DNA of 64,000 nt from the NCBI GenBank assembly GCA_036320915.1, contig JAXBDG010000015.1:992001-1056000 (forward strand), in the 5' to 3' direction. The DNA comes from Linnemannia elongata. Its lineage: Eukaryota; Mortierellomycota; Mortierellomycetes; Mortierellales; Mortierellaceae. The notes beneath the pieces are model-generated. The model was given only the letters and a program-made list of their open reading frames with translations. It did not search any database and had not been told where the DNA came from. Both the position numbers and the translations under genes were made by a program. Shown here piece by piece: positions 1 through 64,000 of the stretch. How positions within the stretch are numbered: position 1 is the stretch's first letter; each line of letters begins with the position of its first letter.

Positions 1-1062
1 CCGGTATATGGAGGACAGAGAGGCAGCTGCGGGGGTAATGGAATTGCGAAAGGAGCCATTGCACCATCTCGAAGAGCTGTCGTTTCGTGGGATGCGGGGC
101 CATTGGTGGAAGAACACGGTCGATCTCGCGGCGATGTTTGCTCATTGCCCCAACCTCAAGAAGTTCGACGCGCACTTACCGATCTCGAACCAGACTCTGG
201 ATGTCGAGGCTGTTGCGCGGCTTATTGCGGAGGCGTGTCCCAGGATTGAGGTGTTGGCGTATGGACCCAACCGGGAGCAGGATCATATGGTATTCCCGTT
301 CAGGATCATGAGCGCATTGCTCGCACAGCAGGTGGTCAGTGTTGAGTTGCGCGTTGGGCGTTCCGGGATCGATGTGCCTCTGATGAACTTGGCGATACAG
401 CGACACTCGACAACCTTGCGGGAGCTACGGTTTCAAAAGGCCAACAAAATATTCTCCGAAATATCAGTCTCCATCATCCTCCAGGAGTGCCGTAATCTGG
501 AAGTGCTTCATATGCCATGTACACGTACCGCCGGATTCTATGTCACTCTGGATAATGCTCTGGAACACCCTTGGACTTGTGCCAGGTTGACTCACCTCGC
601 CCTCGGGATCAGTGGATGTGAGGTACCTGAGGAGCCTGGAGTCGAGCCGTACCATCGGCGCCCAACTCCTATCATACTTACCGCGGACGAAACGCGGCAC
701 TTTTCTCGATTGGAGGATTTTTACAGGAGGATCGGCGCGTTAACAGCACTGAAGGAGTCGAACATGAGGATGGTGCTCTTGCTGAATGATAATGGTGAAG
801 TGGATGTTGAGAGAATGCAGAGCGATCGTATGGCGTTCCCCGCGATGCTGAGCCTTCCAGACCCACAGATAGGCATGCCAGGATATCTTGACCTGTTTTC
901 TGCGCTGAGCGGGCTGGAGGTACTGCGCGGATTTGGAGCAGAAGTAGGAGACGATGAGTGATTCTGAAACGAAATTGGGATCTTTTGAGAGTGATCTTTA
1001 TCTTTGACGTGGTGGATTCTTTGCGAAGCGTGAGGATGTTGGTGGGACGTTCGTGGAGATGA
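1..1062 (+). pseudogene. F-box/LRR family protein, 5'-truncated by the window edge, C-terminus frameshifted
   Basis: The frame is open at the left edge, and the first methionine (base 8) is internal to the family, so roughly the first 270 residues lie outside the window. The 317 visible residues align end to end with the LRR part of the intact neighbour at 1467-3323, sharing the AHCPNLKK, FPFRIM, RHSTTLR, GISGCE-PEEPGVEPY-RRPTPI and FPAMLS blocks. The frame stops at 959-961. The family C-terminus then resumes in another frame at about 973 (NWDLLR, matching NWPELR in the paralogue) and stops at 1060-1062. A short deletion with a frameshift near 945-970 therefore removed about 40 residues. It could still yield a truncated protein. 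By family, this would be a substrate-recognition subunit of an SCF ubiquitin ligase. Confidence 0.7.
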
Positions 1063-1466
1063 AAAGGGGGATATCGACTTGGTAGCTTGAATGTTGCAAC
1101 GTTTTTTTGCTGAATGATCATGAAATAAAGGCCTTTGTCTCCCCCCTTTATTGCATTGCTTGAATGGAGTATCAATCTTGCGTTTGTTTCCAGCTTTGTT
1201 TGTTTTTACGGATGAAGTACAGAAACATGCTTGGGAAGTGATAGATGTCGTGAAAGGAGGAAGGATGTGAGACTTGCTTTTCGAGAACAGAGAAAGGTGC
1301 AACATCCTAACAAGAAAAAAAACAGCTGATCGAGTGAAAAGGTTTGCTGAAACCCCTGAAATTCAGGAACAGACATAAATTTTATTAAGTGGACTGACCT
1401 TTTTTCCAGTTCTTTCCTTTTTTCTTCACACCACTTTGCACACTTCCATTCATTACCACCACCACC

Positions 1467-3323
1467 ATGTCGGGCGCCTTTGAACGCTTTTTCAACATAA
1501 CAGAGCTCGTCGGCCATTTGACGGTATACCTCGCCAGCAAGGACATCTTGAGACTCACCCGCACCTGCAGGAAGACGCACACGCGGTGCACGCCTTCCCT
1601 CTTCAGGACTCTGACCAGACACAACTCTAATTGTAGACAATTCGCATCTACCCCAGCCTTGCTTGCCCTTTCACGGAACAGTCAGCATGTCAAGGAGTTG
1701 AGCCTTCAGCTGTGCGATCTCGTCTTTTATTACAACTGCCTCCTTACTTTCCAGGATATCAACTCACATCTCTCGGACACACCACCAACGCGACCCTCCT
1801 GGCTGCCGCCACTCGACATCCACGCCTATCAATTTATCGCCTTGCCTCCCATGACCCGCCTGTCGCGACTCACTGTCGATGTCCGTCGCTCAGGCTACTG
1901 CCCATACAAGTTGCCAAGCGCCGGCAACCCTAGAGGGACATTTGCCCAGATGACTTGGTTTACTTCCCTCAGCCCGCGCCTGACCTCTCTTTCATTACAA
2001 GGAGTTTCGATTGCAGTCCCGGACAGTTGTCGCCGCCTGGAAGATGTCATAGCTGGACTACACGCGATAAAGGAACTGGAACTTGCGATTGACTCTAGGG
2101 ACAACATGAGGTTCGCTATCTTATCTCGGCTTCTCTTCAACTGTCCCTCGTCCCTCCGGGACCTTCGCTTGGACTTCGTTTGGAGTTGGACCGATGAGGA
2201 TGAAGGAGAAATTGTTGTAGCGGAGGCACGAAGGCAGCAACCGTTAATCAACCTGAAGGAGCTGTGGATTCGGGGTGTCCGCGACTGGAATTCAGCTACT
2301 GACATTCGCTCGATTTTCGCACATTGTCCCAACATCAACAAACTGTCTCTGTCTACCTTCATGGGACATCAGGAGACCGATGGGATCGAGCAGTTCATCA
2401 GCAAACAGTGTCCCAGAATTGAGTCGTTGGATTTCAGTTGCTACAACTCGAATTTGTCCGACTCTTTCCCTTTCAGGATCATGAATTTGTTGCCTTTTCA
2501 ACAAATTACAGAGTTGGCGTACCACGGAACGCTTTTCGATGACAGCAACTTCAAGACCGAGGTTGTGTTCCAGAGGCACTCGACGACATTGCGATCAATC
2601 GACATCAATGGAAGTGGCCCTCTCCCCAAAGCCCTGTTCCCAACGATCACCAAGGAATGCTGTAACTTGAACGTTCTTCTCATCTCATTCGATACCTGTT
2701 CGGATTCTTACATCGCTTTTGATGACGCTTTGCAAACCCAGTGGAGCTGCACCAAGTTAACTCACCTCACCTTCGGAATCAGTGGATGTGAGCTGCCCGT
2801 CGAGCCCGGAGTCAAGCCATACTACCGTCGCCCAACCCCGATCACACTTACTGAGGTCGAGACGCAACACTTTTCGCGGCTGGAGAACTTGTACCGACAG
2901 ATCGGCTCCTTGACTGCTTTGCAGGAGCTGGATTTGAAGATGGTTACCCTCGGCGAACCACAACTAGTGGCCGGTATGCTGGTGGATGAATGGTGGATAA
3001 ATAAACCTAGCACGTCGTTCCCTGCGATGCTCAGTATCCGGGACATCTCGACAAATCGACCAGGATATCTACACCATCTCTCAGGATTAAAGCAGCTGAA
3101 GGAACTTCGCGGTTCGATCAGTGCAGAGACGGACGAGACCAAGGTGACGATGGGATGGGCTGAGGTCAAGTGGATCGATCAGAATTGGCCAGAGCTCCGG
3201 AAAGCAGATTTTTTCAAGTACGGATTTAACGTCAACCATCAGTTCCGTTGGCTTCAGGACAAGCGCATGAGTGAAGGTCGGGTACCTCTAAAGTCTTTTA
3301 ATGCTTTTGATGATGGTTTATAA
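1467..3323 (+). CDS. F-box / leucine-rich-repeat-like protein, intact
   Basis: A single-exon gene of 618 residues. Residues 6-50 form an F-box-like domain with the pattern FFNITELV-x5-YLASKDILRLTRTCRK, followed by P-x-LFRTL. The remainder is an irregular leucine-rich-repeat solenoid with recurrent HCPNINKLSL- and CPRIESLDF-type strands. F-box proteins bind Skp1 through the N-terminal motif and present substrates to an SCF ubiquitin ligase; the substrate is unknown. The start is taken at 1467 because it directly precedes the F-box and follows a run of CCACCACCACCATG-like context. It is the only apparently complete member of the cluster at 1-8.2 kb, so the decayed copies can be read against it. 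Confidence 0.8.
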   Translation: MSGAFERFFNITELVGHLTVYLASKDILRLTRTCRKTHTRCTPSLFRTLTRHNSNCRQFASTPALLALSRNSQHVKELSLQLCDLVFYYNCLLTFQDINSHLSDTPPTRPSWLPPLDIHAYQFIALPPMTRLSRLTVDVRRSGYCPYKLPSAGNPRGTFAQMTWFTSLSPRLTSLSLQGVSIAVPDSCRRLEDVIAGLHAIKELELAIDSRDNMRFAILSRLLFNCPSSLRDLRLDFVWSWTDEDEGEIVVAEARRQQPLINLKELWIRGVRDWNSATDIRSIFAHCPNINKLSLSTFMGHQETDGIEQFISKQCPRIESLDFSCYNSNLSDSFPFRIMNLLPFQQITELAYHGTLFDDSNFKTEVVFQRHSTTLRSIDINGSGPLPKALFPTITKECCNLNVLLISFDTCSDSYIAFDDALQTQWSCTKLTHLTFGISGCELPVEPGVKPYYRRPTPITLTEVETQHFSRLENLYRQIGSLTALQELDLKMVTLGEPQLVAGMLVDEWWINKPSTSFPAMLSIRDISTNRPGYLHHLSGLKQLKELRGSISAETDETKVTMGWAEVKWIDQNWPELRKADFFKYGFNVNHQFRWLQDKRMSEGRVPLKSFNAFDDGL

Positions 3324-3812
3324 GCATTTGGAACCTTTCTTTTACAAATAAACCGCAATATTGCAAAGTGAGCGAGATTATGTAATTTTGACTTTGGTAC
3401 ATAAACGCTCCAACTTCTCATTCCACTTCCACACATGGGCGGCGCAGAGTTTTATGACGGAAGACAAGCCAAGATAAATAGCTCTGTTGAAGTGTCTCCA
3501 ACGCTGCCCGTTCTTATTTCAATTTCATTCATCATACTCTGTATCTGTAAGCGCCAGTACCGCCATGGCACCCTCTTGTGGACGCTTCTTTGACATAACA
3601 GGGCTCGTCGATCACTACCACAACACCTCGCCAGTAAGGATATCTCGAGATTTACCCACACCAACAAGAGGATTCACATCCTTTATTCCTTTTTGCTCTA
3701 CGGGACCCTAAAGGCAAGACCTCGCTTGGCATTGAAGGTATTCTCATCCACTCTGGAACTAGAAATAAATGGTTGTCAGGTAAAGAAGGACAGGAAGAGG
3801 GCGGACCCAAGG
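3320..3812 (+). repeat. F-box intergenic/promoter unit, copy 1
   Basis: The sequence from the 3' end of the intact F-box gene through the next F-box start resembles 7225-7812. Shared landmarks are the GAAGACAAGCCAAGATAAATA block (3460-3480, again at 7484-7504), CTGCCCGTTCTT/CTACCCGTTCTT, and the coding start after it. This suggests tandem duplication of a unit made of gene end, promoter and next gene start. Divergence is moderate and exact edges are unclear. Confidence 0.6.
3565..3790 (+). pseudogene. F-box gene N-terminal fragment
   Basis: ATG at 3565 opens MAPSCGRFFDITGLVDH, the family F-box start. The frame then shifts by one base, and the expected YLASKDI-S-R-F block is read in another frame (bases about 3625-3660). 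A family-like KARPRLALKVFSSTLELE stretch follows to about 3775. No LRR region follows. It is a dead 5' fragment of an F-box/LRR gene; its best match in the window is the fragment at 7565-7811. Confidence 0.65.
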
Positions 3813-4114
3813 ACACGGTACAAACGAAACAAAGAGCACTGATGGCTCATATCACCGAGACACTTAAAGTTATCAGCTAACACGCTAGTCATCAAGATTT
3901 GGTACTGGTAAGAGAGGCTCGTTGCAGGAACGGGGACCCTCATTTAGTGATAGCAAAGAAAAAAAACGCGGCGAGGGGCCTGGACATTTCCAGTCACAAT
4001 ACAGTCAAGTGCAAAGTAACAAGGGAAAGAATGCTGGTTGCTCGCATAGCACACAGTTACTCGCCCACCTACTTGCTCACTTCTTTTTTCTCTCCATCAA
4101 GTCTCTATTCCGTG

Positions 4115-4565
4115 CCCGGATACCATGCGAGCATTTCTTCGGCATTCAGGAGCTGGTTGACATACTCACACCGTATCTCACACGGCTGTCCCCTATTGAA
4201 AATCGCCCGCACTTGCCGCAGAAACCATATCTCCTCCACCCAGCACCTTACAGGAACTGAGCATTGGCGCAACAGGCGGTCAATTCCCGGCACTGCAACT
4301 CCTTGAGAAGTTCAACATCCTTCCCTGCCATACTGAACCTTCCTGGAGCGAATCGAATGGGGTACCTGTACTCTCTGTCTGGACTGAAGAACCTGAAGAT
4401 GCTTGTGGGGTCAGTTCGTGCCGACGTAGAGGAGTCCAAAGTGACGATAGGATGGAAAGAGGTCAAGTTCAGTTAATACGCGAGCACTGGCCCTTACTCG
4501 ATCTTGCCAGGTTCTTTGTTTACCAAGACAGCGTGACAGAGTCGTTTAAAATGGCTCAGGCAGAA
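4115..4565 (+). pseudogene. F-box/LRR gene remnant with large internal deletion
   Basis: Bases 4123-4185 encode CEHFFGIQELVDILTPYL, an F-box start. A frameshift follows, and IARTCRRNHISST continues the F-box in another frame. From about 4305 the family C-terminus appears (TSFPAILNLPGANRMGYLYSLSGLKNLK, then ESKVTIGWKEVKFS). After a further frameshift near 4473, IREHWPLLDLARFF completes the C-terminus. Some 400 residues of LRR are missing between the two parts. Clearly non-functional. Confidence 0.65.
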
Positions 4566-5128
4566 CCTACAGATGGTCAGAGGACACTTTTATTAGGAAA
4601 TGTTTGGTTTAAACTTAATTGCATCTTCACAGTGAAACACATAAGGAAAATATGGCAGAAACGTCGAAACACAGGACATATTGAGTGTCTCGCATGAATG
4701 AATAAGGATCATCGCACCGTCACCATCCACTTACAACTGGACATAGTTACTTTGCTGTTGGCAAGGCACCCCTTACGGGAGTTCTTCCAGTTGTTCGGTC
4801 CAAACAAAAGAAAAGATTCCCTTCTCCACTGTATTCATTCCTATCTTCGCCATCGTTAGCAACAACTTTGATGAACCCCAGACTCAATCCTTCTCTCCAA
4901 ACATAAATATCACCTACCCCCCTCGTCTCTCCTCTCTCGACGAACTCGTTATTCCCATTTCCATCCTGCTTAATTCTCTTGTCATCGTCACTATTGCTAA
5001 TACGCATTAGCTTTACTCCACAAACATACCGATTTTTATCTGTCTTCTTTTGTTCGTCTTTCTATTCTCACTTCTTCACACTCACTCTCTCTCTCTCTTT
5101 CTCTCCCACATTCAATTCCGTATCAAGG
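4566..5128. other. Intergenic, with pyrimidine-rich leader of the next gene
   Basis: No gene is seen. Bases 4980-5120 are rich in TTC/CTC tracts (TCTCTCTCTC near 5087), typical of the 5' untranslated leaders of highly expressed genes elsewhere in this window. No clear TATA box is visible. Confidence 0.5.
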
Positions 5129-6016
5129 ATGGCTCCACTCGACGTCACTTTCCCAAGCAACAACATCAATCTTGCCGGCCACCTCTACGTCCCCGCCTCG
5201 TACAAAGAAGGCGAAAGGCTGCCCGGGATAGTCGTCCTCCACCCAGGCGGTGGAGTCAAGGAACAAACCGCCGGTACTTACGCCGCCGAGCTCTCTAAAC
5301 ACGGTTTCATCACCCTGGCCTTTGACCGTCGTACTCAAGGAGCCAGTGAGGGTACTCCTAGATATGTCGAGGACCCCTATGTCGCCGTTGAAGACGCCAA
5401 GTCTGCAGTGACATACCTTGCGATTAATGACAAGGTGGATCCCAAGAGAATTGGAATGCTCGGTATCTGCGCAGGAGGTGGATATGCAGTAGCTGCAGCC
5501 TCTGCTGATGTTCGTGTCAAGGTCATTGCCACCGTTAGTATGGTCGATATCGGATTGCTTTTCGCAGGATCGCTTCCGGAGGAGGCCCTGAGTACGTTGG
5601 TTACTCAAGCTGGACAGAACAGGACAGAGTACGCCATGGGAGGCAAGGTCAGGTACCTTCCATACATCCCTCCGGAGGTGAAGGAGAGCCCCGTCCTGAT
5701 GCAGGAGGCTCACGACTACTACTTGACGCCTCGTGGATTCCACAATCGGTCCGTCAACAAGTTTGCCGTTTGGAGTTATGATACTCTAGTCGCATTCGAT
5801 GCATTTGCCAGGATCGAAAGAATCTCCCCCCGCCCATTGTTGTTGATTGCAGGAACGGATGCGGATACTTTTGAGCACAGTCGAATGGCGATTGCTAAAG
5901 CAGGACAACCGAGCGAGCTGTTTCCTATTGCCGGAGCTACACATGTGGACCTTTATGACCGCAAGGTCAACCAATGTCTCCCCAAGTTGACCGAGTTTTT
6001 CAAGACGAGTTTATAG
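5129..6016 (+). CDS. alpha/beta hydrolase, dienelactone-hydrolase/YcjY-like
   Basis: A single-exon gene of 295 residues. The start at 5129 (MAPLDVTFPS) is preferred over an upstream in-frame ATG at 4979, because the extra 50 codons are low-complexity leader. The alpha/beta hydrolase pattern is clear: VLHPGGG oxyanion strand near residue 30-40, nucleophile elbow GICAGGGY with Cys114, an acid in AGTDADTF (Asp244 or Asp246), and catalytic His272 in GATHVDLYD. A Cys nucleophile in a G-x-C-x-G-G setting is typical of dienelactone-hydrolase and YcjY-like enzymes rather than Ser lipases. The substrate is unknown. No signal peptide is present, so it is probably cytosolic. Confidence 0.8.
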   Translation: MAPLDVTFPSNNINLAGHLYVPASYKEGERLPGIVVLHPGGGVKEQTAGTYAAELSKHGFITLAFDRRTQGASEGTPRYVEDPYVAVEDAKSAVTYLAINDKVDPKRIGMLGICAGGGYAVAAASADVRVKVIATVSMVDIGLLFAGSLPEEALSTLVTQAGQNRTEYAMGGKVRYLPYIPPEVKESPVLMQEAHDYYLTPRGFHNRSVNKFAVWSYDTLVAFDAFARIERISPRPLLLIAGTDADTFEHSRMAIAKAGQPSELFPIAGATHVDLYDRKVNQCLPKLTEFFKTSL

Positions 6017-6219
6017 GGGTAGTACCTAGACACTTTCGTGTATTAAAAGTAATAGCTGATCTACCGCGCATTATCTTGCTCGCCATCCAAAAAAAAATGT
6101 AGGAGGATACACTACCTTTTGTCTTTGGGTCAGACTGTTCACGTCCACCGCTGCCCCTACGCGCCTTAGCGCGGAGTATTCAAAATGCTAGACATTTGAG
6201 CCAGAGCACTTGAGCTCGT

Positions 6220-6478
6220 CTAATATGCATTTGCGTGATGGCCCTCGGAGAGAATACCTCGTTCACATAGGAGACCCGAGCAAGCCATTTTTTCCAGGAG
6301 GGGGACATCATTGCGCCACCGTTTGAATAGCTCGTGACAAGCAGAGTAAGGGTGGTCGAGTGAGGCTTTGCGCTTTGGCAGATTGATATTGCCGACGACA
6401 CTGACGACGACTTTGACGAGTGCAGGGGCGAGAATCTCATATTGTGTATAGTAAACAACGTGTTTTGGACAGACTGCC
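6220..6478 (-). pseudogene. Unidentified coding remnant, minus strand
   Basis: The minus strand reads openly from about 6476 to a stop at 6220-6222, starting VCPKHVVYYTQYEILAPAL and including FKRWRNDVPLLEKMA. The composition looks protein-like, and the frame abuts the duplicated block at 6480-6858, whose minus strand is also partly open. I do not recognise the family. It could be the tail of a decayed multi-exon gene whose upstream part is that block. Confidence 0.3.
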
Positions 6479-6479
6479 T

Positions 6480-6858
6480 TGAGGATAAAGAGTCAGTGAC
6501 ATTGACGTGTTAACTGACATTAGGGACACGTTAAAGAAAGAACAACGTTGACAGATTTGACACAGGTAGCTCTTGGCGGTCGCTATGGGTCATTGTCATT
6601 TGTCAACAGCAACTTACCCCTCTTTTGCCAAGACCGCGCTGAGGCCATTTTTTTCTTTTTTTCTTCCGAGAATATGGTACCATTGAAGAAGAGGAAAGAA
6701 GACGTGTCGCTCTCTGATAGAATGTCGGAGGAAAACCAAAGAAGCTTTTTCGCCACCAGAGGTGTCATGGTGCCCAGCAAGCATCAAGCTGCACATTCGC
6801 CAATTTTCTCTTCTAATGTAGGGCGATTGACATGCGCCACCAAAATCTAAAATTTACA
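6480..6858 (-). repeat. Duplicated ~370-bp unknown block, copy 1
   Basis: This block is similar throughout to 7812-8178. Shared landmarks are GAGGATAAAGAGTCAGTGAC/GAGGATGAAATGTCGGTGAC at one end, GGTAGCTCTTGGCGGTCGCT in the middle, and GCGCCACCAAAATCTA at the other end. The minus strand is the more protein-like side (CCTCTGGTGGCGAAAAAGCTT reads PLVAKKL; a FLFFNGTIFS motif follows). It is joined directly to an F-box C-terminal fragment beginning near 6859. Confidence 0.6.
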
Positions 6859-7236
6859 GAAACTGGATTTGAGGATGGTTCCTCTCAACGAACAAGATAC
6901 AGTGGTCGGTATGGTGCGGGACGACTAGTAGTGAAAAAATAACGCGCCGTTCCCTACCATGCTCAGTATTAGGGACAATTCGACAAACCGACCAGGATTT
7001 CAACACCACGCTCAGGATTGAAGTAGTTGAAGAAACTTTGCGGTTTGGTTAGTTCAGAGACGGTCGAGACCGAGGTGACGATGAGGTGGGCTGAGGCCGA
7101 GTGAAAGGATCAGAATTGGCCAGATCTTCGGAAAGTAGATTTTTAACTACTCTTTTCACATTAGCGAGGAGTTTCGATGACTTGAGAACAAGCGTGCGAG
7201 TGAGGGTCGGGTAGGTCTAGAGACTTCCACTCATGA
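6857..7236 (+). pseudogene. F-box/LRR gene C-terminal fragment
   Basis: The nucleotide sequence follows bases 2929-3320 of the intact gene: ACTGGATTTGAGGATGGTT, then CCATGCTCAGTATTAGGGACA, CGACAAACCGACCAGGAT and CAGAATTGGCCAGATCT. It is broken by several stops (GACTAGTAGTGA near 6930) and indels. It is a dead 3' piece of an F-box/LRR gene lacking its 5' half. Confidence 0.7.
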
Positions 7237-7812
7237 AAAAAAAAATCTATAACAAATGAATTGCACGAGATTAAAATGGGCGATATTATATTGCTGGAGT
7301 TGCATGCATGAACGCTCGCACCTCCTAGGCAAACTGGCGGATGGACAGAGACACAAGATGAGTAGCAGCAGATGCCAATCTTGGTATACGTGGCAAGAAG
7401 TTGTGCCTGTTCCCACTCATTTCTTCCCTTGTCTGAAATCAATTTTCCACTGCTGCCACACACGAGCAAACAGTCAAAAGACAGAAGACAAGCCAAGATA
7501 AATAAGAAAGTTGAGATAGGTCCAGCGCTACCCGTTCTTTTTTCAATTTATATCATCACACACCATGTCCGTCAGCACTAGCACCAGCACCACCACCGCT
7601 ATCACCGCCATGGCATCCTCTTGTGAACACTTCTTTGACATACCAGAGCTCGTCGAACATTTGGCACAATATCTCGTCCGTCAGGATGTTTCGAGACTTA
7701 CCCGCACCAACAAGTGGATTCACCTCTGTTATTCCTTTTTGGTCTTCATAGTCCCAGCCCTAAGGGTAAGACCTCGGTCGGCATTGAATATATTCTTATC
7801 ATACTGGCTTGA
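7225..7812 (+). repeat. F-box intergenic/promoter unit, copy 2
   Basis: Second copy of the unit at 3320-3812: F-box gene tail, AT-rich spacer, ATGAACGCTCGCACC-like block, AAGACAAGCCAAGATAAATA promoter block, then an F-box start. Confidence 0.6.
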
Positions 7813-7845
7813 GGATGAAATGTCGGTGACATCGACGTGTTGAAT
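7565..7845 (+). pseudogene. F-box gene N-terminal fragment
   Basis: ATG at 7565 opens a Ser/Thr-rich lead followed by MASSCEHFFDIPELVEHLAQ, YLVRQDVSRLTRTNKWIHL and VRPRSALNIFLSYW, an undisturbed F-box region. The frame runs into the duplicated block at 7812 and stops at 7841-7843 after about 92 codons. No LRR region follows, so it is a truncated copy. If expressed it would be a bare F-box peptide able in principle to occupy Skp1. Confidence 0.6.
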
Positions 7846-8178
7846 GACATTATTGACACGTTAAAGAGAGAACGACGCTGGCAGAGTTGCTACAGGTAGC
7901 TCTTGGCGGTCGCTGTGGGCCTTTGCTATTTGTTGACAGTAACTTATCCTTTTTTTGCCAAGGACCGTGCTGAGGCCATTTTTTCTTTTATCATTTGAGA
8001 ATATGATGCCATTGAAGAAAAGGAAGAAGACGGGTAGTCCTTTGATGGAATGACGGAGGGACACCAAAGAAGCTTTTTCGCACCTAGTGGTGTCATAGAT
8101 TAAGAGGGTACCATCTGCATCATCGTCATTATTTTTTCTTTTAATAGGAAGATTGAGATGCGCCACCAAAATCTAGAA
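7812..8178 (-). repeat. Duplicated ~370-bp unknown block, copy 2
   Basis: Partner of 6480-6858, diverged by point changes and small indels. On the minus strand it carries the FLFFNGIIFSNDKRK version of the motif. It lies directly after an F-box N-terminal fragment, whereas copy 1 lies directly before a C-terminal fragment. Confidence 0.6.
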
Positions 8179-9120
8179 TATTCTTGTCTTGGCACACTGC
8201 TTCATCTTCATTCGATCGTGGCTGTCCCGTGCGTTTGTTTGTTTTATCTGAGAGGGAGCCCGATCGACGAATCATCTTACCTCTGGTTCCAGTCGTTTTT
8301 TTCGTTTTTTTTTTCTTTTTCAGTTGGGGTGTACTCATATTCCCTTTCATCCGTTGTCATAAGGGAAAAGGGGGGCAGATCCATTTCATTTTATTTGTAG
8401 GAATGATCGATCTATCAGACAAAGAGAAGGCCTTTTGTTCCCAATAATTTAAGCGCATTGACATTCGGACAACCATACGCCACCACCAAAAAAAAAAAAA
8501 GATGGACGTGAAGAAGAAGGGAGGGTAAACACAAAATGCACGAGTCAGCAACAGCAACAGCATGTTGCAAAGTCAGGGAGTGCGAATCAGCTGCTGACGA
8601 GGTGACTTTGCCCTATCGTCTCCTTGTGCTACTCTTTGTTCAACATGATTAGAAAAAAAGGGAAAAGGCTCAAACAATTGTGTGCTATTGACGGATTGAG
8701 AGGGAGAGAGTGAGCGATCTCGTGCAATTCCGATGATGGGGAGCATGGGTGATGGTATGATGTATAAGCGACCCATTGAACCACAGCTAATAAGTACTGG
8801 CTATTGTGAACACGGTGGGTCGTTGGTTATTGTCTTGGATGGGGTGTGTTCAGTACAGTACAGTACAGTAGAGAGAGTAGAGAGAGAGAGTCGCTTTGAT
8901 TATGAAATGAGCGTTTTCATGTGAGCGAGAGCGACAAGAATGAGAGACATAGGGCAGGCGAAAGAGACAAAGACAAAAGGGAGCCGCAGGTGCGCACACT
9001 CGACTGGTCATAATGGGGGGCGTGTGGGAAAGCATAACCCGCAAATAGAGCCTTTGATTTATTAACAATTTCATGTGACTGACATCATCATCGGAGGGTT
9101 GACAGGCGAGAATCAGAGGG
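8179..9120. other. Intergenic, no gene seen
   Basis: AT-rich spacer with short poly-T/poly-A runs (8298-8316, 8488-8500) and CAGTACAGTACAGTACAGTAGAGAGAG microrepeats near 8852-8892. No coding signal. Confidence 0.5.
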
Positions 9121-9128
9121 TATAAAAG
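9121..9128 (+). promoter_or_regulatory. TATA box of the vip1-like gene
   Basis: TATAAAAG preceded by GGG, 147 bases before the ATG. CT-rich and CAACAACAA leader sequence lies between. Transcription would be expected to begin about 30 bases downstream. Confidence 0.6.
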
Positions 9129-9267
9129 GGATCTCCGGTCGCCGCTCCTTTCTTTTTTTGTCTTTCTTCATTCACTTCTCTTTTAACACTCTCTTTTCAT
9201 TCATTCCAACAACAACAACAACAACAACCTTCTCTCTCTCTCACCCCACACAAAACACATACTCAAA

Positions 9268-11032
9268 ATGACCAACTGGGCCCACGTCAAGGTATTTACT
9301 TACTTACCTCAACCCTCACCTCTCTTGAAAAGAAAAAAAAAAGAAAAAAAGCCTCGGTTTCATTCGCGTCGATACTCGGTCTGCCCACATGCACACCATA
9401 ATGCACGCTTATTACTTCTCCCTATTTACACATCCTCTTTACTTACTCACGCCTTTTCACGCGCGTTTCTTTTATACACAAACAGATCCCCGCTACCCCC
9501 ACCCCCAACCTCATCATCGTTAACAACATCAGCGAGGATGCCTCCGAGAAGACTGGTATGCTACTTTTTCTTGCTTGCAAATATGCGTAAAACGTAGACC
9601 ATCATCGGAAACACGATGAGAGAATATTTTTCTTTCTCTAACCAATCTTTTCTTCTTCTCTTCTTTCTCACTTCAAACAGTCAAGGACTTCTTCTTGTTC
9701 TGCGGAAAGATCCTCGAGTTCGAGCTCCAAAAGTAATTACCGCTGTCTTTTCTCGCTTTCTTCTCTTTTCGCAAAGCAACACGTCTGCAATGCTATGACA
9801 TCAGCGACCGACTATAAAGGAAGCTTCCGATACAGGACCCTCTGCAACCACAACCAGACGAGACCGGAGAAGGGACAACAGAAAATATATCAGACACAAA
9901 GAAGCATGACTGACCCAATATTTGCTGTATGATGTATTTCGTTTTTGTACCATTAGGGAGGGAGATCGCCAGGTTGCCCTTGTACTCTTCGAGCGTGGTA
10001 AGTTTATCTGTTGCGTGTCGTGTGAATGTTCAATGCGGATTATGTTGGGGATAACGCAGAAAGGGTGGGCATTGGCGTCATCAAACACAAAAAAAAGGCT
10101 TCAACAACAACACCACCCCATCCATGCCTTATCATAACATCAGGCCCTGCCCTCACTCGCACACCACCCCCTGCTTCATGCAGTACGATTTTCTCGCACC
10201 CTTTCTTGACCACGAGAGTTTGTTGTTTGTTTGGGACTTTTTTTCGATAACGTTGGACCTCCCCTCTCCCCTCCCACTCTCGTTCATTCAGTCCCTGCGT
10301 CTTGTGCTTTTGATCATCTTACTCACTATTACTATTTGTTGATCGTATGCTATTATAGAATCTGCTGCCAAGACTGCCTGCATGTTGACCAACGCCATGA
10401 TTGTCAACAGCCAGATTTCGGTCAAGCCCTACTTTGAGGAGACTACCGGCGACGACCACACTGCTCAGGAGAACAAGCCTAAGGTCACTGTCTTGGCCGA
10501 GATCCTCGCTGCTGGATACACTCTCCAGGACCAGATCATCGAGAAGGGTCTTGATATTGATGCCAAGTATGGTCTTACCAGCAAGATCCAGGCCTACGTT
10601 GAGGCTGCCAAGGCCCAGGCCAAGACTTTGGACGAGAAGTACCATGTCACCGCCAAGGCCACCGAGCTTGACCACAAGTACCACGTCCAGGACCGTGTCC
10701 ACGCTGCTGTCGGCCAGGGTATCGATTACTCCAACCAGGTATGCTTTTTTCTTGCTTTCTTAATTTCGCGAAAAGGGTCGAGACATGCTTTGACTTTTAC
10801 GTATTGTCTTTTTGTACACGACGTCACTCATTCCTTCCATTTCTTTCAATTTTTGCGGTAAAAACAGGCCCTTCAGACCGCCCCCGGCCAGAAAGTCGCC
10901 GGCGTTGCCGTCCAGGTCAAAGAGCAGATCGCCGCTGTCCACTACGAGGCCCGTCGTCTTGCTGATGAGAAGAAGAGCAAGGCTGCCGCCGCTGCCCCTG
11001 CTGCCCCCGCTGCCGAGGCCCCCGTTGCTTAA
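9268..11032 (+). CDS. vip1: Vip1-like RNA-recognition-motif protein
   Basis: Six exons: 9268-9291, 9486-9555, 9681-9732, 9957-9997, 10359-10738 and 10868-11032. All junctions are GT-AG and phases agree. The product is 243 residues. An N-terminal RRM has RNP2-like LIIVNNISEDASEKTVKDFF and a degenerate RNP1 (RQVALVLFER). Then come an ATTGDD-type linker, a helical region with YTLQDQIIEKGLDIDAKYGLTSK and EKYHVTAKATELDHKYHV, and an Ala/Pro-rich tail. This order matches fungal Vip1 (S. pombe vip1), often annotated as an actin-cytoskeleton or p53-related protein; its exact molecular role is unclear. Strong Pol II promoter features and C-ending codons suggest high expression. The first exon is only 8 codons long, so its start relies on the splice join. 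Confidence 0.85.
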
Positions 11033-11797
11033 ATGTGACAATACAAACACCAGGTCCTTTTTTCTAGCACACTCATCCTTTTCGCTTCAAACTTGCATCG
11101 GTTTTTCTTAGGGAAACTTTGAGCTTCGTGTTCTTTGTCCCATCTTGTACTCTCTTTTTTTTCTTTCTCTTTAATAACCACTGTATGATAACACAAAATA
11201 AAAAAAAACATTCCCCCAAAAAAAACACTGAGCCTTCTGCAAGCAATGCCGTTCGAACGAAAGCGATAAAGGTGGATTTGTGCTTTGCGTGCTTGTTCTG
11301 GCTGTTAAACGCATGGAGCATTCATAAGAAAAAGAAAGAAAAGGACAGGCAACCAAGGTGGACGCTCCACGTGAGCGTCCCATTCGCCACGAATAGACAC
11401 GACCACGCGCCTAGGTTTTTTTTTCTTGTCTCCTCTCCTCTTTCAGTTCTCTGTTTTTCCTTGTATGGTTTATTTGCACATCAAGGAGAAAGGGACAACA
11501 GAAAGAGGGGGCCAGTATGAAATGAATAAAGGACGAAAGCAAAAGGCAAGGGGGAGGAGGGCAAGCAATAGACGGATGGGTCAGAAACACATGCACTTTT
11601 TTTTTTTTTTTTACAAGGGGCGCACAGGAGTAGGAGGAGTTGCCATCAGAAATAAAACGGGCAAGCAGCAGGAGTGCAATAACAGCAATGCTGTATTTTA
11701 TTAGTGCCGAAAGGTCAAAACTGGGAGCTGGGTAGAGGTTGGGAACAGCTGCGTTGACTGGGTAGTCAGCCATTCTGGGTCCAGCTGTAGAAAGAGG
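11033..11797. other. Intergenic, no gene seen
   Basis: Holds the 3' region of the vip1-like gene (TGTATGATAACACAAAATAAA-like tail near 11180-11200), several A and T runs, and no credible reading frame. Confidence 0.5.
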
Positions 11798-11805
11798 TAT
11801 AAATA
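11798..11805 (+). promoter_or_regulatory. TATA box of the secreted cysteine-rich gene
   Basis: TATAAATA within AGAGGTATAAATAGTGAACG, 195 bases before the ATG. A T-run and CT/CA-rich leader follow. Confidence 0.6.
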
Positions 11806-11992
11806 GTGAACGAACTGGCCAACCTTTCTGGCGATCTCTTTTTTTTTTTTTCTTTTCTTTATACCTACGCTTTTTCAATCTACACTCCTTACTTTACACA
11901 TCTGAACGTTGCAATAAACACAAGCCCTATCCTCTCTCTCTCACACACACTATCTCTCCGACTCTTCACGCGTCCACACTGCCCTATCCAAC

Positions 11993-12331
11993 ATGTCATC
12001 ACACCACACCGCCTCTTCATCCTCCTCTAAGCCAGTACTGACCCTCCGCATATCATCCATCCTCGCTACCGCATTCCTGCTACTCCTCACGACAACCACC
12101 CTGACACCAGTATCAGCCAAGGGCGGCCACTTCCCAGCGGCGGTGACAGACACATCCGGTCCGTGCATCAAACAGTGCTCCGGGATCTACGACAACGAGA
12201 TGAACAACTGCTTCGTCAAGTTCCCCAACCCAAACCTCGACCCCTACGGCAGGAACAACTGTAGCCAAGACGTCGCCATTATGTTCCAGAAATGTAGTCA
12301 AAAATGTATCCCTGCTCCCGCCACCTTTTGA
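11993..12331 (+). CDS. Small secreted cysteine-rich protein
   Basis: A single exon of 112 residues. Residues 22-39 are hydrophobic (ISSILATAFLLLLTTTTL) and are followed by TPVSA-KGG, a good signal-peptidase site. The mature part has about 70 residues and six cysteines: C-x3-C in GPCIKQC, one in NNCFVK, one in NNCSQD, and C-x3-C in QKCSQKC. The family is not recognised. Size, secretion signal and even cysteine number resemble small secreted or effector-like proteins, but similar spacing also occurs in twin CX3C-type helical proteins. It has its own TATA box and leader. Function unknown. Confidence 0.65.
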   Translation: MSSHHTASSSSSKPVLTLRISSILATAFLLLLTTTTLTPVSAKGGHFPAAVTDTSGPCIKQCSGIYDNEMNNCFVKFPNPNLDPYGRNNCSQDVAIMFQKCSQKCIPAPATF

Positions 12332-12575
12332 GGAAGGGATTGGGATTTGGTAGGATAAAGACTTGTTTGGAGTGATAGGAAAAAAAAGAAAGAAGAATGG
12401 GAAGGAGAAAGTAAAAAGCGATGTTTTTTTTATTCTATTACTACTTGCTTGTTTTGCATTTGTATCGCTCCATTGTGCCCTTGGCATGATTTGTCCCTTT
12501 TTTTGTTTTCCTCATCTGAAAATCTGGCAGTATGTTGAAGGGGGTATTAAGGAAAATAAGAAACACTCCATACCC

Positions 12576-13562
12576 TTAGACATTATGCCTCCTGAGGGGA
12601 GCCTGCTCCGGTCGGATGGTGTAATAAATAGCACTCAAGACCTTGTGTGCCATGCCTGCAGTAACATAATACCCTCCGACCAGACCAGCAAGTCGGACCA
12701 ACAAGTGTCCAAAGGACATGGACGATTCTTCCGAGATCACCAGCGTCATGGGTTCGAAATCGTATTTAAAGAACAGGCCCGGGATTCCTTGGTGCTCGTC
12801 GAAGGTTCGGCGATATTCACTGACCGAGTACTGGTTCGTCAGCAGTTGCTTGTACGAGCGATCTATTATTCGTGATGTATGAGATTGATGTTGGTAATGG
12901 GGTATGGTTTTCATGATGATCCCGGAGATCCCTTCAGCGCATGGTCCCTGTCCTGAACAGTGCAATGAGTCTTTTCGTAAACCTACCGATATAGATCGTA
13001 GGAACAACAACCAAGAAGTACTGGAACGCCTCGAATGCTATATGATCAAAGTGAGAGTGAATATGTGTGTAAGTGTCGAGTCCTTGCTACCCATGTCGTC
13101 AATCCACAAACCGTATAATCCAATGAAAAGCAAATGATCTTGCAAAAAGACTCTTACATGTGCGCGAGAGTTCAAAGCTATCGTCCAAGGGGTTGACGAT
13201 GGCAGGGTAGAGCTCTCCGAACGACAACTCATGGATACTATGGGTCATATTCATGACTAAAGTTGATCACAAAACATGGATACACAAGAAACAATTAGCC
13301 ACATCATTCTAATTGATGGTAATACTTGCTTGCAGCACTTTTTTTTTACATCCAATGTTCATGTTTGCTTTTGTGTGAATCATTCCTGAGCTCACCTGAA
13401 TGGTCGCTGTGAGCTCCAAAGTATCCATGTCCAACTGCCGTGATGTGCATGTTTCCACTCAATTTGTTCGCCTCGAAACTTCCAGCAATCCTGCAAGCCT
13501 TGAAGTCCGTGTCTCCTATTAACAAAGACAAAGAAGCGATTTTCGCGTTAGTACACTAATGC

Positions 13563-13595
<33 letters not shown>

Positions 13596-14056
13596 AATTG
13601 GCGTTTATCGAATGCTTTCTTGCAATTGTTTCATTCCTCGTTGTTCACATACCCTTGGAGGCGTGCTCCAGTGCCTCTTTCCTGCTAGCAGCGCGAATCA
13701 TCTTTTGGACGTTGAGAGGCGCGTTGCGGATCTTTTCTGCGTGTTTAGATGAGTACACCTTGAAGTGCTGTAAGACGTAACGGGGGGGCAGAAGACAAGA
13801 AAGAATACCCGGAGGAATTAATTATACTAATGCGTAGAATAGTCAAAAGGAGTTTGTGCACGGTGCAATTGTGGACATAATTGGATACTTACAGTGGGGA
13901 TCTTTTCTACTTTGTCTGACAGCCCAAGCTGGACATCCGCGATATCTCGAAGGTCAATTCTCAAGGCTAACAAAGGTCGATTGATATTAAAGAGCCTCAG
14001 TATTAGCAAGGTCATACTCCAGCATGCAGAGAATATGCGAAACAAGAGACACTCTC

Positions 14057-14107
<51 letters not shown>

Positions 14108-14359
14108 TGATATCAAAGCAAACTAACCGTCGCAGGGCATAGCGATGGTGATGTCGAGGTTGATCTGGAGTTTGTGATTGACAAGCGGGTCAACAATAAA
14201 ATTGTAGTCGTTTCGAAGGGTCATGTAGTCCTTGATTTCGCCCATCACCAGGATGCACAGGATGGCCGAGACGATAAGTGTCAAGATGCCACCGGACCCT
14301 GTCCGCTTCACAAAGCCGGACTCGACCTTTGGAAACGCATCGAATTCCTTGAACTGCAT
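12576..14359 (-). CDS. ERV41: Erv41/ERGIC2-type ER-Golgi cargo receptor subunit
   Basis: Seven exons on the minus strand: 14359-14128, 13966-13893, 13767-13653, 13515-13396, 13256-13158, 13037-12987 and 12862-12576. All are GT-AG with consistent phases, for 325 residues. The start MQFKEFDAFPKVESGF matches the conserved Erv41/ERGIC2 start. TM1 is GGILTLIVSAILCILVMGEI; a luminal domain follows with INLDITIAMPC, FKACRIAGSFEANKLSGNMH and ELYPAIVNPL. YFLVVVPTIYI and LLTNQYSVSEYRR come next, and TM2 lies in HLLVRLAGLVGGYYVTAG. Erv41 pairs with Erv46 in COPII/COPI vesicles to retrieve ER proteins. Two introns carry very long T runs in the sense direction (45 and 31 bases). Confidence 0.85.
13564..13594. 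repeat. Poly(A) homopolymer, 31 bases
   Basis: Lies inside the third intron of the Erv41 gene, where it is poly(T) in the transcript. Confidence 0.9.
14061..14105. repeat. Poly(A) homopolymer, 45 bases
   Basis: Lies inside the first intron of the Erv41 gene (poly(T) in the transcript). It is the longest homopolymer in the window. Confidence 0.9.
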
Positions 14360-15153
14360 CGCTTGTTTGTGTGGTCTGATGTTCCTGGAGGCTGACTCTT
14401 TGTTGGGGTATTCCGGAGGTTCGTGTCGTTGAGGGTTGGTGAACGATGTCGAAGAGATGGGTTTGACACACGTAAAAAAGAAAAGGTCAAGGGGGAGGAG
14501 TGGTGTACAAAAGGACGGCGATGATGAGCGGCAGCCAAAAGAAGAAAGAAAGGGACAGAGGGGAGCCCAAAGGGGGTTGGTTTGGTTTGTTGCAAGGAAC
14601 TTCCAGTGTTCCACAGATGGATGGACACGCCTGAACAGATATATTCGTTAAGGGGTCTGAGACATTGCGTTCAAAAATAAAGTTGGTGGCGCGCTACAAC
14701 CTCAATAGTGAGTGAGTGACCAGAATGATCTTGAACACAGGCACAATTGCTTTATGCTAGTTCTGTGCCTTGTGCTACTGTTATAGAAAAACACTCGCTC
14801 GCTCGCAGCTTCCTTCTCCCCATGCACTCAATATTCCGGCATCGATTGCCACGAGAGTTTGATAGGTCCGATCAGTGTCATTCAAGAAGGAAATGAAAAC
14901 TGCGACTTACTTTTCATCTCTTTTTTGCATTCTCCTCTTCTTCTGTTCCATCTCCCTTTATTTCTCCACCGACGCCATTATCAATAACGCATAGTAGGTT
15001 TAGAAAGACCAAGGTCATAATCGAAACATCCGTGAGTTTTCAACATCCCCAGCAGTGGCACCGGCGTGAACCCTGACTCTGACGGGTCTCATTGACGAGA
15101 TTCCTCGTGAGTTAATATCTCAATTTATTGAGGAGAGGAAGGCTTGTGCTGCG

Positions 15154-15185
<32 letters not shown>

Positions 15186-15530
15186 CAAACTCACGGTCGT
15201 CGAGAATAACGATGTGAAAATTGGTAACAAGAGCATGAAGAAGAATAAAACTACTTAATTCTTCAGCCAATGTCTCTGCCTCGTTGTCGCGTAGCTTGCC
15301 ACAAGGTAAAAAGTCCTTTGTACACATGTACTCTCCGCTTGGAGCACAAACTTTTGTTGAAACTCTAGTATTCTTAACACTCATTCCTTGTCAGATTTAC
15401 GTTTCTGTAGCCTAAGGTACGTAAAACGAAACGAACACCTCTCAGCAGACTAATTGGATCTAAGAAGTAGCAAGAGAATATACAAAACCAGAGCTAATAA
15501 TCACATCTCTCTCTAGTTTCTTCGTTTATA
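14360..15530. other. Intergenic, no assured gene
   Basis: Contains the Erv41 promoter side and a 29-base poly(T) at 15157-15185. A minus-strand open stretch at 15187-15384 (MSVKNTRVSTKVCAPSGEYM...) has no recognised homology and runs into the homopolymer. Possible decayed exons, nothing assured. Confidence 0.4.
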
Positions 15531-15779
15531 TAGGAGTGAATTCAGCACTTCAGGACGCGTTCGTGTTGAGGAACTATATTTACGCGGTGCAGGATAAAAC
15601 CGCCGACACCATCACCAACACGAATGAACAGTATCCCCAGGAGTACTTCGCTTCCACCCGACAGGCGTACGATATCATCGAACGCTTGGAGTAACTTTTC
15701 CGAAAGGTACTGGTTGAGGAAATGATCGATCGAGGAGGAAAAACAGGCATTGATGAAGAGGCCCTAGAAAGGACATAGA
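15531..15779 (+). pseudogene. Orphan exon-like gene remnant
   Basis: After a TATATAG acceptor-like site, about 50 codons read NSALQDAFVLRNYIYAVQDK, then TADTITNTNEQYPQEYFAST and RQAYDIIERLE, with clean codon use and a stop at 15692-15694. A second open piece, RKVLVEEMIDRGGKTGIDEE followed by ALERT and a stop, ends at 15779. No start or upstream exons are evident. It looks like the 3' end of a multi-exon gene whose 5' part is gone or unrecognisable. The family is unknown to me. The last part recurs at 17670-17817. Confidence 0.4.
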
Positions 15780-15856
15780 ACACGTAGCTCTACATCGATC
15801 GTGTCTTGGCACCTGAAAACATCTGAAATCGATCATAGAACTAAAGTAACACCGAC
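15720..15856 (+). repeat. Gene-tail duplicate, copy 1
   Basis: Matches 17676-17817 with substitutions and small gaps: AAAACAGGCATT, GGCCCTAGAAAGGAC/GGTCCTAGGAAGGAC, ACACGTAGCT-TACATCG, CACCTGAAAA and TTCGATCATAGAA/ATCGATCATAGAA. It covers the end of the coding-like remnant and its 3' flank. Confidence 0.65.
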
Positions 15857-16482
15857 AAACAAACGATAGCTTTTATTTGTCTTACAGCACAAATGGGCAT
15901 CTCTGATGGAAGCTATGACTATAAACATAGAAAAGGTAAAGAGCCAGTAAAAACAATGACGCCAAGTCCACATTTTCAGGGGTAGAAAGAAGAATGAAGG
16001 GCAGAGACACAAAATTAACAAAGAAGGAAAGGGTGAGCAATGATTGACTTTGGGATGTTCAATTGCATCCCGGTAAAACATTGACCAGGCGTCCACGTAG
16101 CCCTTCTTATCAGATTTTTTTTTCTTTTCGTAAACCTCTATACCCTAGATTGGTGTTTCATTGTGAAAAAGAAAAAAGGCGATCGATCGTTATTGTTTGT
16201 CAAAAAGGAGCCCTACCCACGGTTCTCGTTTTCTACCAAAAATCCAGAAAAGGAGATTTCTGATAATGGCTGAATGGGTTGTTTATGCTTTTGGTGGCTG
16301 AAGGAAATATGAAAGAGCAGTGGTTTGGTGGGGAAGACGTGCATCACCATGATGATCGACTCCCTTTTTTTTCCTTTACATTGCTTGGCCGAGAAGGAGA
16401 TGGATGGAGGAACAGAAATAAAGATATGTCACATTGATGTTCATTGGCATCATCGGATGGATTGTTATGCCGTCTCATCGGT
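15857..16482. other. Intergenic, no gene seen
   Basis: AT-rich spacer upstream of the dehydrogenase gene. No coding signal. Confidence 0.5.
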
Positions 16483-16490
16483 ATATAAAG
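16483..16490 (+). promoter_or_regulatory. TATA box of the dehydrogenase gene
   Basis: TATATAAA in CGGTATATAAAGACG, 96 bases before the ATG. A CAAC-rich leader follows. Confidence 0.6.
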
Positions 16491-16578
16491 ACGACCGTCT
16501 ACGGCCTCTTTTGCTTGCTCTATAATCTTTTCAACTCTTCCAACTCACTTCTCAACTACAACAACACCTTCAACAACC

Positions 16579-17505
16579 ATGACTACCCAGCAACAGCAAA
16601 ACGACAGAATCGGTTGGATCGGCCTCGGCGAGATGGGATCTGGCATGGCCAAGAACCTCCACGCCTACCTCGCCTCTAACGGATTCCACCTTACCGTCTG
16701 GAACCGCTCCCCCGAAAAAACCGACGCCATCAAGGAACAAGGTGCTCATGTCGCTACCTTCATCGAAAACCTCACCTCGACCTCTAACGTCATCTTCACC
16801 TCCCTCGCCAACGACGCCGCCGTCGAGAACGTCTACGAACAACTCGTCCAGTTGGCCACTAAGGTCCAGGAACAGATCATCTTTGTCGAGTGCTCGACCA
16901 TCCACCCAACCACAGCGACCAAAATCAGCCAGCTCGTCGCCGCTTACCCTCAACACCGCTACCTCCAGTGCCCCGTCTTTGGTCGCCCCGACCGTGCGCA
17001 TGCCGGTCAGCTAGCCTGGGTCGCCTCTGGAGATGCCGTGACGATCGAGAAGCTCCAGCCCTACTTTGAATCCATGTCCGCGACCATCATCGACCTCAAG
17101 ACCACCGACGTGAGCAAGGCCAGTTCGTTCAAACTGATGGGCAACTTTTTCGCGATCGGGACTATTGAGCTGCTCGCAGAGGGATTCGCGTTGGCAGAGA
17201 AGGTCAACATTGACAAGAGTGCGATGCTGCACTTTATCGAGACTTGCTTCCCTGCACCTGCCTGGATAGGTTACGGCCGGAAGATTGCCTCGGGATCGAC
17301 ATCAAAGGCTGGTGGATTCCCGGTCACTTTGGGCTTGAAGGATGTGGGCCACATGAGAAAGCTGGCTGCTGATCACGGAGCGACCTTGCCCACTGCTGAT
17401 GTCGCGTACAAGAACTTGGAGAAACTGAAGGCTCAGGGAAAGGGAGACCAGGATTGGTCGTCTATCATTGAGGTCTTGCGTGAGGGACCTGAGGCGCAGA
17501 AGTGA
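16579..17505 (+). CDS. beta-hydroxyacid dehydrogenase (3-hydroxyisobutyrate dehydrogenase-like)
   Basis: A single exon of 308 residues. The N-terminal NAD(P)-binding Rossmann domain starts with IGWIGLGEMGSGMAKNL (residues 12-28). VWNRSPEKTDAI places an Arg after the second strand, suggesting NADP(H) preference, as in glyoxylate or succinic-semialdehyde reductases of this family. FVECSTIHPTTA and CPVFGRPDRA match the family blocks DxST and the substrate-loop motif. The catalytic Lys is Lys185 in SSFKLMGNFF, with Asn189 four residues on. The C-terminal all-helical domain is complete (ALAEKVNID, LKDVGHMRKLAADHG). The product is probably a soluble cytosolic reductase of small hydroxyacids or semialdehydes; the exact substrate cannot be told. 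Confidence 0.85.
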   Translation: MTTQQQQNDRIGWIGLGEMGSGMAKNLHAYLASNGFHLTVWNRSPEKTDAIKEQGAHVATFIENLTSTSNVIFTSLANDAAVENVYEQLVQLATKVQEQIIFVECSTIHPTTATKISQLVAAYPQHRYLQCPVFGRPDRAHAGQLAWVASGDAVTIEKLQPYFESMSATIIDLKTTDVSKASSFKLMGNFFAIGTIELLAEGFALAEKVNIDKSAMLHFIETCFPAPAWIGYGRKIASGSTSKAGGFPVTLGLKDVGHMRKLAADHGATLPTADVAYKNLEKLKAQGKGDQDWSSIIEVLREGPEAQK

Positions 17506-17675
17506 GGAAGATCTTAATTGAAGAGACCGTCAGAATATTTTGTTCCTTATGAGCAATTGCAAAAAAAAAAAAAATTAAAGAAAAACAACGAAACAGATGT
17601 ACTATCTCATTCGCTTTTGTTGACATTTTTGGATTCGTAAGGCCTTCACTCCCCCTTTCACATCGCGTAATATTG

Positions 17676-17817
17676 AAGAGATAATTAGTTCGAGGAGTGA
17701 AAACAGGCATTAATAATAAGGTCCTAGGAAGGACGCAAAACACGTAGCTATACATCGTATCTTAGCACCTGAAAATACCGGAATTCGATCATAGAATAAA
17801 AATAGCACGAATAAGCA
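17676..17817 (+). repeat. Gene-tail duplicate, copy 2
   Basis: Second copy of the 15720-15856 sequence, in the same orientation, beginning GAAGAGATAATTAGTTCGAG. Its coding frame is decayed. The two copies bracket the dehydrogenase gene. Confidence 0.6.
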
Positions 17818-18131
17818 CGCTCTAAAATAAAAAAGGTTAGGTTACTATTGCATGCCATTTTATTCAGCAACCGACAAGAAGTTGCTATTTTGCCCCTGGT
17901 AGCTGACCGCGGATTCGCCAAGGTCTTCCCACAAAAGAGTCTTCATCCTTGCACTGAAGGAACTGAGGAATAAGGCAAGGACAGGAAAAAATTGTTTAAT
18001 AAAAAACATAAGAATAGTGATATGGTGAGGTAACATTAGGCGTGTAAATTGTGTGTTGCTAGGATTGATGTAGGAAAGAAAGGGAGGAATGTAACGTTAC
18101 TGAAAATAAAGAAAAAAAAATGTGTCCCACT
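17818..18131. other. Intergenic, no gene seen
   Basis: AT-rich spacer, 3' to both flanking genes. No coding signal. Confidence 0.4.
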
Positions 18132-21100
18132 TTAAGGTTTGCGTAAGGACGAACGGACGAGGGCGTGAGGTCCCTTTGGCGGCTCCTGAAGCGACTGACT
18201 CTTGATCTCCCTGGCAATCTGATCCAAATCCTTCGCCATCTGCGGGTCGCGGTACAATGGTGATCCATTCCCGTCACCACTGTCGTTACTGTCGATGTTG
18301 GTAGTAGTGGCGCTGCCACTATGACTGTAAGCAGGCTGTCCAAAGTACCCAGGTGCCCTCGTACCTCCCTCGATGGCTGCCGGGTGACCAGGCAATGGCT
18401 GAGCTCCCATCGCGATAAGATCTGGGTATGCCATGATTGTCGAGTGGTGGAGCGGGGACGTGACCAAAGTGGTCGGCGTCGCAGGTCCCGAGGATCCGAT
18501 CAAGATTGACGAAGAGCCATATCCACGCGTGGGGGTCAGGGGCGGGTAGTGGCCGTCCTGGTTCAGATCCTGAGCAGTGACGGTCTGTACGGGAACTCCG
18601 GGAGAGAACCGCTGGATTCTGGCCTCCTCCTCTGGAACAAGACTCTGGGGGCCGGCGAGATGGCGAGGTGTCGCTGCGGAAGGCTGGATCGTGTTCTTGA
18701 CAAATGTGTGAATAGTAGGTGGTCGGTTATCTGGTGACGAGGCTGCTGAGGACGTCGAAGAGGATTCAGACGAGTCCGGTTGTGGTTTCTGCTGACTTGA
18801 CTTGGCGGACGGGACTCGGATATGGTTCACTGTCATCTGCTGGAAGGCGATATGATCCTTGTTGTCGGAAAATGTTCCCTTGCGGCTGCTGGGGTTCCGT
18901 GATGACGATGAGTCCTCTGCCAGGAGAAGTGCTGCTGCCAGAGCAGCGTCTGATCCTGCGTCACCATTACCGTTGCTGTTCGTTCCTCCCAAATTGGACT
19001 TTGACGACGAATTGGTGATTCCAAATAAGCTGTGTTTCTTGCTGACGACTGGGGATGGCATCGAAGCAATCTCGTCGCTGGTGGCGTTTCCGTATCGTGT
19101 GTAGAGCGGAGGTGTCGTCATGGCAGGTGAGGCTGGCTCCTGACTTTCAACAATCGCTTGTGGTGGTGGCGGCGGGATGTACACGGCCTGGACAGTCGGC
19201 TGAGATGGCGAAATGTAGGCGGGACCCCTTGGCGTATTAATCGTCCTGCTGAATCCAGCCTCGTTCGTCTCGAAAGCATCGCCACTTCCTTGTAGCCTTG
19301 ACGACGGTGCGCCTGGCTTTTGATCATGAGGCGTCGACGGCGATGACGACCTGTATCTCTTCCAGAAAATAAATCCGCCTACAGCCAAAATGGCAAGTAC
19401 AACTCCTGCACCTATTCCTCCCTTGGCGCCTGCAGACAGTCCTGAGCTCTCGTTGTTGTCATTGCTGTTGTTGTTGTTGTTGTTGTTGTTGTTATTATTA
19501 TTGTTGTTGTTGTTGTTGTTGTTGTTTGGGCTACCGGTGTCGCCGCCTAAGCCTGGAACAGGCAGGCACGATGAAGGCCAAATGCAGTTCAATGGGCCAC
19601 CGGTATATCTAGTTTGCCATCTCCATGACCCAGTATCGATTACAGCCACGTCTGGTGTCACATAGGAGTCAACGCCGTTCGTCTTAATTGAACCTAGAAT
19701 CATAATAGAAAAATTGAGTGCATTAGCATGCATGAATCATAGGCACCGCTTTTTGAGTTGACTGCGGAAAATCGGATGCATATTCCGTCGAAAGAGTAGT
19801 CTAATGCGGCCGCCGAGAGTCGGCCACAGCATAGATGAACATTTCCAACCCCTGCGGCAATTCGGCTGATCGTCCATGCAACCGTGCTCTACTTTTTTTC
19901 AGTCTAAATCATCATAAAAATGCCTTACCTCCAACGATAACAATCTGGCCATAGGCGCCCAACTGACAAGCGTGTCCTGCTCGAGTCATCTCCACCTCAG
20001 GGCCAGTGATGCTGACAGACTTCCACGTCCAATCCGTCACATTGAGAATCCAAGCGTCTGCAAAGTAAAAATCTTGGTTGTTGTCTCTAGTCTTGCCGCC
20101 CTGGATAAAGACGTTGCCATCGGGCAAAACCACCCTGCAAGACAGATACCGCGGCGAGGGTGGAATCACTGGGGTGTTGAGCAATTGTCTTTCAATCGAT
20201 AGTCGAGCTTCACTCTGTCCGTTCGAGATCAGGAATCCGCCATTGAGAGGGTAGCAGTCGCTGACGAATCCGCTTGATGAATTGAAATGTTCGCAGCCTC
20301 CAAAGACCAACGTCTTGTTCCGAGTTGGAAGAAAGACCGCAGAGGGGTCATAAAGTGTTGGCAGCATTGGCAATGTACTGTTGGTGGCGAGAGTCCAGGT
20401 CATCTTCGTCGCATCCGGGGACGACGTGTCCAAAACAGCGATTTCCCTTGAGAAGCTCGCTTCTTGAAGCCCACCGTACATATACACCAGACCAGTAACC
20501 TTGTCAAGGGCCATGCCGACGTTGAATCTCTTGTATCCTATAGAGGTCGCCAGACCAGGCAAAGTCGGGGTTGTAGTCCAATTCCCACTTTCGACACTGT
20601 AGACATAGGAGAGAGGGCCATAGATCTCCCTGTTGCCGCCGGTCACAAAGTGCAGCCCATCCTTGCTAGGCGTGGCTTGGACCATGGTGAAGGCCAAGTT
20701 TCCTGGAAGGGACATCCAGGGAGGGGTTGCCGCGTCGAAGGACTGTTTGAGGTCGAGTTTGAGAAACTGTCTCGTTCCTGTGTTTTGAGTTGAAAACTTG
20801 ATGACTCCTCCGTAGAGGTAAAAGTAGCCATCGGCCAGAACTGCTGAAGCTGCATAGGTGATTTGCTGATAGGGAGTGGTGCCCTGGCCATCGATCGGCA
20901 GAGGAGAGAGTAGGACAAGGAGAAGAAAGGGAAGGAGAGTTGTCAAAAAGGAGGCAGAGGTGACATGATCGAGGAAGGAAGGTCTATTGTGGTGGTGACG
21001 GCGCCTTGGTGGCGATAGTTTAGGCAGGGTATGTGCACTGTTGTGGTTGCAAGATTGTTGCTGTTGTTCCTCAAAAGAGGAAGGGGTATGTGGGTAAGTG

Positions 21101-21144
21101 TGGAGAGGGGTCATTAGGAGAAAGTACGAGGGCACCTGTAGCAA
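18132..21144 (-). CDS. Kelch-repeat, single-pass membrane protein with poly-Asn tract
   Basis: Two exons, 21144-19929 and 19693-18132, GT-AG, for about 925 residues from the first ATG. The start is uncertain: a second ATG lies at residue 11. Residues 66-82 (FLTTLLPFLLLVLLSPL) are a signal or anchor segment followed by PIDGQ. The ectodomain has kelch/galactose-oxidase-like blades (YFYLYGG, LHFVTGG, LVYMYGG, TLVFGG, NVFIQGG, QIVIVGG), each with the Gly-Gly doublet. Then come about 20 consecutive Asn, a single membrane span near residue 500 (GVVLAILAVGGFIFW followed by KRYR), and a long Ser/Pro/Thr-rich cytoplasmic tail. Such kelch-TM proteins are common in this fungal group. The topology suggests a surface receptor or wall-associated role, but ligand and function are unknown. 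Confidence 0.75.
19466..19527. repeat. GTT/ATT trinucleotide microsatellite (poly-Asn codons)
   Basis: About 20 AAC/AAT codons on the minus strand, placed just before the membrane span of the kelch protein. Likely length-variable. Confidence 0.85.
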
Positions 21145-22230
21145 ACACTACAGGGCGTGAATCTGAATGCAAAGTGAAAGGAGGATGGAGTTGTGGTTTG
21201 GGTGTGTAGGGGGTGAATGAATGAATGGATGAATGAAAAAAGAGGAAAGAAAGGAAAGAGACAAGAAAGAGAGCGGCGTAAGAGAGTGAGGAGAAGAGGG
21301 AGGGCGGGGGAGCAGCGGCGGAAAGAGAAAAGAGAGAGAAGAGGCGATTGAGCAAGCTAATTAAACTAGGGTGGGACAAACGGAAAGAGGGGAAGGATGG
21401 GAAAGGAAGGAGAAGAGGTTGAGCAAAAAGACAACAGACAATGTAATGTAAACAAAACAACAGAAGAAAGAAACCCTAAAGGCCGCTCTCTTCTGTCTGC
21501 CTGTCAGTTCCTGGGTGGCTCCCTTCAACGACTGATCACATCAGTTATTATTCAATCAGTCAATTGATCGGTTGCTGGAAGGCAAAAAAAGATTTTTTTG
21601 TTTTTTGTTTTTTGTTTTCTTCCTTTGTTCTTTGTTCTACGATCACTTCCCCCTGAGACAGAGACAATCTGACTGGGTGCAAGAAGCCTGCAGCCGTTGG
21701 CCAATAATAAATAAAAAAGATTGAACGCTGTCAACAGCAACAACACACACGAGGGCAAGAGTGCTCACACACACACATAAACATTGTTTGTTTTTTCTTT
21801 TTCATCGCTCACACAACAACAATCCCGTTCTTATTTTCGCCAACCTTGTTTTACCAGTTGTTTGGTCTGGATCCCAACTGGGTGCGTGTATCTCTCTTCC
21901 TCTCTCTCTTTCTCTCTCTCTCTCTCTTTCTCTTTCTTTCGCCCCTCGCTTTATCCACTGGATCGCATTCGCAGAACCTCTTGAAAGCATAAAATGTCAA
22001 TCGAGAGTCATTTACTAGTCCGAGGTCCAAGCGGGTGTGGAATTATAAACAAGGAATGACAGGGTCAGCGAAGAACGGACCCTGCCCGCGCCCCCGGCAG
22101 TCAGGAACTTTTTTAATCCGTCCAACTCTTTTCTCCTCTCACTTCTTAACACACGCCTAGTCTTTTCTTCTATTCCATGAGACTGAAAATCCACTTTTAA
22201 ATGCCAGGTAGTGCGGCTGCCTGCGTTTTC
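21145..22230. other. Intergenic, purine-rich leader and spacer
   Basis: Bases 21180-21470 are purine-rich on the plus strand, i.e. a pyrimidine-rich leader for the minus-strand kelch gene. CA and CT microsatellites lie at 21768-21778 and 21896-21935. No gene is seen up to the transposon edge. Confidence 0.5.
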
Positions 22231-22233
22231 ATT

Positions 22234-22893
22234 AGCCCTCTTCAAACGGATAAAATATTTCGTTTCGCGGTTCATCACGTTTTCCAGATATAGAAGTTGA
22301 AAAGGTGTGGCGAAACAGCACCATATATGGAAAACGAAACGATCCTACATAATCTTACGAAGCGGTTCGCGAGGCGTTCCACGGGACGATTCGCAAATGA
22401 AGCGTTCCTACATAATCTTACAAAGTGGTTCGCGAGACGCTTCGCAAGATGTTTTGCGAAATGAAGCATTCCTACATAATCTTATGAAGCAGTTCGTGAG
22501 ATGTTTTGCGAGACGTTTCGCAAATGAAGCATTCCTACATAATCTTACGAAGCGGTTTGTAAGACGTTTTGCGAGACGCTCTGCGAATGAAGCATTCCTA
22601 CATAATCTTACGAAGCGGTTTGTAAGACGTTTCGCAAGATGCTTTGCGAATGAAGCGTTCCTACATACTCTTACGAAACAGTTCGCGGAACAAAGCAAGC
22701 ATATCCCAGCGACCAATATGAGAAAAACATATGCCAGCCACAGCAGCTCCTCTTGATTTTTCTTTTTCTTTTGGACGCTGACTGGACATACAACAATTAA
22801 CAATGATAGCCATTGATACAAAGATAACTGTGAATACCCTCTTTGGAAAGTAGTCAGCATTGATTTTTGCCAAGTCTTTTGCTTTCCTGTTTA
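22234..22893 (+). repeat. Left terminal inverted repeat (660 bp)
   Basis: It starts AGCCCTCTTCAAACGG and ends GCTTTCCTGTTTA. The outer 100 bases are unique, the middle is a tandem array of 63-bp units, and the inner 190 bases are unique. It matches the reverse complement of 27550-28209 along its whole length. Confidence 0.9.
22344..22720 (+). repeat. 63-bp tandem repeat array, six copies, in left TIR
   Basis: The marker CCTACATAATCTTAC recurs at 22344, 22407, 22471, 22534, 22597 and 22660, a spacing of 63 (once 64). Each unit carries GAAGCGGTTCGYRAGACG and TTTCGCRARACG-like sub-blocks. As 63 is 21 codons, an open frame persists through the array by construction. Such subterminal repeats are typical binding sites for transposase or its Myb partner; that is an inference here. 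Confidence 0.85.
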
Positions 22894-23186
22894 ACAGATA
22901 ATGGTTGATAGAGATGCTCTAAATTTACTTGGCATGCGAAAATGCAACAGATGGGTGGCTGCTAGATAAGAACTCGGCAAGGCCAAAATAGCAAGCCTTT
23001 TTTTTTTTTTTTCTTTTTTTTTTTTTCCTTCTTTCTTCTTCTACTCCAACAGCATCAACAGCAACACCAACAAATACAACGACCACGCCCCCAAAGGCTA
23101 CAGTACAGCCACAGGATATACAAAGCACACCACAACACACACACTCCCGCCACTGCATACCTCTCACTCCACTGTTTCATTTCACC
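22894..23186. other. Transposase promoter region
   Basis: Between the left TIR and the transposase. Contains T runs at 22998-23026 and a CAACA/CACAC-rich leader. No TATA box is evident. Confidence 0.4.
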
Positions 23187-24595
23187 ATGCCTCGCATTTC
23201 TGAGCGCCGCCGCATTCTCGACGAGACGGAAGAGTGATTTTAGTGGCTCTCTTCACGTCGGACGACGAGCTCTTGGAACTTGCGATGATGTACTATGCCT
23301 GGGTGGAAGAGTTCAGATATTTAAACCGGTCGGTGGTGTATACCAAAGCGGATAGGTCATTCTTTGACATCAGGTATTACAACATGTCTGACGATGTGTT
23401 CCGTCAACGATTTCGTGTAACTCGTCAAGCCTTCAGAACAATTGCCAGGATGATCGAACAACATCCCATCTTCCACCGCAACTCTTCGTCTCCCCAGCTC
23501 CATCCTGCTTGGCAACTGCTTGTGGCCCTCACACGACTCGGTCACTATGGGAGTCGTATGGCGGTCAAGTTAGTGGCCGATGAAATGGGAATGAGCTCCG
23601 GAGCTGTCACTCTATATACCAACAGGGTCATGACAGCACTGGTGTCGCTTGCTCCTGATTGGATTCGGTGGCCTGATTATGTCCAACGGCAAGAGCATGG
23701 CCTCCGCATGGGCGCTGAGGGGTTTCCCCGCTGTGTCGGGTTTATAGACGGAACAACCCTTCCTTTATGTCAAAAGCCTGCGTTACATGGACCGGCTTAT
23801 TTTGACCGGAAAAAAAGGTACTGTAATCATAATGTACCATGCATTTTTCTACCCATTGAGTATGTTACTAAGGGCTTATCTAACATTTTCTTAATTGTGT
23901 AGGTATTCTGTGAACGCTCAGATTGTCTGTGATATGGATCGCAGAATTATCGCACTGGACACAGGACATCCGGGGTCGGCGTCCGACTCGACCGTGTTTA
24001 AAGGAATGGATCAGTATCATGTCCCTAATGACTATTTTTCTCCCGGAGAATACCTTCTTGCGGATGCGGCGTATTCTGTGAGCAAGACCTGTATCCCACC
24101 GTACAAGGCCCCTTCATCGGAGCTGCCCGACAATGCTGCATTTAACTTCCAGTTAGCTTGCTCTCGTGTGCGCAATGAGCATTGTATAGGAATATTGAAG
24201 GGAAGGTGGCAGTCGATGAGGGAATTGCGACATCGCCTTCGTTCTGCTGACAACATGGAGAATCTTTGCTTCTGGGTCATCTCCTGTTGTGTACTTCACA
24301 ACATTCTGCTGCAAACAGGCGACAAGTGGACGAAGGCGGATGGGGGCATCTCTAGAGAAGATCATGACATGGGACCGTTTGTTCCGGAGCGCGAAGCCAC
24401 ATTAACAGGCATTGCTTTCCGTGAGGCATTGAAAAAAACAACACTTGAAACGAGAAGAATGAAGACGGGTAAATAAATACCTTGAGTATAATATTGATTT
24501 TTCTCTCCTACTTTGCTCATTCATATCACTCTTTTTTTACAGACCATACTTACCAATTGGCTGGCAAATCTTGGACAAATATCCGGAGGCAATAG
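23187..24595 (+). CDS. HARBI1-like (PIF/Harbinger) DDE transposase, 5' end frameshifted
   Basis: Exons are about 23187-23817, 23903-24468 and possibly 24543-24595. ATG at 23187 opens MPRISERRRILDETEE and then meets TGA at 23235. Losing one base just before this would explain it, because the next frame continues directly with VILVALFTSDDELLEL. Numbered from that GTG (23234), the DDE triad is Asp172 (CVGFIDGTT), Asp249 (LLADAAYSV) and Glu287 (RVRNEHCIGILKGRW), all present. RQRFRVTRQAFRTIARMI and LGHYGSRMAVKLVADEMGMS resemble the helix-turn-helix region. A downstream in-frame ATG at 23285 could still start a nearly full protein. The last intron is optional; without it the protein ends at 24476. 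The HARBI1 family cuts and joins DNA but needs the Myb-like partner for nuclear entry and site binding. Confidence 0.85.
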
Positions 24596-24707
24596 ATTTA
24601 CAAAGCAAGTTGCATTGTGTATCATGTTGTGTTTTTGTGACCGAATATATAAAAAGAAAAGCTATTGAATTGACGAAAGGCTATGGTATGTGTTATGCAA
24701 AGAAAAT

Positions 24708-27045
24708 TCAAATATCAGCGTTATGGATGGTCTTTGCATCGGAGACATCACCGTGATTGTCGACAGAATCGTTGGCAATGGCACCATCGTTGACAAGGCC
24801 ATCGGCAGTTGTAAGAGGTTCGTTGGGACTGGACAAGATTTCATCATCGGACGAGAGAAGTTCATGCACGGACACTCTACGAGAGGTACCATCGGTAGCA
24901 CCTTGACGGGGAAGTGGACTATGTGGTGTCTCTGTTGAACTTGGGCGGCGAATAATAGAAGGCCTTTGAGGAGATGCGCCGCGGTGAGTGGAAAGAGGAA
25001 CTTGAGAAGATGATTGCTGGCCAACATCAACAGAAGATCCTTGGGAGGACGCTTGAGAGGACGTTTGGCGGAGAGTTGGAGTGGCTTGAAAAGAGGCTTG
25101 GCGGCGGACAGGAGGCGGGGTTTGAGAAAAAGTTGAACGGAGAGAAGTTGGGAGCTCCTGGAAGGAACGAGATCTCGATGTTTGAATCGAGTTCATGCCG
25201 CCTAATAGATCAGCGACGTGGGGGTCCTCTGGGGATGTCCCATTCTCCAGCAGCGATAAGAGTAGCTTGCCTTTGAGCATTTCGAGATCATGCTGCATTT
25301 TCGCTTCTTCCTCCTTCTTTCTCTCTCGTTCCTCCTTCTTTCTCTCTCGCTCTTTCATGTCTTCACGCTCTCAGACGAGCCGCTGCAACTCAAGTTCCTC
25401 TATGAGCATAGAACGTGATGGTATGTTAATACCGAATTACATCAAGCAAGACTTGCGAAGTAAACATAAGGGTGAATACAACTCACACATATTTACTTTG
25501 GAATTTTATCTCCATCAGCTGGTTCATGCCACCTTTGGCAGGCGCTGCCTTTTCAGGAACATCGTAGAGGTCAGTCGGCCCGTTACTCCTTCCGCTACGG
25601 GCAGAAGAAGTCCCTTGTCTGTCGGATGATCGTCTTCTTTTGAAGGTGGAGGAACTTGTGGAAGTAGACAGGACCGGCTTGGGAGAACGGTAGCCAGAGG
25701 TCGCCTTGCTCTTATCCTTGCCCTTCCCATCGACAGTTCGACCGCGTTGCTCTTGAACATCGTCATCTAAATCGGACTCTTGGTCACTCTCTTGAAATTC
25801 ATCCAACAGAATGTACTCGTCGTCCACCGAATACACTCCTGCACCGCTGTTGTTCTGCTCCTCCTCGTCATCATCATTGCTGTGACTACCAAGTCCGGGC
25901 CTTGCCAAGGAGATAGTGGTGCAGCCAAGTCTGGATATGCTCAACCCGTCTCTTCCTGTTGTTGCATGAGCGAGGGGCGTTACTTGAGGGGTTTCTTTGT
26001 AGATGGAATGCATGCGTCCATATCCTGGACATTGGCTCTCAAGGAGCTCTTCAAAAGGTATCGACTCCGTCATCTTCACCCACTCCTGCTCCTGTTCTTT
26101 GCGCCGACCTCGCTACTTTCCTGTACAGGGTTTTGTGCCTCAGCCATCGACCGTATAATGCATTCCCCGTAAGACGGAGCCCTGTCTTTTGGAAGAGGTA
26201 GTTAGCTGCTCTTGTATAGGCGCGCGCCATTGACTCCGTGCCTCCTACTTTGGTCTTCTGGAGTCCTTGGGTAATCTTCAAATTACTGCCCAGTGCCAGC
26301 CAATCCAACATTACCTCAACCTCCAGCTCCTTTGACAGTTTGATTTCCACCACCGAAGGGGTATGCTCAACAAACATGGAATGAGCTGTACATACCATGC
26401 CAAGGTTAGAAATAATGGAGTTTGTTAATTTCGTTTTGAAAGGAAGACAAAAGACAAGTAAATAATACCATTTTGAATACCTGGCTCACGATCACTTGTC
26501 GGAATTCTAGCTCGCGCTAACGGGTTAACGTCAGCGGAGGTCGGCCCTGACCTGTTAGAGGAAGATTCTTGTGCGGCCTCTGTCAACGGATATGTGGGGA
26601 TTTGTGCCCCAGCCATCGAAGACGCTCCTCCTTCTCCGTTGCCCACCATAGCTCCTGACGACGGTGCCACCCAGTAATCCGATGTATTCGTGTGAGAGAC
26701 ATACATAGGGGTCTCGCCCATCCCAAGCCCACCCCCGTTGTTGTGGTGCGGTTGTTGACTAAAACCTGTGGCGGGGACGGGAACTGCGTCTCCTAACTGG
26801 TACATATATGAGGGGGCTTCACCCGCCCATAAGGTTTCCTCTTGACTCATTAAACGGGGCGTGAAGGAGCGGCTCGAAGATGACGAACCCTCTCCATTGT
26901 CTGGGTTCCTCAGATGAGATGCCCCGTTACCTGGGTACAACCCAAGACCGCCGTTATGATTTCTCATCCTATACGCTTGGGCATAATTCGATAACCCAGC
27001 TGCTCCGTTACCATCATCTTCACTATGACGGTGGACTAATTTCAT
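24708..27045 (-). pseudogene. Myb/SANT-like transposon partner protein, interrupted
   Basis: Exons are 27045-26469, 26385-25497 and 25399-24708 on the minus strand, with GT-AG junctions. The start MKLVHRHSEDDGNGAAG lies in a low-complexity N-terminal region. Exon 2 has a Myb/SANT-like DNA-binding part (VMLDWLALGSNLKITQGLQK, then NALYGRWLRHKTLYRK) followed by the family block EELLESQCPGYGRMHSIYKE. Exon 3 is a charged coiled coil (MKERERKKEERERKKEEEAK) and a Ser-rich tail. Two breaks are seen: a TTTT run at 26053-26056 that shifts the frame (three T would keep it open through VDTF-EELL), and an in-frame TGA at 25371-25373 in LVxERED, where CGA would give Arg. In Harbinger elements this protein brings the transposase to the ends. 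Confidence 0.75.
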
Positions 27046-27549
27046 GTTATTAGTTTGTTTTGGGTTCGACAGCAGGAGAACGATAATCCATATTGTAAAA
27101 AAACCCCCCAGTTGCGAACAAAAGTACTAAAAAGGCAACACATACTTCTTTCGCTGTTAGATGCATTGCTGGGCTTCTCATTCGCAACCTTTGGCCTTTG
27201 CTGGTCCATTGTTGTTGAGGTGAGTTTCTGAAGAGTAAGTTGTGTGATATGGAGTGAAAGAAAGGTGCTTTTGTTTGTCGGCCTGCCCGGCGTTGAATGT
27301 TATGTGCATGCCCATGGTACCCATGACTATCTTTCCAGGCAAACACATGGCTCCGACATGCTCTTAGATTTTTTTATTGCAAAGGTACGCAGCACTCTCA
27401 AGACCAGAGGAGTAACTCCTCTTGTATGCAAAGAAAACAGACCTCATGCATGCAAAGGCTTCAAAACACAATCTTGCAGCTTCAGTACCAGTAAAAAAAA
27501 AATACAAAGAGAATCATGTTAAAGAGTAAAAGAACCAATCCTACTGTAT
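27046..27549. other. Upstream region of the Myb-like gene
   Basis: Between the partner gene and the right TIR. A minus-strand open stretch up to 27346 includes a hydrophobic run (VCVAFLVLLFATGGFFY) but is not a convincing exon. No other signal. Confidence 0.4.
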
Positions 27550-28209
27550 TAAACAGGAAAGCAACAGACTTGGCAAAAATCAATGCTGACCACTTTCCAA
27601 AGAGGGTATTCACAGTTATCTTTGTATCAATGGCTATCATTGTTAATTGTTGTATGTCCAGTCAGCGTCCAAAAGAAAAAGAAAAATCAAGAGGAGCTGC
27701 TGTGGCTGGCATATGTTTTTCTCATATTGGTCGCTGGGATATGCTTGCTTTGTTCCGCGAACTGTTTCGTAAGAGTATGTAGGAACGCTTCATTCGCAAA
27801 GCATCTTGCGAAACGTCTTACAAACCGCTTCGTAAGATAATGTAGGAATGCTTCATTCGCAGAGCGTCTCGCAAAACGTCTTACAAACCGCTTCGTAAGA
27901 TTATGTAGGATCGTTTCGTTTGCGAAACATCTCGCAAAACATCTCACGAACTGCTTCATAAGATTATGTAGGAATGCTTCATTTCGCAAAACATCTTGCG
28001 AAGCGTCTCGCGAACCACTTTGTAAGATTATGTAGGAACGCTTCATTTGCGAATCGTCTCGTGGAACGCCTCGCGAACCGCTTCGTAAGATTATGTAGGA
28101 TCGTTTCGTTTTCCATATATGGTGCTGTTTCGCCACACCTTTTCAACTTCTATATCTGGAAAACGTGATGAACCGCGAAACGAAATATTTTATCGGTTTG
28201 AAAAGGGCT
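27550..28209 (-). repeat. Right terminal inverted repeat (660 bp) with 63-bp tandem units
   Basis: Inverted copy of 22234-22893. The complementary marker GTAAGATTATGTAGGA recurs at the same 63-base spacing. It differs from the left arm at roughly ten positions (for example a GATCGTTTCGTTTGCGAAAC variant near 27909), and the 149-codon frame is open in both arms. Confidence 0.9.
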
Positions 28210-29017
28210 ATTTTTTTCATTCTTCACCAACTCAGGCTCAGCGCACGATTGGTTAAAGAGAACGGTTTGTTTGAAGAAAGTGGATTTTGATTCCGCATCA
28301 AATCAAATCACCCCTCGCTCTCACAGGAGGAACAAAATGTTGTAGCAACTCACTTCTTCCCGTCAAAGGGAGGAAAACTAGAGCAAGGAAGAACAATTAC
28401 AAACTTTCAATCGATCGCACCCAGGCCTACAGACCGTCACCTCACCTTTTATTATTCTCTCGTCTCCATTGGAACGATGGCAACCCACTTGGTACTCTTG
28501 CCGGGGTATCTAGGTGCTCAGTAAAGTGCACATGCGTGTGCGCCAGGAGGAGTGCTGACTGGCCACTGTCAGGCACTGGCACCAACCACTTACAGATTAC
28601 TAATAAACGTAACGTCCATTCAGGGTCTGGACTTGGCCAACATTCTGCTCTCGTAATTTTTTTAAGCTCTCCTCTGTTGATAATCGCAGTTGCTTCCTTT
28701 GTCTTGGTTGTCGACAAAGTTATGCTGAGAAAAGATCAAAGATAGATAATAAACCAACTTTCTTTCTTCTGGTCAGCATCACGCCTAACTAACCTTCCTC
28801 ACGTCGACTCGTCCTAGCGTTTTCATTCAATTTTCACAACGAGATGTTGCTTTTTGCGAGAAAGTCTGGATTCGAAAGGAGCACAAATGAACTGGGAATA
28901 TGAGCTGTTCTGCTTTAATAAAGAGAAAAGGCTACTGGGCAACAAGGAGAGGGGAGAAGAACATATATGTAAAGCGAAAAGAACAGGACAAAATAAAACA
29001 ACGATCGTCACTTCTAT
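28210..29017. other. Intergenic, no gene seen
   Basis: Flank of the transposon and 3' region of the BIG1/VOA1-like gene. An open stretch at 28287-28745 lacks recognisable features and is judged fortuitous. Confidence 0.5.
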
Positions 29018-30426
29018 TTAGTTCTGCTTCTTCTCAAAACGCTGTGGCTGCTGGACGCTCAAGTTCCAGAAGATACCCATCATGGCAATAGGGACAATGA
29101 TGACAGCGATCAACAAGCCCATAAAGATGCCCTGGGAGAAAAATGTGTAGTGGTGGAAGAGTCCTGAGGGCTTGGTGGTGGGGGTTGGGTCGTCTGGCAA
29201 CTGTCTGGGGCTGAAGTGGTATGTGGGCAACTCCTTGATCTGGCTGGACGAGTACAGAACCAAGTAGTCGTCCTGGTACTTCTTGTGAATCTGAGCAATA
29301 ATCTCCTCGACAGCCTCATCTATAGCAAATGAATATGTTGTGGCAACAGCCGTTAGAACAAAATGCAGTCATCGTCCATGCAACAGGCTCTCTAAAGCCA
29401 ATTGCTCCGCAAAAGTAAACCACGAAGATGTCTCTCTTACCCTTTTCGTCGGCGGATCCAGCTGCAAGCTTCTTATAGATAACTACGGGACCCTTAACAG
29501 AGCTCAGAGCACCTAATACGGCGTAACAAGATCAAACGAGTCAGTATTGCTTCATTTCCTTCGTTTAGCTGCTTCTTGCGTCAGTTTCCCTGACAACTCT
29601 ACATGCATATCCATGTGTCATTTACCAGAGTCGACGTTATCGTTCACTAGAGCAGCGTTGCACTTCTGAGAGAGACGCTCAGCCAAGGTCTCCAGATCGA
29701 CAGCACCGTTGACAAAGGGAATCTGGAGCGAACTCTCAGCGCCCTGAACTTGGTTCTATTGTGTCGTCAATAAGATGAAGACCAGTAACGATCATTATTC
29801 GATCATTCAGTCAGTCAACTGGCGTCCGGAATGTCAATGTCCATTCACATCCTGCAGTGATTCTAAAGTCCTGGAGTCCGTACCTTCAGCTTGTTACGTC
29901 CACCACGTCCCAAATCTGCAGCGTGAAGCTATGTGATGAGAAGAACACGGCGTTGGTTAGCGTGGTCGCCGTCATGTATTAACCAAGGTAGCTTCGAAAC
30001 ACATCAATTGGCGACCTTCTGTTATCCTCGCATTTGACACCTTGTCCAGCCTGTGTAGCAAGTATTTACCTCTGGCTCGTCGATAACCAAAATGGCTTTG
30101 TGCGAGCAGTCGGCGAGATCATTCACTCCCTCATGCAGATCCTGGACTGAAATCACTTGGGTGTCAAGGCTTCTGGGTGAAAACCTATTCAAACAACGTG
30201 CAAATACAAGGGGTGCGAATGATAGCGTCACGTCAGTATCAGCAGGTCCGACAAGTCTATGTCCTCCAACATGTTATGTTGTTGCATGTCCTGCATTGTT
30301 CGTTGTCTCCAAGGTAGAAGAGTCTTACTCCTGTGGCGACCATGCGAGGAAAGGGCTGGTGTTCTCGACAGCAGAGACCTCGTAGAGGGATGCGAGGAGG
30401 AGGGATAAGAGTACAGTGGCGCGCAT
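29018..30426 (-). CDS. BIG1/VOA1-type V-ATPase assembly protein (ATP6AP1-like)
   Basis: Six exons: 30426-30329, 30184-30070, 29928-29884, 29755-29626, 29512-29441 and 29319-29018, GT-AG, phases consistent, for 253 residues. There is an N-terminal signal peptide (RATVLLSLLLASLYEVSA). A short luminal domain contains VISVQDLHEGVNDLADCSHK and LETLAERLSQKCNAALVND. Near the C-terminus one membrane span (FMGLLIAVIIVPIAMMGIFW) precedes NLSVQQPQRFEKKQN, a basic cytosolic tail with a KKxx-like ending suited to ER retention. This layout matches the fungal BIG1/VOA1 family and the V-ATPase accessory subunit S1 membrane domain, which acts in V0 assembly in the ER. BIG1 mutants in yeast have beta-1,6-glucan wall defects. 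The family call is firm; the choice between BIG1 and VOA1 is not. Confidence 0.75.
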
Positions 30427-31331
30427 TGTATATATTGAGTTTTTGTTGATGGGTGTGCGTTGTCGTCGTTCCTGGATGGTTAAGAAGTTGAATGAGCGCA
30501 GGAGACTGAGGGAGGAGATGCTTTTCCAAAAGTCGACCTTGGTCTTTCACAAAGCGCGAACGACGAAGTGACGTCTCTTTGGTGGTGCAGCACAAGCGAT
30601 CACATTTTCTCCTTGACTTGTGCCACTAAGAGCAAAAAAAAGGGTCAAGCCGCGATGTCATGCCTTTCTCACCTCCGCAGCGACAGCTGATACTCGTTCC
30701 TCCACCAATGGATCGCACAAGGATGGTACACATGACAAGCATGCAGAATGTAGAAAGAACGGGCTTTGAATGCAAACCTAGGATTCAAAGTTAACTAACT
30801 ACTCACGCACGGCGCACGTAGAAAAGCGTGTCCACACTGAAACGGGAAGAGAAAGCTGCAGGAGGCCATAAGATACAAAGACTTCAATAGCGGTGCGCAA
30901 AAGAAAAGGATTGAAAGGCCTAGCAGATCAACAGCATTGGTATCCCTAAAAGAAGTTTCGTTTGAGACACTCTTTAGGCCGGAGGACACGTTGGAGTTAA
31001 ACAGACAATTTAACAGCAAGGTCAATCACACTGTCAAAGAATACTGGAGTGTGATTTTCTTTACGAGGAAAGTATCTAGTCTGGGTCGACTAGAACACAA
31101 TGGGAGTAGAATTTGAAAGTGCAAGAAAAAAAAAGGCTGCAGGGAAAGATAAAAGGTGAAGAGAGAAAGAAGAGAGAAAGAAGAGAGCGAGAGAGAGAGG
31201 GAGAAAGAAAGAGAGGTGATGAAAGCGCCACCAATTAAGCATTGAAGGAATTTATTATATCATTCGAGAGGTGTCTCGTACCTGGCGACAAGGAGTCCTA
31301 CATCCCTTAAACGGATGCAGACTCTTTATCT

Positions 31332-31332
<1 letters not shown>

Positions 31333-31369
<37 letters not shown>
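31333..31369. repeat. Poly(A) homopolymer, 37 bases
   Basis: Intergenic. Preceded by GCAGACTCTTTATCTC. It could be a decayed retroposed tail, but no element is recognisable upstream. Confidence 0.9.
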
Positions 31370-31371
<2 letters not shown>

Positions 31372-32647
31372 ACGGGACGTCTGTTTGACGCCAAAGTTAC
31401 GCAACCCCTAAGGGATAGGAAACGACATGCTCACTCACACACACACACACACCTAATACATCCCCTTCTACACACAAGGAGACAAGGAAGGAAAGAACGA
31501 GGGGTGGGATCGCTCCATGGCTGTTGCTCAATTTTTTTTTCTGTCGGCCTGCCTTGCCTCGGTCTTAGAGATGGGCGAAATGATCGAAGAAAAGAAAGAC
31601 AACAACAGCAAAGCCATGCAATGCGATGCGATGTTGGAGTGTCCGTAAATAAAAGCCCTTGTGGATTTACGATGGACAACCCCGCATTTTCCCTTTTTTG
31701 ACAAGAACAAAGAGCTGGAGCCAAATCCAATGACAAGACGACCTTGTCCACGCACCTCTGGCGTGTATTGTTTGTCTTGTATGTTCCTACTAGTGTTGGT
31801 ATTCTCAAAGCCAAAAGATGACAATAAAACGGAAGACGATGACCTCGTTGTATATTTTGTCGCAAACACGCGTTTGTCTGGACCTACATGTGAAAAATGC
31901 ATGTGCATTAACAAAGGGGAACGAAAGGGAGGGAGAGGTCAATGTGTCCGGGGATTTTCCTACACTCAATTGGTTCCTGCCTCCCCTCTCATAACACTTC
32001 AAAGATCGGACATGGATGAGTCAGGTGTGTCATTCATATGTCGTTTTTTGACACTCTTTGCTGTATCCGTGGCAAGGCAAGTTTTTTGTTTTTCTAAATG
32101 ACAAGAACAAGAAAACACTACTTCATTCCCATGCCAGTGTTTACCTTTTCGATGCGCACCAATCAACATCTCATAAACACACAAACACACAAACACACAA
32201 ATATGAAACAGAGAGAGAGACACATACATACATTCAAACATCTCGTCGCATTCAATTGACAGAAATAAAAAGAGTTACTGTTGCAAGGAAAAATAGAATA
32301 AGACGCGTCCGCAATTCGTGTTTTATGGATATGTAGCGGAACCTCAGCCTCGGTCGTACACTACATCTTGACACCATGTTCCTCCCAAGAGCCTCCACTC
32401 TCCGTACACTTCTCTCCATCGCACGATTCCTCCCCATATTGTTAAAGAGGAGAGCTATTTTCCGTAGCCCTCTTTCACTTACCCTTAGCTCTCAGCCATG
32501 TTTCTGGGGGTACTGAGGGAGATAGTGCTGTACTGCACTGATGCCTTGATTGCAATTTGCACAGTTACCACCGCTACTATGATTTTGTTTGCCCGCTTTG
32601 ACCGTATTCTCTTCCTTCAATCCATGGGTGGGGCTGTACCCCTGGAC

Positions 32648-32649
<2 letters not shown>

Positions 32650-32687
<38 letters not shown>
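32650..32687. repeat. Poly(T) homopolymer, 38 bases
   Basis: Intergenic, followed by AGTCCCTGGACA. The flank on its left reads GTACCCCTGGACAC, so CCCTGGAC occurs as a direct repeat on both sides of the run. Confidence 0.9.
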
Positions 32688-32689
<2 letters not shown>

Positions 32690-34850
32690 TCCCTGGACAA
32701 ACATACGCAAGCTGGGTGTATTTTTTAATCTCCTGAGGTGCTTTCTGTCGGAATGATCCGGAGGTCGAAAATAAAATATTGCTCACCTTTTGAGGCAGGA
32801 GACTGTTTCTTGAAATAAGCCCAAAAGGCAGACAATTCTGACCTGATCGACTTGCCTGCTTTTACCCCATTGTCAATAAGGTTGAACAGAACAAAAAGAC
32901 GAATGGACAGGGCGGGTTACTTTTCTGCTCGTTTTAGCGGGGGAAAGGGGAGCAGGAGGAGGAGAAGAGCAAGTAGAGGGATAGAGGTGACATGTTGGTT
33001 GATTGGATTGGATTGAGTTGCCAATGGGTTGACACAATTGATGGCACAAGAGGCCGGTCATCTGTCGTTGGGAAAAATATTAGTTATTTTTGTCAGTCAT
33101 TTCTTGCTGTTGTACTTTGTTTCCTTGGCTTTGGCTTTGGCTTTACCTTTGCCCCAAGAATTGGCAACTACCAAACGCGGAGGAATCCCACGCCTTTTGG
33201 GGAACCGGATCGAATGGTTTGTTTTGTTTCTCTGAGTGCGTAGCCTTCCAAAGAACAATAATGGAACGAACGACCATTGGGGTTACTTTATTGACGATGT
33301 TGGGATGGGGGGATGAGTTCGATGGAGTTTGGTTTGTGGTACCTATTTGAGTGTAAAGAAAAGGCCGTTTCTAGAGGTTTGTTGGTAGCGCTTAAACAAA
33401 ATTGTAACTCATACTTGAGTCATCTGTGCAATGAACAAAGAGAAAAAAACGAGTAAGGACCAACAAAAAAAAATATATCTGTATGGAGTCGGTATGGCTG
33501 GTCATTTCTCATATATCCTTCCTCTCGTCCACTCACTTCATATTGTGCAAGGATATGAGTAACAAGGTCCATTTTTTGGACGAGTGCAAGAAGAAGGGCC
33601 AGGTCGTTCCAGTAACATGAATGAAATGGACGCGGTTTTGTTGGTGGTCGTTATTTTTGGTTGTCTATTTGATTGCTCCGTGTGCAGCGAAGCACCTTGT
33701 TTTGTTGAGTCCGGACTCTTGTATAAAAAAACATTGCTCGATTCGATCGATTATTTTTGTGCTGACCATTCACACGCACACACACATCATTCATCCTCAT
33801 ACCCTTTCTTCATACCCTCGCTCGCCCCACTGAATTCACCCATTGCCCATCTCTACGCCCAGCCAGCCAGCCTTTTGTAATATTCTTTCATTTCTTCAAG
33901 GTAACGACCAATTTAGTTTAGTCACCCCCAAGGTGGCATTTTAGTCCAATTGATCCCAGACGGAATAAATGTTCGAGGAAGAGAGAAACAGAAGAAGGTA
34001 GTGGGTCGGAGACTTGGCCTTGGTCGTTCCTTTTTTTTTTATCTTTTGTGGGATGTCTTGGACTATAATGCGCATATGTCTCCTCGGTCCATTCGTACTC
34101 GGCTCCATTTTCTTTTTGCTTGGCTTTGTTTCTTTTGCGTAAAGTAGGATTGTTGATGGTTAGTTGTTGGGTCAACTGAAGAATATGTAAGAAAGGAGTT
34201 AGTAGTGAGGGATGTGGAAATCAGGTATATGTGTGATGGATGGCGATGCGTCAGTGATAGTGGGCGAAAGAAGGCATCCAAGAGGTGCGAGTGAGTGAGT
34301 ACCAAGTCAGGTACAGGTCTAGGGCTGGAGGAGTGGGATGACTCGATTGAGTCTTTCTAATTGAATGAGTGCGAATAGAGTAGAGTGGAGTAGGTCCATG
34401 TGTACTTTGTTGAATAGCAGTTGTACGACACATTCAAATATGAAATGCTTTTTCTGAGAATTGACGATGGACAAACAAACACCGTTTATTAACCAGCCCT
34501 CGTTGTCTGTCTTTTCTCTTTCCTTTTTTTCTTTCTTTTTCAACCACCACCAACCCCTTTTGCACCCTGCTCACTCCTCCTTCTGTTCCTCTCTACACCC
34601 CACACAACCAACCAACAGACACAGTCAACCGCAGATCACATCATCCGCATTTTTAACCATCTCTCCTAACTTCGTTCCGTTCTCTCCGACCCTATTTGTT
34701 GTAAATACCCCCAACATCCTCCCTCTACCTCCATTATTACACATCCACTGGACACTAATTTAACACATACGCACATACGACACAACACGCAACATAAACA
34801 AAAGTTGACCTTATTCTTATTCTAAAAAAGAATCAAAGAAAGAAAAAAAA

Positions 34851-36909
34851 ATGGCTTCGACCTCCTCCTCCTTGTCCCGATCCTGGGTCACTCACTCCTC
34901 GACCGTTCTTCGCTCAACCACCACAAGCAAAAAAATTAATTGCTCCCCTTCATCAACATCAACTTCACTTTCTTCTGCTTCCTTCTCAACCCGCACAAAC
35001 CGTGTTCCATCACCACGTCTTCATCTCTCGTCTACTTCTTCCCGCCTCAGCTCCTCTTCTTCTTCCATTTCTTCCTCGAGTATTTCTACCTCCCGTTCCC
35101 CCTTCTCTTTCTCTTCTTTCTCCACTCTTTCTTCCACTTCCAACTCTTCTTCTCTTCTTCCTTCCTCCATCCCCTCCTCTCTTTCAAAACACAACTTCAT
35201 CCGCGCTCTATCCTCAGCCTCGCCTGCCTCTCTCACCGACGACATCCATCACCAGCACCAACAACAACAACAACCAACACACACCAACGCAATGACTGTC
35301 AGCGAAACCAACAACATCCACATCCAGCAGATCGCTAAATCGTCGTACCTCAACCAGAGTAAGTATTCTTTAATCATTCTTTTCCATGTCTTCTTTCTCC
35401 CTTGTTTGCTTTGTGATACTTCCTTCATCTTCTTGGTCTCTTCCTTGTTCCTTCCTCTACTCTTCCTTCTCCTTTGGAGAGATGAGTTTCCTTTTTTTCC
35501 TTCATCTTCGTGGCGAATGAAGCCTGAAAGTAAGAACGTGTGGGTGGACTGTTCTTTATTTTTTTGCCACTTGACCCACGGACAATTTTTTTTTACATTT
35601 TTAACAATAATGATTTGGCGATTCAATTGAAGTACGATCCACTTCCATCACCCATCACCCACAAACACAAACCTATAAACGGCATTTTTTGTGCGATCAT
35701 TATTCCTCCTTTCCCTCTTTTATTCTTGTCTCTCGATCATTATTTCTAGTGCCAGCATGTACATTGTTGCGCAAGGGAACAAGAAGAAATAAGGAGAAGG
35801 ATATGAGATTTGAGTAACGAGTTCTGTATAACATTCACCATCATCGTCACCCTCTTCACCTTCACTTTTACTTGATATCATCACTGTTACAAAACCCCAT
35901 TAAGACTTGGTCATCCAATACAAGCACACCACATGGTCATCAATTGAACATTCAAACTAATAATCAATTGCTATCACTCTATCAATAACAATAGGTACTG
36001 CTACCCCCGCCGAGCTTCGCAATGCCCTTCGTCTCCATGGATTGAGCCCTGCCAAGGTCGAGTCCTTCGACACCCAGAAGAAGCGTGCCCTCGCCCAGCT
36101 CAGGAGCAAGTCCTCCGACATTGAAAAGTACGTCTTCCTCGCCTGGCTCAGGAATACCAACGTCCGTCTCTTCTACGGACTCGTCAGCGACCAGCTTGAG
36201 GTAAGAAACCCTTTTCCCCTTTCCCGCTCTCCCACTTCACAACCTTGCCTTCTTTCACGCTTTGCCTTTTTCAAGGTTGACATCGTTCCGAATTCAGATG
36301 AAAAGTATATATCAAGGTCGAATGTTCCCCAAGAGGGGTAATGTGGGAAAAAAAAATATGACGCCTTCTAGTGGCAAGTCAAAGAGGAGAAGAAGGGTAA
36401 ATTAACTCACGGAGAGAACAATCGACGTACAAGACAGACAGGAGCCCAATAACACTAAAAGGACGTCTGGAGTTTCGTTGCCGAGGGCTTTTCTACATGC
36501 AGTGTTTGTTTGCGCCTTTTTCTTCACTTTCATTTTCTTGGGGTAAAAATTATATTTGACTTTGAATGGATAATCATTCCCCGCACTGATCCGCCCGTCC
36601 TTCCCCTCCGGAGAACCCTAACAAAAAACAACCACAAAAAAAAGTGGGCCAACAACCGTTTAAATTGTGGGTATGAGCTGGACTGGACTGGACCAACATC
36701 GACGACTGGCCCCTGCATCCTTTCTTGTTCCGTCTCGGCGAGAACGTGTACGACGAACAATCGCCGTTTCTCACCTCACTCTTCTCGTTTTCGTCGCGAT
36801 GAGCTATATTTTTATTCTCAGCCTTCATCTCAGCCATTATTTTTCTTATTGTTGCCAATTGTCAAGAGGTTGAGCACCACCATCACCCATCTGGCAACGC
36901 GGCTTGGTT

Positions 36910-36957
<48 letters not shown>

Positions 36958-38735
36958 CAACCAAGAATCTTGCCAACCTACTCCACTCCGACAAACCCTC
37001 ATTCGTTCTCGACAGGATGTGCTGTTGGCTGGAGATGAATGCAGATAACAAAATAACCATGGATGGGCAAGACGGCATTGGGCTCATTAGTGATCAAAAA
37101 CAAAAGAGAAGCGAGAGATCAGTACCCTGTTATATTCTCTGTCTCCCCTTGTGTCTCAAATGGCACCATCTTGCATGCATTTGCACAAAAACACGGAACA
37201 TCATCGTCCTAACCAATGGTCTTCTTCCCTCATTTCCCATCCAATTTCATTTTCATTAGGAAACCCTCCCCTTGATCTACACCCCCACCGTTGGCACCGC
37301 TTGCCAAAACTACTCTAATATTTACCCTTTCCTCGCTCCTCCCGGTCAGCCCGACGGTCTCTTCCTGTCCATCAACGATCTCCCCAACCTCACTCAGATC
37401 ATCCAGAACTACAGACCCTACCCTCAGAACCCTGAGCTCACTCCCCAGATTGCCGTCATCACTGACGGCTCCCGCATTCTCGGATTGGGCGATCTCGGTG
37501 TCGGCGGCATGGGTATCCCCGTCGGAAAGCTCCAGCTCTACGTCGCCGGTGCCGGTATCGATCCCCGCCGCACCATCCCCATCACCCTCGACCTCGGCAC
37601 CAACAACGAGGACAAGCTCAAGGACGAGTTCTACCTCGGATTGCGCCAGAAGCGTGTTGGGGACGATCAGTTCTTCCCCTTTGTTGATGCTGTCATTCAG
37701 TCCTTGACTTCTCTCTACCCCAAGTTGTTGATCCAGTTCGAGGACTTCTCTTCCGAGCACGCCTTCCAGCTCCTCGAAAAGTACCAGCCCACCAACTTTT
37801 GCTTTAACGATGATATTCAGGGAACTGGCGCTGTCATCTTGGCTGGATTCATGAACGCCATCAACCTTGCCGGAATTCCCGCCAAGGATCACAAGATTCT
37901 CTTCTTTGGAGCTGGATCCGCTGCTGTCGGTGTTGCCAAGCAGTTGGCTGCCTACTTTGTCAACGACCACGGCATGAGTGAGGACGAGGCCCGTGAGATG
38001 GTCTGGTTGGTCGACTCCAAGGGTCTTGTCACTCTCGACCGTGGCGATCGCTTGGCCGAGCACAAGTTGTACTTTGCCCGTAAGGATAACTCTGGCTCCC
38101 AGTACCCCGACATTGCCTCCGTCATTGAACACGTCCGCCCCACCGCCTTGTTCGGTCTCTCTTCCCAGTCTGGTGCCTTCTCTGAGCAGGTCTTGAAGTC
38201 CATGGCCGGCTTGAACGAGCGCCCCATTGTCTTCCCCCTGTCCAATCCCGCCTACCAGGCCGAGTGCTCGTTCGAGCAGGCCATGACTCACACCAAGGGC
38301 AAGGTCATCTTTGCTTCTGGCACTGCCTTCCCCAAGTACACCGACCCCAACACTGGTCTCATCAGCGCTCCTGGCCAGGGCAACAACATGTACATCTTCC
38401 CCGGTCTTGGTTTGGGAGGCATCCTCGCCCAGCCCGATACCATTAGCGACCGCTTGATCTACTCGGCTGCCCGTGCCTGTGCTAATGCCTTGACTGTTGA
38501 GGAGCGCTCGCAGGGACTCCTTTACCCCGTCTTGCCCCGCATTCGCCAAGTCTCTGCTGAGGTTGCTGCTGCCGTCGTTGCAGAGTCTGTTGCCGAGGGT
38601 ACTGCCCGGAATGAGGAGGTTATCAAGTTGGTCAACGCCCATGACAGGAGTGCCCTGTTGAAGTTTGTCACCAGCAACATGTGGACCACCAACGAGGTTG
38701 AGAACGAAATCACCACCTTTGCCCCTCACCTGTAA
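34851..38735 (+). CDS. NAD(P)-dependent malic enzyme
   Basis: Three exons: 34851-35358, 35995-36200 and 37260-38735, GT-AG, phases consistent, for 729 residues. The enzyme decarboxylates malate to pyruvate, making NAD(P)H; in oleaginous Mortierella relatives it is linked to lipid synthesis. The malic domain has YTPTVGTACQNYSNIYPF near residue 245, DGSRILGLGDLGVGGMGI and FNDDIQGTGAV near 420 with the metal-binding Asp pair. The NAD-binding domain has LFFGAGSAAVGVAKQL, and the C-terminus is complete (FPGLGLGGI, LYPVLPRIRQVS). Residues 1-147 are an unusual Ser/Thr-rich extension, largely lacking acidic residues, ending before an internal ATG at 35292 (MTVSETNNIHIQQIAKSSYL) that would give a normal 582-residue enzyme. 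Intron 2 is long (1059 bp) and contains a CTA microsatellite at 36909-36956. Confidence 0.9.
36909..36956. repeat. CTA/TAC trinucleotide microsatellite
   Basis: About 16 uninterrupted ACT units inside intron 2 of the malic enzyme gene. Non-coding. Confidence 0.85.
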
Positions 38736-38869
38736 AAAAGAAAAAGAACCCCCCGCATCTCCTTTTTTTCCCTATCCCTCTGCCTTTGTAAATTTATCCA
38801 TAGTCCCGCCACACAAACGAAACACACAATAATATTCCTTTTCACAAAAGCATTGACCCGCCTTTGTTC

Positions 38870-38878
38870 CTTCGTTCC
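38870..38878. repeat. Target-site duplication, left copy (9 bp)
   Basis: CTTCGTTCC directly before the left terminal inverted repeat. The identical 9-mer follows the right terminus at 43568-43576. Confidence 0.75.
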
Positions 38879-38901
38879 GGCTGCAGGACAATTGGCGCCA
38901 A
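38879..38901 (+). repeat. Left terminal inverted repeat of the Fanzor element
   Basis: GGCTGCAGGACAATTGGCGC and the next few bases. Pairs with 43546-43567 in inverted orientation. Confidence 0.7.
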
Positions 38902-38989
38902 AATGACGTCACCGGAGTGGCGTCATCGTGGAACTAATCCCCACAATCCAGCACTAATGCGTGGTTTCATTCACGCGTAAAAATCTAGT
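38902..38989 (-). ncRNA. Candidate guide-RNA (omega-RNA) scaffold region after the Fanzor stop codon
   Basis: In the sense strand of the Fanzor gene, the 110 bases between the stop codon and the element end can form two hairpins. The first (38957-38978) has a 7-bp stem GCGTG/CACGC plus flanking pairs. The second (38903-38926) has 10-base arms with one C-A mismatch closing C(UCCG)G, a UNCG-class tetraloop. Known Fanzor and TnpB guide RNAs arise from exactly this place, with the scaffold ending at the transposon end and the guide read from flanking DNA. Expression is not shown; the call rests on position and folding by eye. Confidence 0.4.
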
Positions 38990-41900
38990 CTAAGCTCGGG
39001 TCGATTTGCCCCTCCTGCCCTTTTCCTGACTGGAAACTGTGGAAGCCCTCTTACGACGTGACGGGGCGCGACTGGAAGACCTGCTGCTGCTTGCTGCCGT
39101 GGTGCTGCTTGTCGCCGTACTGCTTGCCGCCGTGGTACTGCTTGCTGCCATGTTGCTTGAACTTGTACTGGAACTCGCCATCCATGGGTATGATCCATCT
39201 GCTGCAAGCGGCTGCAGGTGCTTGGGCCTCTCGAAGGTCTTGAGCCGGTGTAGAACAATCTCGCACATGTTCTGAGCAGCCATCGTGTCACGATGAAAGT
39301 ACCGCTTGCACGAGTAGCAATAAAAACTCCGAAGGGTCACTTGCGCAATGAACTCGGTACATCGGGGGCACTTCTTCGATGTGTAGTATTCATTAATACC
39401 GACTACGACATAGCCTAGGGAGCGCACCTAAACATTGAGAGTCAAAGAGTACATTAGTTTTCAACACTTGAATTATATCAGCGATGTTATCAACGACTTT
39501 GATGACAAAGGCTTACCGTTTGGACAAAGTACGAGAGAAATGTGGAGTGCAATGTCGAAAGCTTGGAGTTGCTGGAAAACTGGCCCAAGCCAACTCCAAA
39601 CAAAATGGGATCCTTATCCTCATTGTCTTCGACTCGTCGACCAAGACTTCCTCCAACCACATTCAGCAACCTCTCGGCAAGGGCCTGATATTCTGCTTGC
39701 TTGGCCCTCTCCAAGTCCCACGCATGCTTCTTGTAACGATTGTCATCCCCAGCATAGAACTTCTTCAGACGTGTCTCAACCAGCTCCAACTCCTCCACAT
39801 AGTTCATAACGCTTCCTGACTGTCCTCTCAGGGGTGGCAAACGGGACTCAAGATCCGCAACAGACTCCTCTTCACCTTCAGGAGTCACCCCCTTCTCGTA
39901 CTCGAGCCACCTACGATGTCGAAATACTGGCTGGTAGATAGCCTTCTGCTTAACAGCCAGATTGTAGAAGGGAGGCTGGGATGAGTCGCCACGCGGATCC
40001 GTTACTGGGTCATGAACGGGAGTCGAGACCAGATCTGGCACTGGAAATGGGTTGGTCATCAGTTCATCTGCTGCCTCCTGACAAGACAAAACGATACCCT
40101 CCATGCACAAGCCCCCAGTTGCTTTCTCCTTGCCCTTGCACTCATCGTCCAGATCCTTAGGCAAATACGCAAAGCCACCGACCACGCAAACTTGACCGCC
40201 ATCCAAGGTAACGATCTTCATGTCATCTACGTTCTTTCCTGGCCACAACTTGGCGATGTCCTCCTTGGACTGAATGACGTTGCGGATTTCAGAGAGGTAA
40301 TAGTCGGACCCGGCAACCGTGGTAGTCAGCCTTGGAGGGAGATCATCCTCGGGTAATCTCCTGAACCGCGCATCTTGACGCTCTCGAAGCTTAAAAGCAG
40401 TGAGCTGGAGTCTAAATCCATCCGTTCGTAGTGATCCATGGGGTATGTAGCCCTTTTGGTGATAGTCCTTGGGCTTCGTACGCTCAACAAATTGAAGGTG
40501 ATCCTGAATCTCACTCAACGACCGAAGATTGATTGCGGCGCGGTGTCCAGTTTTGCGCCTCTGTCGGTTCGACAGGCCGGTGGGATCGATGTCGCAGACG
40601 AAATTCTTGATTATAAATCCCGGCTCCTTCCCACCGATCCAGGTTTCCAGGTCATTTGTTGAAGTAACAGTGGCGGGGTTGTCCTGGTCCAATGAAGCCA
40701 ACTCCACCAGCCTCTGCCGCAACGAGTCTCGCTTCCAAAAGAAGCTAGCCAGTTCTCTCTCTGAAAAAGTAACAAATCCCTGCTGCGACGAGGTGAGGGG
40801 TGTGATCCGCCACTTGTTTGGATGCATGTCGTTGAGAGCAATGAAATTTTCCGCTGCTGATATGTTTTCCTGAATGCTGAAGTCGATATATGCCTCAACT
40901 TGCCCCTTGTCCTTCAGAGTGCACACCTACAATAAAACAGATAAACATCAGTTATATGCTTGCTTGTAATGAGGACCTCTATTAGAGTAATCGTCAATGG
41001 GAATCATATCATTACCTTATCGTACAACAAATGGGTTCCATTACGATAATGCTTCTTGAGTTCAACAGAAAGCTGACTAGCCGTGGACCGCACCAGCATG
41101 CTCGGCGTGAACGACATACTGGCATTGATCTCGCCTCGATTCCGAGAGGCATCGAATAGTTCAAGGTCGACCAAGATCCCGACAAACTTGTCGACTGCTT
41201 TACCCATAGCAGAGTTTTTGTTGGGAAGATTCTCCGAGTATAGGTACGTCAAAAAGGTCTCAAGGAACTTCACACATTTGTCGGTCTCCTCATCAAGATC
41301 CGATTGGCCAGCATCCTTCTGACCGCCGTCGAGTCCATTATCTTTGTCAACTTTGGGCTTGATCCTCTCGCAGAGAAAATCCAGAACCACTCGCTCATCA
41401 TCCGATACCGCCTCGCGTCTCGCCTTTAACCGATCAGACTCCAACAAAGCCTCGCCATTTTTCTTTCTCCTAGCCTCGACCACCGCATCCTCAATACGAG
41501 TCCGCAACGTCTCCAGAAAGCGACCAATAAGGCGTTGGGCCTTCCTCTTGATGTCCACTGCCAGCTGGGAACCCTCCTTCAGACATTTCGCCACCTCCCC
41601 CTGCAGCTCCGGCGAAAGCGACGACACTCGCCTAGTGTTAGCCTCCAACGTTCCGACCTCAAGAGAAACTGTGGGATGATGCCAGCCGAGTGACTTAGAG
41701 AGCCTCTGCTTGTCAGTCATCTTGGATGCCCTCAGGCCAGCAGCAGATGGTGCCTTGTCCGACTTCTGCTTGTCTTTGCTGTCCGTGGTGTCAGTGGTGG
41801 GTGAGTCACTTATGGAATGGGACATCGCCTTGGGAGCCTTCCACGCGAGCTGCTTGGCTCTTGCAGGAGGCTCATGGCTCACGCTCCCCTGGTATCGCTT

Positions 41901-43319
41901 GAAAGAAAACCGTTGGCTGTGTCGGGGTATTCGTGTCCTAGGCAGTGCTGGATGGCCAAGGTTTTCCTGACCCAAAGGAGTAAAAGTAGGCTCCTGGGGG
42001 AAGCCGGGCTGATGCTCTGAAGGGGTTCCAGAGGCCTTGGAGATCTGTCTTGGCGATTCCACAGTACGGTAGCGATTCCAGGATCTTGGCACTCGCAGAC
42101 GTATAATCTCATCACTGGTTTCTCTATATTATTAATCAAGTGTAATGAGAAATAATTCACATGATTGCTTCCTCAAAATAAGCTTTGCAAATTATCAGTG
42201 AAAATACCTCAGATGCAGCTCCTGTATACGGATGCGTTTGAGCTCGTTATGCCGGGTACACAGATCCTTGAAGTGAAGATGCAGTTGCTCATACAGGGTC
42301 TGAGCATCTGATGTGGAATCGACTCTGTTAAGTTTTGTTTGACGCTTGTCGATAAACACGCGAATAGAGTCCTCAAACTCCTTCTTTTCCTTGTTTTTCG
42401 AGATGACTCGAGTGTCCGCCAGATAGCTGTGCACCACCTCCTTAGGGTCTATATAATAAAAAAGAAAGACATTAAGCGCAGTTAGTTCTCAATGTAAAGA
42501 TAGCAAGAACATTCAGACCTGGAAATAGAAACATATTCGATCATTACCCATGCTGTTGATGGACTTGACAATAGAGAAGTTCGTGGCTGGACCAAGAGAC
42601 CAAATATTCTTGTTGTAATCGTTTTTGGACACTACTGCAAGTGCGGTGAGCTGAGCGCGGGTGATGCCGAGGGCCAAGAGGAGGTCAGGGATGGAGTAAA
42701 CCAGGATCATGTCGTTTGAAACGGGGCGCCACAAAGTCACGATAGATCCATAGGCGAGCATATCTGAATCATGGGAGATGATAATGTCCTCTGGGTTTGC
42801 GTCGATAGCGATTGCCAAGTCAGCCTCTGTTGCCACAACCTGGACTGTCCAGCCTCGTTCTGTCATATAATCCGCAAAGCTCCTCCGGCTCTCCATCGAC
42901 CAGTAGAAGGAGGAGGCTAAACCTGAGCGGACGTCGGCAAAATGGCGTTTTCTAAGACGTTGATTGTTGTCGATGCGTGATTCGAGAGTGGTTAGGCTCG
43001 TTGCTGTTTGCTCCAGAGCTTTCTCTCGCCGTTTTTGGCGCTCGGCTGCGGTCTCACTCTTCTCCATGGCCGGGTCCCCATCAATGTAAAGAGTCATGTT
43101 CAACGCCGTTCCGAACCGACTGACTTCCTTCTCCAGACTGCGGTGGGCGGCGTCTTGCGACATGTTGGAGTAAGAGCTCCTGATGACATTATAGCACGAC
43201 CCAAGAACATCCAGTCGCCGTCGACCGTTGGTGATGATGCTCGCGAGTATTGATCGGTAAAGTTGGACAGGTGTGTAGCCCTTGCGTCGAATGAAAGGGT
43301 ACCAGTCGAATAGTCCCAT
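38990..43319 (-). CDS. FEN1/XPG-like PIN nuclease fused to Fanzor/TnpB-like RuvC nuclease
   Basis: Five exons: 43319-42548, 42448-42208, 42123-41016, 40926-39517 and 39427-38990, all GT-AG with consistent phases, for 1322 residues without a break. Residues 1-260 are a FEN1/XPG-like PIN domain: start MGLFDWYPFIRRKG, then IDGDPAMEK (Asp80, Asp82), ATEADLAIA (Glu165, Asp167), SHDSDMLAY (Asp184, Asp186) and SKNDYNKNI (Asp234), i.e. the full acidic metal-binding set. A charged linker of about 400 residues follows. The C-terminal 600 residues are TnpB/Fanzor-like: RTDGFRLQ, RuvC-I in KIVTLDGGQ (Asp949), a Glu just before the zinc ribbon (INEYYTSKK, Glu1190), zinc ribbon Cys1197, 1200, 1214 and 1217, and RuvC-III in HRDTMAAQNM (Asp1224). 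Glu beside the ribbon rather than mid-domain matches the rearranged RuvC site reported for Fanzors. The Ser-rich basic tail may serve nuclear import. By family it would be an RNA-guided DNA endonuclease with a second, flap-type nuclease attached. Confidence 0.8.
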
Positions 43320-43545
43320 TATGAAGGATACTTCATGTGATGGAAGTAATGGATGTGTCGTAAAAGGACTTGGGGAAGTAGAAAGAAAAAGAAAAAGTAG
43401 GTCGAATAAGAGCTCAAAAGCAGTGAATAAAGATACTGGGTCAAATGATTGTGCCGATATTCAATGTAATTTAGTGTCAATTGACAGTAACTGCCGATCC
43501 ATATTAGGAAATATTTCATGCATAGCTTCAGCCAATAAGAGAATT

Positions 43546-43567
43546 ATGGCGTCCATTGTCCTGCACC
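43546..43567 (-). repeat. Right terminal inverted repeat of the Fanzor element
   Basis: Reads TGGCGTCCATTGTCCTGCACC on the plus strand, the inverted counterpart of 38879-38901. Confidence 0.7.
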
Positions 43568-43576
43568 CTTCGTTCC
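43568..43576. repeat. Target-site duplication, right copy (9 bp)
   Basis: CTTCGTTCC, identical to 38870-38878. Confidence 0.75.
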
Positions 43577-44158
43577 GCGTGTCGTACTGGAATTTCTAGG
43601 AATCGCAATTGCATCCTCCACCCACGAGGGACAATTTTTTCTCTTTTTCCCAGTGAGCGTTCTGCATCCCTTTCTGTGTCCCTTTTTGTGTGTCTAGAGC
43701 GGCAACAATTTGTTTGTTTTCTCTTGCTCCTTCCTCCTCTCTTTTTTCACACTTCTTTCTCCCCTCCCATACACATATACATATTGCCATCCACCCTTGC
43801 TTGTTCCCTCCTTCCTCCTCCTCCTCCTCCTCCTCCTCCTCACCTTCGTCAGTGGTCAACCTCCCTTTTATCTTCAAAACCCACTTGGCCGTCCCGACAA
43901 CCTAACTCATCCTTCTTACACTCCCTCATCCTTCATCCATCTTTTTGACTCTTCTTCATACACATTCAATTACCCATCCCGACCCGACACTCATCCAACA
44001 TACCAAAAACACAACAATACTCAACTCTCTCTCTTACACACACAGCACTCATAAAACTCATACAGGACATACTCTGACGCGTTTTTTTTCCGGCACTCAA
44101 CAGGACCAGGAATTTTGCCCACCTCACACTGCATATACACATATTCTAGACCCTCATC
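43577..44158. other. Promoter and leader of the sirtuin gene
   Basis: CT-rich leader with a CCT microsatellite at 43807-43841 (about ten units) and CA-rich sequence up to the ATG. No TATA box is seen. Confidence 0.5.
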
Positions 44159-44613
44159 ATGTTGACGATCGACCTCAGCCAGCAATCGCAGGACGTCTTG
44201 TCGGATAGACACCTCCAAAAAGTGACCGACGTCATGCTCAAGGCTAAAAAGACCATTGTTGTTACCGGTGCAGGCATTTCTTGCAGCAGTGGTATTCCGG
44301 TAGGTCTTCAAGCCTAGTTTTTTTTTCTATTGTCTTTCAGCTGTCGTAAGCTACCAGTGGCTCTCTTTCTGAGAGCATAGTGCACCCTTTCTCTTTTGGT
44401 TGTGTATCGTCTCTTCCGCTCTTTCTTCCTGTGCTGACTGTGGAGCTACCGACACCACCCACCCTTTGTCTTTTTTTTTGTTGTTGTTTTTCAACAGTGT
44501 TAAGCTGAAAATATCATGACTGGCAGATGGATTGAATGGATTAAGGAGGCACAAACTTTCTAGACTTCTGTTTGTATTTTTTCATGGTGGTCCTTCTGCT
44601 CCTTTTTTCTTAA

Positions 44614-44644
<31 letters not shown>

Positions 44645-46057
44645 CTTTTTTTTTCTTTATTTTTCTTTTTTTGCATACACACACCTCGTTCCCACTTGTT
44701 TCTTTACCCCCTTTTTTTCCGACTGCATAATGATGGCAATTGGTTCTCCTTTTGTTACCTTCCAATAGGATTTCCGCTCAGCAGATGGATTATACAATCT
44801 GGTCAAGAAACAATATCCCGACACAGTTTTGAAGGGCAAGGATCTTTTCGATGCCAACCTGTTCCGCGACTGTAAAACCACGGCAGTCTTTTACACCTTC
44901 ATCTCGGAGCTTCATGCTCAGACACTGAAGGCCAAGCCAACACCTACCCACCACTTTATCAAGATGCTTTCGGAACGCGGCAAGCTCCTGCGGTGCTACA
45001 CACAGAACATTGATTGTCTTGAGGAGGAGCTGGGGATGGATACGAGTCTGGTGTGCGACAAGGGCAAGGTCAAGAAGGATGTCAATGTAGTTCAGCTTCA
45101 TGGATCCCTTAGGAGGCTCAAGTGCACACTCTGCAGTGAGCCTTATGGCTTCCAGACAGATTACCAGAAGGTTTTCAAGGAGGGAGATGCACCCGGCTGC
45201 CCAAAGTGCGAGCTGTATGGTAAGTTGAGAGGAATTTGAAACAATCAAACAAACAATATCTGACCAGTCAATTCATTCGGACTGGTTGATAGGATGCTAG
45301 CGATTGATCAAAGAAAAAACGACAATGAATTAATTTTTTCTTTTTAATTTGAATCTTATTAGATGGTATTCGTGTTGCGCAAGGAAAGCGGAAGGTGGCT
45401 ACAGGAACATTGCGACCAGATATTGTTCTTTACAATGAAAACCACCCATTTGGAGATGCGATTGGCAAGATTCAGAGTAGCGATCTTTCGCGGTCACCAG
45501 ATGTCCTGTTGGTGATGGGAACTTCGCTCAAAGTCCATGGATTGCGTCTGTTGGTCAGGAAGGCAGCCAAGATTGTGCATGGGAACAAGAAGGGATGCGT
45601 CATCTTGGTCAACAAGACCCCTGTTGTCGGCAAGGAGTGGGCAGGCGTGTTTGACTACTTTGTCGAGGGCGAGACGGACGGTTGGTGCAGCATTGTCGAG
45701 AACGCGATTCGTCAGGTTAAGGTCCAGACCAAGTTGCCGTTCAAGCCCTTGACCCCTACTCAGACGGATGCGCAGACACAGATGGCGAAGGTAATGACAG
45801 ACGAAGCAGTGATGGGCGAGAAGGAGTCGGAGAAGATGAAGAAGAGGTCTGTCGTGAAGAAGACGAACGAGAAGAAGACGGGGGAGAAGAAGTCGGCAGA
45901 GACGAAAAGGACTGTGACCAGGTCAACAGCAGCAGCAGAGAAGACGGTTGTTAAGCGGAAGCGTGTCCAGGACAAAGAGAACCAGCTTCCTCTGGCGTTC
46001 ACAAAGAAGCAGAAGGCAACCACCGCAACCAGGGCATTGGCATCAAAGAAGGTCTAA
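44159..46057 (+). CDS. NAD-dependent histone deacetylase, Hst3/Hst4-type sirtuin
   Basis: Three exons: 44159-44299, 44769-45219 and 45363-46057, GT-AG, phases consistent, for 428 residues. The NAD pocket is VVTGAGISCSSGIPDFRSAD (residues 34-53). TQNID lies at 125-129, the catalytic His158 in VVQLHGSL, zinc Cys166, 169, 191 and 194, and VMGTSLKVHGLRLLV completes the Rossmann fold. The Cys-containing GAGISC and SSDGLY-like continuation place it with fungal Hst3/Hst4, which remove acetyl groups from histone H3 Lys56 after replication. The C-terminal 110 residues are Lys/Glu-rich and basic (KRKRVQDKEN), a likely nuclear-localisation tail. Intron 1 carries a 29-base poly(T). Confidence 0.87.
44616..44644. 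repeat. Poly(T) homopolymer, 29 bases
   Basis: Inside intron 1 of the sirtuin gene, part of a longer T-rich stretch that precedes the acceptor by about 125 bases. Confidence 0.9.
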
Positions 46058-47441
46058 TAGCATAACTACACACATAATTCCAAAGCAAAAGCATGCAAAA
46101 TCGTTGTAACTCGTGGGAGCCTAGGGTCACCTGATTGTGCATGGAAATAACTTTTTTTTGAGTTGGTGACGTTTTTTTGTTGATGGAAAATAAGGATAAA
46201 AGGATTTTTTTTCTTTGAGTGCCTGTCAGGACAAAGGAAAAAAAAAAAAAAAAAAAAAGCTGGTGGGAGGTGGTCGAAGCGAGAGAGAGTGAGGTGAGCG
46301 AGTGAGTGGAGTGAGGCCTGTTGAAAGCGAGATTTGATTGTCAAGTCATCGAGGCTGACTACTTCTCCTTCTCTTTTCTCCTTTCTCTTCTCTTCCTCCT
46401 CCCACTCTCCCCTCCCTCCTCTCGTCACCTCTACTTCTCCTTGTTCTACCTCCTCTTGTCCATCCTTCTTATCCCCTTCCCTTGAGTCAGATACCCTCCA
46501 CTGTCCTCTAGGCAAGCTCAACAAACAACAAACCTCCTCCCACGTTTTTTTTTCTTCTCTTTCCTTTAACCTTTTCGCGCCACCATCGCTTGACACTCTC
46601 AAGAAGTACCTGATTTGTGTTCGCCTGACGCCACTCGGTTGTTTCTCCTCCCTCCTTCTCCCACTCCACTTCAACAAAACGTAAGCTAATCAACCACAAC
46701 AACGACTATAGCTATAGCTACAGCAACAACAACTATAGCGAGAAAGGCAATGGCAACAATACCACACCAATCCACGAAAAAATCCACACTTCCCAGTGGG
46801 CCTTACTACGATTTCGAACCTATGGATGTCCCGTCAGCCCCTGTGTTTTTTTTTCCTGGGAACACTTGGTCGCCTTCTTTTCCTTTCTCCCTTCCCCTTC
46901 TATCACCTGTTTTCCGTGGTCGATGAATGAACAATAGACTTTCTTGCCACCAGTTTGCTGTCTTTGTTTTGCATGCAGCAGAATATTTTTTTATTTATTT
47001 TTTTTTGGTTGTTTGTTTTGTGCCGCCTTTTCCCCCTGGGCCTGGTATAGACTTTTAAAAAAAAATAACAACTACCCTTTCTTTTCTTTGTTTTTCGTCT
47101 TTCCTTTGCTCACACTTGGCAAGCGACAAACTCACACACACACACACCTCCACTCCTCCCCAACTTTTGTATCTCTCCTGTTCCCCCTATTGTATTTTTT
47201 TTTGTCTTTTTTTTTTTTTACCATCGCCGCACTTGTACTTTACAACAACAATCGTCGTTACTCATTGTGCTTTGTGTACGAAACTCACCTTCTTTCTTCC
47301 CGAGGGAAAAAATAAGGATGCCGATGTGGTTTTACACCCAGGTCGACTGTCGGTGTTCTCTTGGACTATTTCACTAACCGTCCATTGGTCCGTGTGCACT
47401 CTCTCTTTGTTCACTTTCTAGAACCAGACGAAACAACAACC
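46058..47441. other. Intergenic and leader of the transportin gene
   Basis: No gene is seen. It contains an A-run (46238-46258), a CT-rich tract (46360-46460), CTATAG microrepeats (46708-46738), a CA repeat (47130-47147), and T-rich sequence up to the transportin ATG. No clear TATA box. Confidence 0.5.
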
Positions 47442-50400
47442 ATGCTCAACTGGCAACCTCAGCCCGAGGGGCTTAACCAGCTCATCCAGCTCTTGAAGGA
47501 CTCCATGTCCTCCAACAACGCTGTCCAGAACCAAGTTCGCGAGGTATGTGTCAACAACACGAGAAGGGTCTCCTGAACATATGCACCTTAGTCTATATAT
47601 GCACCTCTTCTGTCATCGGGACGCAGTTGCGAAAAAAAAACCCCCCATAAGACAAGGATTCAGGGATGGGCACGTCAGTCAATTGGAGGAAGTGGTTACT
47701 TTTAGGCTATTGCTACCAGATGATGAAAAGGCGCTTTGCTTCGAGATCGACGTTACAACATACTGGATCCTCATGTCTGCTTCCACAACCTCACAGCAAC
47801 AGAGTCTTTTCTTTGTGTTGCCGAGCAGTGCGTGTTCACCACACAAACGCACATATGCATACACAGATATCTTACGCAATCGGCGGCTAACCACATAATC
47901 ACTCGTTGACTTTCTCATCGTATAGCAACTTGAGTCGTTCAGAAACGTCCCCGATTACAACAACTACCTTATCTACATCTTGACCCAAATGCCTCAGGAG
48001 CTTCCTACGACCCGCCTGATTGCTGGGCTTTTACTCAAGACCAACATTCAGATGTACGGCAGTGATATCAGGGAGGATGTCCTGGAGTACGTCAAGGCCC
48101 TCGCCCTTCGCCACGTTGGAGATCCCGATGCCGACGTTCGCAACACTCTCGGAACAGTTATCACCACCATCCTCTCCAGGAACTCCATTATGAGTTGGCC
48201 CGAGGTTTTGCCTCACTTGATGAGCCTCTTGGATTCCCAGGACCCTAACGTCGTTGAGGTACGCTCCTGTTTCATTGTATTTTAATTGCCATCGTATTGA
48301 CCTATTTATCACGCCTTCCACGTGGATCTTATGTGGTTGCCTAGTCGATACTAAACTGCGCCTCTCACTTTTCATGACCACCTCTTGATGCTGTAGGGTT
48401 CGTTCAAGGCCTTGGTCAAGATTTGCGAGGATTCCAGCGACGAGCTCGATATGGAGATCAACGGCGAGAGACCCCTCAACTTCATGATCCCCAAGATCAT
48501 CACCTACTTCCAGTCGCCCGTCGTTTCCATTCGCGTCTGCGCTTTGACTTGCATCAACCAGTTTATCACCAGAAAGTCGCAGTCCTTCATGGTCAACGTC
48601 GACGCGTTTGTCGAAGGTTTGGGTCAGCTTTCGAACGACAACCACCCCGACGTTCGCAAGCATGTGTGCCAGGCTATGGTCATGTTGCTCGAGGTTCGCC
48701 CCGACAAGCTTATCCCCCAGATCAACAACGTTGTCGAGTACATGCTTTACTCGACCAAGGACGACGACGAGTCTGTTGCATTGGAGGCTTGCGAGTTCTG
48801 GTTGGCCTTTGCTGAGCAGGATGCCTTGACCGACCACTTGCGCCCTCACTTGAACCGCGTTATCCCCGTCCTTCTCCAGGGTATGGTCTACAGCGAGCTC
48901 GACATTATCACTCTCGACAACGACGACGAGGATGCCTCCGTTCCCGATCGCATTGAGGACATGAAGCCTCGCTTCCATCACGCCAAGACTCACACCGCTG
49001 AGAACACTGCCACAGGATCTAACGATGGTGCTGGCAGCGACAATGGCTTGGATGACGATGATGAGGATGATGATGAGGATGATGATGATGAGGACGATAT
49101 CTACATGGAGTGGAACCTCCGCAAGTGCTCTGCATCTGCCCTGGATGTGCTTTCCGCTGTCTATGGAAACTCCATGCTCGATATCCTCCTGCCCCTTCTC
49201 CAGACTGAGCTCTTCCACGCCGAATGGAAGCACAGAGAGTGTGGTATCTTGGCCTTGGGAGCTGTTGCTGAGGGTTGCATGTCCGGAATCGAGCCCCACC
49301 TTCCCACTTTGATCCCCTACCTGATCCAGACCCTCAAGGATCCCAAGTCCTTGGTCCGTGCTATCACCTGCTGGACTTTGGGTCGTTACGCCCGCTGGTG
49401 CGTCTTCCCTACCAAGCCCGAGGATCGCCCTCTCTACCTCGTTCCCTTGATTGAGGGTCTTTTGAGCATGGTCAGCGACAACAACAAGCGTGTTCAGGAG
49501 GCTGGATGCAGTGCTTTCGCTACTTTGGAGGAGGAAGCTTGCGACGCCTTGGTTCCATACCTTTTCGGCATTCTCCAGACTTTGGTCCACGCGTTCTCGA
49601 CCTACCAGCAAAAGAACTTGCTCATTTTGTATGACGCCATCGGAACTCTCGCCGACAGCGTTGGAAACGCCCTCAACAAGAAAGAGTACATTGACCTTTT
49701 GATGCCTTGCTTGATTGAGAAGTGGCAGCTTTTGCAGGACGACGACAGAGATTTGTTCCCTCTGTTCGAGTGCTTGTCTTCTGTCACCACCTCCTTGGGC
49801 CAGGGCTTCTTGCCTTTTGCTCCCCCAGTTTTCGAGCGTTGCGTTAAGATTGTCCACTCCAACTTGATGCAGTCCCAGATGCACTCCCAGAACCCCGATA
49901 ATGTCCCCGCTCCCGACAAAGACTTTATGATTGTCGCTTTGGATCTTCTCAGCGGTTTGACCCAGGGTTTGAACACCAGTGTCGAGAGCTTGGTTGCCTC
50001 TAGCCAGCCTAGCGTTCTCCAGATCTTGAGCATCTGTCTCGCTGTAAGTGCTTAGTTGCTGGCTGTTGTTGATGTTGACCTTTCACATTCTCATATTCAG
50101 AAACTAACTAACGGTGCGGTTTTTGGTTGTCTATTTTTTTTTGTAGGATTCTTCGGCCGAAGTTCGCCAGTCGTCCTATGCTCTCTTGGGAGACCTCGCC
50201 ATTAGCTGCTTCTTGCACATCAAGCCATACTTGAACGCTTTCATGAACGAGTTGATCAACCAGATTCAGCCCAACACCGAGTACGTCTCTGTCTGCAACA
50301 ACGCCGCCTGGGCTGCCGGAGAGATTGCTCTTCAGTACCGCGAGGGTATGGCCGTTTGGGTCCAGCCTTTGCTTGAGCGCTTGATCCCCTTGCTCACCAG

Positions 50401-50895
50401 CGAAACCACTCCCCGTACCCTTTTGGACAACTCTGCCATCACTATTGGTCGTCTCGGATTGGTCTGTCCTCAGTTGGTCGGACCTCACCTGGAGGTGTTT
50501 GCTGAGGCCTGGTGCCACACTTGCCGTACTATCCGCGATAACGAGGAGAAGGACACTGCTTTCCGCGGTCTCTGCGAGATGATCCAGGTCAACCCCCAGG
50601 GTTTGATCAAGAGCCTTGCTCCTTTCTGCGATGCCGTTGCTCAATGGAGCGAGGTTCCCCAGGAGCTCGACCAGCAGTTCGGCAAAGTATGTTCTTCCAC
50701 TTTTGTTCTTCCGAATCAATCAATATTCTGAACATCAAGGAGGAGACTGAACGCGTTTCTAACATATAATATTTTCGTGCCACTTTATAGATCTTGTTGG
50801 GATACAAGAACATGATGGGAACCGCATGGGATGCCTTTGCTGCTTCATTGGCACCCGATACCAGGAACCGCCTCGCTCAGCGCTACCAATTGTAA
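47442..50895 (+). CDS. KAP104: Transportin / karyopherin beta-2 (Kap104-type)
   Basis: Five exons: 47442-47543, 47926-48258, 48397-50043, 50147-50686 and 50791-50895, GT-AG, all phase 0, for 908 residues. The start MLNWQPQPEGLNQLIQLLKD matches transportin-1. HEAT repeats run throughout (for example LPHLMSLLDSQDPNVVEGSF, IPQINNVVEYMLYSTKDDDE). An acidic H8 loop of about 17 Asp/Glu lies near residues 364-380, the feature that lets RanGTP expel cargo. C-terminal repeats that bind PY-NLS cargo are complete (AAWAAGEIALQYREGM, LLGYKNMMGTAWDAF). It imports PY-NLS proteins such as hnRNPs into the nucleus. Length and layout are normal for the family. Confidence 0.92.
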
Positions 50896-51394
50896 AAACA
50901 CCACAGCGGACATTGGCGGGCGGCTGTCAGGACCAGATCGAGTCAATAAGCAGCGTCCCGCCCTACCAACCATAACCCCAAAAAAAAAAAAAAAAAATCG
51001 AGCGTAAGGACAATAGGACTCTACAAAACAAAAGGAATATTACAAGAGGGATTGGGTTTGGGATTTTTTTCTTCAACATTCATAAAACATCAAAAAACAA
51101 AAAACAAAAAAAAGGTCAACCATTTTCTACGTTTTTACTTTCACAACAGGCAACATTTTTTTTCTTACTTTCACTTTTTTTTTTCGCGTCTTTTTAATTT
51201 TATTCTTTTACTTTTCTTTGGGCATTTTTTTTAAGGGACAAAAGGTATTATGCCTGGACCTTCATGTACGATTACGGACACACTGGACTCTTTCCAGGCA
51301 TAAGAAAAAAGAGGGATAGAGCAACAACAACAACAAAGCAATAAATCTAAAACATTAAAAAACACAATGTGTTTCGATTGTTATGGTCGATGAA
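50896..51394. other. Convergent 3' spacer
   Basis: Shared 3' region of the transportin and aldo/keto reductase genes. A-runs (50980-50997) and T-rich sequence; no gene is seen. Confidence 0.5.
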
Positions 51395-53183
51395 CTAGCA
51401 GACGTCGGTGCTGTCCCAGCAGTAGCGCGTTCTTTCGCCTTCTACAGAGTATGCGTCCAGGGCAGCCATATCCTAACAGTCGACCAATCAGTCAATGATT
51501 GTATGTTAGAGGTTGAACAGCGAGATACATGCGAATATCAAGGTCAGTAAGAAGGCAGGATAAGAGAAGATATTTTACCTGGTCGTCAATCGCAAAAGAA
51601 AAGAGGTCGATGTTACTCCGAATCCTTTCAGGATGCGTAGATTTGGGGATGACAACAGCGCCATGTTGAAGACCCCAACGGAGCAAGATCTGAGCAGCGC
51701 GTCGCGGATATTCCTCCTTCTCCTCCTCCTCTGACAAATGTGCCGTTGTTGAAGTGACATGGGCAAAGTACTTGCGGATCAACCCAGGCATGATATCGAG
51801 TGCGCCAGGTAGAGGCGCGGTATTGTAATTGGAGTCCATTGCGGGTGGGGGTGGAGGTGTCAAGGAGACGAGCCGCGATTCACCAAGACTGGAGTATGCC
51901 TGAGCTTGAATCCTGTGAACTTGACAGTAGTCGACCAGGGTCTTTTGGAACAGACGTGGATGCATTTCGAATTGGTGGACGTGTGGGATTACCATGGTCC
52001 TTGCAAGTGGCGCTCCTGTTTCTGTTGCTGTTGCGGTAGAGTTTTGGTGATGACCATGACTCTTGTGAGGTCGCTCGATGAGCTGCGCGAGGTGGGCGAG
52101 GGTGTAGTTGCTGACGCCGATGGCGCGGAGTTTCTTGGCGTGGTAGAGATCCTCGAGAGCGCGCCAGCTTTCCATTCTGTTGATCGCGTTCTGTGGGTCT
52201 GTCAGCTTTAGTCTTGCAGTGCTAGTAAAGGAGATTGGGATACAAATGGGAAGGAGGGATGTTAGACCTGGATTGATGTCGCGCAGTTCTCTTGTACAGA
52301 CTTGGTCATGGTTTTGGATGTTCTGTAAGTAGCGGTTTCCTTACCCTGGCCAGTGGATCAGGTAGAGGTCAATGTAGTTCACTTGAAGGTTGCGTAGCGA
52401 ATCCGTGACAGCTAATGTTATATGGAGATGTAAAAAATTTGTGCCATCAGAAAGGATGTCCTTCTTCAAATGATTATCATGACTACTTGTAAATCCGGGA
52501 AATACGCGCTTCTTTCGTGATTACTCACTCACCTTGGTAACACGCATCGTAGCCTTGATCCTTAGGAGCTGCGAAGAGGATATTATTTAGAGAGTTAATT
52601 AATCATCCTCGCTCGTAGTTATTCGCCGCTTAGCAAAATGACGACACCATGAAATGACGACCAGGAATGAAGTGGATAGTTACAAGGGTGTTACAAACTT
52701 ACCGAGTTTGCTGGTCAAAAAGATGTCCTGGCGAGTCAGTCCAGGAACCAAGTTTTGTTCAAGGATGCGTTTGAGACTGTTACCGATCGCGGCTTCATTC
52801 CTGTAGACTGTGGCGGTGTCTGAAAGATAATGAAAGAGCGAGCAAGGAAAAGTTGTTTAACGTGAGAATTTGCGCTCAATGATGGGTACAGAGTGCATGG
52901 CATGTTCTTTGCAAGGACATGGCTTTTACCGATGAGTCGATACCCAGACCGGAGGGCTTCAAGGAGGCAGGTGTCGAGCGTCTCTTGGTCTCGAACCCGG
53001 TACGTGCCCACTAGAGGTTTTGTTTTCGCGCGAAAAAGTAAGAAAAGGTTGAGTGAGAGTCTTCAAACATTACTGGCGAGAAAGATTCGCTTAAGGTCGT
53101 TTGTTGTCCATGGGGAGAGACATACATCCGACAGAGGGCATTTTGACGCCATTGGAGAGAGTGTAGATTCTTGGAACAGCCAT
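51395..53183 (-). CDS. Aldo/keto reductase
   Basis: Seven exons: 53183-53126, 53010-52930, 52819-52703, 52568-52533, 52411-52345, 52221-51579 and 51472-51395, GT-AG, phases consistent, for 359 residues. The AKR tetrad is complete: Asp47 and Tyr52 in DTATVYRNEAAIG, Lys84 in FLTSKL, His117 in YLIHWP. The barrel strands LRAIGVSNYTLAHL, HQFEMHPRL and AYSSLGESRL follow, then the cofactor end VVIPKSTHPERIRSN, which carries the K-S-x-x-x-x-R pattern for NADPH. Two insertions lengthen the protein beyond the usual 300-320: a Gln/Thr-rich loop (SHGHHQNSTATATETG) and an AHVTSTTAHLSEEEEKEEYP segment. The substrate is unknown. The gene starts 206 bp from the Eco1 gene, divergently. Confidence 0.85.
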
Positions 53184-53389
53184 TCTTAGCATGTGCACAA
53201 TGGAGTTGTTGACAGGTGAAGAGGATTATAGTTGAGAAAGTGAAATGAGGGTTTTTGCTGCTGCTGCAGGTCACAAAATTTTAAAGTGCTCGGACGAGCA
53301 AAAGTAGTGGCGTCTCTCTTTCACTCTCTTCTCTGTTGCCACAACCCCTTTTTGTTTTGGTTTCGATCAACCTCCATCGACGTGTGCCA

Positions 53390-55670
53390 ATGAACACGCC
53401 TGCATCGTCCTCAACTGCCAGCTCTGCCTCTGATGTCACCTCTAGTCCCGGGCCAGACACTCCCAAGAGGTAAATTACCCTCTTGTTCACATAGTAATCA
53501 GATTCCTTCTTTACACATACTTCCACCCCTTGACCTTACTAACGTTAAATAACTTGCTTCTAGAGAGTACAAGTTCCACGCGCCCGTGAGGAAGACTTAT
53601 GGAAGGGCAAAGCCCGCAGAACAGCAGAGGTCATCCTCTCCAGACCCATGGTCCAGTCAACTCTCCTACTCACCCTCCAACAGCACCAACACCAGTCCTG
53701 TCCAGCAACGTCGATCACGGTTATCAGGATCATTTGGAGAGCTAGCTTCTTCCGAGACTTGGATGACTCCAACTCGAGGCACTCGTAAGCTGATTGATGA
53801 GCTGAAGCGTGCTAAACTGGATCTTGACAGTGACAGTGATGAGGATAAGGAGGAAGGTTCACAAGAGCTGGATATTGTCTTCAGGGTGAGAAAAGCCTCA
53901 ACAAGCACTACGCCCAGTCGGAAACGGCCACAGGCAGACGACGACGACGAGGATGTGAATGGAGAGGATATGAGTGACAATAATGGCGAAGGAACATCAG
54001 GATCTGGCAAGGCTGGCGAGCAGACAACTCCTTTGAGGCAGCGGAAACGGCAGCTTCTCGATTTGGACAGTTCTTCTCCTGTTAGAAGGTCTCCACGATC
54101 CGTCCAGGGACGGGACAAAGTAGATCTACAAGGCACCAAGGACGCTTTGACTCCGAGTTCATCGTCGCCTTCACCCCCAGCGTCGCCGTCAAGGAGGTCT
54201 ACCAGGACGAGCGTTGTCTTTCCTTCTTTAGTCACACCTGTCGGCTCGGCTTCCACAACGTCAACGTCGTTGGACCCTTCGATCCCTACCATTAAGACTG
54301 ATGGAAAGAAACCAGCACAGCAAGCTACATTATCATCATTCTTCGCTACTAAGGCAGGAGCAGGAACTGGAATTTTGAAAGGGAAAGCTGGAGTGGCCAA
54401 CAGTCAAAAGTCTACTTGTCGTGAGACCTCCTCTACTACCACCACAGGAACAGCAGACGGCAACCAACAAGTGGTCAAAAGGACAACCTCTGGACCCAGT
54501 ACGCCACATGAGGCACCCAAGAAGCTGGAACAACTCTTTTTGGCATTCTCAAAGGATCGGATCAAATCCAACGCCGCAAGCGTGACATCTACGTCAAAGC
54601 AAAGGCCTGTTACACCAACACGTCGACCCAACCAACTGCAACGCGAGGACGACAAGCTGAAACGGTATCATTGCCCACAGTGTGGGATGCCCTATGTCCG
54701 CGGCCAGCCCGAAGACGAACAAATTCATGACCGGTACCATCGAGCAGCGCTGGGCGGGATCGACTATCCTGGTTACAAGAATGAGGTCGTTGTTGCGCGA
54801 TTCAGGGATCAGGAAGTTGAGTCGAGTGCTGCTTCTGCTGGGCGTAATAGTAGTAATGCCAAGGGCAATTCGGTATCAACGTCTTCTGCTCCGTCATCAT
54901 CGTCGTTACTATGGGGAGAAGCGTCGAGCTCACGGATCGTCATGGTTTCGATGTCGGATGCTGGTCGTGCCTCTTCTGTCTCTGCCAGTGGCTCCAACTT
55001 TGAAAAGAAGAAGGTAAGACTTCTCCATTGCCAATTTGTTCGTGTGCTTATTTGAGATGTGTAAGATTAGCGGACTGTTATTAATTCGGGTTTATTGCAT
55101 TAGGTCAAGGAGGTGTTGGAGGTTGTAAACAAGGAGCTGGGCTCTGTGGAGTTTGATCCGGAGCAGTTGGACTCTTGCAAGGTGTTTTTGTATATCTCCG
55201 GCAAGAAGAAGGTCGTGGGCTGTGTCATTGCAGAACGGATCAAGGAGGGATTTGAGATCATGACACAGACGGCAGGGTCAAGATCAGGAGAGGCGTTCTT
55301 GGATTTCAAGACCGGCAGCGCCACATCTTCATGTACAAGTTTGTCGTCCGATTCCTTACCCTCAGGCGACAACAAGTCTACCGAAAAAAACGTGCAGGTG
55401 CAGCAACTGGACCAGGATCGAGGAGGGGCGGCTATCTTTTGCAGCAAAGTGCCTCAACCGGCGATCTGTGGGATCAATCGGATCTGGGTCTCATCACAGC
55501 ACCGTCGTCAAAAGATTGCAAGTCGCATGTTGGATGCGGTTCGGGAGCGGTTTATCTATGCTTGTAAGTTGGAGACCAAGGATTTGGCGTTCTCGCAGCC
55601 CACGGGTGATGGCAAGGCACTTGCGCGGCAGTACCTTGGCACTGAACGGTTCTTGGTCTATGTCGAGTAG
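53390..55670 (+). CDS. ECO1: Eco1/ESCO-type cohesin acetyltransferase
   Basis: Three exons: 53390-53469, 53564-55013 and 55104-55670, GT-AG, phases consistent, for 698 residues. The long disordered N-terminal half contains a perfect PCNA-interacting (PIP) box QATLSSFF at about residues 280-287. A C2H2 zinc finger follows with Cys397, Cys400, His415 and His419 (YHCPQCGMPYVRG, EQIHDRYH). The GNAT acetyltransferase domain ends with CGINRIWVSSQHRRQKIASR, SQPTGDGKALARQYLGTERF and LVYVE, all conserved in ESCO proteins. The enzyme acetylates Smc3 during replication to establish sister-chromatid cohesion, recruited by PCNA. The N-terminal half is longer than in yeast Eco1 (281 residues) and closer to animal ESCO layouts. 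Confidence 0.88.
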
Positions 55671-56123
55671 GATCATCTGATTCCTCTTTATTTTCCCGTC
55701 TTCTTGATCGGCACGTTTTTTCTCTGTTTTGTCCGCGTATCCTCTTACCTTTTTGTTTCCCTTCTGTACATTTTGTAACACTCCCACTCTCCTTTGTATC
55801 TTTAACTGCCTTTTTGTTACCTTAATATGTTCTTTCGCTGGACTCTGCGATCTTCCTACAACATACCCCTCTCCATGATAAAATATTGACTCTGACCAAG
55901 ACCTTGTTTCTTCCTCGTAAACGATGTTTTATGCGAGTTTGAATGAAAAAAAATGCTGGTGGGTTGTTTATTTGTCTGGTGGATAGAGTACAAGGATGCA
56001 AAAGTGTGAAGTGGAGAAGAAAGGGAGGAAAGGAGAAGAGAGGAGAAGAGAGGAGAGGGTAGAAGAGTGAAATGACTATACATGGTGTGAGCGTGTGTGT
56101 GCGCGCCTGTGTGTGTGTGTGAT
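55671..56123. other. Convergent 3' spacer
   Basis: 3' regions of Eco1 and the fucosyltransferase-like gene. GAGAAGAGAGGAGAAG microrepeats (56032-56057) and GTGTGT near 56093-56121. No gene is seen. Confidence 0.5.
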
Positions 56124-57989
56124 TTAGGTGACAAAGAGAGTTTGGCCACGATGCCAAGTCTCGGCGCGTTTACTAGCGGTCCTGAAGTAGGTCGAGTACT
56201 CGACCCCCACTAGCAACGACGCCCTCGCCAACAGTGCGCCGTCAATCAGAATCGGTCCGTACCGACCGAATTTTTCGAGCGTTCCGAGTTTTGCGTGGTC
56301 GACGCGGATCCAGTGCTGGGCATCGGCTTTTGCGAGCTCTTTGGGATCATGTTCGTTTGTCAGGACTAGGACTGGGAGTTTCTTGGTCGAAGTTATGGGA
56401 GAGGTTGTCGAGGCGGTGGGGGAGGAGTCGAGGAGGGAGATGATGTGTTCAGTCGAGGGGTAGCATCGGTTCCAGCCATTGGGATCGGCGGGGGATGTGA
56501 TTCCGAGGCAGTGACGGTAAAAGTCGCCTCTTCGCAGATGGAGTCCCACAAACGGCTGCACTTTGTGCTCCTGTTTCTGCTCTTGGACTCGGTCTTGGTC
56601 CTGATCCTTGGGCAAGAGCTCCTCCAAGATCTGATCAACAAAACCCTGAACCCGCTCAGTATAACGAAAGTACTGCCCAAACTCTGTCCAAACCCTGTTG
56701 TTCCCTCCGGGCAACAACCGATAAACATGTCCCAGACACAGAATCTCGTCCTGAGCGTACTGAGGTTGTTGATACCGTTCAATGACTTTATCCATCCTCC
56801 ACCTTGACCAGATCGAACTGTTATCCCGAAGAGGGTCCAGGAAGGGCGTGGGTGTGAGTGTAGGGTCGATGTTGTAGCGTTGCATGAAGCGACGGCCTGT
56901 CATGTCGATCCTGCGGTCAGTCCCGTAGCCGGCTTCGCTGAAGCATTTCTGGACTACCGGGAAGCGGATCGGGCGGACAATTGTTTTCTTTGTCGAGGTA
57001 ATTACTGTTGGTGCTGTGAAGGGCTGGTTTGATTCCGGTTCCGGTGATCTTGCTGCGGAGGACGATGATGATTTGGAGACGATGGGGTTGCTCTGCTGGA
57101 CAAGGGACTCAAACTGGATCCATCGCTTCTTGTGAGTCCTTCTCGTCTTCTTCTGCCTCTGTTGACTCTCCTGTCCAGTTCCCGTGTCCTCTCTAGCAGC
57201 ACGAGGGTTTCCAGGCTCCGCCAAGTCCTCCGACCGCTTCTTCATCATCATCTTCAGGCTCCTCCTCTTCAACCGACCCTCCTCCCGGACTTTGGTGATA
57301 GCAGCATCCATCGCCGGGTGAACAGTCGACTGGTCCACAATCCCCCTCCGTTCCAAAAAGGTATCCAGCTCTTCAATCTTCACCCCCGTCCTGCGAGCAT
57401 ACTCATCCAGATCGAAAAACTCTGACCATTTCGTTGTTGCGGGCTCCTGCCGTTGTTGTTGTTGTTGTTCTCCAGAGGAAGAAGGGGAAGGTTCGACGTG
57501 GACGTTTGGGCTCAGGTTGGGGATGAGTAAGGTCCGATTCAGAGCCTTGGCGATCAAGGATCCGTGCCAGATCGAGATCAATTGGTTGGTGACTCCTGCG
57601 TAGGGGACGTACATTAGGTACCGCTGGTCCTCTTCCTGTTCCTGGTTGTAATTGTTGTTGACGGCATTGGATGACTGGTCCCTTTCAAGAAGAGTGGGTG
57701 TGATAGAGATGACTGGAGGTTTGACTTGACGAGTGACCTTGGTGGGGGCAGGACGCCCTCCTTGCTTCTTTGGAAGGCCGTTATCAACAGAGACTGATGT
57801 CGACGACGAAGAAGAAGAAGAGGTGGATCCACAGGAAGGGTCACTGTTGAGGCTTGCTCTGAGAGAGGAAGGACGGCGAGGAGTATAGTAGCTGTATTGA
57901 GAGGTGGATGTAGTGGAGATGAGGATGAAGGTGAAGAGGAAGAAGCACCCCACGAATAGTGCTGTAAGAGACTTTATCGGCCGCAGCAT
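56124..57989 (-). CDS. O-fucosyltransferase-like type II membrane protein
   Basis: A single exon of 621 residues from ATG at 57989. The frame is open 87 codons further up, but that part is CT/CA microsatellite leader (HTHTHTHIHVG), so MLRPIKSL is chosen. A type II anchor (ALFVGCFFLFTFILI, residues 10-24) follows a short basic cytosolic tail, and a Ser-rich stem comes next. The catalytic fold shows YVPYAGVTNQLISIWHGSLI near residue 125-145, the conserved Asn-Gln start of the GDP-fucose protein O-fucosyltransferase fold. FVGLHLRRGDFYRHC near 483 is the signature H-x-R-R-G-D-F loop, and a C-terminal LLVGVEYSTYFRTAS block follows. Two low-complexity insertions (Gln-rich, then Lys/Arg-rich near residues 240-320) enlarge it. 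Probably a Golgi glycosyltransferase; donor and acceptor are not known in fungi. Confidence 0.75.
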   Translation of the reverse strand: MLRPIKSLTALFVGCFFLFTFILISTTSTSQYSYYTPRRPSSLRASLNSDPSCGSTSSSSSSSTSVSVDNGLPKKQGGRPAPTKVTRQVKPPVISITPTLLERDQSSNAVNNNYNQEQEEDQRYLMYVPYAGVTNQLISIWHGSLIAKALNRTLLIPNLSPNVHVEPSPSSSGEQQQQQRQEPATTKWSEFFDLDEYARRTGVKIEELDTFLERRGIVDQSTVHPAMDAAITKVREEGRLKRRSLKMMMKKRSEDLAEPGNPRAAREDTGTGQESQQRQKKTRRTHKKRWIQFESLVQQSNPIVSKSSSSSAARSPEPESNQPFTAPTVITSTKKTIVRPIRFPVVQKCFSEAGYGTDRRIDMTGRRFMQRYNIDPTLTPTPFLDPLRDNSSIWSRWRMDKVIERYQQPQYAQDEILCLGHVYRLLPGGNNRVWTEFGQYFRYTERVQGFVDQILEELLPKDQDQDRVQEQKQEHKVQPFVGLHLRRGDFYRHCLGITSPADPNGWNRCYPSTEHIISLLDSSPTASTTSPITSTKKLPVLVLTNEHDPKELAKADAQHWIRVDHAKLGTLEKFGRYGPILIDGALLARASLLVGVEYSTYFRTASKRAETWHRGQTLFVT

Positions 57990-60682
57990 TCCAACGTGGA
58001 TGTGTGTGTGTGTGTGTGTATGGGTCTTTTGTCTTGGTCGGTTGAAAGGAGGGTGAAGTGTGAAAAAGAAAAGAAGAGGGAGGGTTTTTAGGCTAGTGCG
58101 GGAGGTGCAGGAGGGAGAGAGAGGAGATAGGGAAAACTGGGGCGTGTTGATGAGAGAGAGAAGAGGCAGGTGTAGTTGGGCGAGGTGGGCGGGCAAAGTT
58201 GTAATCTGATCGTGTGAAGAATTATTAAGAGCAAATTCAGGTACGATCAATCAAACTGGGTGGGTGACACCTGTAGGAGAAAAAAACTTGTTGCACAGAG
58301 AAAGAAAGGAAAGGGAATGAGGTGAAATGCAAATGGAGAGAAGAGGAAGAGGAATTAGGGAGAGAGAATGAGAAAGGGAAGAGGAGAGAGAATGAGAAAG
58401 GGAAGAAGAGAGAGAGTGAAGAAGAAAAGAAGAAAAGAAAAACAAAACGAGAAGGACGAGGGGAGGAGAAGGAAACTTTTTGGCTGACTGACTGGGAATG
58501 AATTGTTAGTGCCCTTTCTTTCATGGTCGCAACAAACTTTTACCCATCTGTCTGCGCTGTCAGTCAGCCAATAGCCATGATACCCTTTATCCTCAATGAC
58601 AGAGGATGGATGCCTTTCTGTGAAAGAGTGCGAGAGAAATCCAGGCCCCGCTCACTGTGCCCTCCTCTTTTGTCATCGATCTTCCAGACTTTTTCCAGTG
58701 GGCAATGTGCAAGTAAGGACATGTATATGCAGAGTAGATACATGTAGAGTACTGTGCGACAACAACAAAACAAACAAGACTCGTGGCGTGCGTATGTACC
58801 GTACCTGAGTCTTTCCCCTTCCACCCTTTCACTTGGCTGAGTTTCTCAGTCGAATCAAAGGAAAGAAAAAAAATTTCGTTGTTGTCATTCGCCGATCCTC
58901 TCCGCTCAAGGGGTTTGCTTCATGGATCCTGATGCCTCTGTTGTACTCATTTCTATTAGCGCCCTTTTTCTTTTTCGCCTCATTCTCTTTCCCCCAATTT
59001 CTTCGAAAGATTATTTCTTTTTTCTCTTTCTCTCTTTCTGTGTGTGTGAAAACTTCAATGACACCGAAACATGGCCACTCAAGGAGCAACGATAACCCTT
59101 TCTCGCACTCTCGTGGCAATCGAACTCAACGAAGCCTGCATTTTTTTGTCAGGCTCTACTGCATGCTAACTGGCGCTGGTAGTGCCTGCAGGGTTCAAGA
59201 CGATAAGGCAGCGCGAGCATATGCAAAGAAACCACAAACCCTACCTCAGAACATGATAGAAAGGGTGCCATTGACGATGGAGTAGGGGTGGATAAACCTC
59301 AACCGACTGGCTCAACTCGATCCAAGGAGAAGGCGGAAAGTAAATGTGCATTTGGCGCAAAAAGACGCCATCATCTACTCCTTCAGATCCCTTATAGACA
59401 GGCGGCTTGTTTCGCTCCCCTATCGCAACTACCTCTAAAGGCAAAACTCACCTACACATGTTTGTGTTCTTTCTCATTTCCTGTCAATGACAAAACGCTA
59501 AATGAGAAGGGTCAACTCCTTCCAACCCCCTTCTTGCACTGACCGCAGAAGAGTGTTGAGCACAAGACATTGACAAAAAAAAACCAAATCCAAACTGAAA
59601 TAAAGGAGGCACGATCTATGGACTATGGCGCGATTCTACGAAGACTTGACGCGTTCCTTTCCCTTACACTCTCAGACCTTCTTTTCTTTTCTTCATCATA
59701 GACACATACAAAATGCGCACTAAAGATCTCAATGCGCCGATCGACATTGTCTTGTTCAGTTGTTATCTGCCTCTGTGGTTTATCCGTGAAGGAGAATTCG
59801 CCTTCATCTCTATATTTTCTTCTCATCGTGTTCTATTCTTCACGTTCAGCATTTATCCTCTTCTCTTGGCTCAATTGGTCGTGTCGAAGGGGGATAAATA
59901 ATGAGGATACCGGGAAACTAGTTTTGCCAGTTTAAACCGTTTAAGGTGGCAGGGCAAGGAACATTCTCGTCCACATCGTGATAACACCCTATTCTCTTAT
60001 AGATTGATTCGCGTTCACTATTGAATCCTAGTCAGCGGTAAGCGAAAACTGCTGCTCTGAGCTCTTGCTCAAGCGCTCAGCTGCAGGCAACGCAAGTACA
60101 GCTTACTTGCATGCTTGATAGTATCCCCGTCGGTAGAATGGTCTCTAAGCCATATCTTTCCTGATAATCTCTCCTCAATAATAACACCCTAACCTTGTCT
60201 TTTCGTCCCTTGCTCACGTTTTTCAATTCCCCACTCCGCCTGTGGTATGCCCCTACATACATAGACCATGAACACAGCACACTATGGTCAGCCATCATTT
60301 TGTGATTTTTTTATTGTTTTTTTCTTGGGTTTGTGGGGAAGAGAGGAGCGTGTTTGATAAGAAGAGAGTATCGGCGAACTGTATTGTTATCTCCCGCCAA
60401 ATGCCATGCTGCTTTTTTGATTCGCCTTTTTGTTTTTGTTGCGCTTATAGTTGTGTCCGTATGTGCGAGTGAGTGTGCTGTTTGTGTCGAGTAGTGTACA
60501 GGTAGATTCGGGAAAGAAGAAAAGAGAAAAGAGGGGTTCATGCTAGCAAGGAGTTTGGAGCAAAAGCAGACTATAGGTAGCGATGCAACCCCTTTCCAGA
60601 ATAAAAAGAGTGTATTGCTGCCTAAGGGTCTGATGATCCTTGCTCCGTTCGATCTGCGCACACTGCCGAAGGACCAATGTTT
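57990..60682. other. Intergenic, no gene seen
   Basis: The leader of the upstream minus-strand gene contains a GT microsatellite (58002-58019) and purine-rich tracts to 58470. A 62-codon open stretch at 59713-59901 (MRTKDLNAPIDIVLF...) follows AACACATACAAA-like context but has no family I know. The remainder is spacer. Confidence 0.5.
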
Positions 60683-62381
60683 TTAATAGTGGTAGTAGTC
60701 CTTGCTGAAGCTAGGGTCCTGAATAAAGGCAGCCAACACCTTGCTTCCAGTTTGCAACAGAGGGTGTCCAGCAACACTATCAAAGACACAATGATAAGAG
60801 ACATTTGGTCAGATGCCATGATACTCCACGAAGTAGGAGTTACTATCTATCGACCCCGTGCACGAAAGGGAACAAAAAAAGTGCGATTGCATCATAATAA
60901 AAACAATCTTTGTGACGACGACTACCACCTGCATGGCATCTCTTTTCTTTCCCCTGAATTGTCATGACTCGTGAGACTTACATCTGAAGGAAACGCTCCA
61001 ATCCCTCGCGGCGCTGCTCAATGACCTCATCCGTGAAGCGGTTGGTGAAGACCTTTCCGGGGAGTGGGGGGATGTTGACTCTGGAGGACTCTCTCTCCAA
61101 CACATCCCTGAACCACTCGAAGTCAGAGTAACGGCGACGAACAGTCGAAGACTTCAGCTTAAAGGCAGGGATATTGGTCTATAGCACGAGAGACAATGTT
61201 ACCAAGTTTCAAGGACCCAGGAAGAACAAGAGAAGGCGGCAAATAAAAGAGGGCGTGTGAGTATGTGATATTATGATATGATGCTGACACCTGGTTCATT
61301 TCCATTTTCTATGTTCTCACAAGACTGGCGCTGTGTTGATGTTTTGGAACTGCAAATTGCCACTGTTTGATCATTTTCTTTTCCTGTGTTCCACACAAGA
61401 ATGTGTTTTCTGTTTCTTTTTCCTGTTACTGCAAGTGTCATTGTCGGTGGCCATCCTATGGAAAACGCGGATGATCACTCCGATATATACACAGGCAACC
61501 ATGCCACATCGGCTAGACGGAGAAAGAGCAAGCGAGGCTCGACAGATAAGAAAAAAACAAACGGAGAAGGGGGATGAAGGAGAAGGAGGGGTGTGTGAGA
61601 GGACATATGATCATGTGGATGCAGAAAGTACTTACTCGGCAGACAATCTCATAATCAGTGAACATCTTGCGGGCGACACCTGGAATACGTATAGAGAAGA
61701 AGAAAAAAAAAAAAAGGAGGTTCAAAGGGATTGAGGTCAGCCAAAGGAGAAAAAAAAAGGAACCGAAAGTTCACCCTTGGTACTTCTTGACAATCTCTCC
61801 TAACAAGAAGTCGAGCCAACAAAGAGCGAGCGAGCGAGTGTCTACTACAACAGAGCGTGCCAAGTACGAAGAAAAACCGCTTCCTTTTTTCGCGCCGTAC
61901 GCAAAGTGTCGTAGTTATTCATTGCATCGCTTTGACTCTCGTATCCTCTGCTATTGTCTGCGCCAAAAAAGAGAGAACAGCCAAGTGGTGGTTTCCTGCC
62001 GGTGGGGTGGTTGAAATGAGATGAGGAGGTTGTCCATTGGCTGTTTGTCGTTGCGTTGTCCCTTACCGTGGTTCTGGGGATTCCTGACCTCAATCTCCAA
62101 GAAGTTCTCGGGCTCGCCGTAGATATCGTCGAGAGTCTGGGGCTTGGACTGACTATTGGGTTCGTGTCATGGATAAGCGGGAACTGTGTGAGTTAACCGA
62201 CCGGAGAGAACTTGAGTTTTTTTTTGTTGTTGGTCATTAGCCATTCAAGTTTGGCAGGTGAGTCGGGAGCGGAATGAGGGCGATATGAGTGAGTGAGTGT
62301 ATTATGAAGAGTGAATAAAGATACTTACAGACGAGAGTGCTCGTCGAAGGCGCGGTGCTGTACAGAGTTGGGCGAGTTCAT
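60683..62381 (-). CDS. SNX3: Sorting nexin Snx3/Grd19
   Basis: Five exons: 62381-62329, 62152-62067, 61679-61636, 61178-60982 and 60776-60683, GT-AG, phases consistent, for 157 residues, the normal size. It is essentially one PX domain: [40 protein letters not shown], the PI3P-binding [10 protein letters not shown] (Arg77, Tyr78, Phe81), [40 protein letters not shown] and [16 protein letters not shown]. Snx3/Grd19 binds PI3P on early endosomes and works with retromer to return cargo to the Golgi. Divergent from the Trm1 gene, with 570 bp between the two starts. Confidence 0.92.
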
Positions 62382-62951
62382 GATGTGGGTGGAGGTGTGA
62401 ATGTTAGTGAGTGAAAGGGGAACAGGAAAAGGGAAAGAGTGTTTTATGGCGGACGGGTGAAGAACGAAGAAAAAAAGAAAAAGAAAAGTCGACGGCCTTC
62501 CAGTCAGTTCAGCACAAACGTCCCTTCTTCCCTTCCCGCAGATTCCAGCCAGCCTCTCTCCCTCTCTCTTTCTCCCACCCACCCCACCTCTCTCTTCCCT
62601 TTTCCCTCTTGCCTTTTTTCCATTCCCAGCCCGCGTGCGCAAATCTCGCTTGTTCCATTTCCTTGATCTAAGCCACGCTCTGCTTCAATACAACCTCTTG
62701 TTTTTTTCTTTTTTCTTGTTTTGTTCATTCACCGAACAGAAAGTTACATGCTCCTTGGTCCATTCACCCTGCCAAGTCTGTCAACCCCCTTCAAACACCT
62801 CTTCTTCTTGTCCTCACAACCACCACCACTACTCAGGACACGGTTCTTTTCCTCACACTCTAAACACACCACAGCCTGCAGCCTCAAAGGAACAACACAA
62901 CGCCTGCCTGTTCTACCCTTCAACACTCTTCAACGTCGATACTTATCAACC
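62382..62951. other. Divergent promoter region, Snx3 and Trm1
   Basis: Purine-rich then pyrimidine-rich leader sequences. The Trm1 reading frame is already open from 62721, so the right part may be coding in a longer isoform. Confidence 0.5.
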
Positions 62952-64000
62952 ATGACAGATCAAACCGACGGACCCGCCCCCGCTGGCTTTAAGAAGGTCA
63001 CCGAGGGAAAGGCAACTATCCTCTTCCCTGACACCAACGAGGTCTTCTACAACCCAATCCAGGAGTTCAACCGTGATATCTCCATCGCCGCCATCCGCAC
63101 TTGGGACGAGATCTACCAGGAGGAGCGATCTGCTCGCCTCGCCGAGAAAAAGGCTCGCAAGGAGGCCAATGCCGCCAAGAGAGCCGCCGATGGTCTTGAA
63201 CCCTTGCCAGAGAAGGAGTTCCCTGAAGGAAGCGATCCCTCGGCTACCCGTGGAATCACAATTTTGGAAGCGCTCTCTGCCTCAGGACTCCGATCCATCC
63301 GCTACGCAAAAGAGATCCCCAATGTCCGTCACATCCTCACCAACGATCTGGAAGCCGATGCTGTTACCTCGATCAAGCGTAACGCAGAGTTCAATGGAAT
63401 CAGTCCCGATCTTTTGGAGCCTCACAAAGGAGACGCCATGTAAGGAGACGCTTGCTGGATGTGATCTAGACTTCAAGGAACGGATCGAACCTTTGATCAA
63501 TCTTTAATCGACTACGCCACCGACTCACCCAGCATGAACTCTTTTGGATGTCCAACGTCTCTCTTTTTAGTGATGTCCTGTACCAGCACCGTGACCCCTT
63601 GAAGCGTTACAATGTCATTGATCTGGACCCTTACGGAACCGCTTCCCCCTTCATCGATGGCGCTGTCCAAGCAGTCTCTGACGGAGGTATGAACTCCTCT
63701 CATATATGATCACCTGCTCACCAGTTCAGCGTCTAAGTGAACTGACATTCGATTCTCTATCCTCTCGACGCTATGTAGGATTGCTCTGCGTTACTTGCAC
63801 GGATCTCGCTGTCCTTGCTGGAACCAACTACACCGAGACTTGGTACGATGGAGTGATATTGCAACTGGAATTTTCCGGATATGTCATGGCTGCATGCGGA
63901 TGAAATCAATAAGCGGAAGATCTCTTGGCTAACACAACTCTGGGTCATAATATCGACAATAGTTATGCCAAGTATGGAGGTCACCCTGTCAAGGCCGAGT
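62952..64000 (+). CDS. TRM1: tRNA (guanine26-N2)-dimethyltransferase Trm1, 3' end outside the window
   Basis: Exons in the window: 62952-63439, 63571-63686, 63779-63842, and 63963 onward, GT-AG, phases consistent. The start MTDQTDGPAPAGFKKVTEGK is followed by the Trm1 signature FYNPIQEFNRDISIAAIRTW. SAM-binding motif I is ILEALSASGLRSIRYAKE, then TNDLEADAVTSIKRNAEFNG, YNVIDLDPYGTASPFIDGAV with the DPYG motif, and LLCVTCTDLAVLAG. The enzyme dimethylates G26 of cytosolic and mitochondrial tRNAs. Upstream in-frame ATGs at 62721 and 62748 would add 77 or 68 residues rich in Arg, Ser and Leu and poor in acids (ending LPFNTLQRRYLST), resembling a mitochondrial presequence. About half of the protein lies beyond the right edge. 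Confidence 0.88.

What the first reader, a model, noticed from the sequence alone, without database searches (positions are those of the whole stretch)
38990..43319. PIN (FEN1/XPG-like) nuclease fused to a Fanzor-type RuvC nuclease in one intact gene
One uninterrupted, phase-consistent five-exon reading frame of 1322 codons carries two complete nuclease catalytic sets. The N-terminal PIN set is Asp80/82, Glu165/Asp167, Asp184/186 and Asp234. The C-terminal RuvC set is Asp949, Glu1190 and Asp1224, with a four-Cys zinc ribbon at 1197-1217. The Glu next to the ribbon fits the rearranged active site reported for Fanzors. I do not recall a described Fanzor family with an attached flap-endonuclease domain. 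One reading is that the RNA-guided nuclease nicks or cuts while the PIN domain trims flaps during mobilisation or repair.
Basis: partly seen in the sequence, partly recalled or inferred. Interest (0 to 1): 0.95.

Follow-up and report, generated by a model that had tools for sequence, protein, structure and literature searches.

The report
Two-nuclease fusion carried by fungal transposon
A soil fungus carries a transposon whose gene joins a nuclease of the FEN1/EXO1 DNA-repair type to a Fanzor, a eukaryotic cousin of CRISPR-Cas12, and the same fusion occurs in at least eight related fungal genera, which suggests a natural RNA-guided cutter with a built-in DNA-end processor.

Summary

The gene lies in a 4690-bp element (38879-43568) with 26-nt inverted ends and 8-bp target duplications; seven copies at 97-100% identity, four intact. 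Diverged families, down to about 30% identity, and 13 aligned database proteins from eight Mortierellaceae genera keep the domain order. None of 10 literature searches showed a description.

New here: a TGACGTCAC-like motif at a fixed place on the 5' side only (11 of 20 insertions), possibly a TAM; and a 3'-terminal hairpin, a candidate guide-RNA scaffold with weak covariation support. Function is inferred: RNA-guided cutting, then 5'-end processing that favours repair by copying. No transcript was available and no transposase was identified.

The parts
38879..43568 (-). mobile element, 4690 bp; the PIN-Fanzor gene is the only gene recognised in it (ORF list, not searched exhaustively)
   Evidence: DNA search: 6 further copies at 97-100% identity; all 6 share the low end, 4 of 6 the high end, two stop short there
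38879..38904 (.). terminal inverted repeat, 3' end of the element (gene sense)
   Evidence: 26-nt arm, 85% complementary to 43543-43568, the longest pair in the list of the region
43543..43568 (.). terminal inverted repeat, 5' end of the element
   Evidence: shared by other families
38871..38878 (.). 8-bp target-site duplication TTCGTTCC, low side
   Evidence: sequence; 8-bp duplications in 5 of 5 copies read at both ends, the window copy included
43569..43576 (.). 8-bp target-site duplication TTCGTTCC, high side
   Evidence: sequence
42548..43319 (-). exon 1, residues 1-257: FEN1/EXO1/XPG-like PIN nuclease core
42208..42448 (-). exon 2, residues 258-337: conserved extension of the PIN part (to about residue 300) and start of the linker
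41016..42123 (-). exon 3, residues 338-707: less conserved linker (about 338-520) and N-terminal part of the Fanzor fold (from about 521)
39517..40926 (-). exon 4, residues 708-1177: further Fanzor fold including RuvC Asp949
38990..39427 (-). exon 5, residues 1178-1322: RuvC Glu1190, four-Cys zinc ribbon (1197-1217), Asp1224, Ser/Ala-rich tail with basic patches
38879..38949 (-). candidate omega-RNA scaffold: 3'-terminal hairpin that ends at the element terminus; the guide would be the flank that follows
   Evidence: suggestive only (for this copy 21 of 200 shuffles fold as well)
43579..43587 (-). 5'-flank motif GTACGACAC at the place where other insertions have TGACGTCAC (6 of 9 matching here): candidate TAM or insertion-site motif

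Best explanation
It is a two-nuclease Fanzor1: one polypeptide with an N-terminal FEN1/EXO1/XPG-family (PIN) nuclease, a linker, and a complete C-terminal Fanzor1, encoded by a DNA transposon of Mortierellaceae that needs a transposase in trans. Mechanism, in steps. (1) A transposase moves the element by its inverted ends and leaves 8-bp duplications (ends and duplications shown; transposase inferred). (2) The 3' end of the element is transcribed as a short hairpin scaffold that runs into the flank, whose bases become the guide (hairpin predicted from sequence; RNA and guide inferred from how Fanzor and TnpB work). (3) The Fanzor part, primed with that RNA, recognises the empty donor site or the empty allele next to a TGACGTCAC-like motif and cuts it with RuvC (predicted fold and active site shown; cutting inferred). 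(4) The PIN part then removes the 5'-ended strand or flap at the break, as EXO1 or FEN1 do, so that ends are not simply rejoined and repair copies the element back from the sister or homologue (predicted fold and active site shown; role inferred).
Against: No transcript was seen; two public models from contigs whose lengths match this genome's C1 and C31 split the gene in different ways (P0044 joins across intron 3 but starts late and ends at intron 4, P0046 ends at intron 3). The Fanzor-part model is of a homologue, with mean pLDDT 70.1 and modest Foldseek TM-scores (0.30-0.41 of the query for the six). Hairpin: only 1 of 13 pairs changed on both sides, and in three of six families 6 to 21 of 200 shuffles fold as well; a palindromic DNA site could explain the conserved core. 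Flank motif: 9 of 20 insertions fall below 7/9 at that place (one of them has it perfect but shifted by one base, two score 6, the window copy among them); it was first noticed in some of these same flanks, and a transposase preference would explain it too. That the PIN part resects Fanzor breaks has no direct evidence.
Confidence: 0.55

Rival explanations
1. The PIN domain works on RNA: it trims the omega-RNA or degrades the RNA of the R-loop, and has no role at the DNA break.
For: Many PIN domains are ribonucleases (recalled); XRN1 and XRN2 are among the structural neighbours; a hairpin would sit in the transcript.
Confidence: 0.15
2. The PIN domain serves the transposition step, not the RNA-guided cut: it trims 5' flaps or opens hairpins at excision or integration by a trans-acting transposase.
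For: The gene travels in an element with inverted ends and 8-bp duplications, a length typical of hAT transposons, whose donor ends form hairpins (both recalled); 44 hAT dimerisation-domain matches lie in the genome.
Against: No transposase gene was seen between two ends of this kind (few loci read). Fanzor ribbons without a detectable PIN upstream exist in the same genome (L033, L034, L038, L039), so a PIN may not be needed for Fanzor elements in general, unless it is too diverged to see.
Confidence: 0.2
3. The two halves are separate products: a PIN protein from exons 1-3 and a RuvC protein from exons 4-5, or alternative isoforms.
For: One public model from a contig with the length of this genome's C31 (P0046) ends at intron 3 and holds the PIN part without RuvC; other database proteins (e.g. 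P0049, P0052, P0056) do so too.
Against: Intron 3 (residues 707/708) lies inside a predicted helix of the Fanzor fold, so exons 4-5 alone are not a whole Fanzor; the conserved frame breaks at the same place in L047, L048 and L049 (their splice sites were not checked one by one); the model P0044 and several models of other species join across it.
Confidence: 0.07
4. A decaying or domesticated gene without activity.
For: Of 7 close copies, L010 has a 1-nt deletion in the tail, L014 is broken in the 5' part and L015 has an early stop; homologue P0014 has Lys for Glu1190 and Gly for Asp184.
Against: 4 of 7 copies intact at 99-100% identity, i.e. recent spread; catalytic residues conserved in homologues at 34-60% identity; dN/dS below 1 where it can be measured.
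Confidence: 0.03

Closest known systems
Fanzor1 (SpuFz1, GtFz1, PpFz1)
   Same: Predicted fold over about residues 521-1251, Asp-Glu-Asp set with the Glu next to the ribbon, carriage by eukaryotic DNA transposons (PMC11423790 and PMC3627910, passages)
   Different: Fused to an N-terminal FEN1/XPG-family nuclease; 1322 aa. PpFz1's reported extra part is an insertion in RuvC that binds cyclophilin (PMC11423790, passages), not an N-terminal nuclease
Fanzor1 elements of Rhizopus, Phycomyces and Mucor with MuDr-like ends (ROr-4, PBl-3, MCi-4)
   Same: Fanzor1 in fungal elements with inverted ends and without a MuDR transposase of their own (PMC3627910, passages)
   Different: 9-bp duplications there, 8-bp here; no PIN or XPG domain is mentioned in that main text by a term search
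FEN1 / EXO1 / XPG(RAD2) / GEN1 superfamily
   Same: Fold and catalytic residues; Met-Gly start as expected for that family (recalled)
   Different: Known members are host repair enzymes or viral ones (recalled); none is known to me fused to an RNA-guided nuclease
TnpB and Cas12 effectors
   Same: RuvC plus zinc ribbon; guided_TnpB profile matched by 14 of 17 members, far below its curated cut-off for the query (27.9 against 100 bits)
   Different: Weaker structural match than Fanzor1

Membership tests
Fanzor1 | RuvC Asp...Glu...Asp with the Glu close before the first CxxC of a four-Cys ribbon | tested here: met
   D949, E1190, C1197/1200/1214/1217, D1224; six residues lie between E1190 and C1197; definition in PMC10711439 (passages)
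Fanzor1 | Zinc-ribbon TNB domain (PF07282) | tested here: met
   43.1 bits, cut-off 26.3; 14 of 17 members
Fanzor1 | Fanzor fold | tested here: met
Fanzor1 | Carried by a eukaryotic transposable element | tested here: met
   Inverted ends, 8-bp duplications, 7 close copies
Fanzor1 | omega-RNA from the 3' end of the element | tested here: inconclusive
   Hairpin in 6 of 6 families folded, weak covariation, no Rfam match, no RNA data
Fanzor1 | TAM beside the target | tested here: inconclusive
   TGACGTCAC-like motif, >=7/9, at one offset in 11 of 20 5' flanks; at most 1 of 15 3' flanks at any one offset
Fanzor1 | RNA-guided DNA cleavage | not testable with these tools
   needs biochemistry
FEN1/XPG nuclease superfamily | Catalytic carboxylates and the Lys/Arg pair of the helical gateway | tested here: met
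   D37, D80, E165, D167, D184, D186, D234, K87, R94; D80, K87 and R94 align with Asp, Lys and Arg of RAD2. Roles in FEN1 recalled; D37 is in 10 of the 12 rows that reach it
FEN1/XPG nuclease superfamily | Fold | tested here: met
FEN1/XPG nuclease superfamily | H2TH region after the last Asp | tested here: inconclusive
   Sequence aligns with RAD2 there, but residues 233-248 have pLDDT < 50 in the exon-1 model
FEN1/XPG nuclease superfamily | Flap or 5'-exonuclease activity | not testable with these tools
   needs biochemistry
hAT transposon (as host of the gene) | 8-bp target duplication and a hAT transposase acting on these ends | tested here: inconclusive
   8-bp duplications seen; no transposase linked to these ends
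MuDr/MULE transposon (as host of the gene) | 9-bp duplication and a MULE transposase | tested here: inconclusive
   8 bp here, not 9; of 24 MULE matches none is near an end listed

The most novel reading that the evidence does not exclude
A eukaryotic RNA-guided cut-and-resect homing system: a transposon-borne enzyme that carries both a programmable nuclease and its own 5'-end processing nuclease, uses a 3'-terminal hairpin as guide scaffold and an unusually long TAM (TGACGTCAC), and so forces copy-back repair at sites it has left or has not yet reached.
Probability: 0.3. Interest if true: 0.93.

Novelty: new variant of a known kind. Interest (0 to 1): 0.83.

Why it matters
Engineers fuse exonucleases to Cas9 or Cas12 to bias repair (recalled); here evolution seems to have made and kept such a fusion. 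It makes an open question testable: what Fanzor does for its transposon after it cuts. It also gives a natural template for an editor with a built-in end processor, and a set of diverged sequences to learn from.

Tried and rejected
Considered and rejected: (a) chance open frames: the frame and residues recur in diverged families and other species. (b) Split gene: see rivals. (c) An autonomous version with a transposase: the 24 MULE and 44 hAT places (lower bounds by the tool's own note) were compared by eye with the sites; only C9 (hAT at 202412, end at 207590) and C27 (hAT at 509886, end at 513325) lie within about 6 kb. In C9 (L043) no second end of this kind was found beyond the hAT gene with up to 4 mismatches (one search lists other inverted repeats); the C27 hAT lies on the outer side of its end by coordinates, its DNA was not read. 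Other transposase families were not searched. (d) Rfam: no match in 38000-44500. (e) Covariation of the hairpin: not convincing (86.3% of cells paired against 25-44% for slid versions; but 10 of 500 shuffles reach that percentage, 24 of 500 the covariation score, and only 1 pair changed on both sides). (f) dN/dS across families: dS is saturated in most pairs, and the PIN values of L048 against the C4/C31 copies are unreliable because one tblastn piece seems to run across an intron. (g) Fusions outside Mortierellaceae: none among the named hits of three searches, but each scored only about 8000 candidates, so absence elsewhere is not shown. (h) The 2023 survey of Fanzors in Science Advances (doi 10.1126/sciadv.adk0171, recalled) is not held; its tables and all supplements went unchecked, so a PIN-Fanzor may be listed there without comment.

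Selections made: alignment A1 used 16 of the 41 proteins, chosen for length and coverage; A2 holds 25 and A3 25 database proteins (P0003 first) of those found by then. The one search count used all 20 exact 5'-end sites (7 more sites with 2 mismatches were left out); its 15 3' flanks were those in hand.
Full report
WHAT IS THERE. The window (contig C7 of a 51.1-Mb genome, positions 992001-1056000) carries on its minus strand a five-exon gene. Joining 42548-43319, 42208-42448, 41016-42123, 39517-40926 and 38990-39427 gives 1322 codons and a stop, with four GT-AG introns of 84-99 nt. The host is very probably Linnemannia elongata: a database protein under that name (P0044) lies on a contig of 4809637 bases and another (P0046) on one of 2739884, exactly the lengths of C1 and C31 here.

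ONE GENE. Intron 3 (residues 707/708) falls in a long predicted helix of the Fanzor part (model residues 160-195; the junction is at 189/190, read from the sequences). Exons 4-5 alone would thus be a broken Fanzor. The conserved frame breaks at the same place in L047, L048 and L049, families about 30-65% identical (splice sites not checked one by one). P0044 joins across it but starts late and ends at intron 4; P0046 ends at it, so public annotation of this genome is inconsistent. No transcript data were available.

MOBILE ELEMENT. A DNA search found six further copies of a 4.69-kb unit at 97-100% identity, on contigs C5, C28, C1, C27 (two) and C32; all share the low end, four of six the high end, and the copies on C32 and one on C27 stop short there. 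The element has 26-nt inverted ends (85% complementary) and an 8-bp duplication in 5 of 5 copies read at both ends, the window copy included. Window, L011, L012 and L013 are intact; L010 has a one-base deletion in the tail; L014 is broken at the 5' part; L015 has an early stop. The core of the ends occurs 51 times in the genome with up to 2 mismatches, against 3 for the reversed control. The genome has 54 PF07282 places, 53 over the cut-off. Families with a PIN part upstream of the Fanzor part are L046, L047, L048, L049 and L036, and in part the C4/C31 copies L019-L021, whose loci are cut off, down to about 25-30% identity. L033, L034, L038 and L039 show a Fanzor ribbon and no detectable PIN at E <= 0.001, so both kinds may coexist.

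OTHER SPECIES. Three protein searches gave 41, 33 and 67 overlapping hits, each from about 8000 scored candidates. Every hit that bears an organism name belongs to one of nine genera listed under Mortierellaceae; 9 hits bear none. Among the 16 homologues of alignment A1, 13 reach the zinc ribbon and also hold PIN residues (some models start late, e.g. P0009 and P0016); they come from Linnemannia, Podila, Haplosporangium, Gryganskiella, Entomortierella, Mortierella, Dissophora and Benniella. Three (P0005, P0009, P0023) carry both Pfam domains in the precomputed annotation. The three that do not reach the ribbon are P0034, P0024 and P0015; the first two are marked partial. P0014 has lost Glu1190 and Asp184, P0007 and P0011 each one ribbon Cys.

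SELECTION. With dS unsaturated, dN/dS is 0.135 (PIN), 0.49 (middle), 0.36 (RuvC) for window against L015, itself a copy with an early stop, and 0.35 (middle), 0.155 (RuvC) for L048 against L021. Most pairs between families are saturated.

TWO NEW SEQUENCE FEATURES. First, the 5' flank: of all 20 exact 5'-end sites, 11 have TGACGTCAC (7 or more of 9) at one fixed place, two bases before the 8-bp duplication where that is known, and a twelfth has it perfect but shifted by one; at any offset more than one base away the maximum is 1 of 20, and in 15 3' flanks it is 1. The motif was first noticed in some of these same flanks, so the count describes it and is not an independent test; the offsets and the 3' flanks are the controls. 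The window copy matches 6 of 9. One-sidedness is what a TAM would give, but an asymmetric insertion preference would look the same. The 3' ends of the families seen hold a related motif inside (AAATKACGTCACCG), and L051 is inserted beside such a sequence. Second, the 3' end of the element, in gene sense, folds as a hairpin around that motif in the 6 families folded (z-scores -1.5, -3.1, -4.2, -2.1, -1.8, -5.1; shuffles folding as well 21, 0, 0, 6, 10, 0 of 200). The apical loop is of UNCG type (UUCG or UCCG) in 4 of these 6. Pairing is kept (86% of cells) but covariation is weak, and no Rfam family matches.

MECHANISM. Shown: gene, predicted folds, active-site residues, element ends, copies, conservation. 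Inferred: splicing in vivo, guide RNA, TAM, cutting, 5' processing, repair bias. The reading preferred here is that the Fanzor part cuts empty sites and the PIN part, whose best structural relatives are EXO1 and FEN1 on an equal footing, trims the 5' strand so that repair copies the element. I put the architecture at 0.95, RNA-guided cutting at about 0.75 and the resection role at about 0.45; these are judgements.

LITERATURE. All 10 searches of the library were used. Fanzor alone gave 82 papers (40 listed, titles and starts of abstracts seen). Fanzor with Mortierell, XPG or Mucoromycota, TnpB with Mortierella, and TnpB with flap endonuclease and fungi each gave none. The broader ones listed 12 of 114, 4 of 4, 1 of 1 and 10 of 88 papers, none on such a fusion by title. 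Passages of PMC10711439, PMC3627910 and PMC11423790 were read by term, and a term search of PMC10432273 found nothing. They report Fanzor1 in fungal elements with inverted ends and a cyclophilin-binding insertion in PpFz1; the terms for PIN, XPG or FEN1 that I tried in three of them gave no match. Supplements and papers not held were not seen.

Noticed in passing
L043:6387-7080 (G000 C9): A perfect inverted repeat of 336 nt with a 22-nt spacer lies just inside a 5' end of this kind; hAT-type ORFs bounded by tandem repeats are further along the locus.
   Followed up: partly
L033, L034, L038, L039: Other Fanzor-type zinc ribbons in the same genome without a detectable PIN domain upstream.
   Followed up: partly
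L036 (G000 C9:871035-878708): A very diverged PIN (28% identity, E 7e-14) upstream of a diverged Fanzor (about 25% identity) in the same orientation: the fusion may be older than the families aligned here.
   Followed up: no
L050, L051: Insertions that lie beside sequences resembling the 3' end of related elements (TTACGTCACCG / AAAATGACGTCACCGAAG): possible preference for inserting next to each other.
   Followed up: no
P0013 and P0050 (Linnemannia hyalina KI688_007301/007302): Two PIN-Fanzor relatives with consecutive locus tags: perhaps tandem or neighbouring copies.
   Followed up: no
window 37260-38735 (+) and 44769-46057 (+): Open frames on either side look like a malic enzyme and a Sir2-type deacetylase (recalled from the sequence, not tested); the element begins about 140 bp past the first one's stop.
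   Followed up: no
G000 C1, C31: Public gene models from contigs of these lengths cut genes of this kind at different places (P0044, P0046).
   Followed up: partly
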